64,000 bases of DNA from Streptosporangium nondiastaticum (GTDB lineage: Bacteria; Actinomycetota; Actinomycetes; Streptomycetales; Streptomycetaceae): positions 1 to 64,000 of the forward strand of contig NZ_PXWG01000022.1 in NCBI RefSeq assembly GCF_003011965.1, read 5' to 3'. The position numbers and the translations under genes were made by a program. Each line of letters begins with the position of its first letter. The stretch's first letter is position 1. Shown one piece after another: positions 1 to 64,000 of the stretch. Below the pieces are notes generated by a model. That model ran no database searches. It was not told the DNA's origin and saw only the letters and a list, made by a program, of their open reading frames with translations.

Positions 1-1
1 T

Positions 2-388
2 GAACTGCCCGCCCCCGACCCGGCCGCCTACGTCGCCGACCATCTGGCCGCAGCCCCCGCCCGCTACACCCTCCACGCCACCGTCCCCACCGACGCCCCC
101 ACCGTCCGCGCCCGCACCTACTCCCTCTCCGGCCGCGTCCACCCCCTCACCGAGACCACCAGCACCCTCGACCTCGCCGGCAACGACCCCCGCCGCATCG
201 CCGAACAACTCCTCGGCATCGACCTCGGCCCCACCAACGCCATCACCGGCACCCCCGAACTCGCCCCCCACCTCGAACAGTTCGGACGGCGCCTGCTGCG
301 CGCCGCCCGCGCCCTCGCCAGACCCGGCCCGCACAGCGGCGGCACGGGTGCAACAGACAGGGCGGCTCACGACGACTGTGCCGGGTAA
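2..388 (+). CDS. WYL-domain transcriptional regulator, C-terminal fragment (cut by window edge)
   Basis: The first 128 codons visible form one open frame from base 2 to a TAA at 386-388. The pattern of a beta-rich segment followed by a charged region, then I-A-E-Q-L-L-G and a final helical stretch L-E-Q-F-G-R-R-L-L-R-A-A-R, is what I expect at the end of a YafY-type regulator: the WYL domain and its C-terminal extension. The N-terminal winged helix lies outside the window, so the DNA-binding part cannot be checked. Members of this family bind small ligands or nucleic acids through the WYL domain and usually act on a neighbouring gene. The last about 20 codons overlap the tail of a decayed gene on the other strand. 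Confidence 0.6.
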   Translation, partial: ELPAPDPAAYVADHLAAAPARYTLHATVPTDAPTVRARTYSLSGRVHPLTETTSTLDLAGNDPRRIAEQLLGIDLGPTNAITGTPELAPHLEQFGRRLLRAARALARPGPHSGGTGATDRAAHDDCAG

Positions 389-753
389 GCGTGAGCACGT
401 CCCCGGCACAAGGCTTCCGGCGGGCAGGGCCCTTGGGGCGGGAGTCCGGTAGTGACCTCCATGGCCCATCTCAGCCAGTCGTCCAGGACCCCGTCGTCGA
501 GCCTCTCCTCTGCGAGGGCCGCCCAGCGCTTCCGCTCCTTGCCGGGAAGACGAGCTGCCGGGTGCCGGGCCGGGCCAGGGCCTCATCCATCCCCTCCGGC
601 CCAACCCGCACCATCAGGCGCTCCTCGTACACCTTGGCCAGCGCATTGCCCCGCAGGAGGAAAGTGATCCCGCCGAACATCTTCTTTCGCGCTCGCCCGC
701 TCCGGCTCCAGCCGCTCCTCGGCCCGCTCGCCAGCACCTCGCCGTACGCCCAT
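368..753 (-). pseudogene. TfoX/Sxy N-terminal-domain protein, frameshifted
   Basis: On the minus strand three frames must be joined to read a TfoX_N-like protein. The centre (roughly 660-540) reads K-K-M-F-G-G-I-T-F-L-L-R-G-N and R-L-M-V-R-V-G-P-E-G, the hallmark of this small family of about 110 residues. The segment just after the ATG at 753 is out of frame by what looks like one extra G. The 3' part (E-E-R-L-D-D-G-V-L-D-D-W-L) is shifted again after about base 545. The family includes Sxy/TfoX competence-related proteins, but the actinobacterial stand-alone N-domain form has no known role. With two frameshifts it is unlikely to make a normal product. Sequencing error is the main alternative. 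Confidence 0.7.
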
Positions 754-1024
754 GGCCCTCACGCCAACCGCCCCAGCGCACACCCGCGCGCCGACCGGCC
801 GTGTCCGCACGCCGGATGAAGGCCGCGCTCCCGGCAGGCGTCACAACGGCGACGGCCGGGAACCGCAGCGGGCAGCCAGCCGAGCAAGGCACCGCGCGCC
901 AACGCATGGCCATGGAAGCGCAGGCCAGCGGATTGTGCAGGTTGACCGATGCCCGGCAACGACGCTTTCAGACCGTGACGATGGCTCTACTTCCCCAGCC
1001 CCACGTTCCGAGGCCGTTGCCGCC

Positions 1025-1498
1025 TCAGGCGCCAGCCCTTAGGTGCACCCGCTTGTCAGCGGACAGCCTGCCGCTACCGCTGCCCTCGAAGGTGGAAGAG
1101 GACGTGCCACTTTTTCCTGTGCCGCAGGGGCTCTCGATCCTCTTCCACGACTCACCGCTGCCGCCGTACTCGAGGGCCATGTCCGGATTACGTGCGAGGA
1201 AACTGCCCCGGAGGCACTCGCCGTACAAGTACACGGTGAGCGAGTACCGGTCACTGCCGACGCTTGTCACCCTGACGTCGGCTCTCACGTCATACGAATT
1301 CGGCGAAAATCCGCTGGCGGGATGGGAGTAGTAAACGGTCCCACCAGCTGTGGCCGCAGCGGCTGAAGTAGGGTCAAACCCACCCATCACCATGGCCACC
1401 AAGGTGACCGTACAGGCCATCAGGCGTGCCCGCGCACGACTGCGCCCGCGCTGGCGAACAGCCGTATCTCCTGCTGCTGTACATGGTTGTGGTATCAC
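1025..1498 (-). CDS. Small secreted protein, paralogue of the protein at 2674-3171
   Basis: The predicted 157-residue protein has an arginine-rich N-region, a hydrophobic stretch (about residues 27-42) and an alanine-rich cleavage region near residue 47, so it is very likely exported by Sec. The mature part of about 105 residues has the pattern G-x-x-R-Y, then a Cys, then G-x-G-E-S-W, then a second Cys, and ends with R-V-H-L-R-A. The same pattern occurs in the secreted protein encoded at 2674-3171. The two cysteines could form one disulphide. I do not recognise a named family. The GTG start at 1498 has a purine-rich stretch immediately upstream but with poor spacing, so the true start may be internal. 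Confidence 0.55.
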   Translation of the reverse strand: MIPQPCTAAGDTAVRQRGRSRARARLMACTVTLVAMVMGGFDPTSAAAATAGGTVYYSHPASGFSPNSYDVRADVRVTSVGSDRYSLTVYLYGECLRGSFLARNPDMALEYGGSGESWKRIESPCGTGKSGTSSSTFEGSGSGRLSADKRVHLRAGA

Positions 1499-1702
1499 TC
1501 CCCCTCCCAGGGACGATGAGCTGTGAAGAGCGGAAAGACCGCTCTGAAAGCTGGATTTCGGCCCAGCAGGTCCAGGAACAGCGCGATGATGCCCAGCAGT
1601 TCAAGGACATAACTGCATCACGGATTGGCGTTAACGGCGGGCTGACTCCTAGAAGCACGGCGGCAACGCTCAGTGCTGCCGCCGCCTGGCGTCAAGACAC
1701 GT

Positions 1703-1917
1703 TCAGAGCAGCCCGGTAGGGCCTTCGATGAGGGCACCGAGTTCCGAGGAGATATCACTCGCTGCCTCTCCGGTCCCGGGTAGCACATCGCTTACGACAT
1801 GCGGCAGATCGGACAGGAACGTCAGGCCCGCCGGGTCCGCCCATGCCGGTCCGGCAGAGCCACGGCCACCAATACGCCAGCCACAACCAGAAGACACAAA
1901 CGCTTGAGCACAGCCAC
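1703..1917 (-). pseudogene. Possible small exported protein split by a frameshift
   Basis: Starting from GTG codons at 1917 or 1911 one frame encodes a convincing signal peptide (K-R-L-C-L-L-V-V-A-G-V-L-V-A-V-A) that runs into a stop soon after. The neighbouring frame then reads about 45 residues with normal high-GC codon use, A-D-P-A-G-L-T-F-L through E-G-P-T-G-L-L, to a TGA at 1703. A single indel near 1835 would join them into an approximately 70-residue exported peptide. The product has no recognisable domain. It may be a recent pseudogene, a sequencing error or chance; confidence is low. Confidence 0.3.
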
Positions 1918-2294
1918 CCCCTAGGCCTTCTCCAGCCCGCCGATGCTGGGCCGGTACGGCTCTACCCCTCACGACGGTTCATACCAAGCGACTGATGCGA
2001 CAACCCCACGAGGGGTAAGTGGGAACGAGCGTCCACACGGCTTGGCTCAGGCCGCACGATCAACGGCACCGGCCGTCCAGGGAGCGGGATCGCATCTCAC
2101 CGAGCATACGGATCATTCTCTCCGTCCAGGCGACCGAACGGGCCGCCGTGGATTCAATGGCGGGAACGTTCGGATTGCCCCCCGAAGGTGGGGAGTGGCG
2201 TCAGGATAATGGGAAATAAATCTCGCTGTTTTCCAAAAAGTGAAACCTGCTGGCCGAACCCGGGCCGGCGAGGATGATCGCAGGGGATGCCGTG

Positions 2295-2510
2295 ATGCAA
2301 GGCCGCCGAGTGTTCCGAAAGTCCACCGTACTCGCCATGACCATCATCGGCCTCGCATGCGCCCAGCCGTCCTACGCACAGGACCGCCTCCTGGGCCCTG
2401 CCAGCAGTGTCGAAGCCCTGACGCACAGTCCTTACCTCCCGTCGCCGCTGAGGCCCTCGAACTCTGTGGACGTGCTGCCCACGAATATCGCTGTGCCGCC
2501 TGTTCTCTGA
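2295..2510 (+). CDS. Small exported peptide, unknown function
   Basis: This 71-residue frame begins M-Q-G-R-R-V-F-R-K-S and continues into a hydrophobic segment (T-V-L-A-M-T-I-I-G-L-A) with a likely signal-peptidase site after P-S-Y-A-Q. An AGGGGA stretch lies about 8 bases upstream of the GTG/ATG pair. The mature part would be only about 45 residues, rich in Pro, Ser and Leu, without cysteines. It lies 163 bp upstream of another exported protein on the same strand and could share its promoter. No family recognised. Confidence 0.4.
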   Translation: MQGRRVFRKSTVLAMTIIGLACAQPSYAQDRLLGPASSVEALTHSPYLPSPLRPSNSVDVLPTNIAVPPVL

Positions 2511-2673
2511 GAGAGCGGCAGGCCCAGTGGGAACAGGCGGCCATAACCGCCAGCACCGCCCCAGAGCAACGGGCATCCGCCACCCCGGACCAACCGCCAG
2601 CACCCCGGCGCATGCACAGCAGACCGAAGAGAGCGGCACAGCCACCGCCGACCGCCGGACAGGAGGACACGAC

Positions 2674-3171
2674 ATGCCCGGGGCTCCTTCCCTCTTCAGA
2701 CGAACAGCCCGCAGCATGGCCCGCCCCGCGGGGTGCCTGCTGGCAGCCACCGTTGTGGCGCTCGGCGGACTGCCCGCCCAGGAAGCATCCGCGGCAGTGC
2801 AGTCCTTCAGCGTCGGCTACGTCTCCAACGGGGGCGCGGGCCGCTACTACAGGGTCAGTCTCTCCGGCCGTGTCTACTCCATCGGGGAGAACCGCTACGG
2901 GATCGACGCCATCCTGCGGCCCTTCTGCAACGCCGAAGCCTTCCTCGGAGGCCGGGCCAAGGCAGCCGGGCAGTTCGGCTCCGACAGCGAGTCATGGCGG
3001 GCCTCCTGGCACTACTGCACGACGGAGCAGCCACAGACGTACCGGGTGGTTTCGGAAGGGGAACTGTCCCCGTCCGGACGTGTGCACGTACGGGCATGCG
3101 CATGGGGCGGGTTCATCCCGACCACCGGATGCGGCCCCTCCCAGATCCTGAACCTCCGCGCCACGGCATAA
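2674..3171 (+). CDS. Small secreted protein, paralogue of the protein at 1025-1498
   Basis: The ATG at 2674 is preceded by AGGAGG at ideal spacing, which fixes the start. The 165-residue product has a twin-arginine-like N-region (R-R-T-A-R-S-M-A-R), a hydrophobic core and a cleavage site near E-A-S-A-A (residue 35). The mature part contains four cysteines, and shares with its paralogue an R-Y tyrosine-rich start, the S-E-S-W block, a Cys-containing loop and an ending V-H-V-R-A. The last 20 residues, with two extra Cys, are specific to this copy. Function unknown; an extracellular role is inferred only from the signal peptide. Confidence 0.75.
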   Translation: MPGAPSLFRRTARSMARPAGCLLAATVVALGGLPAQEASAAVQSFSVGYVSNGGAGRYYRVSLSGRVYSIGENRYGIDAILRPFCNAEAFLGGRAKAAGQFGSDSESWRASWHYCTTEQPQTYRVVSEGELSPSGRVHVRACAWGGFIPTTGCGPSQILNLRATA

Positions 3172-3689
3172 CGCCCCCCTGGAAGGCCCGGGAGAGAACG
3201 ACCTGCGCCGCGCAGAAGCCTGTATGCCCACAGAAGTGAGGCTCGGGCCCACAGCCATGCCGCTGACGGCCCAACAGCTTCTGACCAGCGAAGACAGACC
3301 GGCCGTTCCCAGATCACCCTCGACGCGTTCCGGCCCCGGAGCCCGCTCCCGCCCTGACCTGCGGTTGACGACTTTCACGCAAGCCCCGTCCCGGGCCCTC
3401 CACCTCACCTACGCAGACAGGCAGTTCACGTATGCCTCCCTGGGTGCAGGCAAGGGCGCGGTCCTCCGCGGTGACCATGACTCCGAGATCTGTGTGACCC
3501 CGGGAACGCACGCAACCGGGCCGGCGTCGTAAGCCTCGGCACGGCCGCGGAGGGCACCGACGCGGTAGACCTTGCGCTCGCCCTGATTTTCGAAGGCCGT
3601 GTCCACATCCGGCAAACTCCCGAATAAACAATCCCGTTCGAAGTATTGTTCGAGGCGGGGTCGTGAAGAACGAGCTCAGGAGAACGAGC
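3172..3689. other. Gene-poor stretch
   Basis: About 520 bp without a convincing gene. A minus-strand frame at 3409-3615 (68 codons) has good codon use in its first half only and no recognisable domain or ribosome binding site. At 3669-3696 a 14-bp unit (AACGAGCTCAGGAG) is present twice in direct tandem, and a similar AACGAGCTCAGAGG string recurs at about 41281. Confidence 0.4.
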
Positions 3690-4247
3690 TCAGGAGCCGG
3701 TCGGCCCGACCGGTGGCGGAGGCGGCTCCAGGGGCGGCGGTAGGGGCGAGTAGCGGGCCCGGTTGGCGTTGAAGTGGGCCAGGTGATAGGTCGCGCTCTC
3801 GAACTCCAGCTCCATAGGCGGAGGATCGGTGACCGGCGGGGCCCATCGAGTGTAGTCCGTGCCCTCGACCTCAACCTGCGTTTCCAGCCTCGGCGTGCCC
3901 CAGTACCGCACGTAGCTCTCCGCACGCTCTTCCGTCCAGAGCGGGCCACCACCGAGCGCGCTCAGCAGTGCTGAGCTGTACACGGCACGGACCCGAAAGT
4001 TCTCCAGGAACCGGCGCGGGATCACCATCGCGCTGTAGCGGCGGCTGTTGCCCCGACGCCGACCGACGACAGGCACGCTCGGGCTGCCTCCGTCCCACCT
4101 CAGCGGTGCGATCCAGACCTTGGCCCCAGGAGCGAAGTGCCGCAGTCCGGTACGGATCTCCAGTCCGCCGTCGCCATGGCTAGTCTCCCGCGCCACGTTA
4201 GCCACCACACAGAGGCCCAGCGATTCGGGGCCAGTCTCGTCCGTCAT
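3690..4247 (-). CDS. Conserved-looking hypothetical protein
   Basis: From the ATG at 4247 the frame encodes 185 residues with a mixed alpha/beta composition (for example V-W-I-A-P-L-R-W-D-G-G, then A-M-V-I-P-R-R-F-L-E-N-F-R-V-R) and a proline-rich C-terminus (P-P-P-L-E-P-P-P-P-P). No signal peptide or membrane segment is seen. Codon use is typical of the window. An upstream ATG at 4259 and a longer frame exist, but no start has a clear ribosome binding site. I do not recognise the family. It is divergent from the gene at 4507, and both sit among immunity-type genes, so a role in inter-bacterial conflict is possible but unproven. Confidence 0.55.
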   Translation of the reverse strand: MTDETGPESLGLCVVANVARETSHGDGGLEIRTGLRHFAPGAKVWIAPLRWDGGSPSVPVVGRRRGNSRRYSAMVIPRRFLENFRVRAVYSSALLSALGGGPLWTEERAESYVRYWGTPRLETQVEVEGTDYTRWAPPVTDPPPMELEFESATYHLAHFNANRARYSPLPPPLEPPPPPVGPTGS

Positions 4248-4506
4248 GGCCACCATCATGGTCGAGCGGTACCCGCCGCCCGGTACCGGGTTGCCGGGCG
4301 GGTGGCTCGGCACCGTTGATCACGTCGCGATCAGTGGTCGCCCGGATCAAATGAAGGTCGTGTCCAAGTCCCGCGAACTCCTGGATGAGCGATCTCATTC
4401 GACGCCAGACCATAAAGAAAAGCCTACGACCCGTTCCAAAACTCGGCGGCACGCCCATACGAGTCCCGGATCGGGCTATGTCAGTGGCTGGTGCCAGGAT
4501 CCAAGG

Positions 4507-5124
4507 ATGCTGATCAAGGGATACGACGACGGCCCGCTCGTTGCAGGCGAGTCACTGCTGCCTCGCCCAGGTTTCTGGTCGAACTACCTCATGGCGATCT
4601 GCGGCAATGAACCGGGGGCTTCGTACGTTCCGGAGTGGTTTGGCGATGACGGCGCCGATGCCGATGACTTGTCCGAGGTCCTCTTCGATCCCGAACGCTG
4701 GCCGGTCTTCCGGGCGCCGGCGCAGGGCGGTCCCGGAGTTGTGGTGATCTACCGCAACCTGCTCGGCGACTACGGCATTGACTACCTCCTCACCCATCCA
4801 GGCCGGAGTCACGCCCAGCACGTCGCCAGCTGGGAAGGCGACCTTTCGGGGACCGGGCTGTCGTGGGACGAACTGATCCGCATCGCCGACACCCCGGCCA
4901 CGGGCGAAGGCGTCAAGGACTCGGCCGCCCGACTCCTGCTGGTCCTTCCCCTCCTGACCGACCCGGACCTGCCAGATACGGCCCCGGCAAGGCTCACCGC
5001 CGCCCTGAGTGAGGCTGGCGCGCCGCAAGACACTGCCTCCACCACGGCGGAGCACCTGCTTGCCCAGCTCACGAGAAGATCCCAACACGATCCGACGTGG
5101 GAGTCTCCTTTGAGTGGCGCCTGA
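4507..5124 (+). CDS. Hypothetical protein, possibly immunity-related
   Basis: The 205-residue protein starts M-L-I-K-G-Y-D-D-G-P and is acidic and soluble, with no signal peptide. Recognisable blocks are V-P-E-W-F-G-D-D-G-A-D, a strand-like P-G-V-V-V-I-Y-R-N-L, and W-D-E-L-I-R-I-A-D. The C-terminal half is helical (L-L-L-V-L-P-L-L-T-D-P-D-L). AAGG lies very close to the ATG, so the ribosome binding site is weak. The composition and neighbourhood resemble stand-alone immunity proteins of actinobacterial polymorphic toxin systems, but no named domain was recognised and no toxin gene is adjacent. Confidence 0.6.
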   Translation: MLIKGYDDGPLVAGESLLPRPGFWSNYLMAICGNEPGASYVPEWFGDDGADADDLSEVLFDPERWPVFRAPAQGGPGVVVIYRNLLGDYGIDYLLTHPGRSHAQHVASWEGDLSGTGLSWDELIRIADTPATGEGVKDSAARLLLVLPLLTDPDLPDTAPARLTAALSEAGAPQDTASTTAEHLLAQLTRRSQHDPTWESPLSGA

Positions 5125-5202
5125 GTGCCGATACGGGACTGGCGAAGGTTGGAGTGACTGTGAGCGCGCAGCGGCCGTCTGGGTGCTGTGCATACTTCTA
5201 GG

Positions 5203-5514
5203 ATGACTGTCCCGCTCGCCGCCCGCATCCATCTGCTGATCACGCTGATGCTGGTGACCTGCGCGTCTGTGAGTGGCTTTGGCGTGGGTCTGCTCCTGGG
5301 CGGCCGGATGGCGGCTGTGGTTGCCGCGGGAGCGGCTGGGTTGGGGGCAGGGATCGGTTCATGGCTTGCTCGCCGGCAGTTCAGGGTCTGCGTCTCACGC
5401 GGCAATCAGCAGGCGTCGGCTGATGGATACGCGCAAGGCATTGCCGACGCGGTCATCTCCCATATCGCCATCTACCAGGCCGCGGTCTTCCCTCGTCCCC
5501 GGCGGCGTGAGTGA
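5203..5514 (+). CDS. Small membrane protein
   Basis: The 103-residue product has two closely spaced hydrophobic helices (about residues 8-28 and 32-54, the second glycine/alanine rich), followed by a short polar tail ending R-P-R-R-R-E. The start M-T-V-P-L-A-A-R at 5203 is chosen because the first helix then begins near the N-terminus. Its last codons overlap the next gene by 8 bp, so the two are almost certainly co-translated. No family recognised. Confidence 0.55.
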   Translation: MTVPLAARIHLLITLMLVTCASVSGFGVGLLLGGRMAAVVAAGAAGLGAGIGSWLARRQFRVCVSRGNQQASADGYAQGIADAVISHIAIYQAAVFPRPRRRE

Positions 5515-5701
5515 AGAGGAACGAAAGGCGCGCCGCACGCTCGCGTACCGAGTCTCTGCCTTCGACGCCCTGCCGCGCCCGGTACAGCTCGCCGCGGCCG
5601 CTGCGCTCGAAGCTATCGATCAAGGAACGGACGCCGAGCAGGTCGAAGCGGCGATGAAGGACCTTGCCCTTACGGCCTACGACCAGCGTTGCAGCCACTG
5701 A
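5507..5701 (+). CDS. Small cytoplasmic hypothetical protein overlapping its upstream neighbour
   Basis: A GTG at 5507 inside the end of the membrane-protein gene opens a 64-residue frame, S-E-E-E-R-K-A-R-R-T-L then V-Q-L-A-A-A-A-A-L-E-A-I-D-Q-G. The composition is helical, charged and free of membrane segments. The 8-bp overlap with the upstream frame suggests translational coupling; the upstream TGA lies 3 bases after the GTG. It could be a soluble partner of the membrane protein. The function is unknown. Confidence 0.5.
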   Translation: MSEEERKARRTLAYRVSAFDALPRPVQLAAAAALEAIDQGTDAEQVEAAMKDLALTAYDQRCSH

Positions 5702-5917
5702 GCAGCCGTCTGGGTCTCCGGCAGACCTCTGGCCGGCCCGCGTAGCGCAGCGGCCTGGGCAACAGTGCCGGGGGCTGGCGTGACAATCAGGCTGGCAAGT
5801 CGTTCACCAAGCGGGTGCACAAAGTGCCACCGGGCCGCCGGACCACGGCCCGGAAGGCCACTCGGGTGATACATGCGGGACGTGGTGGCAGCGCGGAGGT
5901 TGGGTAATCGGTCGTGG

Positions 5918-5934
5918 CCGAGCGCCCCGCTCGG
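5918..5934 (-). terminator. Hairpin downstream of the methyltransferase gene
   Basis: CCGAGCG and CGCTCGG form a perfect 7-bp stem around a CCC loop, 55 bp beyond the stop of the minus-strand methyltransferase. It has no U-tract, as is usual for Streptomyces terminators, so the call rests on position and stem only. Confidence 0.35.
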
Positions 5935-5988
5935 ACCGTGCCGGTTCCTTCCCCGGTGACCGAGGGGGCCGCCGCCGTACGGCTGGGC

Positions 5989-7107
5989 TCAGCTGATGAT
6001 GTTGTCGGGGGTGCCGAGCCAGACGTGCTGGCCCTCGGAGGTGACGGTCATCCCGGCCCGGTCGCGTTCCGGCCGGCCGCGCTCCTCCCAGAGCCGGAAT
6101 GCCGCTTCCACCTCGTCCCACAGGCACCGTGGTCCGTACTGCTCGACGGCGAAGGTGTCGTGTCCGGGAAGGTAGTCCACCGATGCCCATGACTTCTGGT
6201 CGTCAGCGAGGAGCCACAAGGTGGCCTCGCCGCTGCCGTCGTCGGCCTCGACGGTCAGGGGCCTAGCATCGGGAAGGGCAAGGCCAATAGAGAATTTCGC
6301 TTCGTACTCGGCTTCCAGGTCCCTGGGCGAGAGCCTGGTGGTACTGCGGGTGACCTCGTCTCGGTGGTGGAGGAAGTCGCGCAGGTAGCCACGCGGGGGC
6401 CGGTTGGTTCGGGTGCGCATGAAGGCCGGGTAGCCCGTGAACCGGCCTTCGGCGATGCCGTCGCGGGTGTTGAGGACGGCGAACGAGTACGCGTGGTAGC
6501 TCCCGCCCCACGGGGCGACGATACGTCCGGCCGGGGTCTGCTCAACCCATGCGTAGGGGATTTCGGGGACGGTGAAGGTCGCGATCCACCGGTCGTACGG
6601 TGCGCCGTCGGGGTGTCCCTTCTCGGCGTCGCCGCAGATAACCTGTGGGGTGTATCCGGCTGCATGCAGGTTCTTGATCGCCTGTTCCACGATCGCGGCG
6701 TCGATGTCCATGCCGAAGACGTTCTGGGAGCCGAGCCGGTGTGAGAGCCAGGCCAGGTTGTAGCCCGTGCCGGCTCCGGCATCCATGACCCGGTGTCCTT
6801 CATGCACGTCCAGCAGCTGGAGCATCTCCAGCATGAGCGAGGGCATGGAGGACGAGGACGTCGGTAGCCGGTATGCGTCCTCGCCCAGGTCCTGGCCGTC
6901 GTTGAGCCGGGTGACGAGCGGCAGGTCGCCGTAGACCACGGTCAGCCACCGTTCGGGCCGGTCACTGCGCGAGAGTGGCCGGTCGTCGACCTCGATGGTC
7001 TCGGGCACGAACAGCTTGCGATCGACCGAAGCTACGGCGTCCTTCCATTCCGGGAGAACCGCCCCTTTGTTGGTGAGGATCTCCAGGAGCCGTTCCGGTG
7101 AGCTCAT
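5989..7107 (-). CDS. PIMT-like O-methyltransferase with C-terminal extension (aspartimide-forming RiPP type)
   Basis: The 372-residue protein has the layout of protein-L-isoaspartate O-methyltransferase: a serine-rich active-site region T-S-S-S-S-M-P-S (residues 83-90), motif I D-A-G-A-G-T-G-Y-N (109-117), and an acidic strand end G-M-D-I-D (about 132-136). It continues about 150 residues beyond a normal PIMT, as in the methyltransferases of aspartimide-forming RiPP clusters (lanthipeptide, graspetide and imiditide types). Those enzymes methylate a precursor aspartate, and the ester collapses to an aspartimide. The start codon lies 6 bp after the stop of a 37-residue peptide gene, which is the likely substrate. 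No ATP-grasp or lanthionine gene is next to it. The alternative is a general repair-type methyltransferase. Confidence 0.75.
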   Translation of the reverse strand: MSSPERLLEILTNKGAVLPEWKDAVASVDRKLFVPETIEVDDRPLSRSDRPERWLTVVYGDLPLVTRLNDGQDLGEDAYRLPTSSSSMPSLMLEMLQLLDVHEGHRVMDAGAGTGYNLAWLSHRLGSQNVFGMDIDAAIVEQAIKNLHAAGYTPQVICGDAEKGHPDGAPYDRWIATFTVPEIPYAWVEQTPAGRIVAPWGGSYHAYSFAVLNTRDGIAEGRFTGYPAFMRTRTNRPPRGYLRDFLHHRDEVTRSTTRLSPRDLEAEYEAKFSIGLALPDARPLTVEADDGSGEATLWLLADDQKSWASVDYLPGHDTFAVEQYGPRCLWDEVEAAFRLWEERGRPERDRAGMTVTSEGQHVWLGTPDNIIS

Positions 7108-7113
7108 GCCGCC

Positions 7114-7227
7114 TCACTTCTTCTTGGGAGGATCGGTCACCGGTTTGTTCCACTGACCGTCCTTTTCCTTGTTGGACTGGTTCTTGTTGCCTTCCCCGCC
7201 GCCTTTGCCGTCACCATGCGTACCCAT
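7114..7227 (-). CDS. 37-residue Gly/Lys/Asn-rich peptide, candidate aspartimide-RiPP precursor
   Basis: The frame starts at an ATG at 7227 with AAGGGA about 9 bases upstream and ends with a TGA 6 bp before the methyltransferase ATG. It reads M-G-T-H-G-D-G-K, then a Gly/Asn/Lys stretch, then E-K-D-G-Q-W-N-K and ends P-P-K-K-K. It has eight lysines and two Asp-Gly pairs (residues 6-7 and 23-24), the dipeptide most prone to aspartimide formation and the preferred target of PIMT-type chemistry. There is no signal peptide. The tight coupling to a PIMT-like gene makes a precursor role plausible. Chance occurrence is the alternative, although codon use fits the window. Confidence 0.6.
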   Translation of the reverse strand: MGTHGDGKGGGEGNKNQSNKEKDGQWNKPVTDPPKKK

Positions 7228-7882
7228 CGCCGGTGGTCCCTTCTGTCGAGCGGTGCTGTGTGGGCCAGGAAATTACAGAACGAGAGCCGTCAGCGGCGGA
7301 TGGGACCACAGCACGCTTGCGGACATCACCAGCACCACGCCCGCCGACCTGCCCGCCACGGTCCGCACCAGCCCTACTACCGGTCACTCGGCGCCCTCCG
7401 CCACTGAGTGAGCGGCGCGCCTCCGCCGCCCTGCGGGCTCTGGCCCTGCGTTACACTGCCCGGCCCGACGCCGACGCGCTGCGGTTGGCCGCGGCAAAGG
7501 GCCGCGCACCCGGACAGCGAGTCGAGACCCAGCGGGAGTGCGGGAGCTGCGCGAACGCCAGGCGCACATCGCCGAGCGTGCCGCCTACCACCGGGAGCGC
7601 GAGAAGCAGTACCTCGCCATGGCCGCCTAATCCAACGTCCCCGCCGCACACATGCCCCCACCTGGAAGGAGCCCGTGGAGATCTCTGCCAAGGTCCAGCA
7701 TCGGCACAACCACTGCGGCGCCCCGGGCGCGCGCTGGCCGTCGCCTTCAACGCCGACGGCGGCCCGGCGCGCGCGGCGCGCTCACGGGCGTCCAGCCATG
7801 CGACAACCGACCCTTCAGCCGCCGCGGCAAGGCTGGCGGCGAGGACCGGGTCGTCGGCGAAGTGCGGCAGCCGGACGGCGAG
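7228..7882. other. Degraded region with remnants, no intact gene
   Basis: About 650 bp with no gene I can support as intact. A short plus-strand fragment ending at a TAA at 7628-7630 reads R-E-L-R-E-R-Q-A-H-I-A-E-R-A-A-Y-H-R-E, a charged helix typical of a real protein terminus. The preceding frame (7407-7530) changes phase relative to it. It may be the tail of a plasmid- or ICE-type gene, but the family cannot be named. Confidence 0.35.
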
Positions 7883-8107
7883 TCACGCGTGACGCTGCTG
7901 GAACGCGGCGACCTCGAATGGGCCCAGGTGGCAGCCGCGGGCGGTGGCCCGGGAGATCAAGGCCACGGACTCCCTGTCGTCGTCCGCCATCGCCCGCAGC
8001 ACATCGGCGTCAGCCGTGGGCTCCGGCCGCGACCGGTCCCGCAACAGCGCCTTGGTCTCCTCACGGACCCGACTGGTGGTCTCGGCCGTGGTCCCCTGAT
8101 CCGTCAC
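7883..8107 (-). CDS. Small hypothetical protein
   Basis: A GTG at 8107 preceded by GGAGG at about 8 bases, a strong ribosome binding site, opens a 74-residue frame. The protein is charged and helical: T-T-S-R-V-R-E-E-T-K-A-L-L-R-D-R, then D-A-D-V-L-R-A-M-A-D-D-D-R-E-S, and ends H-L-G-P-F-E-V-A-A-F-Q-Q-R-H-A. No signal peptide or membrane segment. Not recognised. The frame is open further upstream, but the ribosome binding site decides this start. Confidence 0.55.
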   Translation of the reverse strand: MTDQGTTAETTSRVREETKALLRDRSRPEPTADADVLRAMADDDRESVALISRATARGCHLGPFEVAAFQQRHA

Positions 8108-8320
8108 CGTCTCGCCTCCGTCGCTGTGTGCTGCATCAGGATGGCACGGACTCGATCCTGTGCGCCGGACTCCGTCAAGCCGGGGTGCAGGAGAACATGC
8201 ACCGACCACTGTCAACGAGCTGACCGGATCGGACGATACTGCCCGAAGGAGTGGTAGTGATGAGTCGAACAGGAGGCAGGCTCCGGAGCGTTGGTCCAAC
8301 CACATGCAATAATCGTCTGC

Positions 8321-8728
8321 ATGACGATAACGGTCTCGGATGTGATGCCCGCCGCGCGTGACATAGCTGCCAAGCTTGAGGTATCGGTGCGGCGCGTGAT
8401 CGCCTTCAGCGCCTGTAGCGACTTCTCCACGTATGTAGATATCGATGGTGATGGCCTCCACTGGATCGTGGCGGAGCGGGCAGGCCGGGAGGTCAAGCGC
8501 CGCACCACTGACAGCATCGACGAGCTCATGCACTGGCTCGCCGTCGAGGTCACCTTCCAGATGGCTGGGGAGTGGGCGTGGGAGCAGCGGAGCCGCTTCC
8601 CCGAGCGTGAGGTCACCGGCACCGACCGACTGGCCAAGCAGGTCGAACTCCTGCGGCGCCTTGACGGCTCCTGGGCCGTGCAGGCCCAGGCGGAGTACGA
8701 CGACGCATACTCACCCGCGTTCGGCTGA
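8321..8728 (+). CDS. Imm63-like immunity protein
   Basis: The 135-residue acidic protein begins M-T-I-T-V-S-D-V-M-P-A-A-R and contains V-D-I-D-G-D-G-L-H-W-I-V-A-E-R and a region S-I-D-E-L-M-H-W-L-A-V-E-V-T-F. This layout resembles the Imm63 family of immunity proteins that protect against polymorphic toxins. No ribosome binding site is visible before the ATG, so it may be translated from a leaderless transcript. No cognate toxin gene is next to it. As in many actinobacteria it could be an orphan immunity gene protecting against a competitor's toxin. Family assignment is by eye and only moderately secure. Confidence 0.55.
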   Translation: MTITVSDVMPAARDIAAKLEVSVRRVIAFSACSDFSTYVDIDGDGLHWIVAERAGREVKRRTTDSIDELMHWLAVEVTFQMAGEWAWEQRSRFPEREVTGTDRLAKQVELLRRLDGSWAVQAQAEYDDAYSPAFG

Positions 8729-8820
8729 CGGCATCAGTGACCAAGGGGCTATCGGCGAGCCGGCGCCACCGAAGAGGCCGTCGGTGTCTTGAACAAGCAC
8801 GAAGGATTTTGTAGAAAAAG

Positions 8821-9957
8821 ATGACTACACCTGCAGGTTTCCGCTTCCCGGTCAAGGGCGAGGTCGCCGTCTTCCGCGGTGAGCTCTACCGGGCCCGTGC
8901 CGCTGCGAGGCTGTGGCCGTGCGCCGAGCTGCTGCCCGAGCCGGGCCACCCCGCGCCCGACGGACTCACGCCGCGCGAGGCCGCCGACGGGTCGGTGGGA
9001 TACCCGGTTGCGCCGGAGCGCCTGGACGCCTGGGATGCCGTGCACTGGTCGTTCCGCTGGCGCGGCGAGCTCTTCAAGTGCACCCGTGCCACGACCTCCG
9101 CCTACTCGGGCGACTATCTCGGCTCCGACGAACGCTTCGCCAAGGAACACCTCAAGCGTCTGGCCGTCACTTACTACGGCGTCTTCCCGCGTGACGAGGT
9201 CACCGAGCTGAAGATGCACCGTAAGGACTTGATCCAGCCCCTGCACGCCCTGGTGCGGCGTCTGGACGAGGTCGACCACTTCCGCCCCAAGGCCTACGCG
9301 GTCCACCACGGCCGGACGTACCCGGCCGCTGCCGAGGCCGACGCCTCGGGCCTCATCGCCCTGACCGCCGGGGACGACCGGCCCGATGATCTCATCGCCG
9401 ACCCCGAAGACCCGAGCGGCGAGCGCTTCCTGGCCGCCCCGGAGCAACTGGACGCCTGGTACCGCACCCACTGGACTTTCTGCTGGCAGCGCGGCCCCTT
9501 CGACGCCGTCGGGACGGTGGACGGCAGGATCAAGGGCGTCTACACAGGGGGCAGCTGGGGCTTCGCGGACAGCTGGCAGCTGACCCACGAGCCGGAGCCC
9601 AACGGGGCGTATACCCGGTACACGGTCACGGCGGGCCTCAAAGGCGTCACCGACCTCGAACACCAGCGCACCGACCTGATCGCGTTGGCAGGAGCGCCGC
9701 TGGATCTGCAGATGGGCGAACGGGTGTACCGATTCATTCGCGACCGCCAAACCGAGGATGAGAAGCAACGCCCGGAGGGGTACGACTGGGAGGTAGGGCG
9801 CGAGCTTTGGAGCCTCAGCCGGAACTACGCCAACGCCGTGCAAGCGGGCGACACGGGTGAAGCCGGCCGGCTTCTCGGCGCGCTCATGGCCAAGGCCGAC
9901 CAGTGGAAGAGTCATCCCCACCACGCGGTCGTCTCCGCTGGCGTCCCCATCCCCTGA
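8821..9957 (+). CDS. Hypothetical protein with an internal two-fold repeat
   Basis: The 378-residue protein contains two related segments, about residues 7-140 and 154-288. Each has P-E-x-L-D-A-W followed by H-W-x-F-x-W and later V-T-x-L and a R-x-D-L-I motif. The unit seems to be an uncharacterised domain of about 130 residues duplicated in tandem. The remaining C-terminus is helical (W-S-L-S-R-N-Y-A-N-A-V). There is no signal peptide. AAAAAG before the ATG is a poor ribosome binding site. The gene sits between an Imm63-like gene and a methyltransferase remnant. I cannot assign a function, and an immunity role is only a guess from the neighbours. Confidence 0.6.
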   Translation: MTTPAGFRFPVKGEVAVFRGELYRARAAARLWPCAELLPEPGHPAPDGLTPREAADGSVGYPVAPERLDAWDAVHWSFRWRGELFKCTRATTSAYSGDYLGSDERFAKEHLKRLAVTYYGVFPRDEVTELKMHRKDLIQPLHALVRRLDEVDHFRPKAYAVHHGRTYPAAAEADASGLIALTAGDDRPDDLIADPEDPSGERFLAAPEQLDAWYRTHWTFCWQRGPFDAVGTVDGRIKGVYTGGSWGFADSWQLTHEPEPNGAYTRYTVTAGLKGVTDLEHQRTDLIALAGAPLDLQMGERVYRFIRDRQTEDEKQRPEGYDWEVGRELWSLSRNYANAVQAGDTGEAGRLLGALMAKADQWKSHPHHAVVSAGVPIP

Positions 9958-10129
9958 GCTGCGGTGGCATCTCGGTCTCTGCTGCGCCACCGGCTGGTAC
10001 GCGCCAGCGATCCGCCGCCGCCGCATCCGGGCAGTCGCACCCATTCCTGGGAAGTGAGTGCCGCTGCCCTGTACTTGGCCCCGATTGTCGCAGTCGAGCT
10101 GGCCGTCGAGCAGAGCGCCCCCTGATCGG

Positions 10130-10685
10130 ATACGCCGTCCTCAAGCACGGCTGTCCGGTCCCCATATGCAGGCGTGCGCCACAGGGCGTGACCGTCAGCC
10201 GCAACGGCACGGCGAGCGGCCGTTTCGTCCACACCGCCAGCTACATGTGGCTGCGCTCGCACCGCGGCCCCAACGGCAAACCGCCACAATTGGGCGAACC
10301 CCGCTGCTCCGCTTCAACGGCCGCACCCAATCAGGTCCTCGACGACAGCCTGCACGCCACCTTTGCCATCGGCCTGCAGATCCCGGGCCTGACCATGCGG
10401 CGAGCCGGCGCTGGAGATGACCGGCGCATCCTGCTGTGGGATGGTCACGAGTCGTTCGCCTCCGTGTACTGCGAAGGCTGGAATGACCCCGACGCCGTTC
10501 TCCAGCAGGGGCCCCGGTCCCTGTGGTCGGAGATCACCAGCGCCCGCACATGGTGGGAAGAGACGGGAAGGCCCGAACTGACCCGCTTCGGGGTATCCGT
10601 CGACGGTGCGGGACGCCATCATGTCTGGCTCGACTCACCCGACACGGTGGTGAGATCGCCAAACATGGTCCGGTCCCACACGTAA
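10130..10685 (+). pseudogene. C-terminal remnant of a PIMT-like methyltransferase
   Basis: From about 10187 the frame reads V-S-R-N-G-T-A-S-G-R-F, A-S-Y-M-W-L-R-S-H-R, and then I-L-L-W-D-G-H-E-S-F-A-S-V, G-P-R-S-L-W-S-E-I, E-E-T-G-R-P-E and H-H-V-W-L-D-S-P-D. These blocks match, in the same order, the C-terminal half of the methyltransferase at 5989-7107 (N-T-R-D-G-I-A-E-G-R-F, P-R-C-L-W-D-E-V, E-E-R-G-R-P-E and Q-H-V-W-L-G-T-P-D). The SAM-binding N-terminal half is missing, so the product cannot be an active enzyme. It points to a second, now decayed, copy of the RiPP-type locus in opposite orientation. Confidence 0.7.
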
Positions 10686-10716
10686 ACGCGGTGAGGCTCT
10701 GCTTCGGGGGCCCGGC

Positions 10717-11454
10717 TCAGCGGGCCCACGGCGAAGCCATGGCGGGTCTGGTACCGCTCAGGCTGTTGGGCTGTCGAGGAGTGCGAGGAGCCTCGTGAAC
10801 GGTGAGGTCGGGGATGACGTGGTCGGCTCCTGCGTCCTTCAGGCTTGAGGCTGTGGTTGTCCCGGAGGCGAGAGCGATGACCCTGGCACCTCCCTCGATG
10901 CCGGTGCGGACGTCCTGGAGCGAATCTCCGATGATGACCGTGTTGTTCCGGGTGAATTCCTGCCCGTACGCCGCTTCGGCTCGCTGTTGGGCGATGCGTA
11001 CCAGTGCCGGCCGGTGGGCGTCGTCTGAGGCATAGCCTCCCAAGTCCGTGTCGAGGTATCCGGTCAGCCCGAATGTCTCCAGCTTGATCTCCGCGCTGCC
11101 CCTGAGGTTGCCGGTGACCACGGTCGGGATGAGGTGGGGGGCCTGGTGTACTGCGCGGAGCGCCGCCACCGCTCCTGGCATCAGGCGCCCGTTTGTGCGG
11201 AGCTCCGCTTTGTGACGGCTGAGCTGCGCCGGCATCTTGTCGGTGATCTGTGTGACGAGCTGGTCGGCTGCAGGGCAGTCGTTGGTGAGGAGGAGCTCGC
11301 GGACCGCGGCGGGCATGGTGACGCCGGTGCCTCGTTCCGGCAGCACCTGTGGCGGATGGCCTATGACCTCTTCAAAGATCTCGCGGTAGACGAGCCGGTC
11401 GGTATCGCCAACGTAGAGGAGGGTCCGGTCGATGTCCCACAGCACCAAGATCAT
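10717..11454 (-). CDS. HAD-superfamily hydrolase (phosphatase-like)
   Basis: The 245-residue protein begins with the catalytic motif W-D-I-D-R-T-L-L: the two aspartates are present, while the usual Gly after the second Asp is replaced by Arg. Motif II is T-V-V-T-G-N and motif IV is V-I-I-G-D-S-L-Q-D. The helical cap between them places it with phosphoglycolate phosphatase-like enzymes. It would dephosphorylate a small metabolite in the cytoplasm; the substrate cannot be told. Its ATG overlaps the stop of the upstream TPR gene by 4 bp (ATGA), so the two are translationally coupled. The C-terminal 25 residues are polar and probably disordered. Confidence 0.8.
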   Translation of the reverse strand: MILVLWDIDRTLLYVGDTDRLVYREIFEEVIGHPPQVLPERGTGVTMPAAVRELLLTNDCPAADQLVTQITDKMPAQLSRHKAELRTNGRLMPGAVAALRAVHQAPHLIPTVVTGNLRGSAEIKLETFGLTGYLDTDLGGYASDDAHRPALVRIAQQRAEAAYGQEFTRNNTVIIGDSLQDVRTGIEGGARVIALASGTTTASSLKDAGADHVIPDLTVHEAPRTPRQPNSLSGTRPAMASPWAR

Positions 11455-12773
11455 CGGGTGGTTCGTTCCTTTATGACGGTGCGCCCGCGTTCCAGGAGGG
11501 AGCGTGCCGGGGCGGTGGTGTTGTATCGGCGTGCTTCTTGGAGCATGGAGTGGAGGTGTTCGTCCAGGCGTGCGGAATGGATGCCGTCTACCAGTGTCAG
11601 GACTTCCTGGCCTGTGGCGCAGCCGGCATCGACGTCTCCCGCTCGCATCTGAGCGGTGGCGGCGCGGGAGAGGAACTGGGCCCGGGTGCGGATGTCGTCC
11701 TGGTTGAGGGCTCCGCGCGCTTCAGCGAAGGATGCGGCCGCTTTGGCGGGGCGGGCGAGTTCCAGGTAGCAGCTGCCTCGCTGGCCGAGGATCTCACCCT
11801 TGTTGATCCAGTAGAGCCAGTGAGGATCGTGTTCTCCCGGGCCTCGCATGCGCCACTCTTCCGCTTCGTCAAGGGCAGCGAGGGCGTGCCGGTCTTCGCG
11901 TAGGCGGGCGTGTCCGCGGGCTTGGCGGGTCAGGAGCATGGCGTGCAGGGCGGGTGAGTCCTGGTCGCTGATGCTCGTGCGGGCAGTGCGTGCGGCAGTG
12001 ATCGCGTCGCGTGGGTCCCCGACGGAGTAGCTGTGGGTGGCCAGGAAGGACAGGGCGGCGGCTTTGAGGCGGGAGTCGCCGGATGCGTGAGCCGCTCGCA
12101 GGGCGCCAAGGAGAAGGTGCTGTGCTTCGGTGTGCGTGCCGCTGTCAAAGGTGTACCAGCCGGTCTGGATGGCGGTGTCCGCGGTCACTGCGGCAAGTCG
12201 GCGTCCCATTTTTTCGTCGTAGGTTCCGTGTTTCACCAGCCCGAGGAGCACCTTCAGGTGTGCCCGGGCATCGCCGTAGAGGGCGGAGACGACGAGGGTC
12301 TGCGGTCCTTGACCGGAGGCGTTGGTGTACTGGCCGGCGGCTCCCTTCATGTTCCGTTCGTTGCCGTCGCTGCGCTTGCCTGCTATGCCGTTGTCCAGCA
12401 TTCGGCTGAGGTCTTTCTCGATGGTGTAGTCACCGCCCAGAAGAGAGGACGGCACGGAGAGCCGGTATCTCGTGGGAGAGCTTTCCCTGTTGCGTGAGTC
12501 GCCGCGGTCGGCTCCGTTGGGGGCCGGAGTCGATGTCCGGGCCGGCTGGTCATTCCCGCCGAAGGCCAGGAGAACGAGCGTGCCCAGAGCAACGACACCG
12601 GCCAGTGCTCCGACGACGATTCCGGTGATCGCCCAAGGCCCGATCTTGCGGGGTGCTGGTGCGGCCGGCGGCGGTCCCCACATGACGGGCTGCGGGTGCG
12701 TCGGCCACTGCTGCGACGCGCCATAGGGCGGAGATGGGGTCCGGGGCGCCTGGTCGGGCGGCGGAGTCGTCAT
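11451..12773 (-). CDS. Membrane-anchored TPR protein, apparent fusion with an XRE-regulator C-terminus
   Basis: From the ATG at 12773 (GAGAGGA 11 bases upstream) the 440-residue protein has a proline-rich cytoplasmic start, one membrane helix (about residues 46-70), a polar extracytoplasmic linker, and from about residue 165 a run of helical repeats. The repeats include Q-T-G-W-Y-T-F-D-S-G, Y-S-V-G-D-P-R-D-A-I and L-E-L-A-R-P-A-K-A-A. They match the TPR half of Streptomyces XRE regulators, which normally follow a cytoplasmic helix-turn-helix. Here the DNA-binding half is absent and a membrane anchor replaces it. Such regulators are often paired with HAD hydrolases, as here. The topology puts the TPR outside the membrane, which would be odd for that family. 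Confidence 0.7.
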   Translation of the reverse strand: MTTPPPDQAPRTPSPPYGASQQWPTHPQPVMWGPPPAAPAPRKIGPWAITGIVVGALAGVVALGTLVLLAFGGNDQPARTSTPAPNGADRGDSRNRESSPTRYRLSVPSSLLGGDYTIEKDLSRMLDNGIAGKRSDGNERNMKGAAGQYTNASGQGPQTLVVSALYGDARAHLKVLLGLVKHGTYDEKMGRRLAAVTADTAIQTGWYTFDSGTHTEAQHLLLGALRAAHASGDSRLKAAALSFLATHSYSVGDPRDAITAARTARTSISDQDSPALHAMLLTRQARGHARLREDRHALAALDEAEEWRMRGPGEHDPHWLYWINKGEILGQRGSCYLELARPAKAAASFAEARGALNQDDIRTRAQFLSRAATAQMRAGDVDAGCATGQEVLTLVDGIHSARLDEHLHSMLQEARRYNTTAPARSLLERGRTVIKERTTR

Positions 12774-12863
12774 TGGATCGGCTGTCCTCTCAGAAACTTG
12801 GCGCTTCATCGTGTGGTGCCCTGGGTGTCATCGTTGCTTGTCAGTACAGGCCAGACGACACGA

Positions 12864-13428
12864 TCAGACGATCTCCCAGTCCAGTTCTCCGTCATCGACG
12901 TTCCGCTCGTAGTAGTGGAGTGCGTTGCCGGTTTCCAGGGTCGAGGCAACCTGGGCGAACAGTTCCGGGAGCGAGGACCACATCGGGTGGGGGTCAAAGC
13001 GGCAGCCGTCCTCATGACAGGCGTCGCCGATCCTGCCGAACTGGTCAATCACCAGGTGGTTGCCGCTTCCATCACTCGCGAAGGGGACCCAACGGCGGTC
13101 CCACCACGGCCCGAACTCCGCAGCAGGGTCATCGTGGACATCGTCCGCATCGCTCCCGGCGATCTTGGTGCGCAGCGCCCAGGTGTCAGCGATCTCCTTG
13201 GCGCTGAGGAGATGCCATCCCGAAGGAAAGAGCGTCCGGAAGTCCGTTCCGTCATGGCGCAGCAGGGACTCGGCCAGCGGTGCGGGCAGCGGCATACCGA
13301 TCACCTTCTCGGTCGCGGTACGTGCTGCCGGGTCGGCAGGGGAAGCCAGGTCGGCGTAGGTGACTGGAGCATGCTGAGCCAGCCACGTCTCTATCCGCGA
13401 CCAAGATTCGGCAAATGGAAGAAGTCAT
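12864..13428 (-). pseudogene. SMI1/KNR4-family immunity-type protein with an N-terminal frameshift
   Basis: The intact part (12864 to about 13410) encodes W-S-R-I-E-T-W-L-A-Q-H-A-P, then G-M-P-L-P-A-P-L-A-E-S-L-L-R-H-D-G, the classical SMI1/KNR4 opening, and later L-P-E-L-F-A-Q-V. No start codon precedes the first block in frame. The ATG at 13428 begins M-T-S-S-I and is one base out of phase; removing one T in the T-run at about 13413 joins it perfectly to the domain. Either the gene is a very recent pseudogene, the run is a sequencing error, or translation starts at a downstream GTG near 13309 and loses the first helices. These proteins often protect against toxins. Confidence 0.65.
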
Positions 13429-14442
13429 GAGTGGATGCTGTCAGACCCGCGCCGCCCAGCCGGAGCAGACGTTGTCGGCGTGCCAGTGTCCCAGCGGCGC
13501 TCACCCGTCGCTGCCCCGGCCGGGCCCGGCTAGGTGAGCGGGATCTGCAGCAGCCATGCCGACGTGTGCCCGCTCCCGCGCGCGACCCGTACGTGCTTGA
13601 GTCAGCCCGCCGCCACCAGTCAGCTGTTGCTGTCCTTCGACTTCGCGTGGCGCATCGCCTCCGGCTGCCACACCGACACGTCTGGCTTCAGGCTGTTGCT
13701 CCACCTTCGGAAGGGACGTGCTTGTCCACAACGCCGAAGCAGCCGTTCTGTTCGACCCGGTGCGCTGCAACGTCATGAGGTGGATGCTCTCCCTGCCCCC
13801 TCACGAAGGCAGCCGACCGCGGATGCCTGACCGGCACGCCACGTGCCCCGTCGCCCTCTCCCGACTCCGCAGCGTCCTGTTCGAAGGCCCGTGCCATCAA
13901 GGCCTGAGGCGGATCGAAACCGGAGTCCCGGCCAGTGATGACCTGTCAGCCCTCGATCAGGGCACTCTTGCCCCCTCCATCCACCCCGGCGGAACCCGGC
14001 GCCTGATGTACCGGCCGAGCCTGAACCAGACCGGGATGCTGAATGCAGCAAGCCTGCGAGCCCTTGGCTTCCATCGGCGTCCGCGCGCTCTTCCTACACT
14101 GGACCCCTCAGAAACACCTACACATTGCCGGACAAACTGCCCGACACGCTCCAGAGTGCCGCATGGCTACCGGGCAAGAATCGCCGTCCGGGTCCCGGTA
14201 ACCCCTATACCCCACACCTACGGCACCACAGAGTCAGGATGACCGCCCTCTGGGCGGGGTCAGGCGGCCTGGCCGAAGCCGGCCGCGGCCAGGCCCTGCT
14301 CGCGCAGCAGGGCTTTTGGACTTCGGTCCGAGACCCATTCGCACTCCTAGCATCAATTCCTTCAGGCCATCAATACCCCGGGATGCTCGCGGAGTTAGCC
14401 AAAGGCGGGCTGGATGGGCGATGACGCGTCAGTCGACACGGT
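13429..14442. other. Gene-poor stretch of about 1 kb
   Basis: Open frames exist on both strands but none has consistent codon use, a ribosome binding site or a recognisable motif. The longest, on the plus strand at 13718-14242, has a non-Streptomyces-like mix of third-position bases and no domain. I see no RNA gene or obvious repeat here. It is probably decayed DNA. Confidence 0.4.
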
Positions 14443-14664
14443 TCATTCGCCCGCGGTGTCCTCGGACTCCCAGCGCAGCAAGTCGCCCGGCTGGCACGTG
14501 AGTACCTCGCAGAGCGCGGCGAGCGTCGAGAAGCGCACCGCCTTGGCGCGGCCGTTCTTGAGTACGGCCAGGTTGGCGGGCGTGATCCCTACACGGTCTG
14601 CGAGTTCGCCCACGGACATCTTCCGTCTGGCCAGCATCACGTCGATGTCGACGACGATCGGCAT
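14443..14664 (-). CDS. Small XRE-family helix-turn-helix regulator
   Basis: The 73-residue protein is essentially one Cro/C1-type helix-turn-helix: M-S-V-G-E-L-A-D-R-V-G-I-T-P-A-N-L-A-V-L (residues 16-35) with a helical cap ending G-D-L-L-R-W-E-S-E-D. The family is the short YozG-like type commonly encoded next to a DUF2975 membrane protein, as here. Its ATG shares one base with the upstream stop codon (TGATG). It probably autoregulates the operon through the palindrome at 15185-15207. The signal it responds to is unknown. Confidence 0.85.
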   Translation of the reverse strand: MPIVVDIDVMLARRKMSVGELADRVGITPANLAVLKNGRAKAVRFSTLAALCEVLTCQPGDLLRWESEDTAGE

Positions 14665-15155
14665 CAGATCACCTCGTCCAGCTCGGCCTGCATCTGCGCC
14701 GCTTCGGCGTCGCGGGCGACGGCCTGGGCGAGCAGCATCCGCAGCACGAGCACGATGAGCGCGACTCCCAGGATGGCCACGCCGATACCGCCCATGATGA
14801 GGGTGACGCCCGGGTCGTCCCGCTGGCCGGGCGCGTTCAGGGCCGTGACCGCGAACCATAGGAGAGCAGCCGCAACAATCGCGCCGATGATGACGTCCAC
14901 GTACCGGAAGGCGGCGTGGGAGAACACGGTTCCGCGCCGCACCATCGTTACAAGCCGCCATACACAGACCAGGGCGACCTGGGCCGCCCCGATGCCCAGG
15001 ATCGTGATCACGCGCAGCGATGTCAGCGGGAGCGACCCGTCCTCCGGGTCGCTCCCGCTGACCAACACCCACACCATCAACGCCTGCACGCACACGGTGC
15101 CGGTGAGCACCACCACGAGCACGGTACGCAGCGCGCGCACTGCCAGCTTTCCCAT
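14664..15155 (-). CDS. DUF2975-family membrane protein
   Basis: The 163-residue product has four hydrophobic helices (about residues 10-32, 48-66, 84-104 and 117-139) and a short acidic tail, the size and topology of DUF2975. The ATG at 15155 is preceded by GGGAGGA at good spacing. It is co-transcribed and translationally coupled with the small XRE regulator. Function is unknown for the family. The constant pairing suggests the membrane protein modulates, or is controlled by, the regulator. Confidence 0.8.
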   Translation of the reverse strand: MGKLAVRALRTVLVVVLTGTVCVQALMVWVLVSGSDPEDGSLPLTSLRVITILGIGAAQVALVCVWRLVTMVRRGTVFSHAAFRYVDVIIGAIVAAALLWFAVTALNAPGQRDDPGVTLIMGGIGVAILGVALIVLVLRMLLAQAVARDAEAAQMQAELDEVI

Positions 15156-15184
15156 CGCTCATCCTCCCATCGAACTACGACAGA

Positions 15185-15207
15185 AATCTATCGAATGTCG
15201 ATAGATT
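15185..15207. promoter_or_regulatory. Perfect 23-bp palindrome upstream of the DUF2975/XRE operon
   Basis: AATCTATCGA and TCGATAGATT are exact reverse complements separated by ATG. The site is about 30 bp upstream of the operon start codon, so it overlaps the expected promoter. Its AT content stands out from the surroundings. It is the natural candidate operator for the XRE protein. Confidence 0.7.
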
Positions 15208-15363
15208 GAGCAAGAAGGGTGAGCCGGAGAGCGGCTGCAGCCTCGCTGCATGACATGGTCCCTCCATCCCCTCCTACGACATCGCGTGACCCGACGGCTT
15301 CCGACCTTGACCAAACCGACCCGCCAAGCCATTCACCGGACACCACACAACGACGCCAAAATC

Positions 15364-15392
15364 TCGTCCACCCCCGCGCACGTGGGGAGCAC
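15364..15392 (-). repeat. Single orphan CRISPR-like repeat (type I-E style)
   Basis: Read on the minus strand, the 29 bases start GTGCTCCCCACG and end GGGGGTGGACGA. Length, ends and the CCCC/GGGG stem resemble actinobacterial type I-E repeats. No second copy occurs 61 bp away in either direction and no cas gene is in the window. It may be the last relic of an array beside the IS30 remnant, or coincidence. Confidence 0.35.
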
Positions 15393-15496
15393 CCCCTTGG
15401 GGAGGGCATCGCGGAAACTCCCGTGATACCACCCGCATAACGCTGTATCCCTGGACGAGGACAGGGCAGGTCCCGTCCGAAACCGACAACGATTGC

Positions 15497-15740
15497 GAAG
15501 AACCACACGCTGAGGACCGAGATCCAGGAGTTCCTCGACCAGGGATGGAGCCCCGAGCAGAGCTCCGGGTACCTGCGCATGACGCACGCCGGCGGCAGCC
15601 TCATGACGGTGGCGCACGAGACGGTCTACCGCTCGTTGTATGCGGACGGGAGTGACGAGCCGCGGCGCGCGGCGAAGAAGACGCTCCGCTCCGGGCAGTC
15701 GCGGCGGCATCGGCGGATCACCAAGCCGGTGTGCGTCAGG
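15497..15740 (+). mobile_element. IS30-family transposase fragment
   Basis: The frame reads L-R-T-E-I-Q-E-F-L-D-Q-G-W-S-P-E-Q-S-S-G, then H-E-T-V-Y-R-S-L-Y-A-D-G and a basic stretch K-K-T-L-R-S-G-Q-S-R-R. This is the region between the DNA-binding domain and the catalytic core of IS30 transposases. Both the upstream helix-turn-helix and the DDE core are missing. No terminal inverted repeats were found. It is an inactive scrap that abuts a universal-stress-protein remnant. Confidence 0.75.
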
Positions 15741-15977
15741 CCGGTGCGTCCTGGGCGAAGTGCTGGAGGAGGCCTCAGCCGAGTACCCGGGGCACCAGTC
15801 ATTCGCACCGTGCTGGAAGGGCCCGGGCGCACCGGGTGCTGCTCGACCAGGTGGCCGGGGCCGGCCTGCTGGTGCTCGGCGTCGGCCCGGCCGCAGGACC
15901 TGCTCGGCCTGCATCTCGGCCGCCACGCCGCTCTGCACCGGGCCGCCTGCCCGGTCACGGTGGTACCTCACCGGTGA
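15741..15977 (+). pseudogene. Universal stress protein remnant
   Basis: Pieces in two or three frames spell the second half of a UspA domain: E-E-A-S-A-E-Y-P-G, V-L-L-D-Q-V-A-G-A-G-L-L-V-L-G and finally L-H-L-G-R-H-A-A-L-H-R-A-A-C-P-V-T-V-V-P-H. The last block is the conserved end of the family (normally G-S-V-S-x-x-V-x-x-x-A-x-C-P-V-x-V-V). Frameshifts and loss of the N-terminal half make it nonfunctional. From 15978 to 16216 I see no gene. Confidence 0.6.
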
Positions 15978-16216
15978 ACCGCCTGCGCCACGGAGCTACG
16001 GAGCCACGAAGCCACGACGGATCGCGCAGCGGCCGGGCGGTGTGTCCCGGTGTGGTGACGCACGCGAGCGGTGGGATCTTCCGCGAATCCTGCCGGGCAT
16101 CGCCCAGGCGGGAGGGCACGGAGTGCCGGGCCGGGTTGCAGTGCCCTCGACGGGATCGAGCCGCCGACCGGGGCGGGCCGGTCGGCGGCAGTGCGGAGGG
16201 GGCGGGAGCGAGGGGG

Positions 16217-17284
16217 TCAGGGCTCAGTAGTGAGGGCGGGCCAGAGGTTGGCGGCGGTGAGGGGCCGGGCCAGGCGGCGTGCCCAGTGGGTTTCGTCGCC
16301 GTCCTCGTCGCGCCAGGACCACAGGCGGGTGGTGGCGAGGTGGAGCGGGTTGAGCCGGGTGGTGCCGATGGCGCCGTGGAGCTGGTGGGCGATGCGGGCG
16401 ATCTCGGCGGCGGAGGCGGATGCCTGGGTCTTGGCGGCGGCGACGGCGAACCGTGCGGCCGGGACGCCGGTGTCCAGCGGTGCGGCGGCGGCCTGGACGG
16501 CGGCGCGTACCAGGGCGGTCTCTTCGATCAGCCGTGCCTCTTCCTGCTTGACGGCCTGGAAGCGGCTGAGCGGGCGGCCGAACTGGGTGCGGGCGGTGGT
16601 GTGGGCGACCGTCAGTCCGACGCAGCGTTCGGCGGCTCCGGCGATCAGGGCCGATCGGGCCAGGGCCGCGCGGAGCCCGGCTTCCTCCAGCAAGTCCGGA
16701 GGAACCCGCCGGACCTGTGAGGCGGGGATCTCGAGGGCGGCGAGGTGCAGGTCGTCGCGAGGTTCCCCGGCGAGGTTGGCACCGGGGGTGAGGACGGCCT
16801 GGTCCGGGGTGAGGGTGAACAGGACGGGGCCGAAAGGGGCGGTCGCCAGGACGACCACGGCGCCGGCGGCGCGGGCCCAGGGGACGCGGCGCAGAGTGCC
16901 GGTGACCAGCAGGGCGTCGTCGTCGCCCGAGCAGCCGGCCGAGCCGACGCCCGAGGCGGCAGGGTGGGCGTAGCGGATCGTCAGGTCGGGGGCGAGAGCG
17001 TAGCTGAGCGGGCCGTCCGGGATGGGGAGGCGGGCGCGCCGCAGCAACGGGCGGGCGACCAGGGCGGTTTCGGCGAACGGGGCGGGGACGGCGCGGCGAC
17101 CTGCTTCCTGGGCTGCGGCGAGGAGTTCTGCGGTGGAGGCGTCCGGGTGCGGGAGGGCCACGGCATCTGCCGCGGTGGTGTGGGCGACGACGGCGATGGC
17201 GTCGGGGTCGGCGTAGAAGACGGTGGCGTCGTAGGCGTCGGCGCAGATGACAGGGGCGCTGGTGTCGATCGTGTGGGCGTTCAT
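16217..17284 (-). CDS. Acyl-CoA dehydrogenase-family protein (second subunit type)
   Basis: The 355-residue protein has an alpha/beta N-terminal part and a C-terminal four-helix region with V-A-H-T-T-A-R-T-Q-F-G-R-P-L-S-R-F-Q, the flavin-contact motif of acyl-CoA dehydrogenases. Compared with full-length enzymes (about 380-400) it is short and I see no clear catalytic Glu. That is the pattern of the non-catalytic partner in alpha2-beta2 actinobacterial enzymes such as the cholesterol side-chain dehydrogenases. Its ATG shares one base with the stop of the upstream acyl-CoA dehydrogenase gene, so the two are made together. It would oxidise a CoA thioester in the operon's pathway. Confidence 0.8.
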   Translation of the reverse strand: MNAHTIDTSAPVICADAYDATVFYADPDAIAVVAHTTAADAVALPHPDASTAELLAAAQEAGRRAVPAPFAETALVARPLLRRARLPIPDGPLSYALAPDLTIRYAHPAASGVGSAGCSGDDDALLVTGTLRRVPWARAAGAVVVLATAPFGPVLFTLTPDQAVLTPGANLAGEPRDDLHLAALEIPASQVRRVPPDLLEEAGLRAALARSALIAGAAERCVGLTVAHTTARTQFGRPLSRFQAVKQEEARLIEETALVRAAVQAAAAPLDTGVPAARFAVAAAKTQASASAAEIARIAHQLHGAIGTTRLNPLHLATTRLWSWRDEDGDETHWARRLARPLTAANLWPALTTEP

Positions 17285-18456
17285 CAGTGCTGCTCCAGAC
17301 CACGGGTGATGATGCCGCGAAGGATTTCGTTGGTGCCGCCGCGCAGTGTGTATCCGGGGCTGTGCAGCAGGGCGAAGGCGAGGAGTTCGGGGTGACTGCC
17401 GGGGGTGGCGTGCGGGTCGGCCGGGGTCGGCAGGACGCTGCGGACGGTCTCGGTCAGCGTGCCTTCCAGGCGGGTGCCGAGGTCCTTGACCAGGGCGGCC
17501 CGGATGTCGGCCGGGGCTCCGGCGTCCAGTGAGGCGGCCACGCCGAGGGAGAGCCGTCGGATGCTGTGCAGGCGGGCGGTCAGGATGCCGACATGGGTGA
17601 GCTGCTCGGCCGTGACGGAGCGCTGTTCGAGTTCGCGGAGCAGGGAAACCAGCAGGGGAAAGGTGGACAGGTAGCGTTCCGGGCCGCTGCGTTCGAAGGC
17701 GAGCTCGCCGGTGACCTGCTTCCAGCCGTCGCCTCGCCGCCCGAGCAGCATGCTGCCGGGGAGTTCGACTCCTTCGAGGTGGAGGGCGTTGAAGCGGTGC
17801 TCTCCGCTCATCAGCCGGATCGGCTCGATCCGCACGCCCGGGGCGCGCAGGTCGACGATGAACTGGCTGAGGCCGGCGTGCTTGTCCTCGGTCTCGTCGG
17901 TACGGGCCAGCACGATGGCGTAGTCGTTGGCGTGGGCGCCGCCGGTCCACATCTTGGTGCCGGTCAGCCGCCAGCCGCCGGTGGTGGTGCGTTCGGCGCG
18001 GGTGGCGACCGAGGCGAGGTCGGATCCGCTGCCCTTCTCGCTCATGCCGATGGAGAAGAAGCACTGCCCGGCGGCGATCCGGGGCAGGAAGAAGCGGCGC
18101 TGCTCGTCGGTGCCGTGCTCGAGGACGGACGGGCCGGCCTGCCGGTCGGAGACCCAGTGGGCACTGACCGGGGCGCCGGCGGCGAGCAGTTCCTCGATCA
18201 CCACGTAGCGCTCGAGGAAGCCGCGTCCGGCGCCGCCGTACTCGGTGGGCAGGGCCATGCCGACCCAGCCGCGCTCGGCGAGGCGGCGGCTGAAGCCGGG
18301 GTCCCAGCCGGCCAGCCAGGAGTCAGGACGGCCGAGCACGGTGCCGCGGGCGCGCTCCTCGTCGAGGAAGGAACGGACCTCGGTGCGGAGCTGGCTGGCC
18401 GATTGAGGCAGGATGACATCGGGGAATGCGATCGGTGAAGGTGTCGCAGGAGACAT
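17284..18456 (-). CDS. Acyl-CoA dehydrogenase
   Basis: The 390-residue protein is full length for the family. It carries the N-terminal helical domain with W-V-G-M-A-L-P-T-E-Y-G-G-A-G, the beta-domain F-S-I-G-M-S-E-K-G-S-G-S-D-L-A-S and W-R-L-T-G-T-K-M-W-T-G-G-A-H, and the C-terminal L-R-G-G-T-N-E-I-L-R-G. E in L-A-F-E-R-S-G-P-E-R is a candidate catalytic base. FAD-dependent alpha,beta-dehydrogenation of an acyl-CoA is expected. The start at M-S-P-A-T-P is chosen over an upstream ATG because GGAG lies about 11 bases before it. It is the third gene of an operon with two CoA-transferases and a second dehydrogenase. Confidence 0.9.
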   Translation of the reverse strand: MSPATPSPIAFPDVILPQSASQLRTEVRSFLDEERARGTVLGRPDSWLAGWDPGFSRRLAERGWVGMALPTEYGGAGRGFLERYVVIEELLAAGAPVSAHWVSDRQAGPSVLEHGTDEQRRFFLPRIAAGQCFFSIGMSEKGSGSDLASVATRAERTTTGGWRLTGTKMWTGGAHANDYAIVLARTDETEDKHAGLSQFIVDLRAPGVRIEPIRLMSGEHRFNALHLEGVELPGSMLLGRRGDGWKQVTGELAFERSGPERYLSTFPLLVSLLRELEQRSVTAEQLTHVGILTARLHSIRRLSLGVAASLDAGAPADIRAALVKDLGTRLEGTLTETVRSVLPTPADPHATPGSHPELLAFALLHSPGYTLRGGTNEILRGIITRGLEQH

Positions 18457-18517
18457 GGATGATTCGCTCCCGGGTTGGTGAGTCGGTCGGGGCATTTCTT
18501 TTCGCTACGGAGATCGG

Positions 18518-19795
18518 TCAGCCCGTGGGGTTGGGGTGCAGCAGGGAGGGGTCGAAACCGACCTCGCGGAGCACCTCGTCGGTGTGCTGGCCGAGGCCCG
18601 GGCAGGGCCGTAGCTCGGGCTCCCGGTCGGCCGAGTAGCGGACCGGCCGGCCGATCACCCGGTACGGGCCTTCGGTGGGGTGCTCGGCCTCGCGCAGCAG
18701 GCCGCCCTCCTGGGCGTAGGTGCTGGTGGCGGCGGTCTCCAGGTCGAGCACGGGGGCGGCGGCGATTCCCGCCCGGTTGCAGAACTCCTGCCATGCGGCG
18801 CTGGTGTGACGTGGTGTGAGCTCCGCGAGCAGCGGATAGAACGCGTCGGCGTTGCGGGCCCGGTCGGGGCCGGTGGCGAAGCGCGGGTCGTCGGCCAGGT
18901 CGGGGCGGCCGACGAAGGCGGTGAAGTCCCGCCAGTTGCGGTCGCTGTGCGGCAGGATACACATCCAGCCGTCCGCGGTGCGCTGTGCCCGGCGCTGCGG
19001 GCTGAGCGAGCGGGCCGAGCCGAACGCCCCGTCGGTCTCCAGGGCAGCCGCACCCAGGTGCTCGACCAGGTTGAAGGCGAGCATGGTGTCGGCCATGGGG
19101 ACCTCGATGTGCTGGCCGGTGCCGCCGTGTTCCCGGTAGTGCAGCGCGGCGAGCACCGACAGCGCGATCTGCATGCCGCAGACTTTGTCGGCGAGGACGG
19201 TGGGGACGTAGTGGGGCCGGCCGGAGACCTCGTGGTTGAGCCAGACCAGGCCGCTGGCCGCCTGGATGACGTCGTCGTAGGCGGCGTGGGTGCCGTAGCG
19301 GCTGTCGCTGCGGAATCCCTGGGCGTTGGCGTAGATCAGGCCGGGGTTGACGGACGCGACGTCGTCGTAGCCGAGGCGGAGCTTCTCCAGGGCCTGAGGG
19401 CGCAGGTTGGTGATGAAGACGTCGGCGGTGCGCAGCAGGGCGAGCAGGGCATCGCGGCCGTGCGGGGCCTTGAGGTCGATGACGGCGCTGCGCTTGTTGC
19501 GGTTGAGGTTGAGTGCCGTGCCCCCCATGCCGGGGTGGCGCCGCGGCGGGTAGTGGCGCGTCATGTCGCCCGCGGGCGGCTCGACCTTGATCACATCCGC
19601 GCCGAGGTCGCCGAGTTGCTGGGCGGCGTACGGGGCCATGATCACGCCGGCCAGCTCGACGACGCGAACTCCGGCGAGGAGTCCTCGGCCGGACGGGTCT
19701 GACGGACCGGACGGGTCTGACGGACCGCTTGGCTTCTCGGCCGTCTTCCGGCTCTCGGCCGTCTTCCGGTTCTCGGCCGTCTTCCGGTGGGACAT
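18518..19795 (-). CDS. CaiB/BaiF-type (class III) CoA-transferase with repeat-containing N-terminus
   Basis: From the ATG at 19795 (AGGAGG upstream) the 425-residue protein starts with about 35 residues of low complexity made of K-T-A-E-x-R and P-S-G-P-S-D units, encoded by tandem DNA repeats. The typical opening follows: V-R-V-V-E-L-A-G-V-I-M-A-P-Y-A-A, then L-G-A-D-V-I-K-V-E-P-P and N-R-N-K-R-S-A-V-I-D-L-K. A-D-K-V-C-G-M carries the likely catalytic Asp. Class III enzymes move CoA between carboxylic acids through an aspartyl-CoA intermediate. The neighbours suggest it activates the acid later oxidised by the acyl-CoA dehydrogenases. The N-terminal repeat is not part of the fold. Confidence 0.88.
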   Translation of the reverse strand: MSHRKTAENRKTAESRKTAEKPSGPSDPSGPSDPSGRGLLAGVRVVELAGVIMAPYAAQQLGDLGADVIKVEPPAGDMTRHYPPRRHPGMGGTALNLNRNKRSAVIDLKAPHGRDALLALLRTADVFITNLRPQALEKLRLGYDDVASVNPGLIYANAQGFRSDSRYGTHAAYDDVIQAASGLVWLNHEVSGRPHYVPTVLADKVCGMQIALSVLAALHYREHGGTGQHIEVPMADTMLAFNLVEHLGAAALETDGAFGSARSLSPQRRAQRTADGWMCILPHSDRNWRDFTAFVGRPDLADDPRFATGPDRARNADAFYPLLAELTPRHTSAAWQEFCNRAGIAAAPVLDLETAATSTYAQEGGLLREAEHPTEGPYRVIGRPVRYSADREPELRPCPGLGQHTDEVLREVGFDPSLLHPNPTG

Positions 19796-20014
19796 CTTGC
19801 GGTGCCTCCTGGGGTATCTGGTGGGGCGGACGAACGGTGGGGTGGGCAAGCAGTGGGGCGGTACGGGCAGCGGGGCGGTACGGGCATCGGCCGGGCGCTT
19901 GGTGCTGTTGCCGGGGCGGCGGCTCACTGGCCAGGTGAAGAACGGCGGTGGTGAGGCGGAGTCCGGGCCGGAAGACGGTTGCGGTGGTGCCCGATGTGAG
20001 TCGAGGGACGTGGC

Positions 20015-21460
20015 CTAGCGCCACTGGAGCGCGGCGGACCCGAGCGGGGAACGCCGGCCGGGCTGGGGAACGGTGCGCCCGCTGTACGCGAACGGTGTCG
20101 CCGGTTCGGTGAGCGGGCCGAAGTCGGTCCGGGTGGTCGACAGCGCGGCGAACGGTGCGCGTCCGGGCCGGGGCAGGCCGAGGACGTCCTCCCGCGCCAG
20201 CAGCCCGAGTTCCTGCACCCAGTGACACACCCCTGCCAAGGTCACGCGGATCCGCCATGAGCCGCCCTCCGCCGCGCGTCGGCGCAGGACCGTGGCCACG
20301 GCGGCGGCCCCGAGGTAGGCGGCGAGGTAGTCATTGAGGAGGTACGTCGGCGGCAGCGACGGCCGGTCCGTCCACTCCTCGACGGCAAATCCGGTTGCCG
20401 AGCAGGCGAGTTGGTCGAATCCACCGCGTTCGCCCCAGGGGCCGTCGGCGCCCCAGGCGTGGTATTCGAGGGTGATGAGTCCGGGGCGGCGCCGGACGAG
20501 TTCCTCGGTCGACGCCCCGTGCCGGGCGAGTCCCCGGTAGGCGTGCACGAAGACGTCCGCTTCCCGGAGCGCGTCATGGAAGGCCGCGCGGTCGTGAGCG
20601 TCACGCAGGTCGCAGTAGGCGTTGCGCTTGCCGCCGCCGGTCATCGCGATCATCGGGATCGGGTCGGGGCGGTCGGGGCGCGTCAGGTGCAGCACGTCGG
20701 CGCCGAACTGGGCGAGGAGCCGCGCCGCGACGGGACCTGCGATGACATGGGTGAGATCGAGCACCCGTACGCCCGTGAGCGCCTCATCCGCCTCACCGAT
20801 CGGCTCCAGGGGCCGGGCCGGACCGTCACCGACGCGTTCGATCTCGACGACAGGGCGCTGCGCGAGATACCGCCCTGCGGGGTGGGCGAGCCACTCGTCC
20901 CGGCTGCGGACCGCGCAGGCGACGCCGCCCCGCGCGCAGATGGCCTCCTCCAGCGTGAACGCGTCCCAGTCGGCGGTGGCCCGCGCGATCCCCACCTTGT
21001 CGGATCCGCACCTCAGCACGGAGTGGACCGCGTCCCGCAGGTGGGGATAAGTGGTGATGATGAAGATCCACCGGCCGTCGCGCGCCCGGTAGAAGTCGTT
21101 GTTGCCGAGCAGCGCCGGATCGTCCAGCAAGACGCCGATCGGTCGCCCCGACAGCGTCGTGTGATGCGTCGCCATGAGCTGGTCGATCGCAGCGCCGGCT
21201 TGCACCTCCACCCTCTGGTGCCGGTGACCGCGCTGTTCGCCGAGCATCGCCGTCTGCCGTCCGAAGACACCGATCGCGGCGGACATGGCATCGGCGAGGC
21301 GGTGCACCGAGGGCACCAGGGGATCGGCTCCGACGACGGTGATGTCCTCGGCGCCCCGGGACGGATCGGCGTCGCCGAGGGTGTGCAGCAGCCGGGAGAT
21401 GATCTCGCCGGAGGGTGCCGGCGGCGCCGGCTCGCTCGTGGTCAGCGTGTTCGAAGTCAT
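20015..21460 (-). CDS. CaiB/BaiF-type CoA-transferase, long form
   Basis: The 481-residue protein has the CaiB/BaiF opening motif (G-V-R-V-L-D-L-T-H-V-I-A-G-P-V-A-A-R-L-L, then Q-F-G-A-D-V-L) only at about residue 230. The first 220 residues contain a segment normally found in the C-terminal half of the family (N-D-F-Y-R-A-R-D-G-R-W-I-F). The protein therefore looks like two half-units in unusual order. L-L-N-D-Y carries the probable catalytic Asp. It is the first enzyme gene after the IclR regulator and the 22-bp palindrome. Two different class III transferases in one operon suggest either a heteromer or two CoA transfer steps. Confidence 0.8.
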   Translation of the reverse strand: MTSNTLTTSEPAPPAPSGEIISRLLHTLGDADPSRGAEDITVVGADPLVPSVHRLADAMSAAIGVFGRQTAMLGEQRGHRHQRVEVQAGAAIDQLMATHHTTLSGRPIGVLLDDPALLGNNDFYRARDGRWIFIITTYPHLRDAVHSVLRCGSDKVGIARATADWDAFTLEEAICARGGVACAVRSRDEWLAHPAGRYLAQRPVVEIERVGDGPARPLEPIGEADEALTGVRVLDLTHVIAGPVAARLLAQFGADVLHLTRPDRPDPIPMIAMTGGGKRNAYCDLRDAHDRAAFHDALREADVFVHAYRGLARHGASTEELVRRRPGLITLEYHAWGADGPWGERGGFDQLACSATGFAVEEWTDRPSLPPTYLLNDYLAAYLGAAAVATVLRRRAAEGGSWRIRVTLAGVCHWVQELGLLAREDVLGLPRPGRAPFAALSTTRTDFGPLTEPATPFAYSGRTVPQPGRRSPLGSAALQWR

Positions 21461-21497
21461 GCCCGGATGTTCGTTCCCGCCACTGCACGAGCGCCCG

Positions 21498-21519
21498 GAT
21501 TCACGGATATCCGTGAATC
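21498..21519. promoter_or_regulatory. Perfect 22-bp palindrome between iclR-type gene and CoA-transferase operon
   Basis: GATTCACGGAT is followed directly by its exact reverse complement. The site lies 38-59 bp upstream of the first CoA-transferase start, where an operator overlapping the promoter would be expected. It is the likely binding site of the adjacent IclR-family protein. Confidence 0.75.
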
Positions 21520-21529
21520 GATGCGGACG

Positions 21530-22267
21530 TCACGTCCGGCTCTCCTGGAGGTGCGCGAGCAGCCGGGCCGCCGCCCGGTCCAGGCGCAACCGCTCCGAGC
21601 GGCCACGACGCCGGTGTATGAGAGCGAGGGCTCCCGTGATGACGGGGCCGTCGGTGACGGGGATCGCGAGTGCGCTGACCTCAGGGTCGGCCAGACCCTC
21701 GCTGCGGCTGATCCGCGACGCGCGGATCGCCGGAAGAGCGGATCGGAACTCGGCGACCCCTTCGGGGTCGTCGCGGGCCAGCTCGTCGAGCAGCCCACGG
21801 CGCTCCGCCTCGTCGGTGAAGGCCAGCAGCAGACGGCCCGCGGCGGTACGCAGCAGCGGCCGGGCCACATGCCGGTCGGCGAGCGGCACGAGGCGGGGAA
21901 CCTCGTCCTCGCCGCCACGCGCGACGTACACGGCGTCAAGCCCGACCCTCACCGTGAGCAGCACCGGCGCACCCGCGACACGGCTCAGTTCGCTGAGCTC
22001 GGCCTGACTGATCCGCGGGACGACCCGGCCGGCGATGAGGTTGAGGACGTGCGGGGCGGGCCCGAGCCTGAAGCGCCGGTTCTGTTCCAGCAGAAAGCCG
22101 GTCGCGACGAGGCCGTTGACCAGATCCTGCACAGAACTCGCCGGCGCCCCGACCGTCCGCGCCAACTCGGCCACGGTCACCCCGCCCGGCGCCCGCGCGG
22201 CGGCCTCCAGGATCCACACGACCCGGTCCACCGTACGGTGACGCCGCCGTCGACCGTGCTCGCTCAT
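21530..22267 (-). CDS. IclR-family transcriptional regulator
   Basis: The 245-residue protein is of standard length. Residues 13-65 form the winged helix (V-D-R-V-V-W-I-L-E-A, then V-A-E-L-A-R-T-V-G-A-P-A-S-S-V-Q-D-L-V). Residues 85-240 are the effector domain, with R-L-L-L-A-F-T-D-E and P-V-T-D-G-P-V-I-T-G-A-L-A-L. IclR proteins bind pathway metabolites and control catabolic operons. Here the gene precedes the CoA-transferase/acyl-CoA dehydrogenase genes on the same strand, separated by 69 bp that hold the palindrome. No binding site is obvious upstream of the regulator itself. Confidence 0.9.
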   Translation of the reverse strand: MSEHGRRRRHRTVDRVVWILEAAARAPGGVTVAELARTVGAPASSVQDLVNGLVATGFLLEQNRRFRLGPAPHVLNLIAGRVVPRISQAELSELSRVAGAPVLLTVRVGLDAVYVARGGEDEVPRLVPLADRHVARPLLRTAAGRLLLAFTDEAERRGLLDELARDDPEGVAEFRSALPAIRASRISRSEGLADPEVSALAIPVTDGPVITGALALIHRRRGRSERLRLDRAAARLLAHLQESRT

Positions 22268-22429
22268 CCCGCCCCACCTTGTCCTTTTGTCCTTCTCATG
22301 CATCGCCGACCGCTCGCGCCGACACGGCCCGCCGATCCTTTCCCGCACCACCCCGACGAGCAAGTCGGCCCCGGTCTTGCCGACGCCACCGGCCCCGCTG
22401 ATGCCGATCGGCCATCCCGGCGGCTTGCG

Positions 22430-22780
22430 CGGAAGAAACCGTGGCTGGTGGCCCAGGCCCGGCACTCCGGGGCGTACGGCTTCGCGGCGACCGTCATCGA
22501 CCACCCCGGGCACGGTGACCGGCGGCAGGTGGCCAACGGGAACTTGTGGAAACTGTCCAAGGGGGCGGCGGCCCGGCGGGACCTGCCGGAATGGTACGGG
22601 CCGTGGAAAACGGTCTACGAACGTTCCGACGATCGGTCGGCGAACGGTACCTGGGCCGGTCCACCTGGCCTGCGACGGACACAGCCGGCCGCCGGCCTTC
22701 ACCGTCACCAGTGGGAACGTCAACGACTGCAGCCGGGCCGGCGCCGAGCTCTGGCCACTGCTGGCGCACAGACCCGCTGT
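22430..22780 (+). pseudogene. IS5-family transposase remnant fused to a hydrolase fragment
   Basis: The first part reads Q-A-R-H-S-G-A-Y-G-F-A-A-T-V-I-D-H-P-G-H-G-D-R, the beta-strand/loop of an alpha/beta hydrolase. It runs straight into L-W-K-L-S-K-G-A-A-A-R-R-D-L-P and Y-G-P-W-K-T-V-Y-E-R, the N-terminal region of IS5-type transposases. In another frame, H-L-A-C-D-G-H-S-R-P follows from the catalytic core. An IS scrap has therefore landed in, or recombined with, a hydrolase gene. Nothing here can be functional. Confidence 0.6.
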
Positions 22781-23071
22781 CGTCAGGCCCGTCGCCACCG
22801 CGCAGGGCGGCTTTTGGTGTGGCATCGGGGCGTCAGCTCTTCACTGCGCGGCGTTTATTGAACCACTCGCGTTGTCCGGTGACGGAGGACAGGATCCCGT
22901 AGTCCTCTTGGGTCACCTCATGGAAGGTATCGACCATGAAGGGCCTTCCCTCCGGAGGCCATCGGTAGGCGCGCAGCCCACCGCCCATGTCCAGCGCCAT
23001 ACCGCTGGGGTAGACGTCCTGGCGGGCCCCTTCGACGGCCGGTAGCTCCTTGAGCAAGTAAAGGTCCGTAT

Positions 23072-23090
23072 GAGCTCGTAACAGGATCTT
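23072..23090 (+). repeat. Left terminal inverted repeat of the IS5-like element
   Basis: Nineteen bases identical to the reverse complement of 24573-24591; TAT precedes it at 23069-23071. Confidence 0.85.
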
Positions 23091-23165
23091 CTAGGTTGGC
23101 CCAGGGTGAATCGGTCGGGAGAGATCTTCGAATGGTGCAAGCTGACGAAGCGATCTTCCGGGCTG

Positions 23166-23555
23166 CTACTCGCTCGGTCGCTTTCCGTAATAGCGGCTGA
23201 CTGTCCGGGCCAGCTTCCGCTGGATTACGCGCAGCATCCTGATCGTCGCCTCGTCATCGCGCCCCGTGGTCGTTGACCATTCGACGCCCGAACCAGCGAG
23301 GTCGCTGACGAAGACGATCTCCGTAGCCAGAAGTGTCCGCGCCCAGTCCGCTGCGTTGAGGGGGGCGTCTTCGCGGAGCGCGTTCCGGAGCCTACGGCCC
23401 TGGTCGAGTAGGTCCTGTGCGCCGCCGAACCCCATGCCGACCGCGAGTTGATCGCTGCAGTGCGCGGGTCCGCCCCATTCCAGGAGTGCACGAGTCAGCA
23501 GTTCGACCTCGTCCTGGGTCAGCAGCTCGCTCGCTCTCACCATGCCGTGCGACAC
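23166..23555 (-). CDS. Hypothetical protein carried inside the IS5-like element
   Basis: A GTG at 23555 preceded by GGGGAAGGA opens a 129-residue frame; a longer ATG start at 23573 has no ribosome binding site. The protein is soluble and mixed helical, with L-T-Q-D-E-V-E-L-L-T-R-A-L-L, then W-A-R-T-L-L-A-T-E-I-V-F-V-S-D-L-A-G-S-G-V and a basic end R-Y-Y-G-K-R-P-S-E. It is in good codon order, unlike the frameshifted transposase beside it. It is either a passenger gene or a chromosomal gene trapped between ends of two copies. Function unknown. Confidence 0.55.
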   Translation of the reverse strand: MSHGMVRASELLTQDEVELLTRALLEWGGPAHCSDQLAVGMGFGGAQDLLDQGRRLRNALREDAPLNAADWARTLLATEIVFVSDLAGSGVEWSTTTGRDDEATIRMLRVIQRKLARTVSRYYGKRPSE

Positions 23556-23706
23556 AGGTGCATCCTTCCCCATAGTCCGCCGATGTGGTCGGGCCCGGTG
23601 CCGCCCAGACGGACGCCACGGACGCCACGGTCCACCGGATCCGGGATGGCATTTGCCGTCGCATCCGGTCTGGTCCGGTCTGGATTTTCACTCAGCCCTC
23701 AGGTGG

Positions 23707-24517
23707 TCACGCTACCTGTCTCTTGAACCGGCGCCAGCAGATGATGCTGCAGGCCGGCGAGACGAAGGCGTCGTGGAGTGCGAGTCGTCGTTCCCAGCGG
23801 ACGGCGAGGCGTTTGGACTGGTGGAGTAGTGCGAAGGTCTGCTCGACGACGAATCGGAGCTTGCCCAGGCCCTTGATGTTCGGGGATCCCTTGTGGGAGA
23901 TCACCGGCAGGATCCCGGCGGCGACGCGGTTCACGCCGCACAGTCTTCGAGTCGTACGCCTTGTCGCCCAGAACACACTCGGGCCGCCGTCGCGGTCAGC
24001 CGGGTCGCCCGGCGACGGGCGCGATGCCGTCGGCCAAGGGGAGCGCCTGAGTGATGTCGTTGAGGTTGGCGGCGGTCGTGATGCCGTGGAGCGGGGGACC
24101 GCGTCCGTCGCAGATCAGGTGGTGTTTGCTGCCCGTCCTCCGCCGGTCGACCGGTGACGGACCGGTTGCGGCTCCCCCTTTTTCGCGCGCACGTGGGAGC
24201 CGTCCACGCACGCGCGAGTCCGGTCGAGTGCGCCGGCCGCGTTGAGCGCGGCGAGCAGGAGACGGTGCAACTGCTCGAAGGCCCCCTGCCTTCTGCCAGC
24301 GGTCCAGGCGCCGCCAACAGGTCTGACCGGATCCGAATCCCAGCTCCAAGGGCAGCAGTTGCCAGGCAATGTCTTGATGCGGGACATAGAGAATGCCCTG
24401 CAGACACAGCCGATCCGGAACCGGTCTCGGCCCAGGTGAACGCTCCGGCCACGGCGACAGCAACGGTTCGATCAGCACCCACAAGCCATCGTCCACGATC
24501 CACGGCCGAGTCGTCAC
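23707..24517 (-). pseudogene. IS5-family transposase, multiple frameshifts
   Basis: The N-terminal region reads V-D-D-G-L-W-V-L-I-E-P-L-L. Switching frame near 24290 gives A-C-V-D-G-S-H-V-R-A-K-K-G, with the first catalytic Asp. Another switch gives S-K-H-H-L-I-C-D-G-R-G. A further frame gives G-D-K-A-Y-D-S with the second Asp, and the last gives V-V-E-Q-T-F-A-L-L-H-Q with the Glu. All DDE elements are thus present but spread over at least three frames. A single programmed frameshift is normal in some IS5 groups; this many means decay. Confidence 0.8.
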
Positions 24518-24572
24518 ACACCACGAACGGTCGAATCCTCAGAGCGGTCACGCCCGGCCAGGGCACTTCGGC

Positions 24573-24591
24573 AAGATCCTGTTACGAGCTC
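24573..24591 (-). repeat. Right terminal inverted repeat of the IS5-like element
   Basis: Exact reverse complement of 23072-23090; TAT follows it at 24592-24594. Confidence 0.85.
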
Positions 24592-24622
24592 TATGAGCGT
24601 GGATCCGAATTCCGCTGTCCAT

Positions 24623-25404
24623 GGTCAGCAGCCATCATCTGAATCCGTTCTTGGGAATCCCGCCGGAATCCGCCGCGCCCCCCGGCCTCCCAACCGGCCC
24701 GGGTGAGACACCGGCCCTGGCGTGCCGCCGCCGTGAGGACTGGCCGCTGTCCGGCGGGCTGCCAGGCGCAATACCCCTGCCAGCGGGTTCGCCGAGGTCC
24801 TCAGACCGGACCCGGGCACCCGCCTCACGCAGGCAGCCGGGCCAAGGCCGGGTGTGGGTGGGCGCAGCGCGCGAGTGTCGGCGGTTTGGCCGCTGGCGGA
24901 TGTCTCACTGATTCCGGGGCTGTTGTGCTCGGCGAACGGTTTTTCGGGCGCTGGATTCAGTGGGAGTCACGCCAGACGTCCGTCCCGCTGCCACCAACGG
25001 CCCCGGCGGCCACCCCATCCGTTGGTCCCGCGCTCCACAGCCGTCCGCACCGCCGCACCCGGCAGGTTGAAGGGCGGTCAACGCCCTGGGACCGGCATGT
25101 CATGCAGGCGGGCGAACCTCCTGCAGCGTGGAACTGAGCATTCAGTTGGCCACACGGCCCAACTCCGGTTGTCTGGTCGTGTCGCTGGAAACTCGTCGAA
25201 ATAGCCTGCCGGGCGCGCCCGAGGAAGCCCCGTTCCTGGCTCCTGAGGGGCACTGGGGCGGAGGCTGGGCAGGGAGCCGGAGTGGGTTCCTCCCTGTCGC
25301 CGCCAGGGCCCGCAGCAGCCCGCTCAGCTCGTTGAGATATGCCATCTGACCTGGTCTTTCGCCCCGCTCGCTCCTACGATCCATCTCGGTTGAAGGGGGG
25401 CCGG
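24623..25404. other. Gene-poor stretch
   Basis: About 780 bp without a supported gene. A minus-strand frame at 25142-25345 begins M-A-Y-L-N-E-L-S-G-L-L-R-A-L but has no ribosome binding site and irregular third-position bases after 30 codons. The segment probably contains the promoter of the methyltransferase that follows. Confidence 0.35.
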
Positions 25405-26214
25405 ATGGACCGGACCGTACGCACCGTCGAGGACGTTCTCAAGCTCTTGGACGGGCTCTTCGCGTCTGAATCCGAAGCCGGCCGCTTGGCGACCGGCGAC
25501 GGCAAGGACTTCTGGGACCGTTTCTACGCCGACCGGTCACGGCAGGTCCCGTTCTTCGCGGCAAAGCCGGACGAGAACCTGGCCGCCTACCTCGACCAGG
25601 GCCTGATCGCCCCCGGCCGAGCCCTGGACTTGGGGTGCGGGCCGGGCCGCAATGCCCTGTACCTCGCATCGCACGGCTTCGAGGTGGACGCCGTCGACCT
25701 CTCCCCCGTTGCCATCGCCTGGGCCGAGGACCGGGCTCGCGAGGCTGGAGTCGACGTCCACTTCTTTTGCGGTGACGCTTTCGCTCTCCCTACCACTGAT
25801 CTGAGCGGTCCGTACGATCTGGTCGTCGACTCAGGTTGCTTGCACCATCTGCCGCCGCACCGCCGTGTCAGTTATCTGGACCTCCTCGACCGCCTTCTGA
25901 CCCCCGGGGGCCATCTCGCGCTCACCTGCTTCGCCGCCGGCGAGAAGGGAGCGGGGTCCGAGCTCCCCGACGCAGACCTCTACCGTGAACGCACGTTGCA
26001 AGGCGGCCTCGCCTACACACCCGAATCGCTGCGCTGGATCTTCTCCGACCTCACGGAGATCGAACTGCGTCGCATGCGGGAGGAGCCGCCCGAGTCAGCC
26101 CTCTTCGGCGTGACGTTCCTGTGGACCGCATTGTTCCGCCGGAACACGGCTGCGGCACCTGGCGGACGCTCTACCGCAATAGGTGACGTTCGCCCTGGTC
26201 CCGACCTTGCGTAG
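25405..26214 (+). CDS. Class I SAM-dependent methyltransferase
   Basis: The 269-residue protein has the SAM-binding motif A-L-D-L-G-C-G-P-G-R-N-A-L-Y-L-A at about residues 72-87, an acidic second-strand end V-D-A-V-D-L-S, and V-V-D-S-G-C-L-H-H-L-P-P after strand four. The substrate is not predictable; the closest layout is that of small-molecule methyltransferases related to the tellurite-resistance/UbiE types. The ATG at 25405 is preceded by GGGGGG. The last about 25 residues are polar and may come from a read-through into flanking DNA. It stands alone. Confidence 0.8.
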   Translation: MDRTVRTVEDVLKLLDGLFASESEAGRLATGDGKDFWDRFYADRSRQVPFFAAKPDENLAAYLDQGLIAPGRALDLGCGPGRNALYLASHGFEVDAVDLSPVAIAWAEDRAREAGVDVHFFCGDAFALPTTDLSGPYDLVVDSGCLHHLPPHRRVSYLDLLDRLLTPGGHLALTCFAAGEKGAGSELPDADLYRERTLQGGLAYTPESLRWIFSDLTEIELRRMREEPPESALFGVTFLWTALFRRNTAAAPGGRSTAIGDVRPGPDLA

Positions 26215-26301
26215 GCGCTCGTCCCGGCATGCTCGTTCCGCCAGGTGATTTAGCGACGGATCAGGTTACCGGGGTCGGCGCCGTGGGTTCCGGTGGGCGG
26301 T

Positions 26302-26417
26302 CAGGGCTTCGGCGTAGTCGCAGAGTGTCTGGTTCGTGATGGTCTGCCGGCTCAGCGGGGGCCTGGGAAGGTGACAGGTACGGGCTCCCAAGATCGTGGA
26401 GTTCTCTACGCCCCGTG
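26302..26417 (-). repeat. Left arm of a 116-bp inverted repeat
   Basis: The segment matches the reverse complement of 28999-29114 at 111 of 116 positions by my count. It is the 5' end of the ISAs1 element; the other arm is an inverted copy of the same end. Confidence 0.75.
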
Positions 26418-27484
26418 ATCCGAGTTGGAAGACCGTGCCTGCTGACGAGCTATCGCCGATTCCACCTGCCCTTGCCCAACTCCGCGGGCACCCCGAGGCT
26501 GTGGCCGGGGAGATCCCGGGCCTGCTGGAGCGGTTGGTCGAGGTGCCCGATCCACGAGACCCGCGAGGCGTGCGGCACGCTCTGGTGGTTGTGCTTGCGC
26601 TGACCGCGTGCGCGGTACTGGCCGGAGCGAGCTCTGTGCTCGCGGTCGGCGAGTGGATCGCCGACACCCCCTCCTCGGTCCTGGAACGCCTCGGCGTACG
26701 GCCCGATCCGCTGTTCCTGAAACGGTCTTTGCCTGCGGAAACAACGGTGCGGTGTCTGCTGGGCCGCATCGATGGTGACGCACTGGACCAGGCGGTGGGC
26801 CGCTGGCCGGCCGACCGGCGCATAAGCACCGACGGCCGACTACGTGCGCCGGCAGTCGGCGGCAAGAGCCTGCGCGGCGCCGCCAAAGCGACCGGGCGTA
26901 AAATCCATTCGCTTGCCGCCTGCGATCACATCAACGGCCTCGTCCTGGCACAGCTTGACGTGGGCGAAAAGACCAACGAAATCACCTGCTTCCAGCCCCT
27001 GCTGAAGACTGTCGCCGACCTGGCAGACACCGTCGTGACCAGCGATGCGATGCACACCCAGCGCAAGCACGCCGAGTACCTGCTCGGCCGGGGCGCGCAC
27101 TACACCGTGATCGTCAAGGGGAACCAGAAGCAGCTCCGCAAGCAGCTGAAGTCCCTTCCCTGGAAGCGGATCCCGCTGCAGGGCCGCACTCGTGGCACCG
27201 GCCACGGACGCGGCGAGATCCGTCGGATCAAGGTGTGTACCGTGAACAACCTGCTCTTCCCCGGGGCGCGTCAGGCCATGCACCTCAAGCGTCGCCGAAT
27301 CGACCGGAAGACCGGCAAGGTCAGCATCAAGACCGTCTACGCCATCACAGACCTGACCGCGGAGCAGGCCACCCCGGCCCGGCTCGCGGTGCTCATCCGC
27401 GGCCACTGGAAGATCGACTCACTCCACCACATCCGCGACGTGACTATCGCGAACCAGACATCGAGCAACTCTGCCGAAGCCCTG
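26302..27484 (+). mobile_element. Decayed ISAs1-family insertion sequence
   Basis: Imperfect terminal inverted repeats of about 35 bp (26302-26337 and 27448-27484) both end in CAGGGCTTCGGC / GCCGAAGCCCTG and share TGTCTGGTTCG further in. The transposase inside lacks its C-terminal part. I see no target duplication. Confidence 0.65.
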
Positions 27485-27598
27485 GGCCGGATAGCCGGGC
27501 AGGAACGCGACTTGGGGCTGTGGAACTCGCGGGTTCGAGGGGCTCACAAGCGGGCGGACCTGGAGCCTATGGAGTTCAGGTGTTGCTCAGCCAGGTGA
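26435..27598 (+). pseudogene. ISAs1-family transposase with lost catalytic Asp and replaced C-terminus
   Basis: The open frame of 387 codons has typical blocks: [28 protein letters not shown] and L-I-R-G-H-W-K-I-D. The conserved A-V-D-G-K-T/S-L-R-G reads A-V-G-G-K-S-L-R-G, so the first catalytic aspartate is a glycine. After H-H-I-R-D-V-T the normal C-terminal region is missing and the frame reads through the right IS end into chromosomal DNA and the end of the opposing MFS gene. It is therefore inactive although the frame is open. Confidence 0.8.
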
Positions 27599-28802
27599 GG
27601 CGGCGAGCGAAGTGAGCCCAAGCGGCCAGCACCATGAGCGTGGCGGTGAGCCCGCCGAGGGTCATGACTGTAGATGGGGAGGTCCGGTCGACAATGACGC
27701 CACCGATCAGCGCGCCAAGTGAGAAGGTCGCCTGGAAGGAGGAAGTGAAGAGCACTGATGCTGCCTCGGGTGCATCTGGCGTCGCCTTGGCGAACCACGT
27801 CTGGGAAGAGACCGGAACGGCACCGTAGGCAGTACCCCAGATAATGAGAAGCGCCACGACGCCGGCCTGCCAGCGTCCCAGGATCGGCAGCAGCAGGGTG
27901 GCAGCCGCGATCATGGCAGCCGCGAGACTGAAGGTGACTCGGGGATAGCGTGCGACCACCGCCCCGCCCAGGAAGTTGCCGACGATTCCTGCGACACCGT
28001 AGACCAGCAGGAAGACGGTGATCAGTTGCGAGTCGGCACCGGTGACCCGCTCCAGGAACGGCGTGACGTAGGTGTAGGTCCCGAAGTGTGCCAGCACGAT
28101 GAGGAAGGTCAGCAACAACGCGAAACGCGTGTTGACGCTCTTGAGCATGCCACGCAGCACATTCAGGCGAGTCGTCTGAATGGGCGGCAGTGGCGGTACA
28201 ACCAGCACGAGCATGATCAGCACACCACCCGTGAGAGCACCCATCACGACAAAAGCGGTGCGCCAGCCGGCCAGGTCTCCGATAAACGTGCCAGCCGGTA
28301 CACCGAGCACGGAACCGAGCGGTACCGCAGAGAAGATCAGTGCCGTGGCGCGGCCGACCGCCTTGGCCGGCACCAGACGCTCGGCCAATCCGGCGCCGAT
28401 CGACCAGAAGCCACCGATGACAACACCGACGACGGCACGGGAGACCAAGACAAGCCAGTAGCCGGGTGCCGCGGCGGCCAGGAAGTTTGCCACGGCCAGC
28501 AGGAGCATGAACACGCACAGCATCAGCCGACGGTCGACACGTGCCGTCGCCACGGTGACCACCGGTGCGGAGATGGCCGCAAGGAACCCGGGCATGGTCA
28601 TCATGAGCCCAGCCATACCGTCAGAGAGGGCGAAGCTGGAGCCGATCTCGGTGAGCAGACCGATCGGCAGGATCTCAGTTGTGACGATCGAGAAGATTCC
28701 CAGCATCACCGAAACCACGGCCAGCCACCCAATCAATGGAGATCGGGTCGGTAGATCTGCTCCGCCAGTGTGATGCGTGGTCGCAGTGTTCGTTGAGGCC
28801 AT
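27576..28802 (-). CDS. MFS drug/sugar efflux transporter (DHA1, AraJ/NepI-like)
   Basis: The 408-residue protein has twelve hydrophobic helices. It carries the motif-A-like loop [10 protein letters not shown] between helices 2 and 3 and motif C-like [11 protein letters not shown] in helix 5, as in the 12-TM DHA1 proton antiporters. E in V-T-T-E-I-L-P-I-G of helix 1 is typical for the AraJ/NepI/YdhP group. It exports small molecules such as sugars, nucleosides or drugs; the substrate is unknown. No regulator gene remains upstream, but an 11-bp inverted repeat lies there. Its 3' end overlaps the run-through of the ISAs1 frame. Confidence 0.9.
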
Positions 28803-28877
28803 GGGTTCCGTCCTGTGAAGAGCCTGTCGTCTCGTGATGAGTGCAGCAGGCTCCGCACGAGGAACGCTGGCAGTTGA

Positions 28878-28912
28878 GCGACATCACCCTCGTAAGGCAA
28901 TGGTGATGTCGC
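28878..28912. promoter_or_regulatory. Inverted repeat upstream of the MFS gene
   Basis: GCGACATCACC and GGTGATGTCGC are exact reverse complements separated by 13 bp, 76 bp upstream of the MFS start codon. It could be an operator for a regulator whose gene was lost to the IS rearrangement just beyond it. Confidence 0.5.
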
Positions 28913-28944
28913 AGATCTGCTGACTCAGCGCTACAACCTCAGGG

Positions 28945-28998
28945 GCCGACCGGCGCACCACCACCGACAGCCAACTACGTGCACTGGCAGTCGACGGC
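28945..28998 (+). pseudogene. ISAs1 transposase scrap
   Basis: The bases read A-D-R-R-T-T-T-D-S-Q-L-R-A-L-A-V-D-G, the same transposase region as at about 26810-26865, here with the catalytic Asp still present. It ends where the inverted IS end (28999-29114) begins, so two IS pieces in opposite orientation are joined here. Confidence 0.65.
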
Positions 28999-29114
28999 CA
29001 CGGGGCGCAGAGCACTCCATGATCTTGGGAGCCCGTACCTGTCACCTTCCCAGGCCCCCGCTGACCCGGCAGACCACCACGAACCAGACACTCTGCGACT
29101 ACGCCGAAGCCCTG
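28999..29114 (+). repeat. Right arm of a 116-bp inverted repeat
   Basis: Inverted near-copy of 26302-26417 (about 96% identical). Together the arms enclose the ISAs1 remnant and the MFS gene, 2.8 kb in all. Confidence 0.75.
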
Positions 29115-29195
29115 GGTGGGCGGTGGGACCGCCCACTGGACCTGGCCAGCCTGAAGCCGAAGGTTCCACACCCATCGATGGACGCTCTTATATTT

Positions 29196-29217
29196 CGCTA
29201 AGAACGTTCCCTTAGCG
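29196..29217. promoter_or_regulatory. Inverted repeat next to the start of the secreted GH-like gene
   Basis: CGCTAAG and CTTAGCG flank AACGTTCC, ending 8 bp before the ATG. The position fits a repressor site, or an upstream element if the transcript is leaderless. Confidence 0.4.
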
Positions 29218-29225
29218 TCTCGTTC

Positions 29226-30251
29226 ATGATGACGCAACGTGGTGCAGTCGGATCTGTTGTCCTCACCGCCGTCGCCCTGACGGCCGGCGCCGGGGTCACC
29301 GGCGCGACTCCCGCCTCCGCCAAGGCCGCCGCCGTGTCCCACGGCAAGGTGACGGACAATCTGTACATGTCGCTCGGCGATTTCGAGGATGCCACGTCCG
29401 GCGAGAACCCGAAGGTCAAGGCCATGATTGACCGTTCGGACATCGGCGGCGTGCAGGTGGTGGTGCCCTGGAAGGCCCTTGAGGGGAAGAAGGGGGAGTA
29501 CAAGTGGTCGCGGTTGGACGCCGCCCTGAAGTATCTCCAGGACCGCCACAAGAAGCTGTTCGTCCAGGTTCAGGACCGGTTCTTCGATGTGGCCATGAAG
29601 GACGCCAATGTGCCCCAGTACGTGAAGGACGAGGGCGGGGTCGCGCCGACGGTCGATGAGAACCCTGACAATCCCACCACCCATGGGGCTATGGCCGCGC
29701 AGTGGAACAAGGATGTGCGGGCGGACTTCCAGGCCATGCTGAAGGCGATGGCGGAGAAGTTCGACGGCAAGCTCGCCGGCGTGAACCTTCCGGAGACCGC
29801 AGTAGACGTGGACACCAAGAAGGATCAGACCAAGTACACCTCGAAGTCCTACATCGATGCCGAGATCGACAACATGCGATACGGCAAGAAGGTCTTCACC
29901 AAGACGCAGTTCATCCAGTACATCAACTTCCTGCCGGATGACGACGACCACAAGCGCATGAAGGAGATGTTCGACCTCGCCAGGGACAAGAAGATCGGCA
30001 TCGGGGGGCCGGACACCCTGCCGGACCGGGAGTACCAGATGGAGAACTCCTACAAGTTCCTCCACGCATACAAGGACGCCCTCCCTCTCGTCGCGATGGC
30101 CGTCCAGGAACCCGACATCAACGCCAAGGACCCCAAGACCGGCAAGCCGTACACTCGCGAACGGTTCACGGACTTCGCCCACGACTACCTCGGTGCGCGC
30201 CACATGTTCTGGACCACCGAAGCAGACTGGCTGCAGAAGCCCGCGGCATGA
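29226..30251 (+). CDS. Secreted glycoside-hydrolase-like TIM-barrel protein
   Basis: The 341-residue protein has a signal peptide (hydrophobic residues 9-24, cleavage near T-P-A-S-A-K-A). The mature part shows the pattern of GH-clan barrels: V-Q-V-V-V-P-W-K-A-L-E after strand 2, then K-Y-L-Q-D-R-H-K-K-L-F-V-Q-V-Q-D-R-F-F, a strand with L-A-G-V-N-L-P-E-T-A-V-D whose Glu would sit at the acid/base position, and F-W-T-T-E-A-D-W at the end. Lysine and aspartate content is higher than usual for Streptomyces. It probably acts outside the cell on a polysaccharide, but the family number and substrate cannot be assigned by eye. No ribosome binding site is visible. Confidence 0.6.
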   Translation: MMTQRGAVGSVVLTAVALTAGAGVTGATPASAKAAAVSHGKVTDNLYMSLGDFEDATSGENPKVKAMIDRSDIGGVQVVVPWKALEGKKGEYKWSRLDAALKYLQDRHKKLFVQVQDRFFDVAMKDANVPQYVKDEGGVAPTVDENPDNPTTHGAMAAQWNKDVRADFQAMLKAMAEKFDGKLAGVNLPETAVDVDTKKDQTKYTSKSYIDAEIDNMRYGKKVFTKTQFIQYINFLPDDDDHKRMKEMFDLARDKKIGIGGPDTLPDREYQMENSYKFLHAYKDALPLVAMAVQEPDINAKDPKTGKPYTRERFTDFAHDYLGARHMFWTTEADWLQKPAA

Positions 30252-30380
30252 CACATGCACGAGTGCAGCTCCTCAAACCCGTGTGAGTGACCGAGCACTC
30301 CCGGGGTGACACGGCCTCGCGATGTGATCACAGCCTGGCCAGCGGGAACTGCACACCAGAGTCGCTCCCGGAATCAAAAC

Positions 30381-30421
30381 AGGCCCCGGCCACCCTCCTT
30401 CGTAGAGGGCGGCCGGGGCCT
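30381..30421 (+). terminator. Strong hairpin terminator
   Basis: AGGCCCCGGCC pairs perfectly with GGCCGGGGCCT, with a further CCCTC/GAGGG inner stem, 130 bp after the GH-like gene. No U-tract follows. Confidence 0.6.
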
Positions 30422-30904
30422 ACTGCGGCACGCGGGCGTCGGCTGGCACCCGGAGCTCGGGCCGGCAGGTGCCCTGCCATGCCGTGCGCAGCCGAAGGTG
30501 CGCGGGGCGGTGATGTCCAGTCAGAAGCACCTCACCGGCCGGATATCCAGGGCCCCACACACGCGGGGAGCAATCGAGCCGCTGCTCCAGACACGCCACG
30601 ATCGAGGGTCCATCCCCACACGAGCACGAGACAGACCACAACGACCACGCAGCACCGGCATCCCCAGCGCCGGCCAGATGCCCGCCGAGTTCCAGGGCTG
30701 CTGGCCCCTCAGCAACCCGAGACCATCGCCGAGGCCGCCCGGACGCGGGCGTCGCTGGTGGGGCACAGCGGTCCGCATCGCCGGCCCGGGAGACGTCTCG
30801 GCTGTGCCGCCTGGTGGGCTCTTCGGCCGGCCCGGGAGCCGGGGCCGATTGTCAGTGGTGGGTGAGAAGGTGAGAGCACCTAGTCGGAAAGAGGGGGAAC
30901 GGCC
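30422..30904. other. Intergenic stretch of about 480 bp
   Basis: No gene supported on either strand. The right end must contain the promoter of the vWA gene. No repeat or RNA gene was seen. Confidence 0.4.
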
Positions 30905-31945
30905 TTGTCCGGAAACCAGAACTACATCAATCACGTTGCTCTTGTGCTGGATGCCAGTTCGTCCATGTCGCACCTGAGCCGGAAGGTCATCGAAGTCGCC
31001 GACCAGCAGATTGCCTACCTGGCCCGCCGTTCGGAGGAGCTGGACCAGGAGACCCGGGTGACGGTGTACGTCTTCGCGGACAAGGTGGAGTGCGTCATTT
31101 ACGACAAGGACGTGCTGCGGATGCCGTCTTTGAAGCAGCTGTACCGGGTGGGGGGAATGACGGCTCTGCTGGCGGCCACGCTGAAGTCGCAGCGGGAGCT
31201 GGCGCAGACGGCTCAACTGTACGGTGACCACAGCTTCCTGACGTTCGTGCTCACCGACGGGCAGGAGAACGCAAGTCATCACTGCCCGGATGCCCCTGCC
31301 AGGGATCAGCAGGCACTGGTCAAGGCCGTGGCCGAGATGATCGCCACGCAGGAGGACAACTGGACGCTGGCCGTCCTTGTGCCGGATCAGATGGGCAAGC
31401 GGGAGGCCATGCAGTACGGATTCCCGAAGGAGAACATCGCCGTCTGGGACGCTACGAGCACACAAGGCCTGGAAGAGGCCGGGCAGGTCATTCAGCAGGC
31501 CACGGAGAAATTCATGGTGGGCCGCACCCAAGGCATCCGTGGATCGCGGGCGGTATTTTCCACGGGTGCGGAAGCGGTCAACAAGGACACCATCAAGGCA
31601 GCCGGTCTCACCCCGGTGAACCCGTCGGAATACCAGCTGGTTCCCGTGACTCGTGAAACCGCGATCCGGGACTGGGTCACCGAATCCGGGCACACCTACC
31701 GTACCGGCTGCGCGTTCTATCAGCTGAGCAAGACGGAGAAGATCCAGGCGCGCAAGCAGATCGCAGTGCTGGAGAAGAAGACGGACCGCGTGTACACAGG
31801 TCCTCAGGCTCGGGCCCTGCTCGGGCTGCCGGACGCGGAAGCCCGCGTCAAGCCCGACCACAACGACGACTTCACCATCTTCGTGCAGAGCACCAGCGTC
31901 AACCGGAAGCTCGTACCGCACACGCGCCTTCTGATCATGCCCTGA
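30905..31945 (+). CDS. von Willebrand factor A domain protein
   Basis: A TTG start (GAGGGGG upstream) gives a 346-residue protein. Residues 10-200 are a vWA domain: V-L-D-A-S-S-S-M (the D-x-S-x-S of the metal site), G-G-M-T-A-L for the threonine, and V-L-T-D-G-Q-E-N for the later Asp, so the MIDAS is complete. The C-terminal 140 residues contain R-K-Q-I-A-V-L-E-K-K-T and end with a strand-rich region. There is no signal peptide, so it acts in the cytoplasm, probably as a metal-dependent protein-binding module. I have the impression that similar proteins occur in Streptomyces phages and plasmids, but there are no phage genes here. Confidence 0.85.
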   Translation: MSGNQNYINHVALVLDASSSMSHLSRKVIEVADQQIAYLARRSEELDQETRVTVYVFADKVECVIYDKDVLRMPSLKQLYRVGGMTALLAATLKSQRELAQTAQLYGDHSFLTFVLTDGQENASHHCPDAPARDQQALVKAVAEMIATQEDNWTLAVLVPDQMGKREAMQYGFPKENIAVWDATSTQGLEEAGQVIQQATEKFMVGRTQGIRGSRAVFSTGAEAVNKDTIKAAGLTPVNPSEYQLVPVTRETAIRDWVTESGHTYRTGCAFYQLSKTEKIQARKQIAVLEKKTDRVYTGPQARALLGLPDAEARVKPDHNDDFTIFVQSTSVNRKLVPHTRLLIMP

Positions 31946-31991
31946 CCTCTCGGAGCGCTCCCCCCGGAGGCCGGCCCGCAGGGCAGAAGAC

Positions 31992-32029
31992 CCGGGGGCC
32001 GCGGGCAGAATCCGGCCCGCGGCCCCCGG
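31992..32029. terminator. Bidirectional hairpin terminator between convergent genes
   Basis: A perfect 15-bp stem (CCGGGGGCCGCGGGC and its complement) with an 8-base loop sits between the convergent vWA and SH3-like genes, 46 bp and 8 bp from their stops. Confidence 0.75.
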
Positions 32030-32036
32030 CCGCTGT

Positions 32037-32348
32037 TTACCAGCTCCAGTAACCGTGCGAGATCCAGCCGGACACGCCGGTGTTCACGTCGTAGACCTTG
32101 TCCCACTGGCCGTCGCCGGAGACGTCACGGTGCGCCAGGCGGTGGTCGCTGTAGCACAGGCCGACGACCGAGCTGGACGTGCTCGCGGCGGCGCGGATGC
32201 GCACGCCCTCGCCCGTGCAGTGGCCGTAGACGTCGTCGGCGTACGCCGGCGCCGCCAGAGCCGCGCCGCCGAGCGTGGCCGCGATCAGCAGGCCCGCCAC
32301 GGCACCAGCACGACGGCCCGCGCTCTTCCCCCGAATGACAGAACTCAC
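32037..32348 (-). CDS. Small secreted SH3-like protein
   Basis: A GTG at 32348 with GAGGAG upstream encodes 103 residues. Residues 1-38 are a signal peptide (R-R-A-G-A-V-A-G-L-L-I-A-A-T-L-G-G-A-A, cleavage near A-Y-A-D-D). The mature 65 residues have the bacterial SH3 pattern V-R-I-R-A-A-A-S-T-S-S-S-V-V-G and end W-D-K-V-Y-D-V-N-T-G-V-S-G-W-I-S. There are two cysteines. Such domains bind cell-wall peptides. The protein is just this one domain, so it may be a wall-binding or signalling peptide. It stands alone. Confidence 0.8.
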   Translation of the reverse strand: MSSVIRGKSAGRRAGAVAGLLIAATLGGAALAAPAYADDVYGHCTGEGVRIRAAASTSSSVVGLCYSDHRLAHRDVSGDGQWDKVYDVNTGVSGWISHGYWSW

Positions 32349-32587
32349 TTGTTGCTCCTCAGCATTGGTCGAGCCGGGACCGATGATCTTGGACCCGGCG
32401 AGACGCGAACCTATCAGCGGATGATCTTGAAAAGGGGCCCGGGACAGTTCTAAGACATGCTCATGACCAACCGGTGACAGCCCGGCGCCGCGGGCGCGCG
32501 GCTGGCTCCGCGGCCGCCCGGGACGGGCCTGCCGGCCACCCGGCCCTGTCGACCGGGTCCTGTGGACCACCCGGCCTCCGGGCAGGG

Positions 32588-33529
32588 CTACCCCGCGGTG
32601 TCCCGATGAGCCGACGGCGTCAGGCCCCGCACCCTCTTGAAGGCCGCGCTGAACGCGAACCCGTCGGCGTACCCGACTTCCCTGCCCACTTCCGCGACCG
32701 TCATTCCCGGCTCCCGGAGCCGGTCGGCGGCCAGGGCCATCCGCCAGTCGGTGAGGTACGCCAGCGGCGGCCTCCCGACCAGTGCCGAGAAGCGGCGTGC
32801 GAACGCGGTACGGGACATGCCGGCCTCGTTGGCGAGCGAGGCGACCGTCCACGGCCGGGCCGGTTCCTCGTGCAGCCGGCGCAGTACGTGCCCGATGTCC
32901 GGGTCCGCGAGGGCCCGGTAGCCGGGTGGCGGGGTGGTGCCCGGGTGTGCGAACCAGGTCCGCAGGGCCCGGACTAGCAGCAGGTCCAGGAAGCGGTCCA
33001 GGACGACCTGCTGCCCGGGCTCGTCGTGCTCGACCTCGGCGGCGATCAAGTCGAGGAGCGCGGACAGACCGGGATCCGGGCGCACGACCGCGACCGGCGG
33101 CAATGCGTCGAGCAGCGGCCGGCACAGGTCGCCGCCGACCCGGTACCCGGCGGTGACCAGCAGATCCGTGGCGCCGCCCGCCGCGTCCCCGACAGTGCGG
33201 CCGGTCACCCGCCAATTGCGGCCCGATGCCTCCGGATCGCCGACGAGCGTGCACCGGTCGTCACCGTCCACGAGCACGCGCACCGCGCTGTCCGTCCGGT
33301 CCGCGACCGTGTAGGCCGTGCTCGTCCGTACAAGCGCGACGGCGCCCGCCGGGAGTTCTACCGGTTCGCGCCCGGAAGGCAGCAGCCACGCGTCGCCGCG
33401 CAGCATCGCGTTGAGCGTCAGCGGCGCCGGATCGGTGAACCGCATCCCCCAGGGCGGCACGCTCACCGTGTTGCAGAACACCGCACCGCGCGCCCTGACC
33501 CCGGCGAGATAGTCATCAAGAAGATCCAT
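32588..33529 (-). CDS. AraC-family regulator with cupin-type sensor domain
   Basis: The 313-residue protein has an N-terminal cupin-like part (M-D-L-L-D-D-Y-L-A-G-V-R-A-R-G-A-V-F, later P-P-W-G-M-R-F and L-P-A-G-A-V-A-L-V). Two helix-turn-helix motifs follow in the last 90 residues: T-V-A-S-L-A-N-E-A-G-M-S-R-T-A-F-A-R-R-F and T-V-A-E-V-G-R-E-V-G-Y-A-D. It is divergent from an NmrA-like oxidoreductase gene with 75 bp between start codons. This arrangement is common for this regulator type and suggests that the AraC protein controls the reductase. The effector is unknown. Confidence 0.9.
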   Translation of the reverse strand: MDLLDDYLAGVRARGAVFCNTVSVPPWGMRFTDPAPLTLNAMLRGDAWLLPSGREPVELPAGAVALVRTSTAYTVADRTDSAVRVLVDGDDRCTLVGDPEASGRNWRVTGRTVGDAAGGATDLLVTAGYRVGGDLCRPLLDALPPVAVVRPDPGLSALLDLIAAEVEHDEPGQQVVLDRFLDLLLVRALRTWFAHPGTTPPPGYRALADPDIGHVLRRLHEEPARPWTVASLANEAGMSRTAFARRFSALVGRPPLAYLTDWRMALAADRLREPGMTVAEVGREVGYADGFAFSAAFKRVRGLTPSAHRDTAG

Positions 33530-33604
33530 GACTGGAACGATCACACATGGATCCGGCCGTCTCGGCCATGGATCGTCCCGCCGGGCCCCTGTTGACTGAC
33601 GGAC

Positions 33605-34438
33605 ATGACACAGATCCTCGTCCTCGGCGCCACCGGCAAGACCGGCAGCCGCGTCGTTCCCCGTCTCACGTCCCTCGGCCACACCGTCCGTTCCGCCTCC
33701 CGCTCGGCCGGAACCCGCTCGGCCGGAATCCGCTTCGACTGGACCGACCGCTCCACCTGGGACCCGGCCCTGGCCGGCGCCGAGGCGGTCTACTTCGTCC
33801 CGACCGAAACCCTCGGCCTGCCCGAACGCGCCGAGCTGGTGGACCGGGCCAAGGCTGCCGGGGTCCGGCGGATCGTCCAGCTGTCGGTACGCGGCCTCGA
33901 CGCCGAGGGTGGCGTACCGGAGACGGAGGCGGCGGTCCGCGAATCGGGCCTGGAGTGGACGATGCTGCGGCCCTGCTGGTTCTCGCAGGACTTCTCCGCG
34001 CCGGACTTCTTCCTCCCGGCCGTCCTGGCCGGTGAGCTCGCCACCCCCGCCGGGGACGGCCGCGAACCGTTCGTCGACGTGGAGGACATCGCCGACGTGG
34101 CGGCGGCCGCCCTCACCGACGCCCGCCACGCGGGCCGCACCTACGAACTGTCCGGCCCTCGCGCCCTCTCCTTCGCCGAGGCCCTCACCCTGATCGGAAC
34201 CGCCGTCGGCCGCGAACTGCGCCACCGCCACCAGGACCCGGCCGCGTACGCTGCCGCCCAGGTCGCGTCCGGTCATGCCGCCGCGGACGCCGAGGCCATC
34301 GCCGCGTTCCTGGACGGCATCCGCCGCGGCGAAGACGACTACGTCAGCACGGGCGTACAGGAGGCACTCGGCCGGGCCCCGCGCTCCTTCGAGGAGTACG
34401 TGCGGGCGACGGCGCCCACGGGGGTCTGGAACGCCTAG
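33605..34438 (+). CDS. NmrA-like NAD(P)-binding protein
   Basis: The 277-residue protein begins with the Rossmann motif I-L-V-L-G-A-T-G-K-T-G-S-R-V and continues as an atypical short-chain dehydrogenase of the NmrA/NAD(P)H-azoreductase-like type. It has A-E-A-V-Y-F-V-P-T, R-R-I-V-Q-L-S-V-R-G, L-E-W-T-M-L-R-P-C-W-F and E-P-F-V-D-V-E-D-I-A. The catalytic Tyr-x-x-x-Lys is absent, as usual for this group. It may sense redox state or reduce a quinone. It is divergently transcribed from the AraC-type gene and is its likely target. Confidence 0.88.
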   Translation: MTQILVLGATGKTGSRVVPRLTSLGHTVRSASRSAGTRSAGIRFDWTDRSTWDPALAGAEAVYFVPTETLGLPERAELVDRAKAAGVRRIVQLSVRGLDAEGGVPETEAAVRESGLEWTMLRPCWFSQDFSAPDFFLPAVLAGELATPAGDGREPFVDVEDIADVAAAALTDARHAGRTYELSGPRALSFAEALTLIGTAVGRELRHRHQDPAAYAAAQVASGHAAADAEAIAAFLDGIRRGEDDYVSTGVQEALGRAPRSFEEYVRATAPTGVWNA

Positions 34439-34851
34439 CTTTGGACGCCCTGCGGTGATGGTGGCTGGCCGGGGCGCGCACAGCGCCGTCCGTGTCAGGC
34501 GTTGATGGAGGGTGCGCGGGCGCCGGCGTCGTTCCTCGCGTGCTCGCGCTCGGCGTCCGCGCCCTGCCCGATGCCAGGGCCGGGTGCGCAGTCCCGTGAC
34601 GGGGCCGGCCGCCATCGGCTGTCGTCCCCCGGTGCCGCTCACCTGCTGTTTCGCTTCGTCCATCGGCTCAACAACCGCCTCGGTCCGCTTCACGCCGAGG
34701 AGGCGATGACCGCGGGGTTTCTCCCGGCCTCCCCCACGCCGCTGTTTATCGTTTGTTGAATCCCTTCTCACTGGTGGAGGAGAGGCTCGTGGGAGACGAG
34801 ACGTTCACAGCGTCGTCCCCCTCGTCTCCGTTCCGTAGAGAAAGGACTGTC
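34439..34851. other. Intergenic stretch of about 410 bp
   Basis: No supported gene. The right part (34750-34850) must hold the promoter of the lectin gene. Confidence 0.4.
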
Positions 34852-35373
34852 ATGACCGCTATGGCCAGCATGACACCCACGAGCACCCGCACCCAGCGTC
34901 CCTCGGCAGCTCGTCGCCTCACCGCTCTCGCGGCGTCCGCAGTGGTCGCCACGGCCGGCCTGCTGTTCACCGGCGGCACGGCACACGCAGCCATCAACCC
35001 CGAGCACACGGCCATCTGGGACGACGAGCCCCTCTACGCGGACTGGCACCTGGACAACGGCCCCGCCAGGCTCATCATGCAGAAGGACGGCAACTTGGTC
35101 GTCTATGTCAACGACAGCGCCCGCTGGGCCAGCAACACGGTCGGCTGCGGCTCCAAGGCCGTGATGCAGTCCGACGGAAACCTCGTGGTCTACTCGCAGA
35201 ACGGGCGCGCCTGCTGGGCCAGTGGGACCCAGCGGGGCTCACGTTCCTACCCCGTGAAGCTCTTTCTCGACTCCACCGGTTCCCTGAGCATCTACGGTGA
35301 CAACGGGCGGTGGTGCCACAGCACGGCCCCGTACAGCGCGCCCCTGCCCTGTGACGTGCTCTGGAGAGCGTGA
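34852..35373 (+). CDS. Secreted bulb-type (B-type) lectin-domain protein
   Basis: The ATG at 34852 follows GAAAGGA. The 173-residue product has a signal peptide (R-R-L-T-A-L-A-A-S-A-V-V-A-T-A-G-L-L-F, cleavage near A-H-A-A) and a B-lectin domain. Two copies of the mannose-binding motif are exact, M-Q-K-D-G-N-L-V-V-Y and M-Q-S-D-G-N-L-V-V-Y, and a third is degenerate (L-D-S-T-G-S-L-S-I-Y). Four cysteines may form two disulphides. It is the whole protein, so it probably binds mannose-type glycans or acts as a bacteriocin-like lectin outside the cell. Confidence 0.88.
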   Translation: MTAMASMTPTSTRTQRPSAARRLTALAASAVVATAGLLFTGGTAHAAINPEHTAIWDDEPLYADWHLDNGPARLIMQKDGNLVVYVNDSARWASNTVGCGSKAVMQSDGNLVVYSQNGRACWASGTQRGSRSYPVKLFLDSTGSLSIYGDNGRWCHSTAPYSAPLPCDVLWRA

Positions 35374-35440
35374 CGTCCTCGCTCAAGCCCACGCGGCCGA
35401 GCCCACGCGGCCGACTATCCGTCACCCGGTCATCCGCCCA

Positions 35441-35464
35441 GTCACTCGGTCACTCGGTCACTCG
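35441..35464. repeat. Three tandem copies of an 8-bp unit across a stop codon
   Basis: GTCACTCG is repeated three times exactly (35441, 35449, 35457). The stop codon of the minus-strand SARP gene (35450-35452) lies inside the array, so gain or loss of a unit changes only the last residues. Confidence 0.7.
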
Positions 35465-36979
35465 GTCGACCATGCTCGCCACGGACCAGTGCGGCCGGGC
35501 GGCGAGCCGTGCCGCCGTCGCGCGCAGCAGCGCCGGGTGGCGCCGGCACGCCTCGGCCAGGGCTCGTGCGGCGTCCGGTTCGGCCTCGACACGTGAGGCT
35601 CCAAGGGTGCGGACGAGCAGGCCGAGTGCGTCCTCCGGAGAGAAAGCGCCCAGGGCGAGCCACTGGACGTCGGGCAGGAGTCCGGTGAGTGCCCGGCCGG
35701 TGACCACGGCTGCGCATCCCGGTTGCCGGGGGATCAGTGGGCGGACGGCGTCGAGGTCCCGTACGTCGTCGAGCACGACCATGACCCGGCGTCCGTCGAG
35801 CGCCGCCTGGTAGGCCGCGGTCACGGCTGCCTCGTCGCCGGGCACGTCCTCGCCGAGTGCCCGGATGAAGGCGGCGAGGACCCGGCCGGGGAGGCCCGGC
35901 AACGCGTCAGAACCGGTCAGAGCGGCGTAGAGCTGACCGTCGGGATAGAGGTCGCGCAGTTGGTGGGCGACGTGGACAGCGAGGGTGGTCTTCCCGGTTC
36001 CGGCGGCTCCGTGGACGACCACCGGCCGCCGGACGGCGGTGCCGTCGGGAGTCAGGGCTTCCAGGAGAAGGGCGGTTTCGGTGGTCCGTCCGGTGAAGTC
36101 ACCGATGTCGGGCGGCAGGTGGCACGGGCGGACCGGGCCGCGGGGTCCGGACCGGGCCGGCACGGCGGGGCTGCCGAGGATCTCCCGGCGCGACCGCTCC
36201 AGTTCGGGGGCGGGGTCGAGGCCGAGTTCCTCGGCCCGGTCCCGGGCCCGGTCGTAGACGGCGCACGCCTCGTCACGCCGACCGCTGCGGAAGAGAGCGA
36301 GGACGAGCAGCGCCAGCACCTGCCCGGAGGCGTCGGGGTCCTCCGCGAGAACGGCGATCTCCGGCAGCACCTCTGCGTGCCGGCCGCTGGCCATGTCGAT
36401 GGACAGCCGTGCTTCCAGGGCCGCCGCGCGGCTGGCCGCCAGTCGTTGCCGGATCCGCTCGGCGAGCGGGCCGGGCACCCCGTCCAGGGCGGTCCCGTGC
36501 CACAGGGCCAGCCCCTGGGTCAGGAGTGCGTGGGCGCCGTCCGGGTCGCCCTTCCTGCGGGCCGCCGCAGCGGCCTGCACGGCGTCGTCGAAGCGGTGCA
36601 TGTCGACGGCCCCGGCCTCGACCGACAGCCGGTACCCCTCACCGGCCTGCAGCAGGGCCGCACAGGCGCCGCCCGGCGAGAAGCCCGATGAGAGGTCCGG
36701 CGTGAAGTCCGGCGTGGCGCCCGGCATGACGTCCTTTGAGAATCCCGGTAGTTGACGGATGCGGTAGATGTGTGTGGCCAGGGCGCGCTTCGGATGGGAC
36801 GGCCAGTGCTCGTCATCCTCTCCCCATACGGCGTGCAGGAGCTGAGTAGTCGTCAGGGGCCTGCCCCTGGCCGCCAGCAGCGCCGCGAGGACGGCCTGTT
36901 GCTGGGGCCGCCCCGCGGGAACCTCGGTGCCGTCCTGTCTCAGGCGCAGCGGTCCCAGCGTCTGGAATCGAACCGTCAC
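35450..36979 (-). CDS. SARP/AfsR-like regulator with NB-ARC domain
   Basis: The 509-residue protein has an OmpR-type winged helix (F-Q-T-L-G-P-L-R-L at the start, T-H-I-Y-R-I-R-Q-L), a BTAD helical domain and an NB-ARC ATPase. The ATPase shows Walker A H-G-A-A-G-T-G-K-T-T at about residue 320 and Walker B V-M-V-V-L-D-D-V. Unlike AfsR it ends after the ATPase and has no long TPR region. These regulators activate secondary-metabolite or sporulation genes. A GTG at 36979 fits the family start better than the ATG at 37000, although neither has a strong ribosome binding site. It is divergent from a larger SARP. Confidence 0.88.
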   Translation of the reverse strand: MTVRFQTLGPLRLRQDGTEVPAGRPQQQAVLAALLAARGRPLTTTQLLHAVWGEDDEHWPSHPKRALATHIYRIRQLPGFSKDVMPGATPDFTPDLSSGFSPGGACAALLQAGEGYRLSVEAGAVDMHRFDDAVQAAAAARRKGDPDGAHALLTQGLALWHGTALDGVPGPLAERIRQRLAASRAAALEARLSIDMASGRHAEVLPEIAVLAEDPDASGQVLALLVLALFRSGRRDEACAVYDRARDRAEELGLDPAPELERSRREILGSPAVPARSGPRGPVRPCHLPPDIGDFTGRTTETALLLEALTPDGTAVRRPVVVHGAAGTGKTTLAVHVAHQLRDLYPDGQLYAALTGSDALPGLPGRVLAAFIRALGEDVPGDEAAVTAAYQAALDGRRVMVVLDDVRDLDAVRPLIPRQPGCAAVVTGRALTGLLPDVQWLALGAFSPEDALGLLVRTLGASRVEAEPDAARALAEACRRHPALLRATAARLAARPHWSVASMVDRVTE

Positions 36980-37091
36980 TTCTCGCCCCAAGCCAGCCAT
37001 ACCGTCGTCGTCATCGCGGTGTTCCGGACAACAGATATCCCATCACATACGTACTTCCTATGAAACTTCGTCTGCGGGAAGGAAGCAAGCC

Positions 37092-40000
37092 ATGGAGACG
37101 CACGGGGATTCCCACGTGGGGAGCCTGCCGTCCGAGGCAGTGGCACCGGCATTCCGCTTCTCCCTGCTGGGACCGGTCCGGGCCTGGCGCGACGGCGTGG
37201 AGCTCCGTCCGGGCAGGCGACAGCAGCGCGAGGTGCTCGCCGTCCTGCTGGGCGCCGCGCGGCGGACGGTGTCGCTGCCCCTGATCGCCGAGGGGGTCTG
37301 GGACGAGGCGGACCGGCCGTCCAGACCGGACCACTCCGTCCGTACCCACGTCTACCGGTTGCGCCAGGCGCTGGGACACACCGCCGGGACGCCGCTGCTC
37401 GTGACCGTCGGCGACGGCTACGCGCTGCGGGTGCCCGCCGGCGCCGTGGACACCTGGGAGTTCGAGCATGCGGAGGCGGAAGCCGAACGCCTCCGGGCCG
37501 CCGGAGGCACGGCAGAGCAGGCCAGGGACGTCCTGTCGCGCGCGCTCGCACTGTGGTCGGCCGAGCCGCTGGCCGGGCTGCACGGCCCGCACGCCCGGGC
37601 GGAGCGGGAGCGTCTCGGCGCCGTACGGCAGTCGCTGCTGGAGGCCCGCCTGGAGCTCGACGCCGAGATTGGCGACCGGCCGGACCTGCACGCCGAGGCC
37701 GGCGACCTGGTCATCGAGTACCCGGCCAGTCAGCGGCTGCGCGGCGTCCAGATGCTGGCGCTCTACCAGGCGGGCCGGCAGGCCGAGGCGCTGAGCGTGT
37801 ACGAGGACACCCGGCGGTTCCTGGAGGACCGGCTGGCCCACCTCCCGCAGTCCGGGCGCAGGCCCTCCGCCGCCCTGCGGGAGCTGCACCAGCGGATCCT
37901 GCGCGCGGAACCCGTGAGCGGGAACGGGAGGCCGGCCCGGCCGGCCCTCGACGCGGACGGCGTCCCGGGAGCCCATCGGCTGCCGCCGGGAATCGACGAC
38001 TTCACCGGGCGGGGCGAGGCGGTCAGCGCCCTCACCGGCATGCTCACCCATCCCGGCACCCGGGCCATCGTGGTCTCGGCCGTCAACGGTGTTCCGGGCG
38101 TGGGCAAGACCGCCCTCGCCGTCCACGCGGCGCGACAGGTCGCCGAGCGCTTCCCGGACGGTCATCTGTACGCGGATCTGCGCGGTGCCGACCGTGAGCC
38201 CCTGGCCGCGCAGACGGTCCTGGTGTCGTTCCTGCGCATCCTGGGCGTGGCCGACGGCGGGATCCCCGACGACGTCGACGAGCGCATCGCCCTCTACCGC
38301 TCGCTGATGGCGGAACGCCAGGTCCTGGTGCTGCTCGACAACGCCGCCGACGACGATCAGGTGCAGCCGCTGGTGCCCGGATCGGGACGCAGTGCCGTCC
38401 TGGTGACCAGCCGCGCCCGGCTGACCGGCCTGGCCGGGGCACAGCACCTGCGGCTCGACGTGATGCGGCCCGGGGAGGCCCTGGAGCTCCTGGGCCGGAT
38501 CGTGGGCGAACGCCGCTGCGCGGCCGAGCCCGAGGCGGCTGCGGACATCGTGACCGCGTGCAGCCGTCTTCCGCTGGCCATCCGGGTCATCGCCTCGCGC
38601 CTGGCCGCGGAGCCGGGCACGGCGCTCTCCGCCATGGTTCGCCGGCTCGGCGACGAGCACCGGAGGCTGAACGAGCTGTCCACCGGCGAGCTCGCCGTGG
38701 AAGCCACCTTCGAGCTCTCGTACTCCAAGCTGTCCCCCGAACAGGGCCGCGCCTTCCGGCTGCTGTCGGCCGTGGAAGCCCCGGACCTCGGCCTGCACTG
38801 CGCTGCCGCACTCCTCGGCCGGGACCCGAGGACCACCGAGGACCTCCTGGAGTCCCTGGTCGACCTCAATCTCGTGGAGTCCCGGCGGATGGGCCGCTAC
38901 CACTTCCACGACCTGGTACGGGTCTTCGCACGGGCCCGGAACACCCGTGACGGCTCCCCCGCCGCGACGTCCAGGGCCTTCGCCCGGCTGCTGGACTTCT
39001 GCCTGGCCACCGCACGTGCCGCGGATGCGGCCTCGCACTCCGTGGACCCCACGGAGCGCCGGCTCATCGACGTGCCGGTGACCGCGGCCGGTCTCCGCTT
39101 CGGCAGCGCGCAGGCGGCGACCGACTGGATGCACGAGGAGATACCCGTACAGCAAGCTCTGATCGACCGCGCCTGTGCGGACGAGTCCCTGCCGCTGGCG
39201 CAGGCAACCGACCTCGTGGACAAGCTCAACAACGTGCTGCCCGGCACGTCCCACCAGACCGGCGTGATCGCCCAGGCCGGGCGCGTCGCCGCGGTGGCGG
39301 CGGCGCGCGGCGACCGGACGTCCGAAGCCCTCGCCCGCTACGTGTGCGGCAACGCCTTGTGGCACACGAACGCCTTTGCGGAAGCGGAGTCCGAGCTGCG
39401 GCGCTCGATCGCGCTGTGCGGCGACACGGCGGGCGGCTCAGGCGGCTCGGGCAATGCAGGTGACTCGGGCGAGGCAGGTGACTCGGGCGAGGCAGGTGAC
39501 TCGGGCGACGCGCGGCTGCGCGGCTGGGCCCACCTCACCCTGTGCGCCGGTGCGCGCGTCGGCGGCCGGACCGACGAGGCGGTCGAGCACGGCGAGGCGG
39601 CCGTACGGCTCTTCCGCTCCGCTCGGGCCGGGACCGCCGAAGGCACCGCCCTGGGCGAACTGGCGTTCAACTACGCCCGGCAGGAACGACTCGCCGAGGC
39701 CCGCACCGCCGCCGAGCAGGGCGCGCGCCTGGTGGGGCGAGAGCCGTCGGTGTCCAAGGCGATCGGCCTGTACTACCTGGCCCGCGTGCTGCGGCTGTGC
39801 GACGACGTGAGCGGGGCGCTGCACCACGCCCAGGAGGCCCTGGAGCTGTTCCGGTCCCTGAACGTGCCGGCTTTCCAGGCAGCCACCGGCGCCCTGATCG
39901 CCGACCTCCACGTCCAGGCGGGCCGGCACCGCCTGGCGGCGGATGTCGCCGAGACCTTCCTGCCCGTGGCCCGCACGACGAGCGGCATGCTCGAGGCGAG

Positions 40001-40151
40001 CCTGCTGCGGGCTCTCGCCCGCGGCCTGGCCCACCTCGGCCAGCTTGCCAGGGCCCGCACCTGCCTGGAAGCCGCGCTCGGACTGTTCGAGCAGCGGCAG
40101 GCACAGGCGGACGCCGACCAGACGCGCGCCCTCCTCGTCGAATTCGGGTGA
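37092..40151 (+). CDS. Large AfsR-type SARP regulator (DNA-binding, BTAD, NB-ARC, TPR)
   Basis: The 1019-residue protein has all four AfsR modules. The winged helix is at residues 20-110 (F-S-L-L-G-P-V-R-A-W, T-H-V-Y-R-L-R-Q-A-L) and the BTAD at about 115-280. The NB-ARC has Walker A G-V-P-G-V-G-K-T-A at 332-340 and Walker B V-L-V-L-L-D-N-A. A helical TPR-like region covers residues 650-1019. A low-complexity linker at 780-806 is encoded by an 18-bp tandem repeat. The ATG is preceded by GGAAGG. Its partner in opposite orientation is a shorter SARP 112 bp away, so the two may be cross-regulated. No biosynthetic cluster adjoins, so targets are unknown. Confidence 0.9.
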   Translation: METHGDSHVGSLPSEAVAPAFRFSLLGPVRAWRDGVELRPGRRQQREVLAVLLGAARRTVSLPLIAEGVWDEADRPSRPDHSVRTHVYRLRQALGHTAGTPLLVTVGDGYALRVPAGAVDTWEFEHAEAEAERLRAAGGTAEQARDVLSRALALWSAEPLAGLHGPHARAERERLGAVRQSLLEARLELDAEIGDRPDLHAEAGDLVIEYPASQRLRGVQMLALYQAGRQAEALSVYEDTRRFLEDRLAHLPQSGRRPSAALRELHQRILRAEPVSGNGRPARPALDADGVPGAHRLPPGIDDFTGRGEAVSALTGMLTHPGTRAIVVSAVNGVPGVGKTALAVHAARQVAERFPDGHLYADLRGADREPLAAQTVLVSFLRILGVADGGIPDDVDERIALYRSLMAERQVLVLLDNAADDDQVQPLVPGSGRSAVLVTSRARLTGLAGAQHLRLDVMRPGEALELLGRIVGERRCAAEPEAAADIVTACSRLPLAIRVIASRLAAEPGTALSAMVRRLGDEHRRLNELSTGELAVEATFELSYSKLSPEQGRAFRLLSAVEAPDLGLHCAAALLGRDPRTTEDLLESLVDLNLVESRRMGRYHFHDLVRVFARARNTRDGSPAATSRAFARLLDFCLATARAADAASHSVDPTERRLIDVPVTAAGLRFGSAQAATDWMHEEIPVQQALIDRACADESLPLAQATDLVDKLNNVLPGTSHQTGVIAQAGRVAAVAAARGDRTSEALARYVCGNALWHTNAFAEAESELRRSIALCGDTAGGSGGSGNAGDSGEAGDSGEAGDSGDARLRGWAHLTLCAGARVGGRTDEAVEHGEAAVRLFRSARAGTAEGTALGELAFNYARQERLAEARTAAEQGARLVGREPSVSKAIGLYYLARVLRLCDDVSGALHHAQEALELFRSLNVPAFQAATGALIADLHVQAGRHRLAADVAETFLPVARTTSGMLEASLLRALARGLAHLGQLARARTCLEAALGLFEQRQAQADADQTRALLVEFG
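39456..39509 (+). repeat. Three tandem copies of an 18-bp coding repeat
   Basis: GCAGGTGACTCGGGCGAG occurs at 39456, 39474 and 39492 (last base changed). It encodes the six-residue unit A-G-D-S-G-E in the linker of the large SARP. Being in frame, copy-number change would only alter linker length. Confidence 0.8.
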
Positions 40152-40361
40152 GCGGGGGCCACGGGTGCGGACGGGGAAGCCCTGCCGGCTCAGCGCCGGG
40201 CCGTCGATCCGTGCGATACCCGCCGCCGGCCGTGGAGCGACCGGCGGAACCGAAGAAACTCTCCCCGGCCCGCGTCCGGCGAGGGTTTCGGAACCTCCGT
40301 GTTCCCTTGCCATGCCCGGCCCGGGCAGGCCCCTCGCCTCGAAAACAGGGCGGCCCGGTGG

Positions 40362-41177
40362 TCAGGTCGCGGTGGGTGTGTGGGGCGCTGCTGCGACCTG
40401 GGCCATCGTCCGAAGCCTCGTGAAGTAGGAGGCGCAGTACTCCTCGTTGATCAGAGGAACGACCTTGTCGAGGTCAGCGATGCAGCCCCACAGGCAGGCG
40501 ACCCCGCTGTCGTCGAGCCCGCCCTTCAGCTCCCTCTGCACGAGGCCGGCGACGTCGGCGTCCAGGAGGACCAGGTCTATGCCGTCGAAGTCCACGCCGC
40601 GGAATCCGTCGGGGAACAGTGCGTGCAGGTGGTCCTCCCACAGCCGCGCGAGGCCGCCGTCGGGCTGTGCTCCGCCCGCGTCGGCGGCTGTCGCCTCTGC
40701 CGTGGACGGTGGGCGAAGGAGCAGGGAGACGGCATCGAAGACGGCACGCACCATTTGCACGGCCCGGAGCGGGTGGAGGGCGGCACTTGACTCGGAGCCC
40801 TGCATGAGCTTGTCGCGCAGCAGTCGGCTGCGGTCGAGTTCGGCGGCGAGTCCGGCCGTGAAGAGCCCTGAGTCGGTAGCCCGCTCGATGAGGACGTGGA
40901 ACGGTTCCTTCGTGGCCAGACGCTCGGCGAGAACGTGCTCCAGGGCGATCAGGGAATGTGTGACGGCGACGGTGGCGAACTCGTACCGGTAGTAGGAGTG
41001 CCGGATAAGCTCGCGGGAGGTTTCCATTGCGCTCATGACGTACATCGACGCGTCGCCGGGCAGCACCAGGTCGGCAACCAGGGCGTGCATGTCCGCAAAG
41101 TCGAGAACGAGGTCGCGAGCGCGCGGGTCCCGGACCGGCAGGAGGAGTGGGTCGAACGGTGGTGGCAGGGTGTTCAC
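40362..41177 (-). CDS. Hypothetical cytoplasmic protein
   Basis: The 271-residue product (GTG at 41177) is soluble and mostly helical: R-D-L-V-L-D-F-A-D-M-H-A-L-V-A-D-L-V, then H-S-L-I-A-L-E-H-V-L-A-E-R-L and L-L-R-D-K-L-M-Q-G. The C-terminal third contains D-L-V-L-L-D-A-D-V-A-G and C-L-W-G-C-I-A-D-L. I do not recognise the family. Codon use is normal, so it is probably a real gene. It stands alone between the large SARP gene and another hypothetical gene. Confidence 0.6.
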   Translation of the reverse strand: MNTLPPPFDPLLLPVRDPRARDLVLDFADMHALVADLVLPGDASMYVMSAMETSRELIRHSYYRYEFATVAVTHSLIALEHVLAERLATKEPFHVLIERATDSGLFTAGLAAELDRSRLLRDKLMQGSESSAALHPLRAVQMVRAVFDAVSLLLRPPSTAEATAADAGGAQPDGGLARLWEDHLHALFPDGFRGVDFDGIDLVLLDADVAGLVQRELKGGLDDSGVACLWGCIADLDKVVPLINEEYCASYFTRLRTMAQVAAAPHTPTAT

Positions 41178-41433
41178 CAATGCAGTCTTGTCGCCGGAAG
41201 GCTGTCGGTTCCATCGGATTTAATCGGGGTGGTTGGCGTCCCGCTGCCATATGTTGCCACCAGCTCGGTCCGGCCTTAAAAACGAGCTCAGAGGTTGTTC
41301 TTATCTTGAGCCTTGCGTGCAGAGGGCACATGCTGGACATGCAGGCAGCAAGCTCTGGCGGGCTTGTTTGCCATCTCGTACGTCTCGGCCGCGTTAACGC
41401 CCCAGGAGCGAGGCTGTGCCCCGGCTGAAGGCG

Positions 41434-42105
41434 TCACCAGTCAATATGCGTGTTGATCCAGTCGGCCAGGCCGTCCTCGTCGTCAGCGGAGGGCAGGTCG
41501 GGGCCGCAGTCGAGAGGGGTGCAGGACAGCTGCAAGTGAGTGAGGTAACCGTACGGGCCGTTGTCGGATGCCGGCCCGAGTATCAGGGCGTGAGTGGGGG
41601 TGCGCCAGATACGGTGCGTCAGTGCGGGCCCGGTCATCACGGTCGAATCGGACACGACCGTTCGCTCAGGCGGCGTGCCGAGATGTTCCGTCACCGCCTG
41701 CGCGGCCTGCGCGAGTACGGCCTCACAGTCCTGGTCCGTGCATGACCTGCGGCCACTCCAGCCGGGCAGCTCCTGCCAGCGGTCGATGAGGCCGTACAGC
41801 CATGATTCGTTGGCCATGCCTTCGTCGTGCGGGTTCACGGGGTACAGCTCGCCGAAGACCAGGAAGGCCCGTGCGTCCGGGTCCCCGAAGGGGCTGGCGC
41901 TGTCGGAGCACAGCACATACTGCTCCGCGGTACGGAAGGACTCACAGACGAGGCTGTCCTCCCAGCACCACCCGCGCCGCTGCACTTCGGCATCGATCGC
42001 GTCGAAGTCGTCGGAGAAGGAAGGCCCGGTCGGCAGACCCTCAAGTTCAGCAACGGCTCCCACGGTCAATGGCCGATGGGCAAGGGCATGTACAGAAAAC
42101 AGCAT
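41434..42105 (-). CDS. Hypothetical protein
   Basis: From the ATG at 42105 (AGGGTG upstream) the frame encodes 223 residues, starting M-L-F-S-V-H-A-L-A-H-R-P-L-T-V. It is acidic, with W-C-W-E-D-S-L-V, A-R-A-F-L-V-F-G-E-L-Y-P-V-N-P and an ending G-L-A-D-W-I-N-T-H. No membrane segment or signal peptide. Not recognised. The frame stays open upstream to 42471, but the longer version lacks a ribosome binding site. It sits among immunity-type genes. Confidence 0.55.
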   Translation of the reverse strand: MLFSVHALAHRPLTVGAVAELEGLPTGPSFSDDFDAIDAEVQRRGWCWEDSLVCESFRTAEQYVLCSDSASPFGDPDARAFLVFGELYPVNPHDEGMANESWLYGLIDRWQELPGWSGRRSCTDQDCEAVLAQAAQAVTEHLGTPPERTVVSDSTVMTGPALTHRIWRTPTHALILGPASDNGPYGYLTHLQLSCTPLDCGPDLPSADDEDGLADWINTHIDW

Positions 42106-42432
42106 GCGCAACACCCTAAAGGGCGGCGCTGCCACTGCCCGAACCGAGTGCTCCGCTTCCGCCGCGCCTCGCTCACACAACCTCATAGCTCGCCCTCTCA
42201 CCTGGGGAGAACCGGTCCCAATGAAGCTTTCCCGATGGACACCTCCGGCGCCCGGAACCCTGCGCAGGCCCGCTGCCCGGGCCAGTGCCTCCGCCCTGAC
42301 CGCAGCCTGCACACGGCCTGAATCAAGTCCATCCGCGCATGGCCGTAGTACCGCTTCGGGGCCGTGCAGAGCGCTGTCGCAACCGTTACACGCGACGGTA
42401 ATCTGCGGGCCCGTCCGCAGTATGGGGGTGGC
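42106..42432. other. Divergent intergenic region, about 330 bp
   Basis: It separates the hypothetical gene on the minus strand from the maleylpyruvate-isomerase-like gene on the plus strand and should hold both promoters. No repeat or palindrome of note. Confidence 0.4.
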
Positions 42433-43293
42433 ATGGAGATCGTCAGGAGATTCGATCCCGTCGCCGAGCACGAGAGGACTCGCACCGCGTTAGGCGCCGC
42501 GATCCCGCGGCTGGTTCGGCTGCTGCGCGACGTCCCCGACCTGGACGCGGCCTCTGGTGTTCCGGCGTGGACGGTGGGTGATGTCGGCGCGCACCTCGCG
42601 GCCGTGTATCTCGCGTACTGCTCCGCCGTCTCCCCCGACGCGTCCGTGGAGTGGGACGAGGTCCTGCCACCGGGCGACGGGTCGTTCACCGAGCGGATCA
42701 CGGCCGTGAATGCCAAGTCCATCAGCCTCCTCAGCGGCGGCGAACGCGCCCGCCTGGGCGACTTCGTCGCCGAGCGGGGCGAGACGTTCTTGCGGGCCAC
42801 CGAGGGCCTCGCCCCGGACACCCCCGTTTCCGCGCCCTGGTACGGGCAGGAGTTCACGCTCACGCTTGCGGCGGCGACCGGCCTGATGCTCAGCGAGAGC
42901 CTCGTCCATGGTCTGGACATCGCGCGCGGAGCCGGATTCCCGTGGCCGATCGGCCCCGACGAGGCGCGTCTGGTGCTCGGGCAGTCGATGCCGACGATGA
43001 TGCCGCTGGTCCTGGACACAAGGAAGGCGCGGGGTGTCAGCATCGCCTTCGACCTCGCGGTCAAGGGTGGTCCGCGACTGGCGGTCGTCATCGACGGCGG
43101 GACGGTGACAGTGACCCGCGACGCTCCGCCGCGCGCCTACGACTGCAGGATCACAGCGGCGCCCACCGCGTTCCTGCTGGTCTCCTTCCGGCGTACGCCG
43201 GTCTGGAAGGCGATCGCACGCGGCCGGATACGGGCCGGCGGCCGCAGGCCGTGGCGCGCCTTGCAACTCAGCAAACTCATCGCCAGTCCCTGA
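42433..43293 (+). CDS. Mycothiol-dependent maleylpyruvate isomerase-family protein
   Basis: The 286-residue protein has an N-terminal DinB-like helical bundle with W-T-V-G-D-V-G-A-H-L-A-A (first metal-ligand His) and L-V-H-G-L-D-I-A-R-G (second His and Asp), followed by an SCP2-like C-terminal domain. This is the layout of MDMPI-type enzymes, which use mycothiol, the actinobacterial thiol. The precise substrate is not known for most members. A GGGGGTGG stretch precedes the ATG at 42433. It is followed by a SMI1-family gene 42 bp downstream, perhaps co-transcribed. Confidence 0.82.
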   Translation: MEIVRRFDPVAEHERTRTALGAAIPRLVRLLRDVPDLDAASGVPAWTVGDVGAHLAAVYLAYCSAVSPDASVEWDEVLPPGDGSFTERITAVNAKSISLLSGGERARLGDFVAERGETFLRATEGLAPDTPVSAPWYGQEFTLTLAAATGLMLSESLVHGLDIARGAGFPWPIGPDEARLVLGQSMPTMMPLVLDTRKARGVSIAFDLAVKGGPRLAVVIDGGTVTVTRDAPPRAYDCRITAAPTAFLLVSFRRTPVWKAIARGRIRAGGRRPWRALQLSKLIASP

Positions 43294-43335
43294 CCCGAGG
43301 CGAGCCCACCCCACGCGTGGGGGCAGGATGGCGCC

Positions 43336-43968
43336 ATGGCACAGCACATCAGGCCCCTCTCGGAGTCCTGGCACCGGATCGACGCCTGGCTGGCAGCCCA
43401 CGCTGCCGCCGATTTCGCACTGCTCAACCCGCCGGCGACACCGGACGAGATCCGGCAGGCGGAGCGGATTCTCGGCACCCCGCTTCCCGGCCATCTCGCT
43501 GAGTCCCTGCAGTGCCATAACGGCGTGAGCACTTGGGCGACGTTTCTGCCGGAACAGTCTCCGCTCACGGTGAGCGGCATCGTGGACCATTGGCAGACCG
43601 CCGCGAACATCGCAGCAGAGAACGACGGCCTGGCCCCCCGTCCCTGGGAAGACGAACCCTGGTGGCACCCGCTCTGGATTCCCTGGGCCGAGAGTGCCGA
43701 CGGTGCAGCACAGGTGATCGATCAGCGTCCGGGCCCGGGTGCGGGCCGCCTCGGCTGGGCAGGCCACAGCGGTGGCGGCGACTTCACCGATTCCTGGCCT
43801 GATCTCGCGAGCCTTCTCCACGCCGTCGCGCAAGCCCTCCACAAGGGCGGAGGCGTCCGCGGGCTGCACCCGTATCTCACCGCGCAAGGCGGAATCTGGT
43901 GGGACGAGTACGGCTGCGAGGAACTCAACGGTCATCCGCTGCAGGCAGCCCCCATCGGACTGCCCTGA
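43336..43968 (+). CDS. SMI1/KNR4-family protein
   Basis: The 210-residue protein shows the full SMI1/KNR4 layout: S-W-H-R-I-D-A-W-L-A-A-H-A, then A-T-P-D-E-I-R-Q-A-E-R-I-L-G, L-P-G-H-L-A-E-S-L-Q-C-H-N-G and P-W-W-H-P-L-W-I-P-W-A. It matches the frameshifted gene at 12864-13428 in its opening, so the window carries two members. In bacteria these are mostly immunity proteins of contact-dependent or polymorphic toxins, or cell-wall-related proteins. There is no toxin gene beside it. The ATG lies 42 bp after the isomerase stop. Confidence 0.85.
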   Translation: MAQHIRPLSESWHRIDAWLAAHAAADFALLNPPATPDEIRQAERILGTPLPGHLAESLQCHNGVSTWATFLPEQSPLTVSGIVDHWQTAANIAAENDGLAPRPWEDEPWWHPLWIPWAESADGAAQVIDQRPGPGAGRLGWAGHSGGGDFTDSWPDLASLLHAVAQALHKGGGVRGLHPYLTAQGGIWWDEYGCEELNGHPLQAAPIGLP

Positions 43969-44049
43969 ACTCCGGCCATCGCGCACGCGGCCGCCGTGAA
44001 CCACCCGGCCGCTCTCACTTCGCCCGAAGGCAACTCACCGGAAGGAAAC

Positions 44050-44319
44050 TCAGACGTCGCGGTCCAAGGCTCTGGTGAACAGCATTGCGAGGTCGGCCGC
44101 TCGCTCCCGGCCGGCCTCGTCCATGGGTTCAGGCCGGGATGCCGCCTCCAAGATCAAGACGGCGGCCTGGACGAGCGCGGCGGGCATCCGTACGTCCTGA
44201 ACGGCCGCGATCAGGGCGGCCGCCTGGTCTGCGGGCGAGCCGATCTCCGAAGGGATGAGGGCCTGGACGCCCTTGCCGAGGGAACGGGGGCGGCTTGGTG
44301 TCACGGGTGGTGTGGTCAC
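44050..44319 (-). CDS. Small hypothetical protein
   Basis: A GTG at 44319 opens 89 residues: S-R-P-R-S-L-G-K-G-V-Q-A-L-I-P-S-E, then a helical stretch A-D-Q-A-A-A-L-I-A-A-V and V-Q-A-A-V-L-I-L-E-A-A. The opening L-G-K-G-V-Q-A-L-I-P resembles the N-terminus of ParB proteins (G-L-G-x-G-L-x-A-L-I), but the rest does not, so this may be chance or a relic. No ribosome binding site; the start is uncertain. Confidence 0.4.
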   Translation of the reverse strand: MTTPPVTPSRPRSLGKGVQALIPSEIGSPADQAAALIAAVQDVRMPAALVQAAVLILEAASRPEPMDEAGRERAADLAMLFTRALDRDV

Positions 44320-44556
44320 GTGGGCAGTGTGCCGCACGGCGGCGCGGATCCCAGCACTCGTCTGCACCCGTCGACACCGATGCCACGCCCCATCCCGTCG
44401 CGGATGTGCGCCGCCCGGCCGGACAAACCGGGTCACCCTCATGCGACCCCGTGGCCGGGGACGGAAAGCTGCAGGCCGGCTACGAGAGGTAGGCATGCGG
44501 ACGCACCGGACGGCAGACTTTTCCTGATCCACAGGAGGGTGGGTACAGCGTCGGGA

Positions 44557-45552
44557 TCAGTCCCAGGGGTCGACCCAGGGGACACCCGGTTCCGCATTGT
44601 TCAGCATCTGATCGAGGGTTCGTGTGAGCCCGTTCTCGTCGACATGTGCAATCCACGGAACGTCATCGAGGACGCCGGCCAGGTCGTCAGTGACCAAGGC
44701 GTCGAGCGTCCTGTGCAGATCGTCCGGGACGGGGTCGTCCACGAGGCAGAGCCAGGCGAGGGCGGCAGGTACGCGGACGTCCGCCGGCTGTTCCGGATCC
44801 GCACAGAGAGCGCGGGCCCAGGAAGCAGCGTGGGGGTCGGCGTGCTCGCGGGCGAGCTCCGCGGCGGCCAGCACGAGGCTGGCGCGAACTCCGGGGATCC
44901 GCTCGATGGCCAGGCGGGCATGGAGGGCCTCGGTGATGCGGCGGGCCTCACCTGAGGCCGTGGCCAGCGCGTAGCAGGCGGAGGCACGGACCTCGGGGTC
45001 CGGGTCGTGGAGAAGTGGGAGAAGCAAGCCGGCGTCAGCGGCGACGGCGTTGCGTGACGCTTCAATGGACCAGTTCATGGCGTAGCCGCCGCAGTCGCAG
45101 AGCCACTCCTGTGCGGCCACTTTGAGGAAGGTGTCGCGAGTGCCGTATCCCCAGTGCTCTCGTCGGGCCGCCGCGGCAGCAAGCCTGAGTGTGGACGCAC
45201 GGTGATGTGCCGACGGGTCGGCGGCGATCCGCAGAAGGAACGGCACGGTCAGCGGGGCCACGGAGCCGACTGTGCCCTGGTGAACCACGCTCCCCCACAG
45301 ATTGTTCAGGCTCTGCCTGACCATCTCAGTGTTCTGGGAACGCAATCGGGTCAGTAGTTCAGGTACGTCGTGACCCGAGCCGTAGGCGTGCCCGAAGCGG
45401 CTCCAGGGCACCTCCTCGAAACGGAAGCCGTCCTTCACGTCCTGTTGCATCCCCGCGATCACTGAGCGCACGTCGAGCGGAGTTCCCTCGTACAGTTCGA
45501 ACCCGTCTATACGCACCTGCTCGTGATCAACCACAAGCTCCTCAGACGTCAT
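44557..45552 (-). CDS. HEAT-repeat protein
   Basis: From the ATG at 45552 (GGGGAGAAGT upstream) the 331-residue protein is a helical-repeat solenoid. Units such as L-L-P-L-L-H-D-P-D-P-E-V-R-A-S-A-C-Y-A-L-A and I-P-G-V-R-A-S-L-V-L-A-A-A-E-L-A are typical HEAT/PBS-type repeats. The N-terminal 100 residues contain V-D-H-E-Q-V-R-I-D-G and W-S-R-F-G-H-A-Y-G-S. Such proteins occur as immunity or scaffold proteins near toxin loci in actinobacteria. Nothing here shows its partner. Confidence 0.75.
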   Translation of the reverse strand: MTSEELVVDHEQVRIDGFELYEGTPLDVRSVIAGMQQDVKDGFRFEEVPWSRFGHAYGSGHDVPELLTRLRSQNTEMVRQSLNNLWGSVVHQGTVGSVAPLTVPFLLRIAADPSAHHRASTLRLAAAAARREHWGYGTRDTFLKVAAQEWLCDCGGYAMNWSIEASRNAVAADAGLLLPLLHDPDPEVRASACYALATASGEARRITEALHARLAIERIPGVRASLVLAAAELAREHADPHAASWARALCADPEQPADVRVPAALAWLCLVDDPVPDDLHRTLDALVTDDLAGVLDDVPWIAHVDENGLTRTLDQMLNNAEPGVPWVDPWD

Positions 45553-45783
45553 ACTTCTCCCCTGTCGCCTCACTGACCGGAAAGCCTCTATCTACCACGA
45601 GGCGAACGGTCCATGGACATCCAGGCTCATTCCCCCCTCCCCCGCAGGAACGCGCCCGGCCACAGGCCCTCGCTCGCCGGAACCGGCCCAGGAGCATCGT
45701 CCTCAGCCTTGCGGTGTACCGGCGCCTGAACCGGCCGCCCCGATCGAGGGCCAAGGCGGTCGGGCATCGGGAGCGGGAGGGGT

Positions 45784-47130
45784 TCAGGGCCCGCAGACTG
45801 CGACCAGTTCGGCGGCCTCCTCCGTGATCGACCGGGCGAGCACGTCCAGGTCGGGCACGGCGACGGCGTCGGCGAGCAGGCCGTAGCAGACACGGTCCTC
45901 GTACGTGGTGATGCCCACGGCCAGGGACTGCCCGGGGGCGAGCGGGGCGAGGGGGTAGGCCTCGCGGACGGGGCTGCCCGCCAGTGTCAGGCCGTCGGCG
46001 CCGCGCAACGGGACGCTGGAGATGAGCAGGTCGTAGAAGAGGCGGCCCGAGCGGGCGATCAGGCCGCCGCCGAAGCGGTGGCCGAGGGGCGGGATGGCGT
46101 CGGCGAGCAGCGCGGCGGCGCCCGGGCCGTCGGCGGGGCCTGCCTGCTTGTTGCGTTCCATGGCCCGGCGCACCGCGCGCAGGCGGGCGAGGGGTTCGGC
46201 CTCGTCGACGGGGAGGCGGGTGAGGTAGCCGGAGAGCCGGTTGCCGGAGGCGCTCGCGTCGTTCGGGTCGCGCAGCGACACGGGAACGAGAGCGCGGGGC
46301 TGTACGCCGTCACTGCCGTCACCCCGTTTGTCGAGCCACCGCCGCAGACCACCCGCGACCACGGCGAGGAGGATGTCGTTGACGGTGCCGCCCGTGGCCT
46401 CGCGGATGCGGTTCACTTCGCGCAGGCTGATGACCGCGCCGTCAGCCCGGCGAGCGCCGGTGGCGCGGGAGGTCAGGGCAGGTGAGGAGCGCACGTCCCA
46501 GGCGGCGCGGGCCATCGCGGAGCTGATCGAGACAGCCCGCCCGGCGTCGGTGACGGCATCGCGCACCAGGCCGGGCAGCTTGCGCGGGTCAGGCAGGCGC
46601 AGACCGGAGCCTGCCTCGCGCCGCCGGGGCGCGCCGACCGGGACGGGTGTGGCGCCGATGCCGGCGGGGTCCAGGAGCGACAGGACGTACGACGCCGCTC
46701 GCATGCCGTCCGCGTGGGCGTGATGAAAGGTGAACAGGACGGCGAAGGAGGTGCCTTCCGTGCTGGGCAGCACGTGCGCGGCCCACGGCGGCCGCCCGCG
46801 CTCCAGCGGCTGCTGCATCAGGACTCCGGCGGCTGCGTGGAAGTCCCGTACCGGCTCGGTGAGATGGACGTGGTCCGACGGATCGTAGTCAGGAGCTATG
46901 TGACGGGCAGCGGAGCCGAGGGGCAACAGGACGGGGCGGATACGGGTGTTGAGGCCCGGCGTGCGGGCGGCGCGGGCCACGAGCAGCCCGGCGGCCCGCT
47001 CGGCGGCGTCCGGGGTGTCGGCGTCGAAGACGAAGAGCCCGCCCATGTGCAGGGGATGCCCGGAAGACTCGATGTTCCAGAAAGCGAGGTCAAGCGGAGT
47101 GAGCAGTTCAGGAGCCACTTCAGACGTCAC
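45784..47130 (-). CDS. Wax ester synthase/diacylglycerol acyltransferase-family protein
   Basis: A GTG at 47130 (GGAGAA upstream) gives 448 residues of standard length. The catalytic H-H-x-x-x-D-G motif is intact (F-H-H-A-H-A-D-G-M, residues 135-143). Other blocks are P-L-D-L-A-F-W-N-I-E at the start, W-A-A-H-V-L, and the late N-D-I-L-L-A-V-V-A-G-G-L and S-G-N-R-L-S-G-Y-L. The family makes triacylglycerols or wax esters from acyl-CoA on the inner membrane face, a common storage pathway in Streptomyces. It is divergent from the DinB gene. Direct repeats lie 84-119 bp upstream of the start. Confidence 0.88.
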   Translation of the reverse strand: MTSEVAPELLTPLDLAFWNIESSGHPLHMGGLFVFDADTPDAAERAAGLLVARAARTPGLNTRIRPVLLPLGSAARHIAPDYDPSDHVHLTEPVRDFHAAAGVLMQQPLERGRPPWAAHVLPSTEGTSFAVLFTFHHAHADGMRAASYVLSLLDPAGIGATPVPVGAPRRREAGSGLRLPDPRKLPGLVRDAVTDAGRAVSISSAMARAAWDVRSSPALTSRATGARRADGAVISLREVNRIREATGGTVNDILLAVVAGGLRRWLDKRGDGSDGVQPRALVPVSLRDPNDASASGNRLSGYLTRLPVDEAEPLARLRAVRRAMERNKQAGPADGPGAAALLADAIPPLGHRFGGGLIARSGRLFYDLLISSVPLRGADGLTLAGSPVREAYPLAPLAPGQSLAVGITTYEDRVCYGLLADAVAVPDLDVLARSITEEAAELVAVCGP

Positions 47131-47213
47131 GGGTTCTCCGAGGTCACAGGGGAAGGGGTGCGCTCGCGCATCGAGTGGGCCAGGGGCCGGGATTGCGCTG
47201 CTGAACGTAAGCG

Positions 47214-47249
47214 AACTGAAGTCAACCGTCGACGGCCAACTACAGTCAA
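47214..47249. promoter_or_regulatory. Direct repeats upstream of the acyltransferase gene
   Basis: AACTGAAGTCAA and AACTACAGTCAA start exactly 24 bp apart, in the 336-bp divergent region 47131-47466. The even spacing (just over two helical turns) is typical of a regulator binding in tandem. Nothing else was seen in that region. Confidence 0.4.
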
Positions 47250-47466
47250 GAGCGACCACATCACACTACGTTAAGAACATGCACACGCCCGCTGATTTTC
47301 AGCCCCCTCACCCATCCCTGACTCATCCCGCCTGTGGCCCTCCTCGCCGCCGCCCGATGCCGAGGCCTCGCGACGCCGCCGGCGGCCAGCCGGTCATGCG
47401 CGCCGCTGCCGGCGACGACGTCCGCGAAGGTCGCAGCCAGGTCTCCGCTGTAGGTAATGTGCGGAA

Positions 47467-48030
47467 ATGACAAGAAGCGAGCGACTCGCGGACCAACTGG
47501 ACCGGCACTGGCACAAGAACCTGCGGCCGCGGCTGCACGGTCTTGCCGATGAGGAGTACTTCTGGGAGCCGGTGCGCGGCTGCTGGAGCATCCGCCCGCG
47601 TGGCACGTCGGCCACACCGATGCCGGTGGGTTCGGGGGAATGGACGATGGACTTCGCGTCCCCTGCCCCGGTGCCGGCGCCGGTGACCACGATTGCCTGG
47701 CGGCTGGCCCACGTCATCGTCTCCTGCCTGGGCTACCGGGTCGGATGGCACTTCGGCGGCCAGGACGTCGACTCCGGGACATTCGCCTACGCGGGGACCG
47801 CTGACGAAGCGCTGAAGCAGCTCGATGAGATATACGGGAGATGGAACGTGGGGGTCCGCGGGCTCTCGGACGCTGACCTGGAGAATCCACCCACGGTGGG
47901 TCCCGAGCGGTTTCCCATGGAGGGCATCGTCCTGCACGTCAACAGGGAGCTGATCCATCACGGCGCCGAGATTTCCCTGCTGCGCGACCTCTACCGCCGG
48001 CAGGACGGAGCCGTACCACGCCGAATATGA
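47467..48030 (+). CDS. DinB-like four-helix protein
   Basis: The 187-residue protein contains W-R-L-A-H-V-I-V-S-C-L-G-Y-R, whose His is in the first metal position of DinB/YfiT proteins, and L-H-V-N-R-E-L-I-H-H-G-A-E-I with the later His pair. The opening is L-A-D-Q-L-D-R-H-W. The fold is shared with mycothiol- and bacillithiol-dependent transferases, so a metal-dependent thiol transferase is possible. The second His of the classical triad cannot be confirmed. It is convergent with a peptidase gene. Confidence 0.7.
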   Translation: MTRSERLADQLDRHWHKNLRPRLHGLADEEYFWEPVRGCWSIRPRGTSATPMPVGSGEWTMDFASPAPVPAPVTTIAWRLAHVIVSCLGYRVGWHFGGQDVDSGTFAYAGTADEALKQLDEIYGRWNVGVRGLSDADLENPPTVGPERFPMEGIVLHVNRELIHHGAEISLLRDLYRRQDGAVPRRI

Positions 48031-48085
48031 CCACATGTCCCGGCGTTGCCGCGCCTGCTGGAGGCGGCGGCAGACGCTTCCGACC

Positions 48086-49708
48086 TCACGGTGCGGTCTC
48101 GAAGCGTGGTGGCTTGAGGGTGGTCAGGCATGCGGTTTTCGGGGCGGTGGGGTTGTTGAAGAAGGAGGTGGTGATCTCCTGGGCGCACCGTGACGTGGCG
48201 AAGACGACGTGGGGCTCGTAGGGGACCGTGACGACGGTGGCGCGGCTCAGTGTGCGGGCGACGTACGGCCCGTTGGCCGCTCCGGTCTGGGAGTCGAAGC
48301 CGCCCGACAAGGCGAGGGTGGGGATGTTGCTGCGCGTGACCTTCCGGATCGAGCGCGGCGCTGCGGGGACGTTCCAGACGCGGCAGTCCGGGCGGAGGAA
48401 GGTGAGCTGCGGGGCCTGGGCCAGTACCGAGCGGGGGAACGACGGGAACGCCGCCCGCCCGCCGCGGATCGCTTCGGCCCGGCTCTCGTACGGCACCCAC
48501 TCGCTGCAGAAGACGCCGTAGGCGAGTCCGTGGGCGGTCCTGCCGATGGCCTGGGGGCTGAGCTTGCCGCCCGCCCACTGCTCGGCGATCCGCTGCGGTC
48601 TGCCGTGGTCCAGTTCGTCGAGGGAGCGGGGTACGCCCGGTGCCACGTGGGTGGCGGAGGTCATCCAGTTCACCAGTGCGCCGCCGTCCAGGACGACCTT
48701 CACGGGTCCCGGTCTGCCGGGGACCGTGACGGTGGTCGTGACCGGGTGGGCTTCGAGTCTGCGGACGAGGCGGTCGAAGGTGGCGGACAGGTGCGGATAG
48801 CGGCGGTTGCACGCGGGCTGCCGCGCGCAGGCCTTGAACAGGCCGTCGAAGCCCTGCCGGGCGCTGCTCCAGGTCAGCGCCGATCCCGCCCTGGACGGCG
48901 GCAGAATGCCGTCGATGCCGACCGACCGGATTCCCTGGGGGTGCTGGCGCATGTAGATGAGTGCCAGGTGGGTGCCGTAGGAGATGCCGAACACGTTCCA
49001 CTGGCCGATGCCCAGTGCCTTGCGCAGGTCCGCGTAGTCGGCGGCGCTCTCGGTGTCGTTGTAGGCGCTGAGGTCGGCGCCGCGGCTCACCAGTTGCTCG
49101 CGGCAGGTGCGCGTCGCCTTGACGTGCAGGCGCCCGGTGGACGGCGCGTCGTAGACGAGGCCGACAGCGCCGGCGTTGAACTCGTCGATGTTCGGGCAGG
49201 TGAGCGCCGGGTCGGCCGCGTACGTCCCGCGCTGGGACATGAGGATCACGTCCCGGTCGCGGTTCAGGCCGCCGTCGATCGCCATCTGCGCCTCGCCGAC
49301 CGCGTCGTCGCCTGGTCCACCGGCGAGCCACACGACCGGGTCGGGCTTCGGTGTGCTCGTGGCCGCCCGCAGGACGGCGACCCCGAGGGTGATGGTCCGG
49401 CTGTTGCGCCTGGCGCGGTTCTCGGGAACGGTGAGCGTTCCGCAGCGGGCCTTTCCGAGTGCGGGGACCGGGTCCGCCGTCTTCGGGCAGGGGCCGGGTA
49501 CGAAGCGGGCCTGACCCACTGTGCGGCCGACCGTCCCGATCGCCGCTCCGGTGCCGGTACTGGTGCCGTGCTCCGCGTGGGCGGGCATGGCGAGCAGGCC
49601 GGTGATGAGGGCGCCGGCCGCCACCCCGGCCGACGCGGCGCGGAGTCGTCGCACGGCGCGGAGTCGCACGGTGCGGCGACGGCGGGACGTCGCTCGGTCG
49701 AGTGCCAT
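48086..49708 (-). CDS. Secreted TAP-like alpha/beta hydrolase (aminopeptidase type), copy 1
   Basis: The 540-residue protein has an arginine-rich signal sequence (residues 8-45, ending A-M-P-A-H-A-E). The nucleophile elbow is G-I-S-Y-G-T-H (Ser at residue 243), preceded by the oxyanion-loop motif W-L-A-G-G-P-G-D, with S-G-G-F-D-S-Q-T-G for the acid and Y-E-P-H-V-V-F for the His. The C-terminal Cys-rich region matches the TAP-like domain. Streptomyces secrete several such tripeptidyl or prolyl aminopeptidases to trim peptides. The next gene upstream is a paralogue 12 bp away, so the pair is probably one transcript. Confidence 0.87.
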   Translation of the reverse strand: MALDRATSRRRRTVRLRAVRRLRAASAGVAAGALITGLLAMPAHAEHGTSTGTGAAIGTVGRTVGQARFVPGPCPKTADPVPALGKARCGTLTVPENRARRNSRTITLGVAVLRAATSTPKPDPVVWLAGGPGDDAVGEAQMAIDGGLNRDRDVILMSQRGTYAADPALTCPNIDEFNAGAVGLVYDAPSTGRLHVKATRTCREQLVSRGADLSAYNDTESAADYADLRKALGIGQWNVFGISYGTHLALIYMRQHPQGIRSVGIDGILPPSRAGSALTWSSARQGFDGLFKACARQPACNRRYPHLSATFDRLVRRLEAHPVTTTVTVPGRPGPVKVVLDGGALVNWMTSATHVAPGVPRSLDELDHGRPQRIAEQWAGGKLSPQAIGRTAHGLAYGVFCSEWVPYESRAEAIRGGRAAFPSFPRSVLAQAPQLTFLRPDCRVWNVPAAPRSIRKVTRSNIPTLALSGGFDSQTGAANGPYVARTLSRATVVTVPYEPHVVFATSRCAQEITTSFFNNPTAPKTACLTTLKPPRFETAP

Positions 49709-49720
49709 CGGGCCTCCCGG

Positions 49721-51487
49721 TCACTTCGGGCTGATCGTGAACGGTTTCGGTGTGAGACCGGCTGCGCAACCGGTGTCGGGCGCGGTCGGACGAGCGAGGA
49801 ACGAGGCCAGCACGCGCTGGGCGCAGGGCGACTGCGGGACCACCCAGTGGCCGATTCCGGGGATCCGCACGGTGGTCGAGCGGGACAGCGTACGGGCCGC
49901 GTACCGCCCCCAGCTCGCCCCGGTCTTCGTGTCGAACGTCCCTGAGACGATGAGCGCCGGCACGGGGCTGGAGGTCGCCACCCGCTGGATGCGGGTGCGG
50001 TCCGGAACGTCCCAGACGCGGCACGACTCCTTCTGGAAGGGCAGCTGCGGCGCCTGGGCCAGGACCGTGTCCGGCCACCCGGGGAACGCCCGGCGCCCGG
50101 CCTTGAGCAGGTCGGACGCCGAATGTCCGGGCACCCACTCGCTGCACGCCACCGATTCGATCAGGCCGTGGGCGGTCTCGCCGACGGCGGGGGCCGAGCC
50201 GGCCGCGCGGGCCTGGGCCAAGCGCTCCGGGCGTCCGTGGGCGAGTTCCTCGATGGCCGCCGGCACGTCCACGGGCCGGACGGTGTTGGCGACCAGCAGG
50301 TCGACGATCGCGCCCCCGTCGAGGACGACCTTCACCGGGTCTCCCCCGTGCGGCGGCCGCGCGTTCAGGGTCAGGGGCCGGGCCTCCAGCCTGCGCACCT
50401 GCTGCGTCAGCGTACGGGGCAGGTCCGGGTAGCGGCTCTTGCAGCGAGGCTCGGCCGCGCAGGCGGCGAAGACGGCGGCGATGCCCTCCCGGGCGCTGCT
50501 CCACGTCCACGGCAGGCTCACGACCCGTGGAGGCGTGACCGAGTCGAGCGCCACCGCGCGAATCCCCTGGGGGTGCCTGCGCAGGTAGGTGAGGGCCAGA
50601 TTGCTGCCGTAGGAGTACCCGTAGACGTTCCACCGGGCGATCCGCAGTGCCTTGCGCAGGTCGGCGAAGTCTGCCGCGTTCTCCGTGGTGTTGTAGGCAC
50701 TCAGGTCGATTCCACCGGATGCCGTCAAGCGGTTCCGGCATTCCTTCACCGCGCGCAGCAGGAGCCGTCCCGTCGACCGCGCGTCGTAGCGCAGCCCTAC
50801 GGCCTTGGCGTTGAACCGGTCCACCTCCGGGCAGGCGAGGTTCGGCTGGTCGTAGCGATTGCCGCGCTGCGCCATGATGATCAGTTCGCGGTCCCGGTTC
50901 AGGCCGGAGGCCGTCAGGAAGGGGATGTCATCGAAGGTGTCGCCTCCGGGGCCGCCCGCCATGAACACCACCGGGTCCTCGGCGGGCCTCGCGGAGTCCG
51001 CCGGAATGACCGCTACGGCCAGACGGATGGTCCGCCGGCCGGGGTGGGCCCGGTTCTCGGGGACCTCCAGGAAACCGCACCGTGCGGTGCTCAGCGCGGC
51101 GATCTGCTCGGGCGTCGCCGGACAGGGGCCGGGCACGAACCGCGGCGGAGCTGCCGGGCGGGACTCGCCGGGAGACGGTGACACAGCACTGCTCGGTGCC
51201 GGGCCGACCGCCGACTGGAGGACCAGGGCAGCGGTGGCGATCGCCACGGTGGCGAGCAGGCGGCGGCAGCGCCGGACAGCCATACGCCCGGAACGCCGGA
51301 CGGGCACGCAGCCGGAGCGGTCGGAACGCCGCTGGATGCACCCGCCCTCCGCTCCGGTCCGTACCGGCTTGCCCCTCTCACCCTGCTGCGTCAGGTCCTC
51401 CGATGCGGATGACGGGCCGTCTGCCGGAGTGATGCTGCCGTCCTCTGCCATGTGACCCCGCATCTGATCCCGCATGTGACCCCGCAT
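49721..51487 (-). CDS. Secreted TAP-like alpha/beta hydrolase (aminopeptidase type), copy 2
   Basis: It is a paralogue of the gene just downstream. The catalytic motif is G-Y-S-Y-G-S-N, with F-M-A-G-G-P-G-G-D before it and G-I-G-H-W-V-V for the His. The hydrophobic signal core (L-L-A-T-V-A-I-A-T-A-A-L-V-L) begins only about 80 residues from the start chosen here (ATG at 51487, AGAGGA upstream). An ATG at 51283 immediately before the signal core is an attractive alternative and would give a normal signal peptide. The extra N-terminal stretch includes M-R-G-H-M-R-D-Q repeats encoded by a 24-bp DNA repeat, which makes the longer start suspicious. Confidence 0.8.
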   Translation of the reverse strand: MRGHMRDQMRGHMAEDGSITPADGPSSASEDLTQQGERGKPVRTGAEGGCIQRRSDRSGCVPVRRSGRMAVRRCRRLLATVAIATAALVLQSAVGPAPSSAVSPSPGESRPAAPPRFVPGPCPATPEQIAALSTARCGFLEVPENRAHPGRRTIRLAVAVIPADSARPAEDPVVFMAGGPGGDTFDDIPFLTASGLNRDRELIIMAQRGNRYDQPNLACPEVDRFNAKAVGLRYDARSTGRLLLRAVKECRNRLTASGGIDLSAYNTTENAADFADLRKALRIARWNVYGYSYGSNLALTYLRRHPQGIRAVALDSVTPPRVVSLPWTWSSAREGIAAVFAACAAEPRCKSRYPDLPRTLTQQVRRLEARPLTLNARPPHGGDPVKVVLDGGAIVDLLVANTVRPVDVPAAIEELAHGRPERLAQARAAGSAPAVGETAHGLIESVACSEWVPGHSASDLLKAGRRAFPGWPDTVLAQAPQLPFQKESCRVWDVPDRTRIQRVATSSPVPALIVSGTFDTKTGASWGRYAARTLSRSTTVRIPGIGHWVVPQSPCAQRVLASFLARPTAPDTGCAAGLTPKPFTISPK

Positions 51488-51496
51488 CTGATCCCG
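51449..51496. repeat. Perfect tandem 24-bp repeat
   Basis: CATGTGACCCCGCATCTGAT plus CCCG is present twice in tandem (51449 and 51473). It lies at the possible start of the second peptidase gene and repeats its ATG codons, so it may move the start or the ribosome binding site. Confidence 0.75.
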
Positions 51497-51929
51497 TTCC
51501 TCTGCCGACCTCTGCGGCGGCCCGGTGGCCGGACAACGCCGCAGCGATTCGGGCGGATCGCACATTGCGGACGATACCGGGCAGTGTGGGGGTGCGCACA
51601 CGGGCAACCGGATCCCCTGCTGCACGCGCAGGGGGCTCGCTCGGCGACGCCGCCCCCAGGCCTTGGGGCACCCCGAGCCACAGTCTGCCTGCCGGAGTCG
51701 GGACCGAGGCCGGAGCCCAGGATCCTCGAACGGCTGCGGCCAACCGGATCAGATCAGCCACCCCTCCCCCGTACGGCGGAAGCATTCGGCATAAGCGGAA
51801 TAGAGCGACCCCATTCCATTGGTCCAGACCGAGACATCACCCCGGCATCGCGAAATCCTGTCACCCCCACTGACTACACGACACCGCCTTCACCCCCGGA
51901 ACAATCCGACAGCGAAGGCAGAAATATGC

Positions 51930-52195
51930 AATTAACCCATGAGGCGGCTGCACTCTCTTTTGGACATGTCGCCGAACACCGACACGATCACGTCATGCGC
52001 CTCGCCGCCCCGGGTCGTCACCCCACCCACCCCGGCCATCCCGGCCGCCCGCGGCAGCACGCCGTAGTGCACGAACGACAGGAAGCTGAGGGGAAGTTGC
52101 CGCCGAACCGGAGCCCGTAGAAGATCCACCGCAGCCCGCCGGCCGCCACCACACGGAGGCCTCACCCGGGTGCCGGGCGGGCTGCTGTGGCACAC
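51930..52195 (-). pseudogene. Fragment of an unidentified protein
   Basis: Two frames joined by one shift near 52095 read L-R-W-I-F-Y-G-L-R-F-G-G-N-F-P, then L-S-F-L-S-F-V-H-Y-G-V-L-P-R-A-A-G-M and V-I-V-S-V-F-G-D-M-S-K. The regular codon use suggests a real former gene. I cannot name it. The rest of the 1.2-kb stretch 51488-52719 holds no other gene; it contains the tandem repeats listed below and presumably the promoter of the polysaccharide operon. Confidence 0.3.
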
Positions 52196-52333
52196 GGTGG
52201 CGTCAAGGCACCTTTAAACGATCATCGATCAGCGGGTCCGGTCTCAAAACTGAGCACAAATCACACACATCCCCTCTACATACTGGCTTCGATGGTCTAG
52301 ATTGTGCGTGCTTCAGCCGCTCGGGCACGAGGC

Positions 52334-52365
52334 CGATCAATAACGATCTCGACCAATAATGATCT
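52334..52365. promoter_or_regulatory. Tandem 16-bp iteron-like repeats upstream of the polysaccharide operon
   Basis: CGATCAATAACGATCT is followed directly by CGACCAATAATGATCT (14 of 16 bases identical). The AT-rich pair stands out of GC-rich DNA about 350 bp upstream of the first gene of the operon. It could be a regulator binding site. Confidence 0.4.
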
Positions 52366-52607
52366 TCAGGTCAGGCGCTACGGACAGCCGGCAGTCGCAT
52401 TCCCGGCGCCGGACGTGGGGGTGATCAGTTCCTGGAGCCCGGAAGAGAGCCTTGGGTGCGGGGAGCACTTGAGGGTTCCGACGGGTTCCCGCGCACCTCG
52501 GGGGTCTGGCAGAACATGCGATTCCGCTGCCGCCACGGCGGGTTGGCGGGTTGTCCGAGCAGCACTGAAGTCGTTCAAGCAGCACTGAAATAGCCGGGAT
52601 GTCATGC

Positions 52608-52677
52608 GCGGGGGGCGTGGGCCTCCCGCGGGGTGAAACAGTGCGGGGGGCGGGGGCCTCCCGGGGGGAGGAACAGT
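52608..52677 (+). repeat. Tandem 35-bp imperfect repeat before the sugar-transferase gene
   Basis: Two adjacent 35-bp units, both beginning GCGGGGGGCG and ending AACAGT, lie just upstream of the sugar-transferase start. The second creates a good GGAGG-GTG signal at 52676 that leads only to a 20-codon frame. Confidence 0.7.
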
Positions 52678-52719
52678 GTCGGGCGAACACGTTGTACCGC
52701 TGGCGACCTGGGGGGTCCT

Positions 52720-54198
52720 GTGCGGCAGGGGGGTTTAGTCAGCCCGTCTCCGTCGGCGCGAAGACGTCCGGCGAACGGGGCGATCAGCCGGCACGAGAGC
52801 AACTGGGAGCTGCGGTACCGCCGTACCGTGATCACCAGCGACACACTCGCCACCGCCTTCGTGGTGGCGGCCATCGGCATCTTCTTCGGGGCCCGGGACG
52901 CGGCCAACTGGCATGAGAAGTGGGGCATCCTCGCCTTCGGCACCGAGCTGCTGGTGCTGGGAGCGCTTGCGGTCAGCCGGGCGTGGGCGCCGGCCGTGCT
53001 CGGCCAGGGCGCCGAGGAATTCCGCCGGCTCGGACGCTCCCTGTTCGCGACGGCCGTCGTCCTGGCGCTCGGCGGGATCGCACTCACCTCACACAACATC
53101 AAACTCTGGATCTTCGTCGCGATCCCCGCGATCGCGCTCGTCACCATGACCGCGCGGTATCTGCTGCGCCTCTGGCTGCACAAACAGCGCAAGGAAGGAC
53201 GGTGCCTGCGACCGGTGCTCGCTGCCGGGAGCGCGGCCACCGTCCACGACCTGATCACCCGGACCCGCAAGTTCCCGCACCTCGGCTGGCGGGTGGACGG
53301 GGTGTGCACGACGGACGATCTCGGGCTCGACGGTGACCACGTGGACGGAGTGCCGGTCGTCGGACGGCTGGCGGACGTCGCGGGCCACGTCCGTCACGGC
53401 GGCTACCGCGTCGTCGCGGTCACCCCGGACCCGCACTGGTCACCGGACCGGCTGCAGCGGCTGGCCTGGAACCTCGAGGGCAGCGACGCCGAGATGGTCG
53501 TGGCCCCCGTGCTGATGGAGGTGGCCGGCCCGCGGCTGCACGTCGACGCGGTGCTCGGGATCCCGCTGCTGCGGGTCAGCATGCCGGCCTTCACCGGGGG
53601 CCGACGGGCCGTCAAAGAGGTCGTCGACCGGATGGGCGCGGCGATCCTCCTGGTGCTGTTCGCGCCGCTGATGCTGCTCGTCGGGATGCTCGTGCTGGCG
53701 GACAGCCGGGGCGGGGCGTTCTACAGCCAGCGCAGGGTCGGCAAGGACGGCCGCGAGTTCACCATTCTCAAGTTCCGCACCATGGTCACCGGGGCCGACG
53801 CGGCGCGCGCCGAGCTGGCCGCCCTCAACGAGGGCGCCGGCCTGCTGTTCAAGCTCCGCCGGGATCCGCGGGTGACCCGGGTGGGAGCGGTGCTGCGCCG
53901 GTACTCGCTCGACGAGCTCCCGCAGCTCTTCAACGTGCTCACCGGATCGATGTCGCTCGTGGGCCCGCGGCCTCCGCTGCCGGAGGAGTCCGCCGCGTAC
54001 GGCCCGGACATCCGGCGGCGGCTGCTGGTCAAGCCCGGGCTCACCGGCCTGTGGCAGATCAGCGGACGCAGCGACCTGCCGTGGGAGGAGGCGGTCCGGC
54101 TGGACCTGCGGTACGTGGAGGACTGGTCGCTCGCCCTGGACACAGTGATCTTGTGGAAGACGCTGCGTGCGGTGCTCTACGGGCAGGGGGCCTACTGA
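52720..54198 (+). CDS. Polyprenyl-phosphate sugar-1-phosphate transferase (WbaP/WcaJ type)
   Basis: The 492-residue protein has five N-terminal hydrophobic helices within residues 40-160, a CoA-binding-like middle domain, and the C-terminal catalytic domain with I-L-K-F-R-T-M, Y-S-L-D-E-L-P-Q, G-P-R-P-P-L-P-E and K-P-G-L-T-G-L-W-Q-I-S-G-R-S. It loads the first sugar phosphate onto undecaprenyl phosphate, starting an extracellular polysaccharide. A GTG at 52720 with GGGGGG 4 bases upstream is the best start. That choice puts a rare TTA codon at 52735-52737, so translation could depend on the bldA tRNA. It is the first gene of the operon. Confidence 0.88.
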   Translation: MRQGGLVSPSPSARRRPANGAISRHESNWELRYRRTVITSDTLATAFVVAAIGIFFGARDAANWHEKWGILAFGTELLVLGALAVSRAWAPAVLGQGAEEFRRLGRSLFATAVVLALGGIALTSHNIKLWIFVAIPAIALVTMTARYLLRLWLHKQRKEGRCLRPVLAAGSAATVHDLITRTRKFPHLGWRVDGVCTTDDLGLDGDHVDGVPVVGRLADVAGHVRHGGYRVVAVTPDPHWSPDRLQRLAWNLEGSDAEMVVAPVLMEVAGPRLHVDAVLGIPLLRVSMPAFTGGRRAVKEVVDRMGAAILLVLFAPLMLLVGMLVLADSRGGAFYSQRRVGKDGREFTILKFRTMVTGADAARAELAALNEGAGLLFKLRRDPRVTRVGAVLRRYSLDELPQLFNVLTGSMSLVGPRPPLPEESAAYGPDIRRRLLVKPGLTGLWQISGRSDLPWEEAVRLDLRYVEDWSLALDTVILWKTLRAVLYGQGAY

Positions 54199-54201
54199 TG
54201 C

Positions 54202-54237
54202 GCGGCAGTCATCCGATGTGCGGCAGTCATCCGATGT
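54202..54237 (+). repeat. Perfect tandem 18-bp repeat after the sugar-transferase gene
   Basis: GCGGCAGTCATCCGATGT occurs twice in tandem immediately after the stop codon. Less perfect related strings follow to about 54280, so the whole 54199-54352 spacer seems built from degenerate repeats. Confidence 0.75.
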
Positions 54238-54352
54238 GCGGGGCCCTATTGATGCGCAGGGGTCGTCCAATACGCGGGGAGCTGCGGCTCAAGGGTCCCG
54301 CCGGTGCGCGGACCGCAGGCCGGGAGTGCCTGCCTGGGGGGAGAGACGGGGC

Positions 54353-55669
54353 ATGAGAATCAGCGTTTTCGGGCTCGGCTACGTGGGCTGCGTGTCGGCC
54401 GCGTGCCTGGCCGGCATGGGGCACGAAGTCATCGGGGTCGACGTGAACCGGGTGAAGGTCGACCTGGTCAACGACGGCAAGGCCCCGGTGGTCGAGGAGC
54501 GGATCGGCGAGCTCATCGCCGACGTCGTGCGGAGCGGAGCGTTACGCGCCACCGGCGACGTCCGCGAGGCGATCAGGGAGAGCGAGGTGTCGCTGGTCTG
54601 CGTGGGCACGCCGTCGGAGCCCAACGGCAGCCTGTGCACCACGTATCTGGAGCGGGTCACCGAGCAGATCGGCGCCGCGGTGGCCGAGCGGGGCGGGCGG
54701 CAGACCATCGTGTTCCGCAGCACCATGCTCCCGGGCACCTGCCTGAACCTGCTGGTGCCGATCCTGGAGAAGCACGTCGGCGGCACGGCCGGGGTGGACT
54801 TCGGCGTCGCGGTCAACCCGGAGTTCCTGCGCGAGGGCACGAGCGTGCGGGACTTCTTCGACCCGCCCAAGACCGTCATAGGCGAGTTGGACCCGGCGAG
54901 CGGCGACGTGGTGGCGGCGCTGTACGAGGGCCTGCCCGGCGAGGTGTTCCGGGTGGCCGTCCCGACGGCCGAGGCGATCAAGTACGCGGACAACGCGTTC
55001 CACGGCCTCAAGATCGGCTTTGCGAACGAACTCGGCGCGGTGTGCCAGGCGCTCGGAGTGGACCCGCACCAGGTGATGGACGTGTTCCTGGCCGACCGCA
55101 AGCTGAACATCAGCCCCGCCTATCTGCGGCCCGGCTTCGCCTTCGGCGGCTCCTGCCTGCCCAAGGACCTGCGCAGCCTGGTCCACGCGGCACAGCGCGC
55201 CGACGTCTCGGTGCCCATCCTCTCCCACGTGCTGCCCTCCAACTCCGACCACCTGCAGCGCGCGGTGGAACTGGTCGGGCGCACCGGCAAGCGCCGGGCG
55301 GGCCTGTTCGGGCTGTCCTTCAAGCCCGGCACCGACGACCTCCGCGAGAGCCCGCTCGTCGAGCTGGCGGAGAGACTCATCGGCAAGGGGTACGACCTGC
55401 GGATCTACGACGCCAACGTGAACCTGTCCCGGCTGCTCGGCGCGAACCGCGAGTACATCGAGACCCGGCTGCCGCACATCGCGCAGTTGCTCGTGGACTC
55501 CGTCGGCGAGGTGCTCGATCACGCCGAGGTGTGCTTGGTCGGGACCAGGGATCCGGCCGTGCTGTCAGCGCTCCCCCAGGGCGACGGCACGGTGCTCATC
55601 GACCTCGTCCGCATTCCCGACGCCGAGGCGCGCCGGGCCGAGCCGGGGTACGTGGGCCTTGTCTGGTGA
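54353..55669 (+). CDS. GDP-mannose 6-dehydrogenase-like nucleotide-sugar dehydrogenase
   Basis: The 438-residue protein has the N-terminal Rossmann motif V-F-G-L-G-Y-V-G, the central N-P-E-F-L-R-E-G-T-S-V-R-D-F, and the catalytic cysteine in F-G-G-S-C-L-P-K-D-L at residue 268, the same number as in Pseudomonas AlgD. The last feature and N-P-E-F-L-R-E-G-T-S-V favour GDP-mannose over UDP-glucose as substrate, although this needs testing. It would provide a uronic acid for the operon's polysaccharide. The ATG at 54353 follows a purine-rich stretch. It overlaps the next gene by 11 bp. Confidence 0.88.
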   Translation: MRISVFGLGYVGCVSAACLAGMGHEVIGVDVNRVKVDLVNDGKAPVVEERIGELIADVVRSGALRATGDVREAIRESEVSLVCVGTPSEPNGSLCTTYLERVTEQIGAAVAERGGRQTIVFRSTMLPGTCLNLLVPILEKHVGGTAGVDFGVAVNPEFLREGTSVRDFFDPPKTVIGELDPASGDVVAALYEGLPGEVFRVAVPTAEAIKYADNAFHGLKIGFANELGAVCQALGVDPHQVMDVFLADRKLNISPAYLRPGFAFGGSCLPKDLRSLVHAAQRADVSVPILSHVLPSNSDHLQRAVELVGRTGKRRAGLFGLSFKPGTDDLRESPLVELAERLIGKGYDLRIYDANVNLSRLLGANREYIETRLPHIAQLLVDSVGEVLDHAEVCLVGTRDPAVLSALPQGDGTVLIDLVRIPDAEARRAEPGYVGLVW

Positions 55670-56984
55670 CACAACGTTCGGTGATGCAACATTCGGCAAT
55701 GCAACGTCTGGTGACACACCGTTCGGTGGCGCGGCCGGCGGCGACCGGCCGGGCCGGCGCGCGCTGATCCTGGTGGAGAACCTGTCGGTGCCGTTCGACC
55801 GGCGGGTGTGGCAGGAGTGCACGACGCTGCGCGACGCGGGATGGGAGGTGCACGTCATCTGCCCCCGCGGGGAGAAGCGGGACACGGAGCCGGAGGCGGT
55901 GATCGACGGGGTGCGGATCCACCGCTACTCGTTGCGCGCGGCCACCGGTGGACCGGCCGGCTATCTCCGGGAGTACGGAACGGCGTTGTGGCACACGGCC
56001 CGGCTGGCCCGCAAGGTCGGCCCGGTCCACGTGGTCCACGCCTGCAACCCGCCCGATCTGCTGTTCCTGGCTGTCCGGTGGCTGAGGCGGCGCGGCGCGC
56101 GGTTCGTCTTCGACCAGCACGACCTGGTGCCCGAGCTGTACCTCTCCCGGTTCGACCGCGGCGAGGACCTGCTCTACCGCGCCGTGTGCGCCCTGGAACG
56201 GCGGACCTACCGGGCCGCGGACATCGTGCTCGCCACGAACGAGAGCTACCGGGACGTCGCGGTGAGCCGTGGCGGCAAGCGGCCGGAGGACGTCTTCGTG
56301 GTGCGCAGCGCGCCCCAGACCGAGCGGTTCCAGCCGGTGCCGCCCGAGCCGGAGCTGAAGCGCGGCAAGCCCCATCTGCTGTGCTACCTCGGTGTCATGG
56401 GCCCGCAGGACGGCGTCGACTACGCCCTGCGGTCCCTTGCGAAGCTGCGCGACGAACTCGGCCGGACGGACTGGCACGCCGTGTTCGTCGGTGCCGGCGA
56501 CGCCTTCGACGCGATGGTGGAGCTGTCCGGGAGGCTCGGGCTCTCCGAGCAGGTGCAGTTCACCGGGCGCATTCCGGACGCCGATCTGCTGCGCTACCTG
56601 TCCACCGCGGACGTGTGCCTCTCCCCCGACCCGCGCAATCCGCTCAACGACGTGTCGACCATGAACAAGGTCCTGGAGTACATGGCGATGGGCCGGCCGA
56701 TCGTCTCGTTCGACCTCCGGGAGGCGCGGGTCTCCGCCGGTGACGCCGCCGTCTACGCGCCCGCCGACGACGAGGCCGAGTTCGCCCGGCTCGTCGCGCT
56801 GCTGCTGGACGATCCGGAGAAGCGGGCCCGGATGGGCAGGATCGGCCAGGAGCGGATCAGCGGGGACCTCTCCTGGCGGAACTCGCAAGCGTCGCTGCTC
56901 GCCGCCTACGCCGCTGCCTGCCGTGACCGCGCTCCGGTGCCCGCGGGCGGCCGGGTCCGGGACAGGGAGAGGCCGCGTCGTTGA
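55659..56984 (+). CDS. GT4-family glycosyltransferase
   Basis: The 441-residue protein opens with about 28 residues made of five-residue repeats (G-D-T-T-F, G-D-A-T-F) and then has the GT-B fold. Landmarks are E-N-L-S-V-P-F-D-R-R-V-W, F-D-Q-H-D-L-V-P-E, and the nucleotide-binding end E-Y-M-A-M-G-R-P-I-V-S-F. The repeated N-terminus is disordered and is read only if translation starts at the TTG at 55659, which overlaps the preceding gene; no later start codon precedes the domain. It adds a sugar to the lipid-linked chain in the cytoplasm. The next gene overlaps it by 4 bp. Confidence 0.87.
   Translation: MSGDTTFGDATFGNATSGDTPFGGAAGGDRPGRRALILVENLSVPFDRRVWQECTTLRDAGWEVHVICPRGEKRDTEPEAVIDGVRIHRYSLRAATGGPAGYLREYGTALWHTARLARKVGPVHVVHACNPPDLLFLAVRWLRRRGARFVFDQHDLVPELYLSRFDRGEDLLYRAVCALERRTYRAADIVLATNESYRDVAVSRGGKRPEDVFVVRSAPQTERFQPVPPEPELKRGKPHLLCYLGVMGPQDGVDYALRSLAKLRDELGRTDWHAVFVGAGDAFDAMVELSGRLGLSEQVQFTGRIPDADLLRYLSTADVCLSPDPRNPLNDVSTMNKVLEYMAMGRPIVSFDLREARVSAGDAAVYAPADDEAEFARLVALLLDDPEKRARMGRIGQERISGDLSWRNSQASLLAAYAAACRDRAPVPAGGRVRDRERPRR
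55665..55724 (+). repeat. Four tandem 15-bp units at the start of the glycosyltransferase gene
   Basis: Units at 55665, 55680, 55695 and 55710 are related to GGTGACACAACGTTC. They encode five-residue repeats in the glycosyltransferase frame, and the first overlaps the end of the upstream dehydrogenase gene. Confidence 0.8.
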
Positions 56985-58378
56985 GCGATGACACCATACG
57001 CCTGGTCACGATCGGGCGGATCCTCCGCCGGCGCCGGCGGCTGCTCGCCGTCCTCACCCTGGTGGGCGCGCTCGTCGGCTACGGCACCTCGGTGCTGTTT
57101 CCGCCGCGCTACACGGCGTCGGCGTCGGTGCTGCTGCCGGGGCAGTGGGAGGAGCGCGCGCTGCTGACCCAGGCGGAGATCGCGACCAGTTCGGCGGTGG
57201 TCGACCGCGCGGCCGACACCCTCGGCTGGACGGGGGTCAGCAGAGGCGAGCTGCGGGACCGGGTGAGCGCCACGGCCGCCGACGGGAACATCATCAAGAT
57301 CTCGGGGACGGCGGACACCCCGGAGCGCGCGCAGCGGCTCTCCGACCAGCTGGCCCAGCAGTTCGTCGCGTTCGCCGCGCGGATCGCGGGCGACGACACC
57401 AACCCCGACGCGGCGGCGGGGCCCGAGGCGCTGCGGCAGAAGGTGGAGCAGACCAGCCGCCGCATCACCGAGCTGGCCAACGCGGCCGATCCGGGGCGGA
57501 CCGTGGAGAGCGTGCAGGCCCGCACCGAACTCGAGAAGCTGCGCTCCACGCTGCAGGAGGCCATGAAGAAGCTGGACCAGGCCGATCTGGTGACCAAGAA
57601 GGCCGGCATGGTCGTCATGGGGCCGGCGGCCCGGCCCACCGGCGAGGCACCACCGACGAGGGTGCAGCTCATCGTCGCCGGGGCGCTGCTGTTCTTCCTG
57701 CTCGCGGTCATCGGCCATCTCGTCGCCGCGCGGGTGAACCGCCGGCTGCGCACCGAGGCGGAGATCGCCGCGGCACTGGGCTCGGCGCTGCTGGGCACCG
57801 TCGACGTACCTGCCGAGGGGCCCGCGCTCCGGCCGGAGGGCCGTGGCCCGCGGGCCCGGATCCGCCGGCTGCTGGGCGTCGACACCCGGTGGGACGTACC
57901 GGCTCCGCGGATGTCCGGCGACGAGGCCGGCAGGCGGATCCGCTACCGGCGGGTGTGCGACCGTCTCCGGGACCGGCTGCCGGCCACCCGGCGGCTGCTG
58001 GTCGTCGTACCGGACGGCGACGAGATCGCCCACCGGGCCGCGGGGCAGCTCGCGGCCGAGGCCGGGAACGGTCCTTCGCCGGAATCTTCGAGCGGGGACT
58101 GTCCCGGGCTGCGGGTGGTGGGGATCTCGGTGTCCCGGCCGATGGTGCCGGACCGCGGCGCCGAGTCCGGTGCCGTGGTCGTGCTCAGCGCGGGCAGCCG
58201 GACCGAGGAGGAGCTCGTCGGCATCGCCGAGGCGTGTGCGGACGCGGGGCACGAGATCGCCGGCGTCGTCGTCGCCGGCGCGGTCCGGGCCCGTCCGGCC
58301 CGGGCTGCCGGCCGTCCCTCGGAGAGCGCCGCTCCGGAGCTCGCGGTCCGCGGCCACGCGACGGGAGGTTCTGCGTGA
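56981..58378 (+). CDS. Wzz-type polysaccharide co-polymerase with kinase-like C-domain, copy 1
   Basis: The 465-residue protein (TTG start, 4-bp overlap TTGA) has membrane helices at about residues 21-40 and 228-250, flanking an extracytoplasmic helical region with a coiled-coil-like segment. This is the Wzz/chain-length-determinant layout. The cytoplasmic tail (residues 320-440) resembles a BY-kinase: R-L-L-V-V-V-P-D-G-D and G-A-V-V-V-L-S-A-G-S-R with H-E-I-A-G-V-V-V-A-G. However, it lacks Walker A and any tyrosine cluster. It probably controls polymer length without kinase activity. The next gene is a second member. Confidence 0.78.
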   Translation: MSDDTIRLVTIGRILRRRRRLLAVLTLVGALVGYGTSVLFPPRYTASASVLLPGQWEERALLTQAEIATSSAVVDRAADTLGWTGVSRGELRDRVSATAADGNIIKISGTADTPERAQRLSDQLAQQFVAFAARIAGDDTNPDAAAGPEALRQKVEQTSRRITELANAADPGRTVESVQARTELEKLRSTLQEAMKKLDQADLVTKKAGMVVMGPAARPTGEAPPTRVQLIVAGALLFFLLAVIGHLVAARVNRRLRTEAEIAAALGSALLGTVDVPAEGPALRPEGRGPRARIRRLLGVDTRWDVPAPRMSGDEAGRRIRYRRVCDRLRDRLPATRRLLVVVPDGDEIAHRAAGQLAAEAGNGPSPESSSGDCPGLRVVGISVSRPMVPDRGAESGAVVVLSAGSRTEEELVGIAEACADAGHEIAGVVVAGAVRARPARAAGRPSESAAPELAVRGHATGGSA

Positions 58379-59937
58379 CGACGAGCAAGACTTCGGAGTC
58401 GTCGGCCGCCGCTCCGCTGCTGGACCTGCAGTCGCTGGTGGTGTCCGTGCGCAGGCGCCGCCGCCTCTGGTGCTCCCTGGCGCTGCTGGGGCTGCTGGTC
58501 GGCGCGGTGATGGCGGTCGTGCTGCCGCCGCCTCCCACCGCGGTGGCCAAGGTGCTGGTCGCCCATCAGGAGGACCAGGCCAACGACACCGGAACGCTGA
58601 TCCGCACCGACGTCGAACTGCTGGGGACCACACGGATCGCCGGCAAGGCCCTGCAGGCCCTCAAGTCCCGGGAAAAGCCGGAAGACTTCATGCGGGACTA
58701 CCGGGGCACCGGCCTGACCAACAACGTGCTGCAGATCCAGGTGACGGCCGGCAGCGACGCGGAAGCGGTGGCCCGGGCCGGGGCGCTGGCCGAGGCGTTC
58801 GTCGCGGACCACGTGGGACGGATGCGGGAGGCCGCGAAGGCCGAGGCCCAGGCCCTGCTCGACCAGCGTGACCGCATGCGGGAGGAGCTCGCCCAGGTCA
58901 ACAAGGCGATCGGGGAACGGTCGCCGGGGAGCGACCCGAAGGCGTCGGCGAGCATCGAGTCGCTCTACGCCCGCCGGGCCGAGCTCAATTCGCGGATCGC
59001 CGATTTCGACGAGCGCGCCGCACAGGCGCGCACCGGCACGCCCAAGCTCATCGCCGGCACGCAGGTCGTGGACGCCCCGCGCGTGGTGCGGCAGTCCCTG
59101 CCCAAGACCGTTCTCACCAGGGCCGCGATCGGGCTCGTCCTCGGGCTGGTCCTCGGGCTCGCGGTGGCCGCGGTCGGCACGGTGGTGTCGGACCGCCCCG
59201 TGCTGCGCCGGGAGATCGCGGCGAACCTGGGCGCCTCGGTCATCGCGGAGCTGCCCCGTACGTCCTCGTGGCCGGGCGGACGGTGGCGGCGCCGGAGGGC
59301 CGGGACGGCGCGCGAACGGCTCGCCGCGACCCTGGCCCGTACCGTGCGCGGCTCCGCGGAACCGGTGTCGCTGCTGGAGCTGGGCTGTGCCCGCAGCACG
59401 AGCGTGATCGCCCTGGACCTCGCCGAGGCACTGGCACCGGACGGGCCGGTGGTGATCACCGACGGCCTGCCCGGCCCGGAGCTCGCCGGCAGCCGCCGGA
59501 AGCCGGGAAGCCCGGCCGTGGTCAGCGGCGAGCGTGCCGCGGACGTGCCGCACGAGGAGCGCCGGATCGGCGTCGGCTCGGTCGCGCCCGGCACGGCGTG
59601 GACCGACCTGCGGTACCTCGGCAGCCGGACCGTGCTCGTCGTGCGTGCCGGGCACGGCAGCGCCGCATGGCTGCACACCGTGGCGCGGCAGCTCGCGGAC
59701 CAGCGCATTCCGGTGATGGGTGTGGTGCTGATCGACCCCGATCCACGTGACCGGACCGACGGCACCTTGTGGGACGGGCAGCACACCGCGCTGCGCGGCC
59801 ACTTCGAGCAGCTCGCCCGGCGGAACGACGGGGGTACCTCCCACGCCGTTCAGGCAGTGGGGGAGCGCGGGCTGCGGACGGAGCGGCGGTCGATGCCGGC
59901 CGCACAGGTCCCGGACAGCGACCAGGAGGCGCGGTAG
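58375..59937 (+). CDS. Wzz-type polysaccharide co-polymerase with degenerate kinase domain, copy 2
   Basis: A GTG at 58375 (GGGAGG upstream, 4-bp overlap with the preceding stop) gives 520 residues. Membrane helices lie at about residues 31-50 and 248-270. The periplasm-facing part is a long helical stretch (R-D-R-M-R-E-E-L-A-Q-V-N-K-A). The cytoplasmic domain has the kinase layout, but Walker A is replaced by G-C-A-R-S-T-S (about 336-342), with I-T-D-G-L-P-G where the Asp-rich Walker A' would be. It ends with a polar tail and no tyrosine cluster. It should act with copy 1 as a non-catalytic pair. Confidence 0.8.
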   Translation: MTTSKTSESSAAAPLLDLQSLVVSVRRRRRLWCSLALLGLLVGAVMAVVLPPPPTAVAKVLVAHQEDQANDTGTLIRTDVELLGTTRIAGKALQALKSREKPEDFMRDYRGTGLTNNVLQIQVTAGSDAEAVARAGALAEAFVADHVGRMREAAKAEAQALLDQRDRMREELAQVNKAIGERSPGSDPKASASIESLYARRAELNSRIADFDERAAQARTGTPKLIAGTQVVDAPRVVRQSLPKTVLTRAAIGLVLGLVLGLAVAAVGTVVSDRPVLRREIAANLGASVIAELPRTSSWPGGRWRRRRAGTARERLAATLARTVRGSAEPVSLLELGCARSTSVIALDLAEALAPDGPVVITDGLPGPELAGSRRKPGSPAVVSGERAADVPHEERRIGVGSVAPGTAWTDLRYLGSRTVLVVRAGHGSAAWLHTVARQLADQRIPVMGVVLIDPDPRDRTDGTLWDGQHTALRGHFEQLARRNDGGTSHAVQAVGERGLRTERRSMPAAQVPDSDQEAR

Positions 59938-59940
59938 AAC

Positions 59941-61875
59941 ATGTGTGGCATCGCAGGAACGTACCGGTGGCCGGACGGGAAGGCCGTCACCGACCGGCTC
60001 ACCGACATCCTCGCCCACCGCGGTCCGGACGGCGCGGGCCGGTACAGCCACCCCGCCGGTGACGGCGAAGTCCACCTCGGGCACCGCCGGCTGGCCATCA
60101 TCGACCTGTCCGGGACCGGCGCCCAGCCGATGGTCTCGGGCGGCCTCGCCCTCACGTACAACGGCGAGCTGTACAACGCGCCCGAGCTGCGCGCCGAACT
60201 GGCGGCCGCCGGGGTGCGCTTCCGCGGCACCTCCGACACCGAGGTGCTGCTGGAGGCATGGCGGCGGTGGGGCACGGACTGCCTGCCCCGGCTGCGCGGC
60301 ATGTTCGCGTTCGCGGTCTTCGACGAGCGGACGGGTGACCTGGTGCTCGCCCGCGACCAGCTCGGCATCAAGCCGCTGTTCCTGCTCCGGCGCGGCGCGG
60401 GCCTGGTGTTCGCCTCCGAGCTCAAGGCGCTCGCCGCCGTGAGCGGCGGGTCGCTGCAGGTGGACCACGGGGCGCTGGTGGCCTCGCTGCTGTACTACTG
60501 GGTGCCGGACTCGCGCTGCGCGTTCCGCGAGGCGGAGAAGCTGCCGCCGGGGAGCTGGCTCAAGTGCCGGGCCGACGGCCGGGTGGAGCGCGGCCGGTTC
60601 TGGAACCTGAAGGACGTCGCCGCCGAGGCCCGGGAGCGGGCCCAAAGCGGCGAGCAGCCGGACGTGGCCGCCGTCGTCGAGGAGTCGACCCGGCGCCACA
60701 TGCTCTCCGACGTTCCCGTGGCGGCCTTCCTCTCCGGCGGGCTGGACTCCAGCTACCTGACCGCGCTGGCCGCCCGCCACCAGCCCGGGATCTCCGCTTA
60801 CACGATCGGGTTCCGCGCCGAGGACGCCAGGTTCGAGGCGATGCCGGACGACCTGCGCTACGCCCGGCAGGTGGCCGGGCGCTTCGGCGTCGACCTGCAC
60901 GAGATCGAGATCGCCCCGAACGTGCTCGACCTGCTGCCGCGGATGACGTACCACCTGGACGAGCCGATCGGCGACCCCGCCGCGATCAACACGTTCCTGA
61001 TCTGCTCGGCCGCCCGGGAGGCCGGGGTCAAGGTGATGCTCTCGGGGATGGGGGCCGACGAGCTGTTCGCCGGTTACCGCAAGCACCTGGCCAACCTGCT
61101 CGCGCTGCGCTACCAGCGCGTCCCCCGCCCCCTGCGGCGCGGCCTGTCCGCCGCCGTGGACCGGCTGCCGGTCGCCACAGCCCGCCGGGGGTACCGGTCG
61201 GTGCGCTTCGCGAAGCGGTTCCTCTCCTTCGCCGATCTGCCGGAGGAGACCGCGTTCCGGCGCAGCTACACCATGTACGACCAGGACGAGCTGCTCGCCC
61301 TGGTCGATCCGGACCTGGCCGGGACGGTCGATGACGTGCTGACCGAGCACGCGGACGTCTACCAGGACAACGACCTCGACGACTTCGTCAACCGCATGTG
61401 CCTGGGCGACGCCCGGATGTTCCTGCCGGGCCTGAACCTCGCGTACACGGACCGCTCCAGCATGGCCGCGTCGACCGAGGTGCGGGTGCCGTACGTGGAC
61501 GTCGAGGTGGTCAGGGCGGCGTTCGCCGTGCCCGGCGACCGCAAGATCGTCGGCCGGCAGGGCAAGGCCGTCCTCAAGGAGGCGGCCGCCTCCGTGCTGC
61601 CCCGGGAGATCGTGTACCGGCCCAAGGGCCTGTTCAGCGCCCCGCTGCGGGCCTGGATGAGCCGGGACCTGGCGCCGCTGGTGCGCGAGGTGGTGCACGA
61701 CGGCGTGCTCGTCCGCTCCGGGTTCCTGCGCCGCGACGCGCTGGCGCGGATGGTCGCCGAGGACGCCGCCGGGCAGCGGGACTTCTCCAAGCATCTGTGG
61801 CACGTACTGACCCTCGAGTACTGGTATCGCGACGCGACCTCTGGGTCCGGCCAGAGCACTCGGTTGACGGCTTAG
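59941..61875 (+). CDS. asnB: Asparagine synthetase (glutamine-hydrolysing)-type amidotransferase
   Basis: The 644-residue protein has the amidotransferase N-terminal nucleophile M-C-G-I-A-G-T-Y, then L-A-H-R-G-P-D-G and L-G-H-R-R-L-A-I-I-D-L. The synthetase domain has the PP-loop F-L-S-G-G-L-D-S-S-Y at about residue 264. The family's cysteine, glutamine-binding and ATP-binding features are complete. In polysaccharide operons such proteins usually amidate a uronic acid or other carboxyl group of the polymer rather than make asparagine, which would fit the dehydrogenase upstream. It starts 3 bp after the second Wzz gene, without clear ribosome binding site beyond AGGAGGCG. Confidence 0.87.
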   Translation: MCGIAGTYRWPDGKAVTDRLTDILAHRGPDGAGRYSHPAGDGEVHLGHRRLAIIDLSGTGAQPMVSGGLALTYNGELYNAPELRAELAAAGVRFRGTSDTEVLLEAWRRWGTDCLPRLRGMFAFAVFDERTGDLVLARDQLGIKPLFLLRRGAGLVFASELKALAAVSGGSLQVDHGALVASLLYYWVPDSRCAFREAEKLPPGSWLKCRADGRVERGRFWNLKDVAAEARERAQSGEQPDVAAVVEESTRRHMLSDVPVAAFLSGGLDSSYLTALAARHQPGISAYTIGFRAEDARFEAMPDDLRYARQVAGRFGVDLHEIEIAPNVLDLLPRMTYHLDEPIGDPAAINTFLICSAAREAGVKVMLSGMGADELFAGYRKHLANLLALRYQRVPRPLRRGLSAAVDRLPVATARRGYRSVRFAKRFLSFADLPEETAFRRSYTMYDQDELLALVDPDLAGTVDDVLTEHADVYQDNDLDDFVNRMCLGDARMFLPGLNLAYTDRSSMAASTEVRVPYVDVEVVRAAFAVPGDRKIVGRQGKAVLKEAAASVLPREIVYRPKGLFSAPLRAWMSRDLAPLVREVVHDGVLVRSGFLRRDALARMVAEDAAGQRDFSKHLWHVLTLEYWYRDATSGSGQSTRLTA

Positions 61876-61893
61876 GAATTCAGAGGAGTTCGA

Positions 61894-64000
61894 GTGAAGC
61901 AAGTGGTGCAGAACTACAAGAGCGGCGAGCTGGCGGTGCTCGACGTGCCGGTGCCGGGGTGCAAGCCGGGCGGTGTGCTGGTCCGCAGCGCCTTCTCGCT
62001 GATATCCACCGGGACCGAGCTGATGAAGGTGTCCGAGGCCGGCATGTCGATGCTGGGCAAGGCCCGTTCCCGGCCGGACCAGGTGGCCAAGGTCGTGCAG
62101 AGCGTGGCCACCAACGGGGTGCCCGCCACCTACCGCAAGGTGATGGGCAAGCTGGACTCCTACACGCCGCTGGGCTACTCGCTGTGCGGGGTGGTCGAGC
62201 AGGTCGGCGCCGGGATCGACGACGTGGCGGTCGGTGACCTCGTGGCCTGCGCCGGCAACGAGCACGCGCTGCACGCCGAGCTGAACTGGGTGCCGAAGAA
62301 CCTCTACGCCCGGGTGCCGGACGGCCTCGCGCCGCGGCACGCGGCCTTCGGCACCGTCGGGTCGATCGCGATGCAGGGCGTCCGCCAGGGCGAGCCTCAG
62401 CTCGGCGAGGTGGCACTGGTCGTCGGCCTCGGGCTGATCGGGCAGCTGGTGGTGCAGCTGCTGGCCGCCTCGGGAGTGCGCGTCGTCGGGGCCGACCCCG
62501 ATCCGGTGCGCTGCGAGCTCGCCGCCCGCCTGGGCGCCGTGGCCTGCGGCGATCCGGCGTCCGCGGCTGTGGAGACCGCCGTCGCCGAGCTCACCGGCGG
62601 TCACGGCGCGGACCAGGTGTACCTGGCCGCCGGCGGCGGCAGCAACGAGCCCGTGGAGCTGGCCGCCCGGCTGAGCCGGGACCGCGGCCGGGTCGTCGAC
62701 ATCGGCAAGTGCCGTCTGGACCTGCCGTGGAACGCGTACTACGAGAAGGAGCTCGACGTCCGGTTCTCCCGCAGTTACGGCCCCGGGCGCTACGACCCGG
62801 CGTACGAGCTCGACGGGCGGGACTACCCGATCGGCTACGTGCGCTGGACCGAGCGCCGCAACCTGGCGTGCTTCCTCGATCTCCTCGCCCGCGGCAGCGT
62901 CGACGTGGAGCCCCTGGTCTCGCACACGGCCGACTTCGACGACGCGGTCGAGACGTACCAGCGTCTGAAGGACGGCGGCCTGAAGGCCGTGGCCGTGCTG
63001 TTCCGGTACCCCGGACACGCGGTCGAGGCGCAGGCCCCGGCGGTGGCCGTGCCCGCGGTGAACGTGAAGCGGAGTCCGGCCCGGGTCGCCAAGTCGCCGG
63101 TGCGCCTCGCGTTCGTCGGCGCGGGAAACTACGCGACGTCGATGCTGCTGCCGCACCTGGTCGAGCGCGACGGCGTCGAGTTGTCGGCGGTCGTCACCAC
63201 GACGGCGCTGTCCGCGGCCAACGCGAAGCGGAAGTTCGGCTTCGCCGGGGCGACCACCGATCTCGACGCCGTGCTCGGCGACCCGTCCATCGACGCGGTG
63301 TTCGTGGTGACCCGGCACAGCTCGCACGCCGGGCTGACGCGGAAGGCGCTGCTGGCGGGCAAGGCGGTGTTCGTGGAGAAGCCGCTGGCGCTCACAGAGG
63401 ACGAGCTGGCCGGCGTCCTCGCCGCGGTGGAGGAGTCCGGCAACGACCGGCTGCAGGTGGGCTTCAACCGCCGGTTCGCGCCGCTCCTGCGGGAGGCCCG
63501 GCAGCGGTTCGGCGCCCGGACCGGTCCGGCGAGCCTGCGCTACCTGATCAACGCGGGCCGCCTCGAAAACGGCAGCTGGTACCTCCAGCAGGGCACCGAG
63601 GGCTCGCGCTTCGCCGGCGAGGGCGGGCACTTCATCGACACGGCGAGCTGGCTGCTCGGCGCCGACCCGGTCTCGGTGTACGCGGCCGCCCCGTCCGGCA
63701 ACGACGGCGGCGGTGACATCCAGGCTGTGCTGCGCTACCCGGACGGGTCCACCGCCGCCATCAGCTACGTCACCACCGGCTCGCCCGGCTTCCCCAAGGA
63801 GACCCTGGACCTCGTCGCGGACGGCAAGGTGCTGCGGCTCGACGACTTCGTCCGCGCCTCGGTGTATTTCGAGAAGAGCACAGCCGGCCGCAAGAAGTGG
63901 GTCAGCTCGCGGCTGCCCAAGGCCCGGGACAAGGGCCAGTCCGCCGAGCTGGCCGCGTTCGTCAAGGCCGTGCGGACCGGCGGGCCGATGCCGGTGCCGC
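61894..64000 (+). CDS. Bi-domain oxidoreductase (MDR-type plus Gfo/Idh/MocA-type), cut by window edge
   Basis: The GTG at 61894 follows AGAGGAG. The 702 codons visible contain two oxidoreductase halves. Residues 1-375 are a medium-chain dehydrogenase-like domain (L-I-S-T-G-T-E, P-L-G-Y-S-L-C-G-V-V, L-V-V-G-L-G-L-I-G). From residue 403 a Gfo/Idh/MocA-like domain follows (L-A-F-V-G-A-G-N-Y-A, V-V-T-R-H-S-S-H-A, F-V-E-K-P-L-A, and G-G-H-F-I-D-T). This fusion is typical for capsule and exopolysaccharide loci, where it is thought to act on a nucleotide sugar. The 3' end is beyond the window. Confidence 0.9.
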   Translation, partial: MKQVVQNYKSGELAVLDVPVPGCKPGGVLVRSAFSLISTGTELMKVSEAGMSMLGKARSRPDQVAKVVQSVATNGVPATYRKVMGKLDSYTPLGYSLCGVVEQVGAGIDDVAVGDLVACAGNEHALHAELNWVPKNLYARVPDGLAPRHAAFGTVGSIAMQGVRQGEPQLGEVALVVGLGLIGQLVVQLLAASGVRVVGADPDPVRCELAARLGAVACGDPASAAVETAVAELTGGHGADQVYLAAGGGSNEPVELAARLSRDRGRVVDIGKCRLDLPWNAYYEKELDVRFSRSYGPGRYDPAYELDGRDYPIGYVRWTERRNLACFLDLLARGSVDVEPLVSHTADFDDAVETYQRLKDGGLKAVAVLFRYPGHAVEAQAPAVAVPAVNVKRSPARVAKSPVRLAFVGAGNYATSMLLPHLVERDGVELSAVVTTTALSAANAKRKFGFAGATTDLDAVLGDPSIDAVFVVTRHSSHAGLTRKALLAGKAVFVEKPLALTEDELAGVLAAVEESGNDRLQVGFNRRFAPLLREARQRFGARTGPASLRYLINAGRLENGSWYLQQGTEGSRFAGEGGHFIDTASWLLGADPVSVYAAAPSGNDGGGDIQAVLRYPDGSTAAISYVTTGSPGFPKETLDLVADGKVLRLDDFVRASVYFEKSTAGRKKWVSSRLPKARDKGQSAELAAFVKAVRTGGPMPVP

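What the first reader, a model, noticed from the sequence alone, without database searches (positions are those of the whole stretch)
5989..7227. Minimal two-gene locus: Asp-Gly-containing 37-residue peptide plus PIMT-like methyltransferase
The sequence shows a 37-codon gene with two Asp-Gly pairs and eight lysines, ending 6 bp before an extended PIMT-like methyltransferase with intact SAM motif. It is known that PIMT homologues in RiPP clusters methylate Asp and form aspartimides, and that a class with only precursor plus methyltransferase (imiditides) exists. I infer that this pair is such a locus. The sequence is not one I recall from the described examples.
Basis: partly seen in the sequence, partly recalled or inferred. 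Interest (0 to 1): 0.8.

Follow-up and report, generated by a model that had tools for sequence, protein, structure and literature searches.

The report
Conserved imiditide (type I pamtide) gene pair
A Streptomyces gene pair encodes a short lysine-rich peptide and an enzyme predicted to methylate one of its aspartates and so turn it into an aspartimide; it is a well-supported new example of a recently described natural-product class, not a new class.

Summary
In detail: a 37-codon ORF (7114-7227, -) ends 6 nt before a 372-aa PIMT-like methyltransferase (5989-7107, -). A peptide profile hits 19 of 392 genomes of the genus; all 18 strong hits (own genome included) stand just before a relative of the enzyme, broken in three. 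Starting from the enzyme, 29 of the 31 closest loci kept carry the peptide or a sister peptide just upstream. The peptide is under purifying selection and its type follows the enzyme tree. The enzyme has the PIMT core, extra C-terminal domain, WxxxGxP and a conserved acidic loop; its model resembles TmPIMT over 306 residues. These are sequence hallmarks of imiditides/type I pamtides, already described (PMC10787088, PMC13001092). Asp23 (DGQW) is the likeliest site; chemistry is untested here. New member of a known kind.

Two leads go further: related peptide-enzyme pairs lie in Streptomyces phages, and such loci are strongly enriched beside HTH-DUF5753/DUF6879 genes, though not at the window's own locus.

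The parts
7114..7227 (-). 37-codon precursor peptide MGTHGDGKGGGEGNKNQSNKEKDGQWNKPVTDPPKKK; SD-like AAGGGA at 7237-7242, 9 nt before the ATG
7159..7161 (-). codon of Asp23 (D23-G24-Q25-W26), proposed methylation/aspartimide site
   Evidence: present in all 18 strong profile hits and in sister peptide types; the site is inferred, not shown
7210..7212 (-). codon of Asp6, the alternative site; conserved in family A, its following Gly not always
5989..7107 (-). 372-aa peptide aspartyl O-methyltransferase (PAMT, PIMT homologue); GAGG at 7112-7115 overlaps the peptide stop, suggesting translational coupling
6763..6789 (-). SAM motif I VMDAGAGTG (residues 107-115)
5992..6390 (-). extra C-terminal domain (about residues 240-372), absent from E. 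coli PIMT, present in TmPIMT and RiPP-associated PIMTs
   Evidence: PMC10787088 and PMC13001092
6226..6249 (-). acidic loop EADDGSGE (residues 287-294; D290, S292, E294 invariant in 14 clade enzymes), proposed to bind the Lys-rich peptide
   Evidence: analogy with the DEDGD loop of NmaM (PMC13001092)
6070..6090 (-). WxxxGxP motif (WEERGRP, residues 340-346)

Best explanation
The pair is an imiditide / type I pamtide locus. The 37-aa peptide is the substrate and the PIMT-like enzyme is a peptide aspartyl O-methyltransferase (PAMT). Proposed working: the enzyme's acidic C-terminal loop holds the lysine-rich linear peptide; the enzyme methylates Asp23 with SAM; Gly24's amide nitrogen attacks the methyl ester, losing methanol and giving an aspartimide, which slowly opens to isoAsp/Asp. 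Shown here: both genes, their close coupling, purifying selection on the peptide, co-inheritance of peptide type and enzyme clade, predicted enzyme fold and motifs. Inferred from tested relatives: methylation and aspartimide (isoAsp was not directly confirmed for SpaM either). Inferred from conservation: Asp23 as site. What the product does for the cell is unknown for the whole class.
For: Peptide profile: 19 of 392 genus genomes, the 18 strong hits all just before a PAMT relative. Enzyme-first: 29 of 31 loci with >=47% identity have peptide type A or B1 directly upstream. Peptide types follow the tree of 68 PAMTs: 11 label changes against 42.8 in shuffles. Purifying selection. PIMT core and extra C-terminal domain (PF01135, 87 bits; TIGR04188, 313 bits, below its cut-off of 380), WxxxGxP, conserved acidic loop. 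AlphaFold model pLDDT 93.9; best match TmPIMT 1DL5, Z 26.9 over 306 residues. No ATP-grasp peptide maturase (TIGR04187) on the window's contig and no RiPP maturase among 14 window ORFs scanned. Homologous two-gene loci modify linear peptides in E. coli and in vitro (PMC10787088 section 2.5; PMC13001092 section Imiditides).
Against: No biochemical data for this pair. TIGR04188 score is below the family cut-off. Two of 31 close enzymes lack the peptide, and three of 18 peptides sit beside an enzyme that looks broken. The basic C-terminus is not universal (homologues end in ERT, EEQ, VAR). Residue 22 is Lys here and in one close relative but Ser or Gly in the others (2 of 30 against 28 of 30), so the residue before the proposed site is atypical. 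D6 is as constant as D23 within family A.
Confidence: 0.83

Rival explanations
1. The enzyme is a protein-repair PIMT (isoAsp to Asp in damaged proteins) and the small ORF is incidental.
For: The catalytic core matches canonical PIMTs.
Against: The peptide is conserved, under purifying selection and tied to the enzyme clade; the enzyme has the RiPP-type C-terminal domain and WxxxGxP; the genome has five further PAMT-like matches, three of them near full length with their own short DG peptides.
Confidence: 0.05
2. A graspetide-type cluster that lost its ATP-grasp enzyme, so that the enzyme's true substrate (a cyclised peptide) is missing.
For: Best NCBIfam match is the ATP-grasp-associated methyltransferase family TIGR04188; three of the 68 PAMTs form their own branch, and in the two scanned the ORF overlapping the PAMT start is an ATP-grasp peptide maturase above cut-off; the third has an ORF of the same size in the same place, not scanned.
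Against: The window enzyme lies in a different, fully supported clade of 18 where 17 of 18 have a type A or B1 peptide; no TIGR04187 match on the window's contig, the one match in the genome (below cut-off) being on contig C111.
Confidence: 0.04
3. The locus is decaying: it lies in a gene-poor island with a truncated second PAMT, and may no longer make a product.
For: GC is 0.63-0.70 over 1-16 kb except the first kb (0.73), against 0.71-0.76 in 16-20 kb, and few genes are called there; a 5'-truncated PAMT remnant lies at about 10191-10682; three of 18 family members elsewhere have enzymes that look broken and S. albireticuli lacks the peptide.
Against: Both ORFs are intact with catalytic motifs, and the comparison with the nearest relative shows pN 0.05 against pS 0.32 in the peptide core.
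Confidence: 0.08

Closest known systems
Imiditides / type I pamtides (SpaA-SpaM of S. sparsogenes; NmaA-NmaM of Nonomuraea maritima)
   Same: Two-gene locus; Gly/Lys/Pro/Asp-rich linear precursor of similar size with a conserved Asp; PAMT with extra C-terminal domain and WxxxGxP; acidic C-terminal loop as in NmaM; found in Streptomyces.
   Different: The precursor family (MGKHGDGKGG..QSPKESDGQWxKP..PPKKK) could not be compared with SpaA/NmaA because their letters are not in the text I saw. Chemistry not shown for this pair. Proposed site is D-G, whereas NmaA has D-H.
Graspimiditides (graspetide group 13, e.g. SsfA-SsfB-SsfM)
   Same: Homologous methyltransferase (TIGR04188) and predicted reaction.
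   Different: No ATP-grasp ligase here; SsfM needs the cyclised peptide (PMC10787088 section 2.1); separate branch in the tree.
Cysimiditides / type II pamtides
   Same: Precursor plus PAMT only.
   Different: No CxxCxGxG zinc motif; the window peptide has no Cys at all.
Thermotoga maritima PIMT (1DL5)
   Same: Best fold match over both domains.
   Different: Annotated as an isoaspartate methyltransferase and not known to me to have a partner peptide (recalled); rmsd 7.3 over 306 residues suggests a different domain orientation.

Membership tests
Imiditide / type I pamtide | Two-gene locus: short precursor directly beside a PAMT, no other primary RiPP enzyme | tested here: met
   6-nt gap; no RiPP maturase among 14 window ORFs scanned with Pfam (4, 10; about 43 ORFs were called in the window); no TIGR04187 match on the contig. 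Other RiPP enzyme classes were not searched across the whole window.
Imiditide / type I pamtide | Precursor of about 45 aa rich in Gly, Pro, Asp (and Lys) with a conserved Asp near conserved Gly/Pro | tested here: met
   37 aa: Gly 8, Lys 8, Asp 3, Pro 3; D23-G24 present in all 18 strong profile hits. Pro at 8% is below the class mean of 16.8% given in PMC10787088.
[quoted passage not shown]
   Pfam PCMT match ends at residue 211 of 372; model shows E253-257, H261-266 and H268-277, E281-287, E295-301, E307-312, E319-324, H329-342; 1DL5 aligned over residues 3-366.
Imiditide / type I pamtide | WxxxGxP motif in the C-terminal domain | tested here: met
   WEERGRP; 64 of 68 homologues have the motif.
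Imiditide / type I pamtide | Charge-based recognition: basic precursor end, acidic C-terminal loop of the enzyme | tested here: inconclusive
   PPKKK end and EADDGSGE loop present, three loop residues invariant in 14 enzymes; not universal at the peptide end; function untested.
Imiditide / type I pamtide | PAMT converts Asp of the unmodified linear peptide to aspartimide/isoAsp | not testable with these tools
   Needs co-expression and mass spectrometry.
Graspetide group 13 | ATP-grasp ligase beside the PAMT | tested here: not met
   No TIGR04187 match on contig C144; the only match in the genome, below cut-off, is on C111.
Type II pamtide / cysimiditide | Two CxxCxGxG motifs in the precursor | tested here: not met
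   No Cys in the peptide.

The most novel reading that the evidence does not exclude
Imiditide pairs are small mobile cassettes that serve plasmids, phages and their hosts in conflict or signalling, and the HTH-DUF5753/DUF397/DUF6879 genes that flank many of them are part of the system. On this reading the window pair is one such cassette (its DNA similarity to the nearest relatives covers only the pair), and the imiditide-type pair in phages such as Ididsumtinwong and PapayaSalad would be a lysogenic-conversion or superinfection factor, which would give this function-less class its first testable biological role.
Probability: 0.25. Interest if true: 0.8.

Novelty: new member of a known kind. 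Interest (0 to 1): 0.42.

Why it matters
It adds a well-conserved precursor family to a class whose chemistry is known but whose biology is not: the 2026 review (PMC13001092, Conclusion read) calls linking aspartimidylated RiPPs to biological function the bigger challenge. The family gives a ready natural mutant series around the Asp-Gly site (S, G or K before it; Q, R or K between Gly and Trp), natural pairs in which one gene is broken or missing, and, in related pairs, phage-borne copies and a strong link to HTH-DUF5753/DUF6879 genes, which are handles for finding the function.

Tried and rejected
Chance short ORF: rejected (1 of 439 control genes against 50 of 67 PAMT genes; purifying selection). 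Repair PIMT with an incidental ORF: rejected by co-inheritance. Graspetide: no ATP-grasp peptide maturase on the contig. Defence gene: the PADLOC match to mad2 (1e-14) covers only residues 94-173, the generic SAM fold, and was not pursued. Phage origin of the window peptide itself: no match in the phage collection at E up to 10. A regulator module at the window locus: none of the genome's 25 DUF5753 matches and none of its 5 DUF6879 matches lies on the window's contig C144; the enrichment is a property of the wider family. S. albireticuli and S. lichenis: no further copy of the peptide found (150 of 167 and 150 of 166 candidates scored). A viral contig locus (L212) has a PAMT relative without a DG peptide found upstream, and L223 has an ATP-grasp-like reading frame upstream, by eye only.

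Limits of the counts. In one search at most 19 candidates a genome were scored, so 19 of 392 is a lower bound. The invariance of H4-G5-D6 and D23-G24-W26 is partly by construction (sequences were picked by patterns for those letters, and only 30 of 31 with the standard spacing entered); the profile hits were not picked so. The labels were assigned by patterns on the peptides; 7 of 68 rows stayed 'other'. In one search matches under 250 query residues, with stops, or under 300 aa, and identical proteins, were dropped; one of the 68 was dropped for too little upstream sequence. The near/far neighbour counts use 63 loci: nine of 76 had no called PAMT gene and dropped out, and four duplicates were removed by hand. 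Some loci are syntenic neighbours in related species, so counts are not all independent. My gene calls are from a simple codon-bias caller, not a standard annotation.

Literature limits. The imiditide discovery paper (10.1021/jacs.3c02991, recalled) is not held; SpaA and NmaA letters are in figures not held, so whether family A is among the 1414 catalogued type I pamtides is unknown.

Full report
Observation. On the minus strand of the window a 37-codon ORF (7114-7227) is followed after 6 nt by a 372-codon ORF (5989-7107). The peptide has two Asp-Gly pairs, eight lysines and eight glycines. GAGG at 7112-7115, overlapping the peptide's stop, can serve as ribosome-binding site of the second gene, as expected for translational coupling.

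The enzyme. It matches PF01135 (87 bits, residues 84-211) and TIGR04188, the ATP-grasp peptide maturase methyltransferase family, at 313 bits against a cut-off of 380. Its last 160 residues lie outside the PIMT match. An AlphaFold model from 35 sequences has mean pLDDT 93.9. Its best structural match is the two-domain T. maritima PIMT 1DL5 (Foldseek 9e-21; VIA-align Z 26.9 over 306 residues, rmsd 7.3); the shorter PIMTs in the list match mostly residues 1 to about 240. The SAM motif, the WxxxGxP motif (64 of 68 homologues) and an acidic loop EADDGSGE with three residues invariant in 14 enzymes are present. The review PMC13001092 (sections Imiditides and RiPP-Modifying PIMT Homologues read) describes the same extra domain and motif, and a DEDGD loop whose replacement in NmaM greatly lowers modification.

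The peptide is a real gene. A 7-sequence profile was run over 392 genomes of the genus: 19 match at E<=0.01, 18 of them at E<=1.9e-13, own genome included; not all candidates per genome were scored. All 18 strong hits stand just before a PAMT relative, from a 4-nt overlap to an 18-nt gap (counted from the alignment starts and). In three the enzyme looks broken: frameshift in the G158 chromosomal copy, only residues 1-153 aligned in G089, two overlapping pieces in G354. The one weak hit (E 0.003) has none. Going the other way, a scan of named species genomes with the enzyme alignment gave 79 loci, the best of 335 relatives. Of the 31 with at least 47% identity, 29 have the peptide (21, type A) or a sister peptide (8, type B1, such as MGKKGGDHSGRPDTSDSDGHRDKPPGPTKPYEPPKK) ending -4 to +33 nt from the enzyme. 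The exceptions are S. albireticuli, whose enzyme also has an in-frame stop near its end, and S. lichenis; no copy of the peptide was found elsewhere in these two genomes. The two surveys overlap in species. Over a 23-codon core of 30 distinct sequences mean pN is 0.134 and pS 0.479, with pN<pS in 432 of 435 pairs. As a control, an SD-preceded short ORF with DG, Gly+Pro of at least 25% and a basic end precedes 1 of 439 other genes in the fetched loci and 50 of 67 PAMT genes.

Peptide and enzyme evolve together. I built a tree of 68 distinct PAMTs and labelled each by the short peptide upstream (types A, B1, B2, C, D, E, F, other). The labels need 11 changes on the tree, against 42.8 on average when shuffled and a minimum of 7. 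Types A and B1 form one fully supported clade of 18; its only member without such a peptide is a plasmid copy (L003; G158 C2, 296,355 bases, the same size and place as plasmid NZ_CP119146.1) whose peptide is cut down to its last codons, while the chromosomal copy in the same strain keeps the peptide but has a frameshifted enzyme. Types A, B1, B2 and F share an Asp-Gly, mostly preceded by Ser, Gly or Asp, with prolines following, which points to Asp23 as the site; the first Asp-Gly of the window peptide is not kept in B1 and is D-D in one A homologue.

What it is. These are the features of imiditides, also called type I pamtides: a precursor and a PAMT, nothing else. PMC10787088 (sections 2.1-2.3, part of 2.4, and 2.5 read) reports over 1500 pamtide clusters and shows for SpaA/SpaM +14 and -18 Da species on a linear peptide, though isoAsp was not directly confirmed there. 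PMC13001092 gives 1414 type I members, most often in Streptomyces and Actinomadura. By the sequence tests available the window pair belongs there; the reaction itself rests on these relatives. I could not check whether this precursor family is in their list. Homologues of the enzyme, ordinary PIMTs included, are in 193 of 199 genomes at E<=0.001, and the window's own genome has six matches, three further ones near full length with their own short DG peptides.

Cassette behaviour. With the nearest relative, Streptomyces sp. UNOC14_S4 (83% protein identity), DNA similarity to the first 20 kb of the window runs only from 5995 to 7284, and with S. albireticuli only from 5982 to 7109; no flank match was found at E<=1e-8 in about 3 kb on each side. 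So the pair moves or is kept as a unit. Relatives occur on 67 plasmid records, best identity 58%. The window's 1-16 kb is lower in GC and gene-poor and carries a truncated second PAMT.

Lead 1, phages. The enzyme search in 50,697 phage records hits 8 records of 5 phages of S. venezuelae, all at 42-43% identity over 98% of the enzyme. I read 4 of the 5 (PapayaSalad, Alderaan, Ididsumtinwong, Austintatious): all have nearly the same short ORF, MSGKHGGGSGSGSGGSQQDDSSSGRQHGGGGSETSGGNSSDGSGP plus a short end (three letters differ in Alderaan), stopping 8 nt before the PAMT, between the endolysin side and the regulator side. It resembles bacterial peptide type C. The phage enzyme is 76% identical to one on a 37.8-kb contig that is itself 90% identical to Alderaan over about 7 kb, and 65-66% to the nearest others. 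In Ididsumtinwong the nearby regulator, two small genes away, is HTH-DUF5753 with a DUF397 gene, and Austintatious has a near-identical regulator by eye; PapayaSalad and Alderaan have other HTH regulators. PapayaSalad and Ididsumtinwong carry an annotated integrase; Alderaan seems to have lost it (PMC7650747, passages). The words phage, virus and prophage do not occur in the main text of the two pamtide/imiditide papers, and 'methyltransferase' does not occur in the main text of two Alderaan papers (PMC7650747, PMC10117723). The window peptide itself has no phage match.

Lead 2, regulators. Within 3.5 kb of the PAMT, 20 of 63 distinct loci have a DUF5753 gene (23 genes in 417 kb), 11 have DUF6879 (12 genes) and 11 have DUF397 (19 genes); beyond 3.5 kb there are 1, 0 and 1 genes in 340 kb (one example of each family, and a second for DUF5753, confirmed with Pfam). 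Twenty whole genomes hold 585 DUF5753 and 98 DUF6879 matches in about 169 Mb, so the excess is about 16-fold and 50-fold. None of the three loci on the graspetide branch is among the 23 with such a gene. For graspetide groups 11 and 13 the DUF397/DUF5753 link is in print (PMC13097080, passage read; DUF5753 also in PMC8939145, passages). I found no 'XRE', 'DUF' or 'regulator' in the main text of the two pamtide papers, and 'DUF6879' occurs in no held paper. At the window locus there is none: no DUF5753 or DUF6879 match lies on its contig.

Verdict. The finding is real and rightly read. It is a new member of a known kind, well supported at sequence level, with the chemistry still to be shown. 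The leads on phages and regulators are the more surprising part, but they concern the wider family and are only partly followed up.

Noticed in passing
L213 3825-5164, L214 3762-5164, L215 3828-5164, L216 2259-3664 (phage records NC_047793, MT711975, NC_047792, NC_048153): Streptomyces venezuelae phages of genus Austintatiousvirus encode a short Gly/Ser-rich Asp-Gly peptide 8 nt before a PAMT, between the endolysin and regulator sides: an imiditide-type pair in phages.
   Followed up: partly
20 of 63 PAMT loci, e.g. L033 2612-5765, L040 9191-11906, L046 10530-11917: DUF5753, DUF397 and DUF6879 genes are strongly enriched within 3.5 kb of pamtide-type PAMTs (about 16-fold for DUF5753 and 50-fold for DUF6879 over genome density).
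   Followed up: partly
window 10191-10682 (+): A 5'-truncated PAMT remnant: only the C-terminal domain, 37-39% identical to that of the window enzyme, no methyltransferase core found.
   Followed up: yes
L032 9205-12533 and L042 7057-10384 (one genome, G158): Two 99.6% identical copies over 3.3 kb: the chromosomal one keeps the peptide but has a frameshifted enzyme, the one on the 296-kb plasmid has an intact enzyme but only the last codons of the peptide.
   Followed up: partly
L107, L108, L109 (own genome, contigs C221, C23, C111): Three further PAMT genes of the window's genome with other short peptides upstream (types E, B2 and F), so the strain may make several imiditide-type peptides.
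   Followed up: partly
L158 1544-1651 and 2901-2996 (Streptomyces chumphonensis): A type B1 peptide and a type A peptide-PAMT pair lie about 1.3 kb apart in the same locus, suggesting tandem imiditide pairs.
   Followed up: no
L211 3817-5110 (IMG/VR contig of 40,565 bases): A viral contig with a type E-like peptide 50 nt before a PAMT; its edge, about 3.6 kb away, has a 180-bp match to a small gene beside the phage PAMT.
   Followed up: no
window 8387-8728 (+) and 12864-13295 (-): Immunity-protein-like genes (Imm63, SMI1/KNR4) near the pair in the gene-poor island; no toxin partner was looked for.
   Followed up: no
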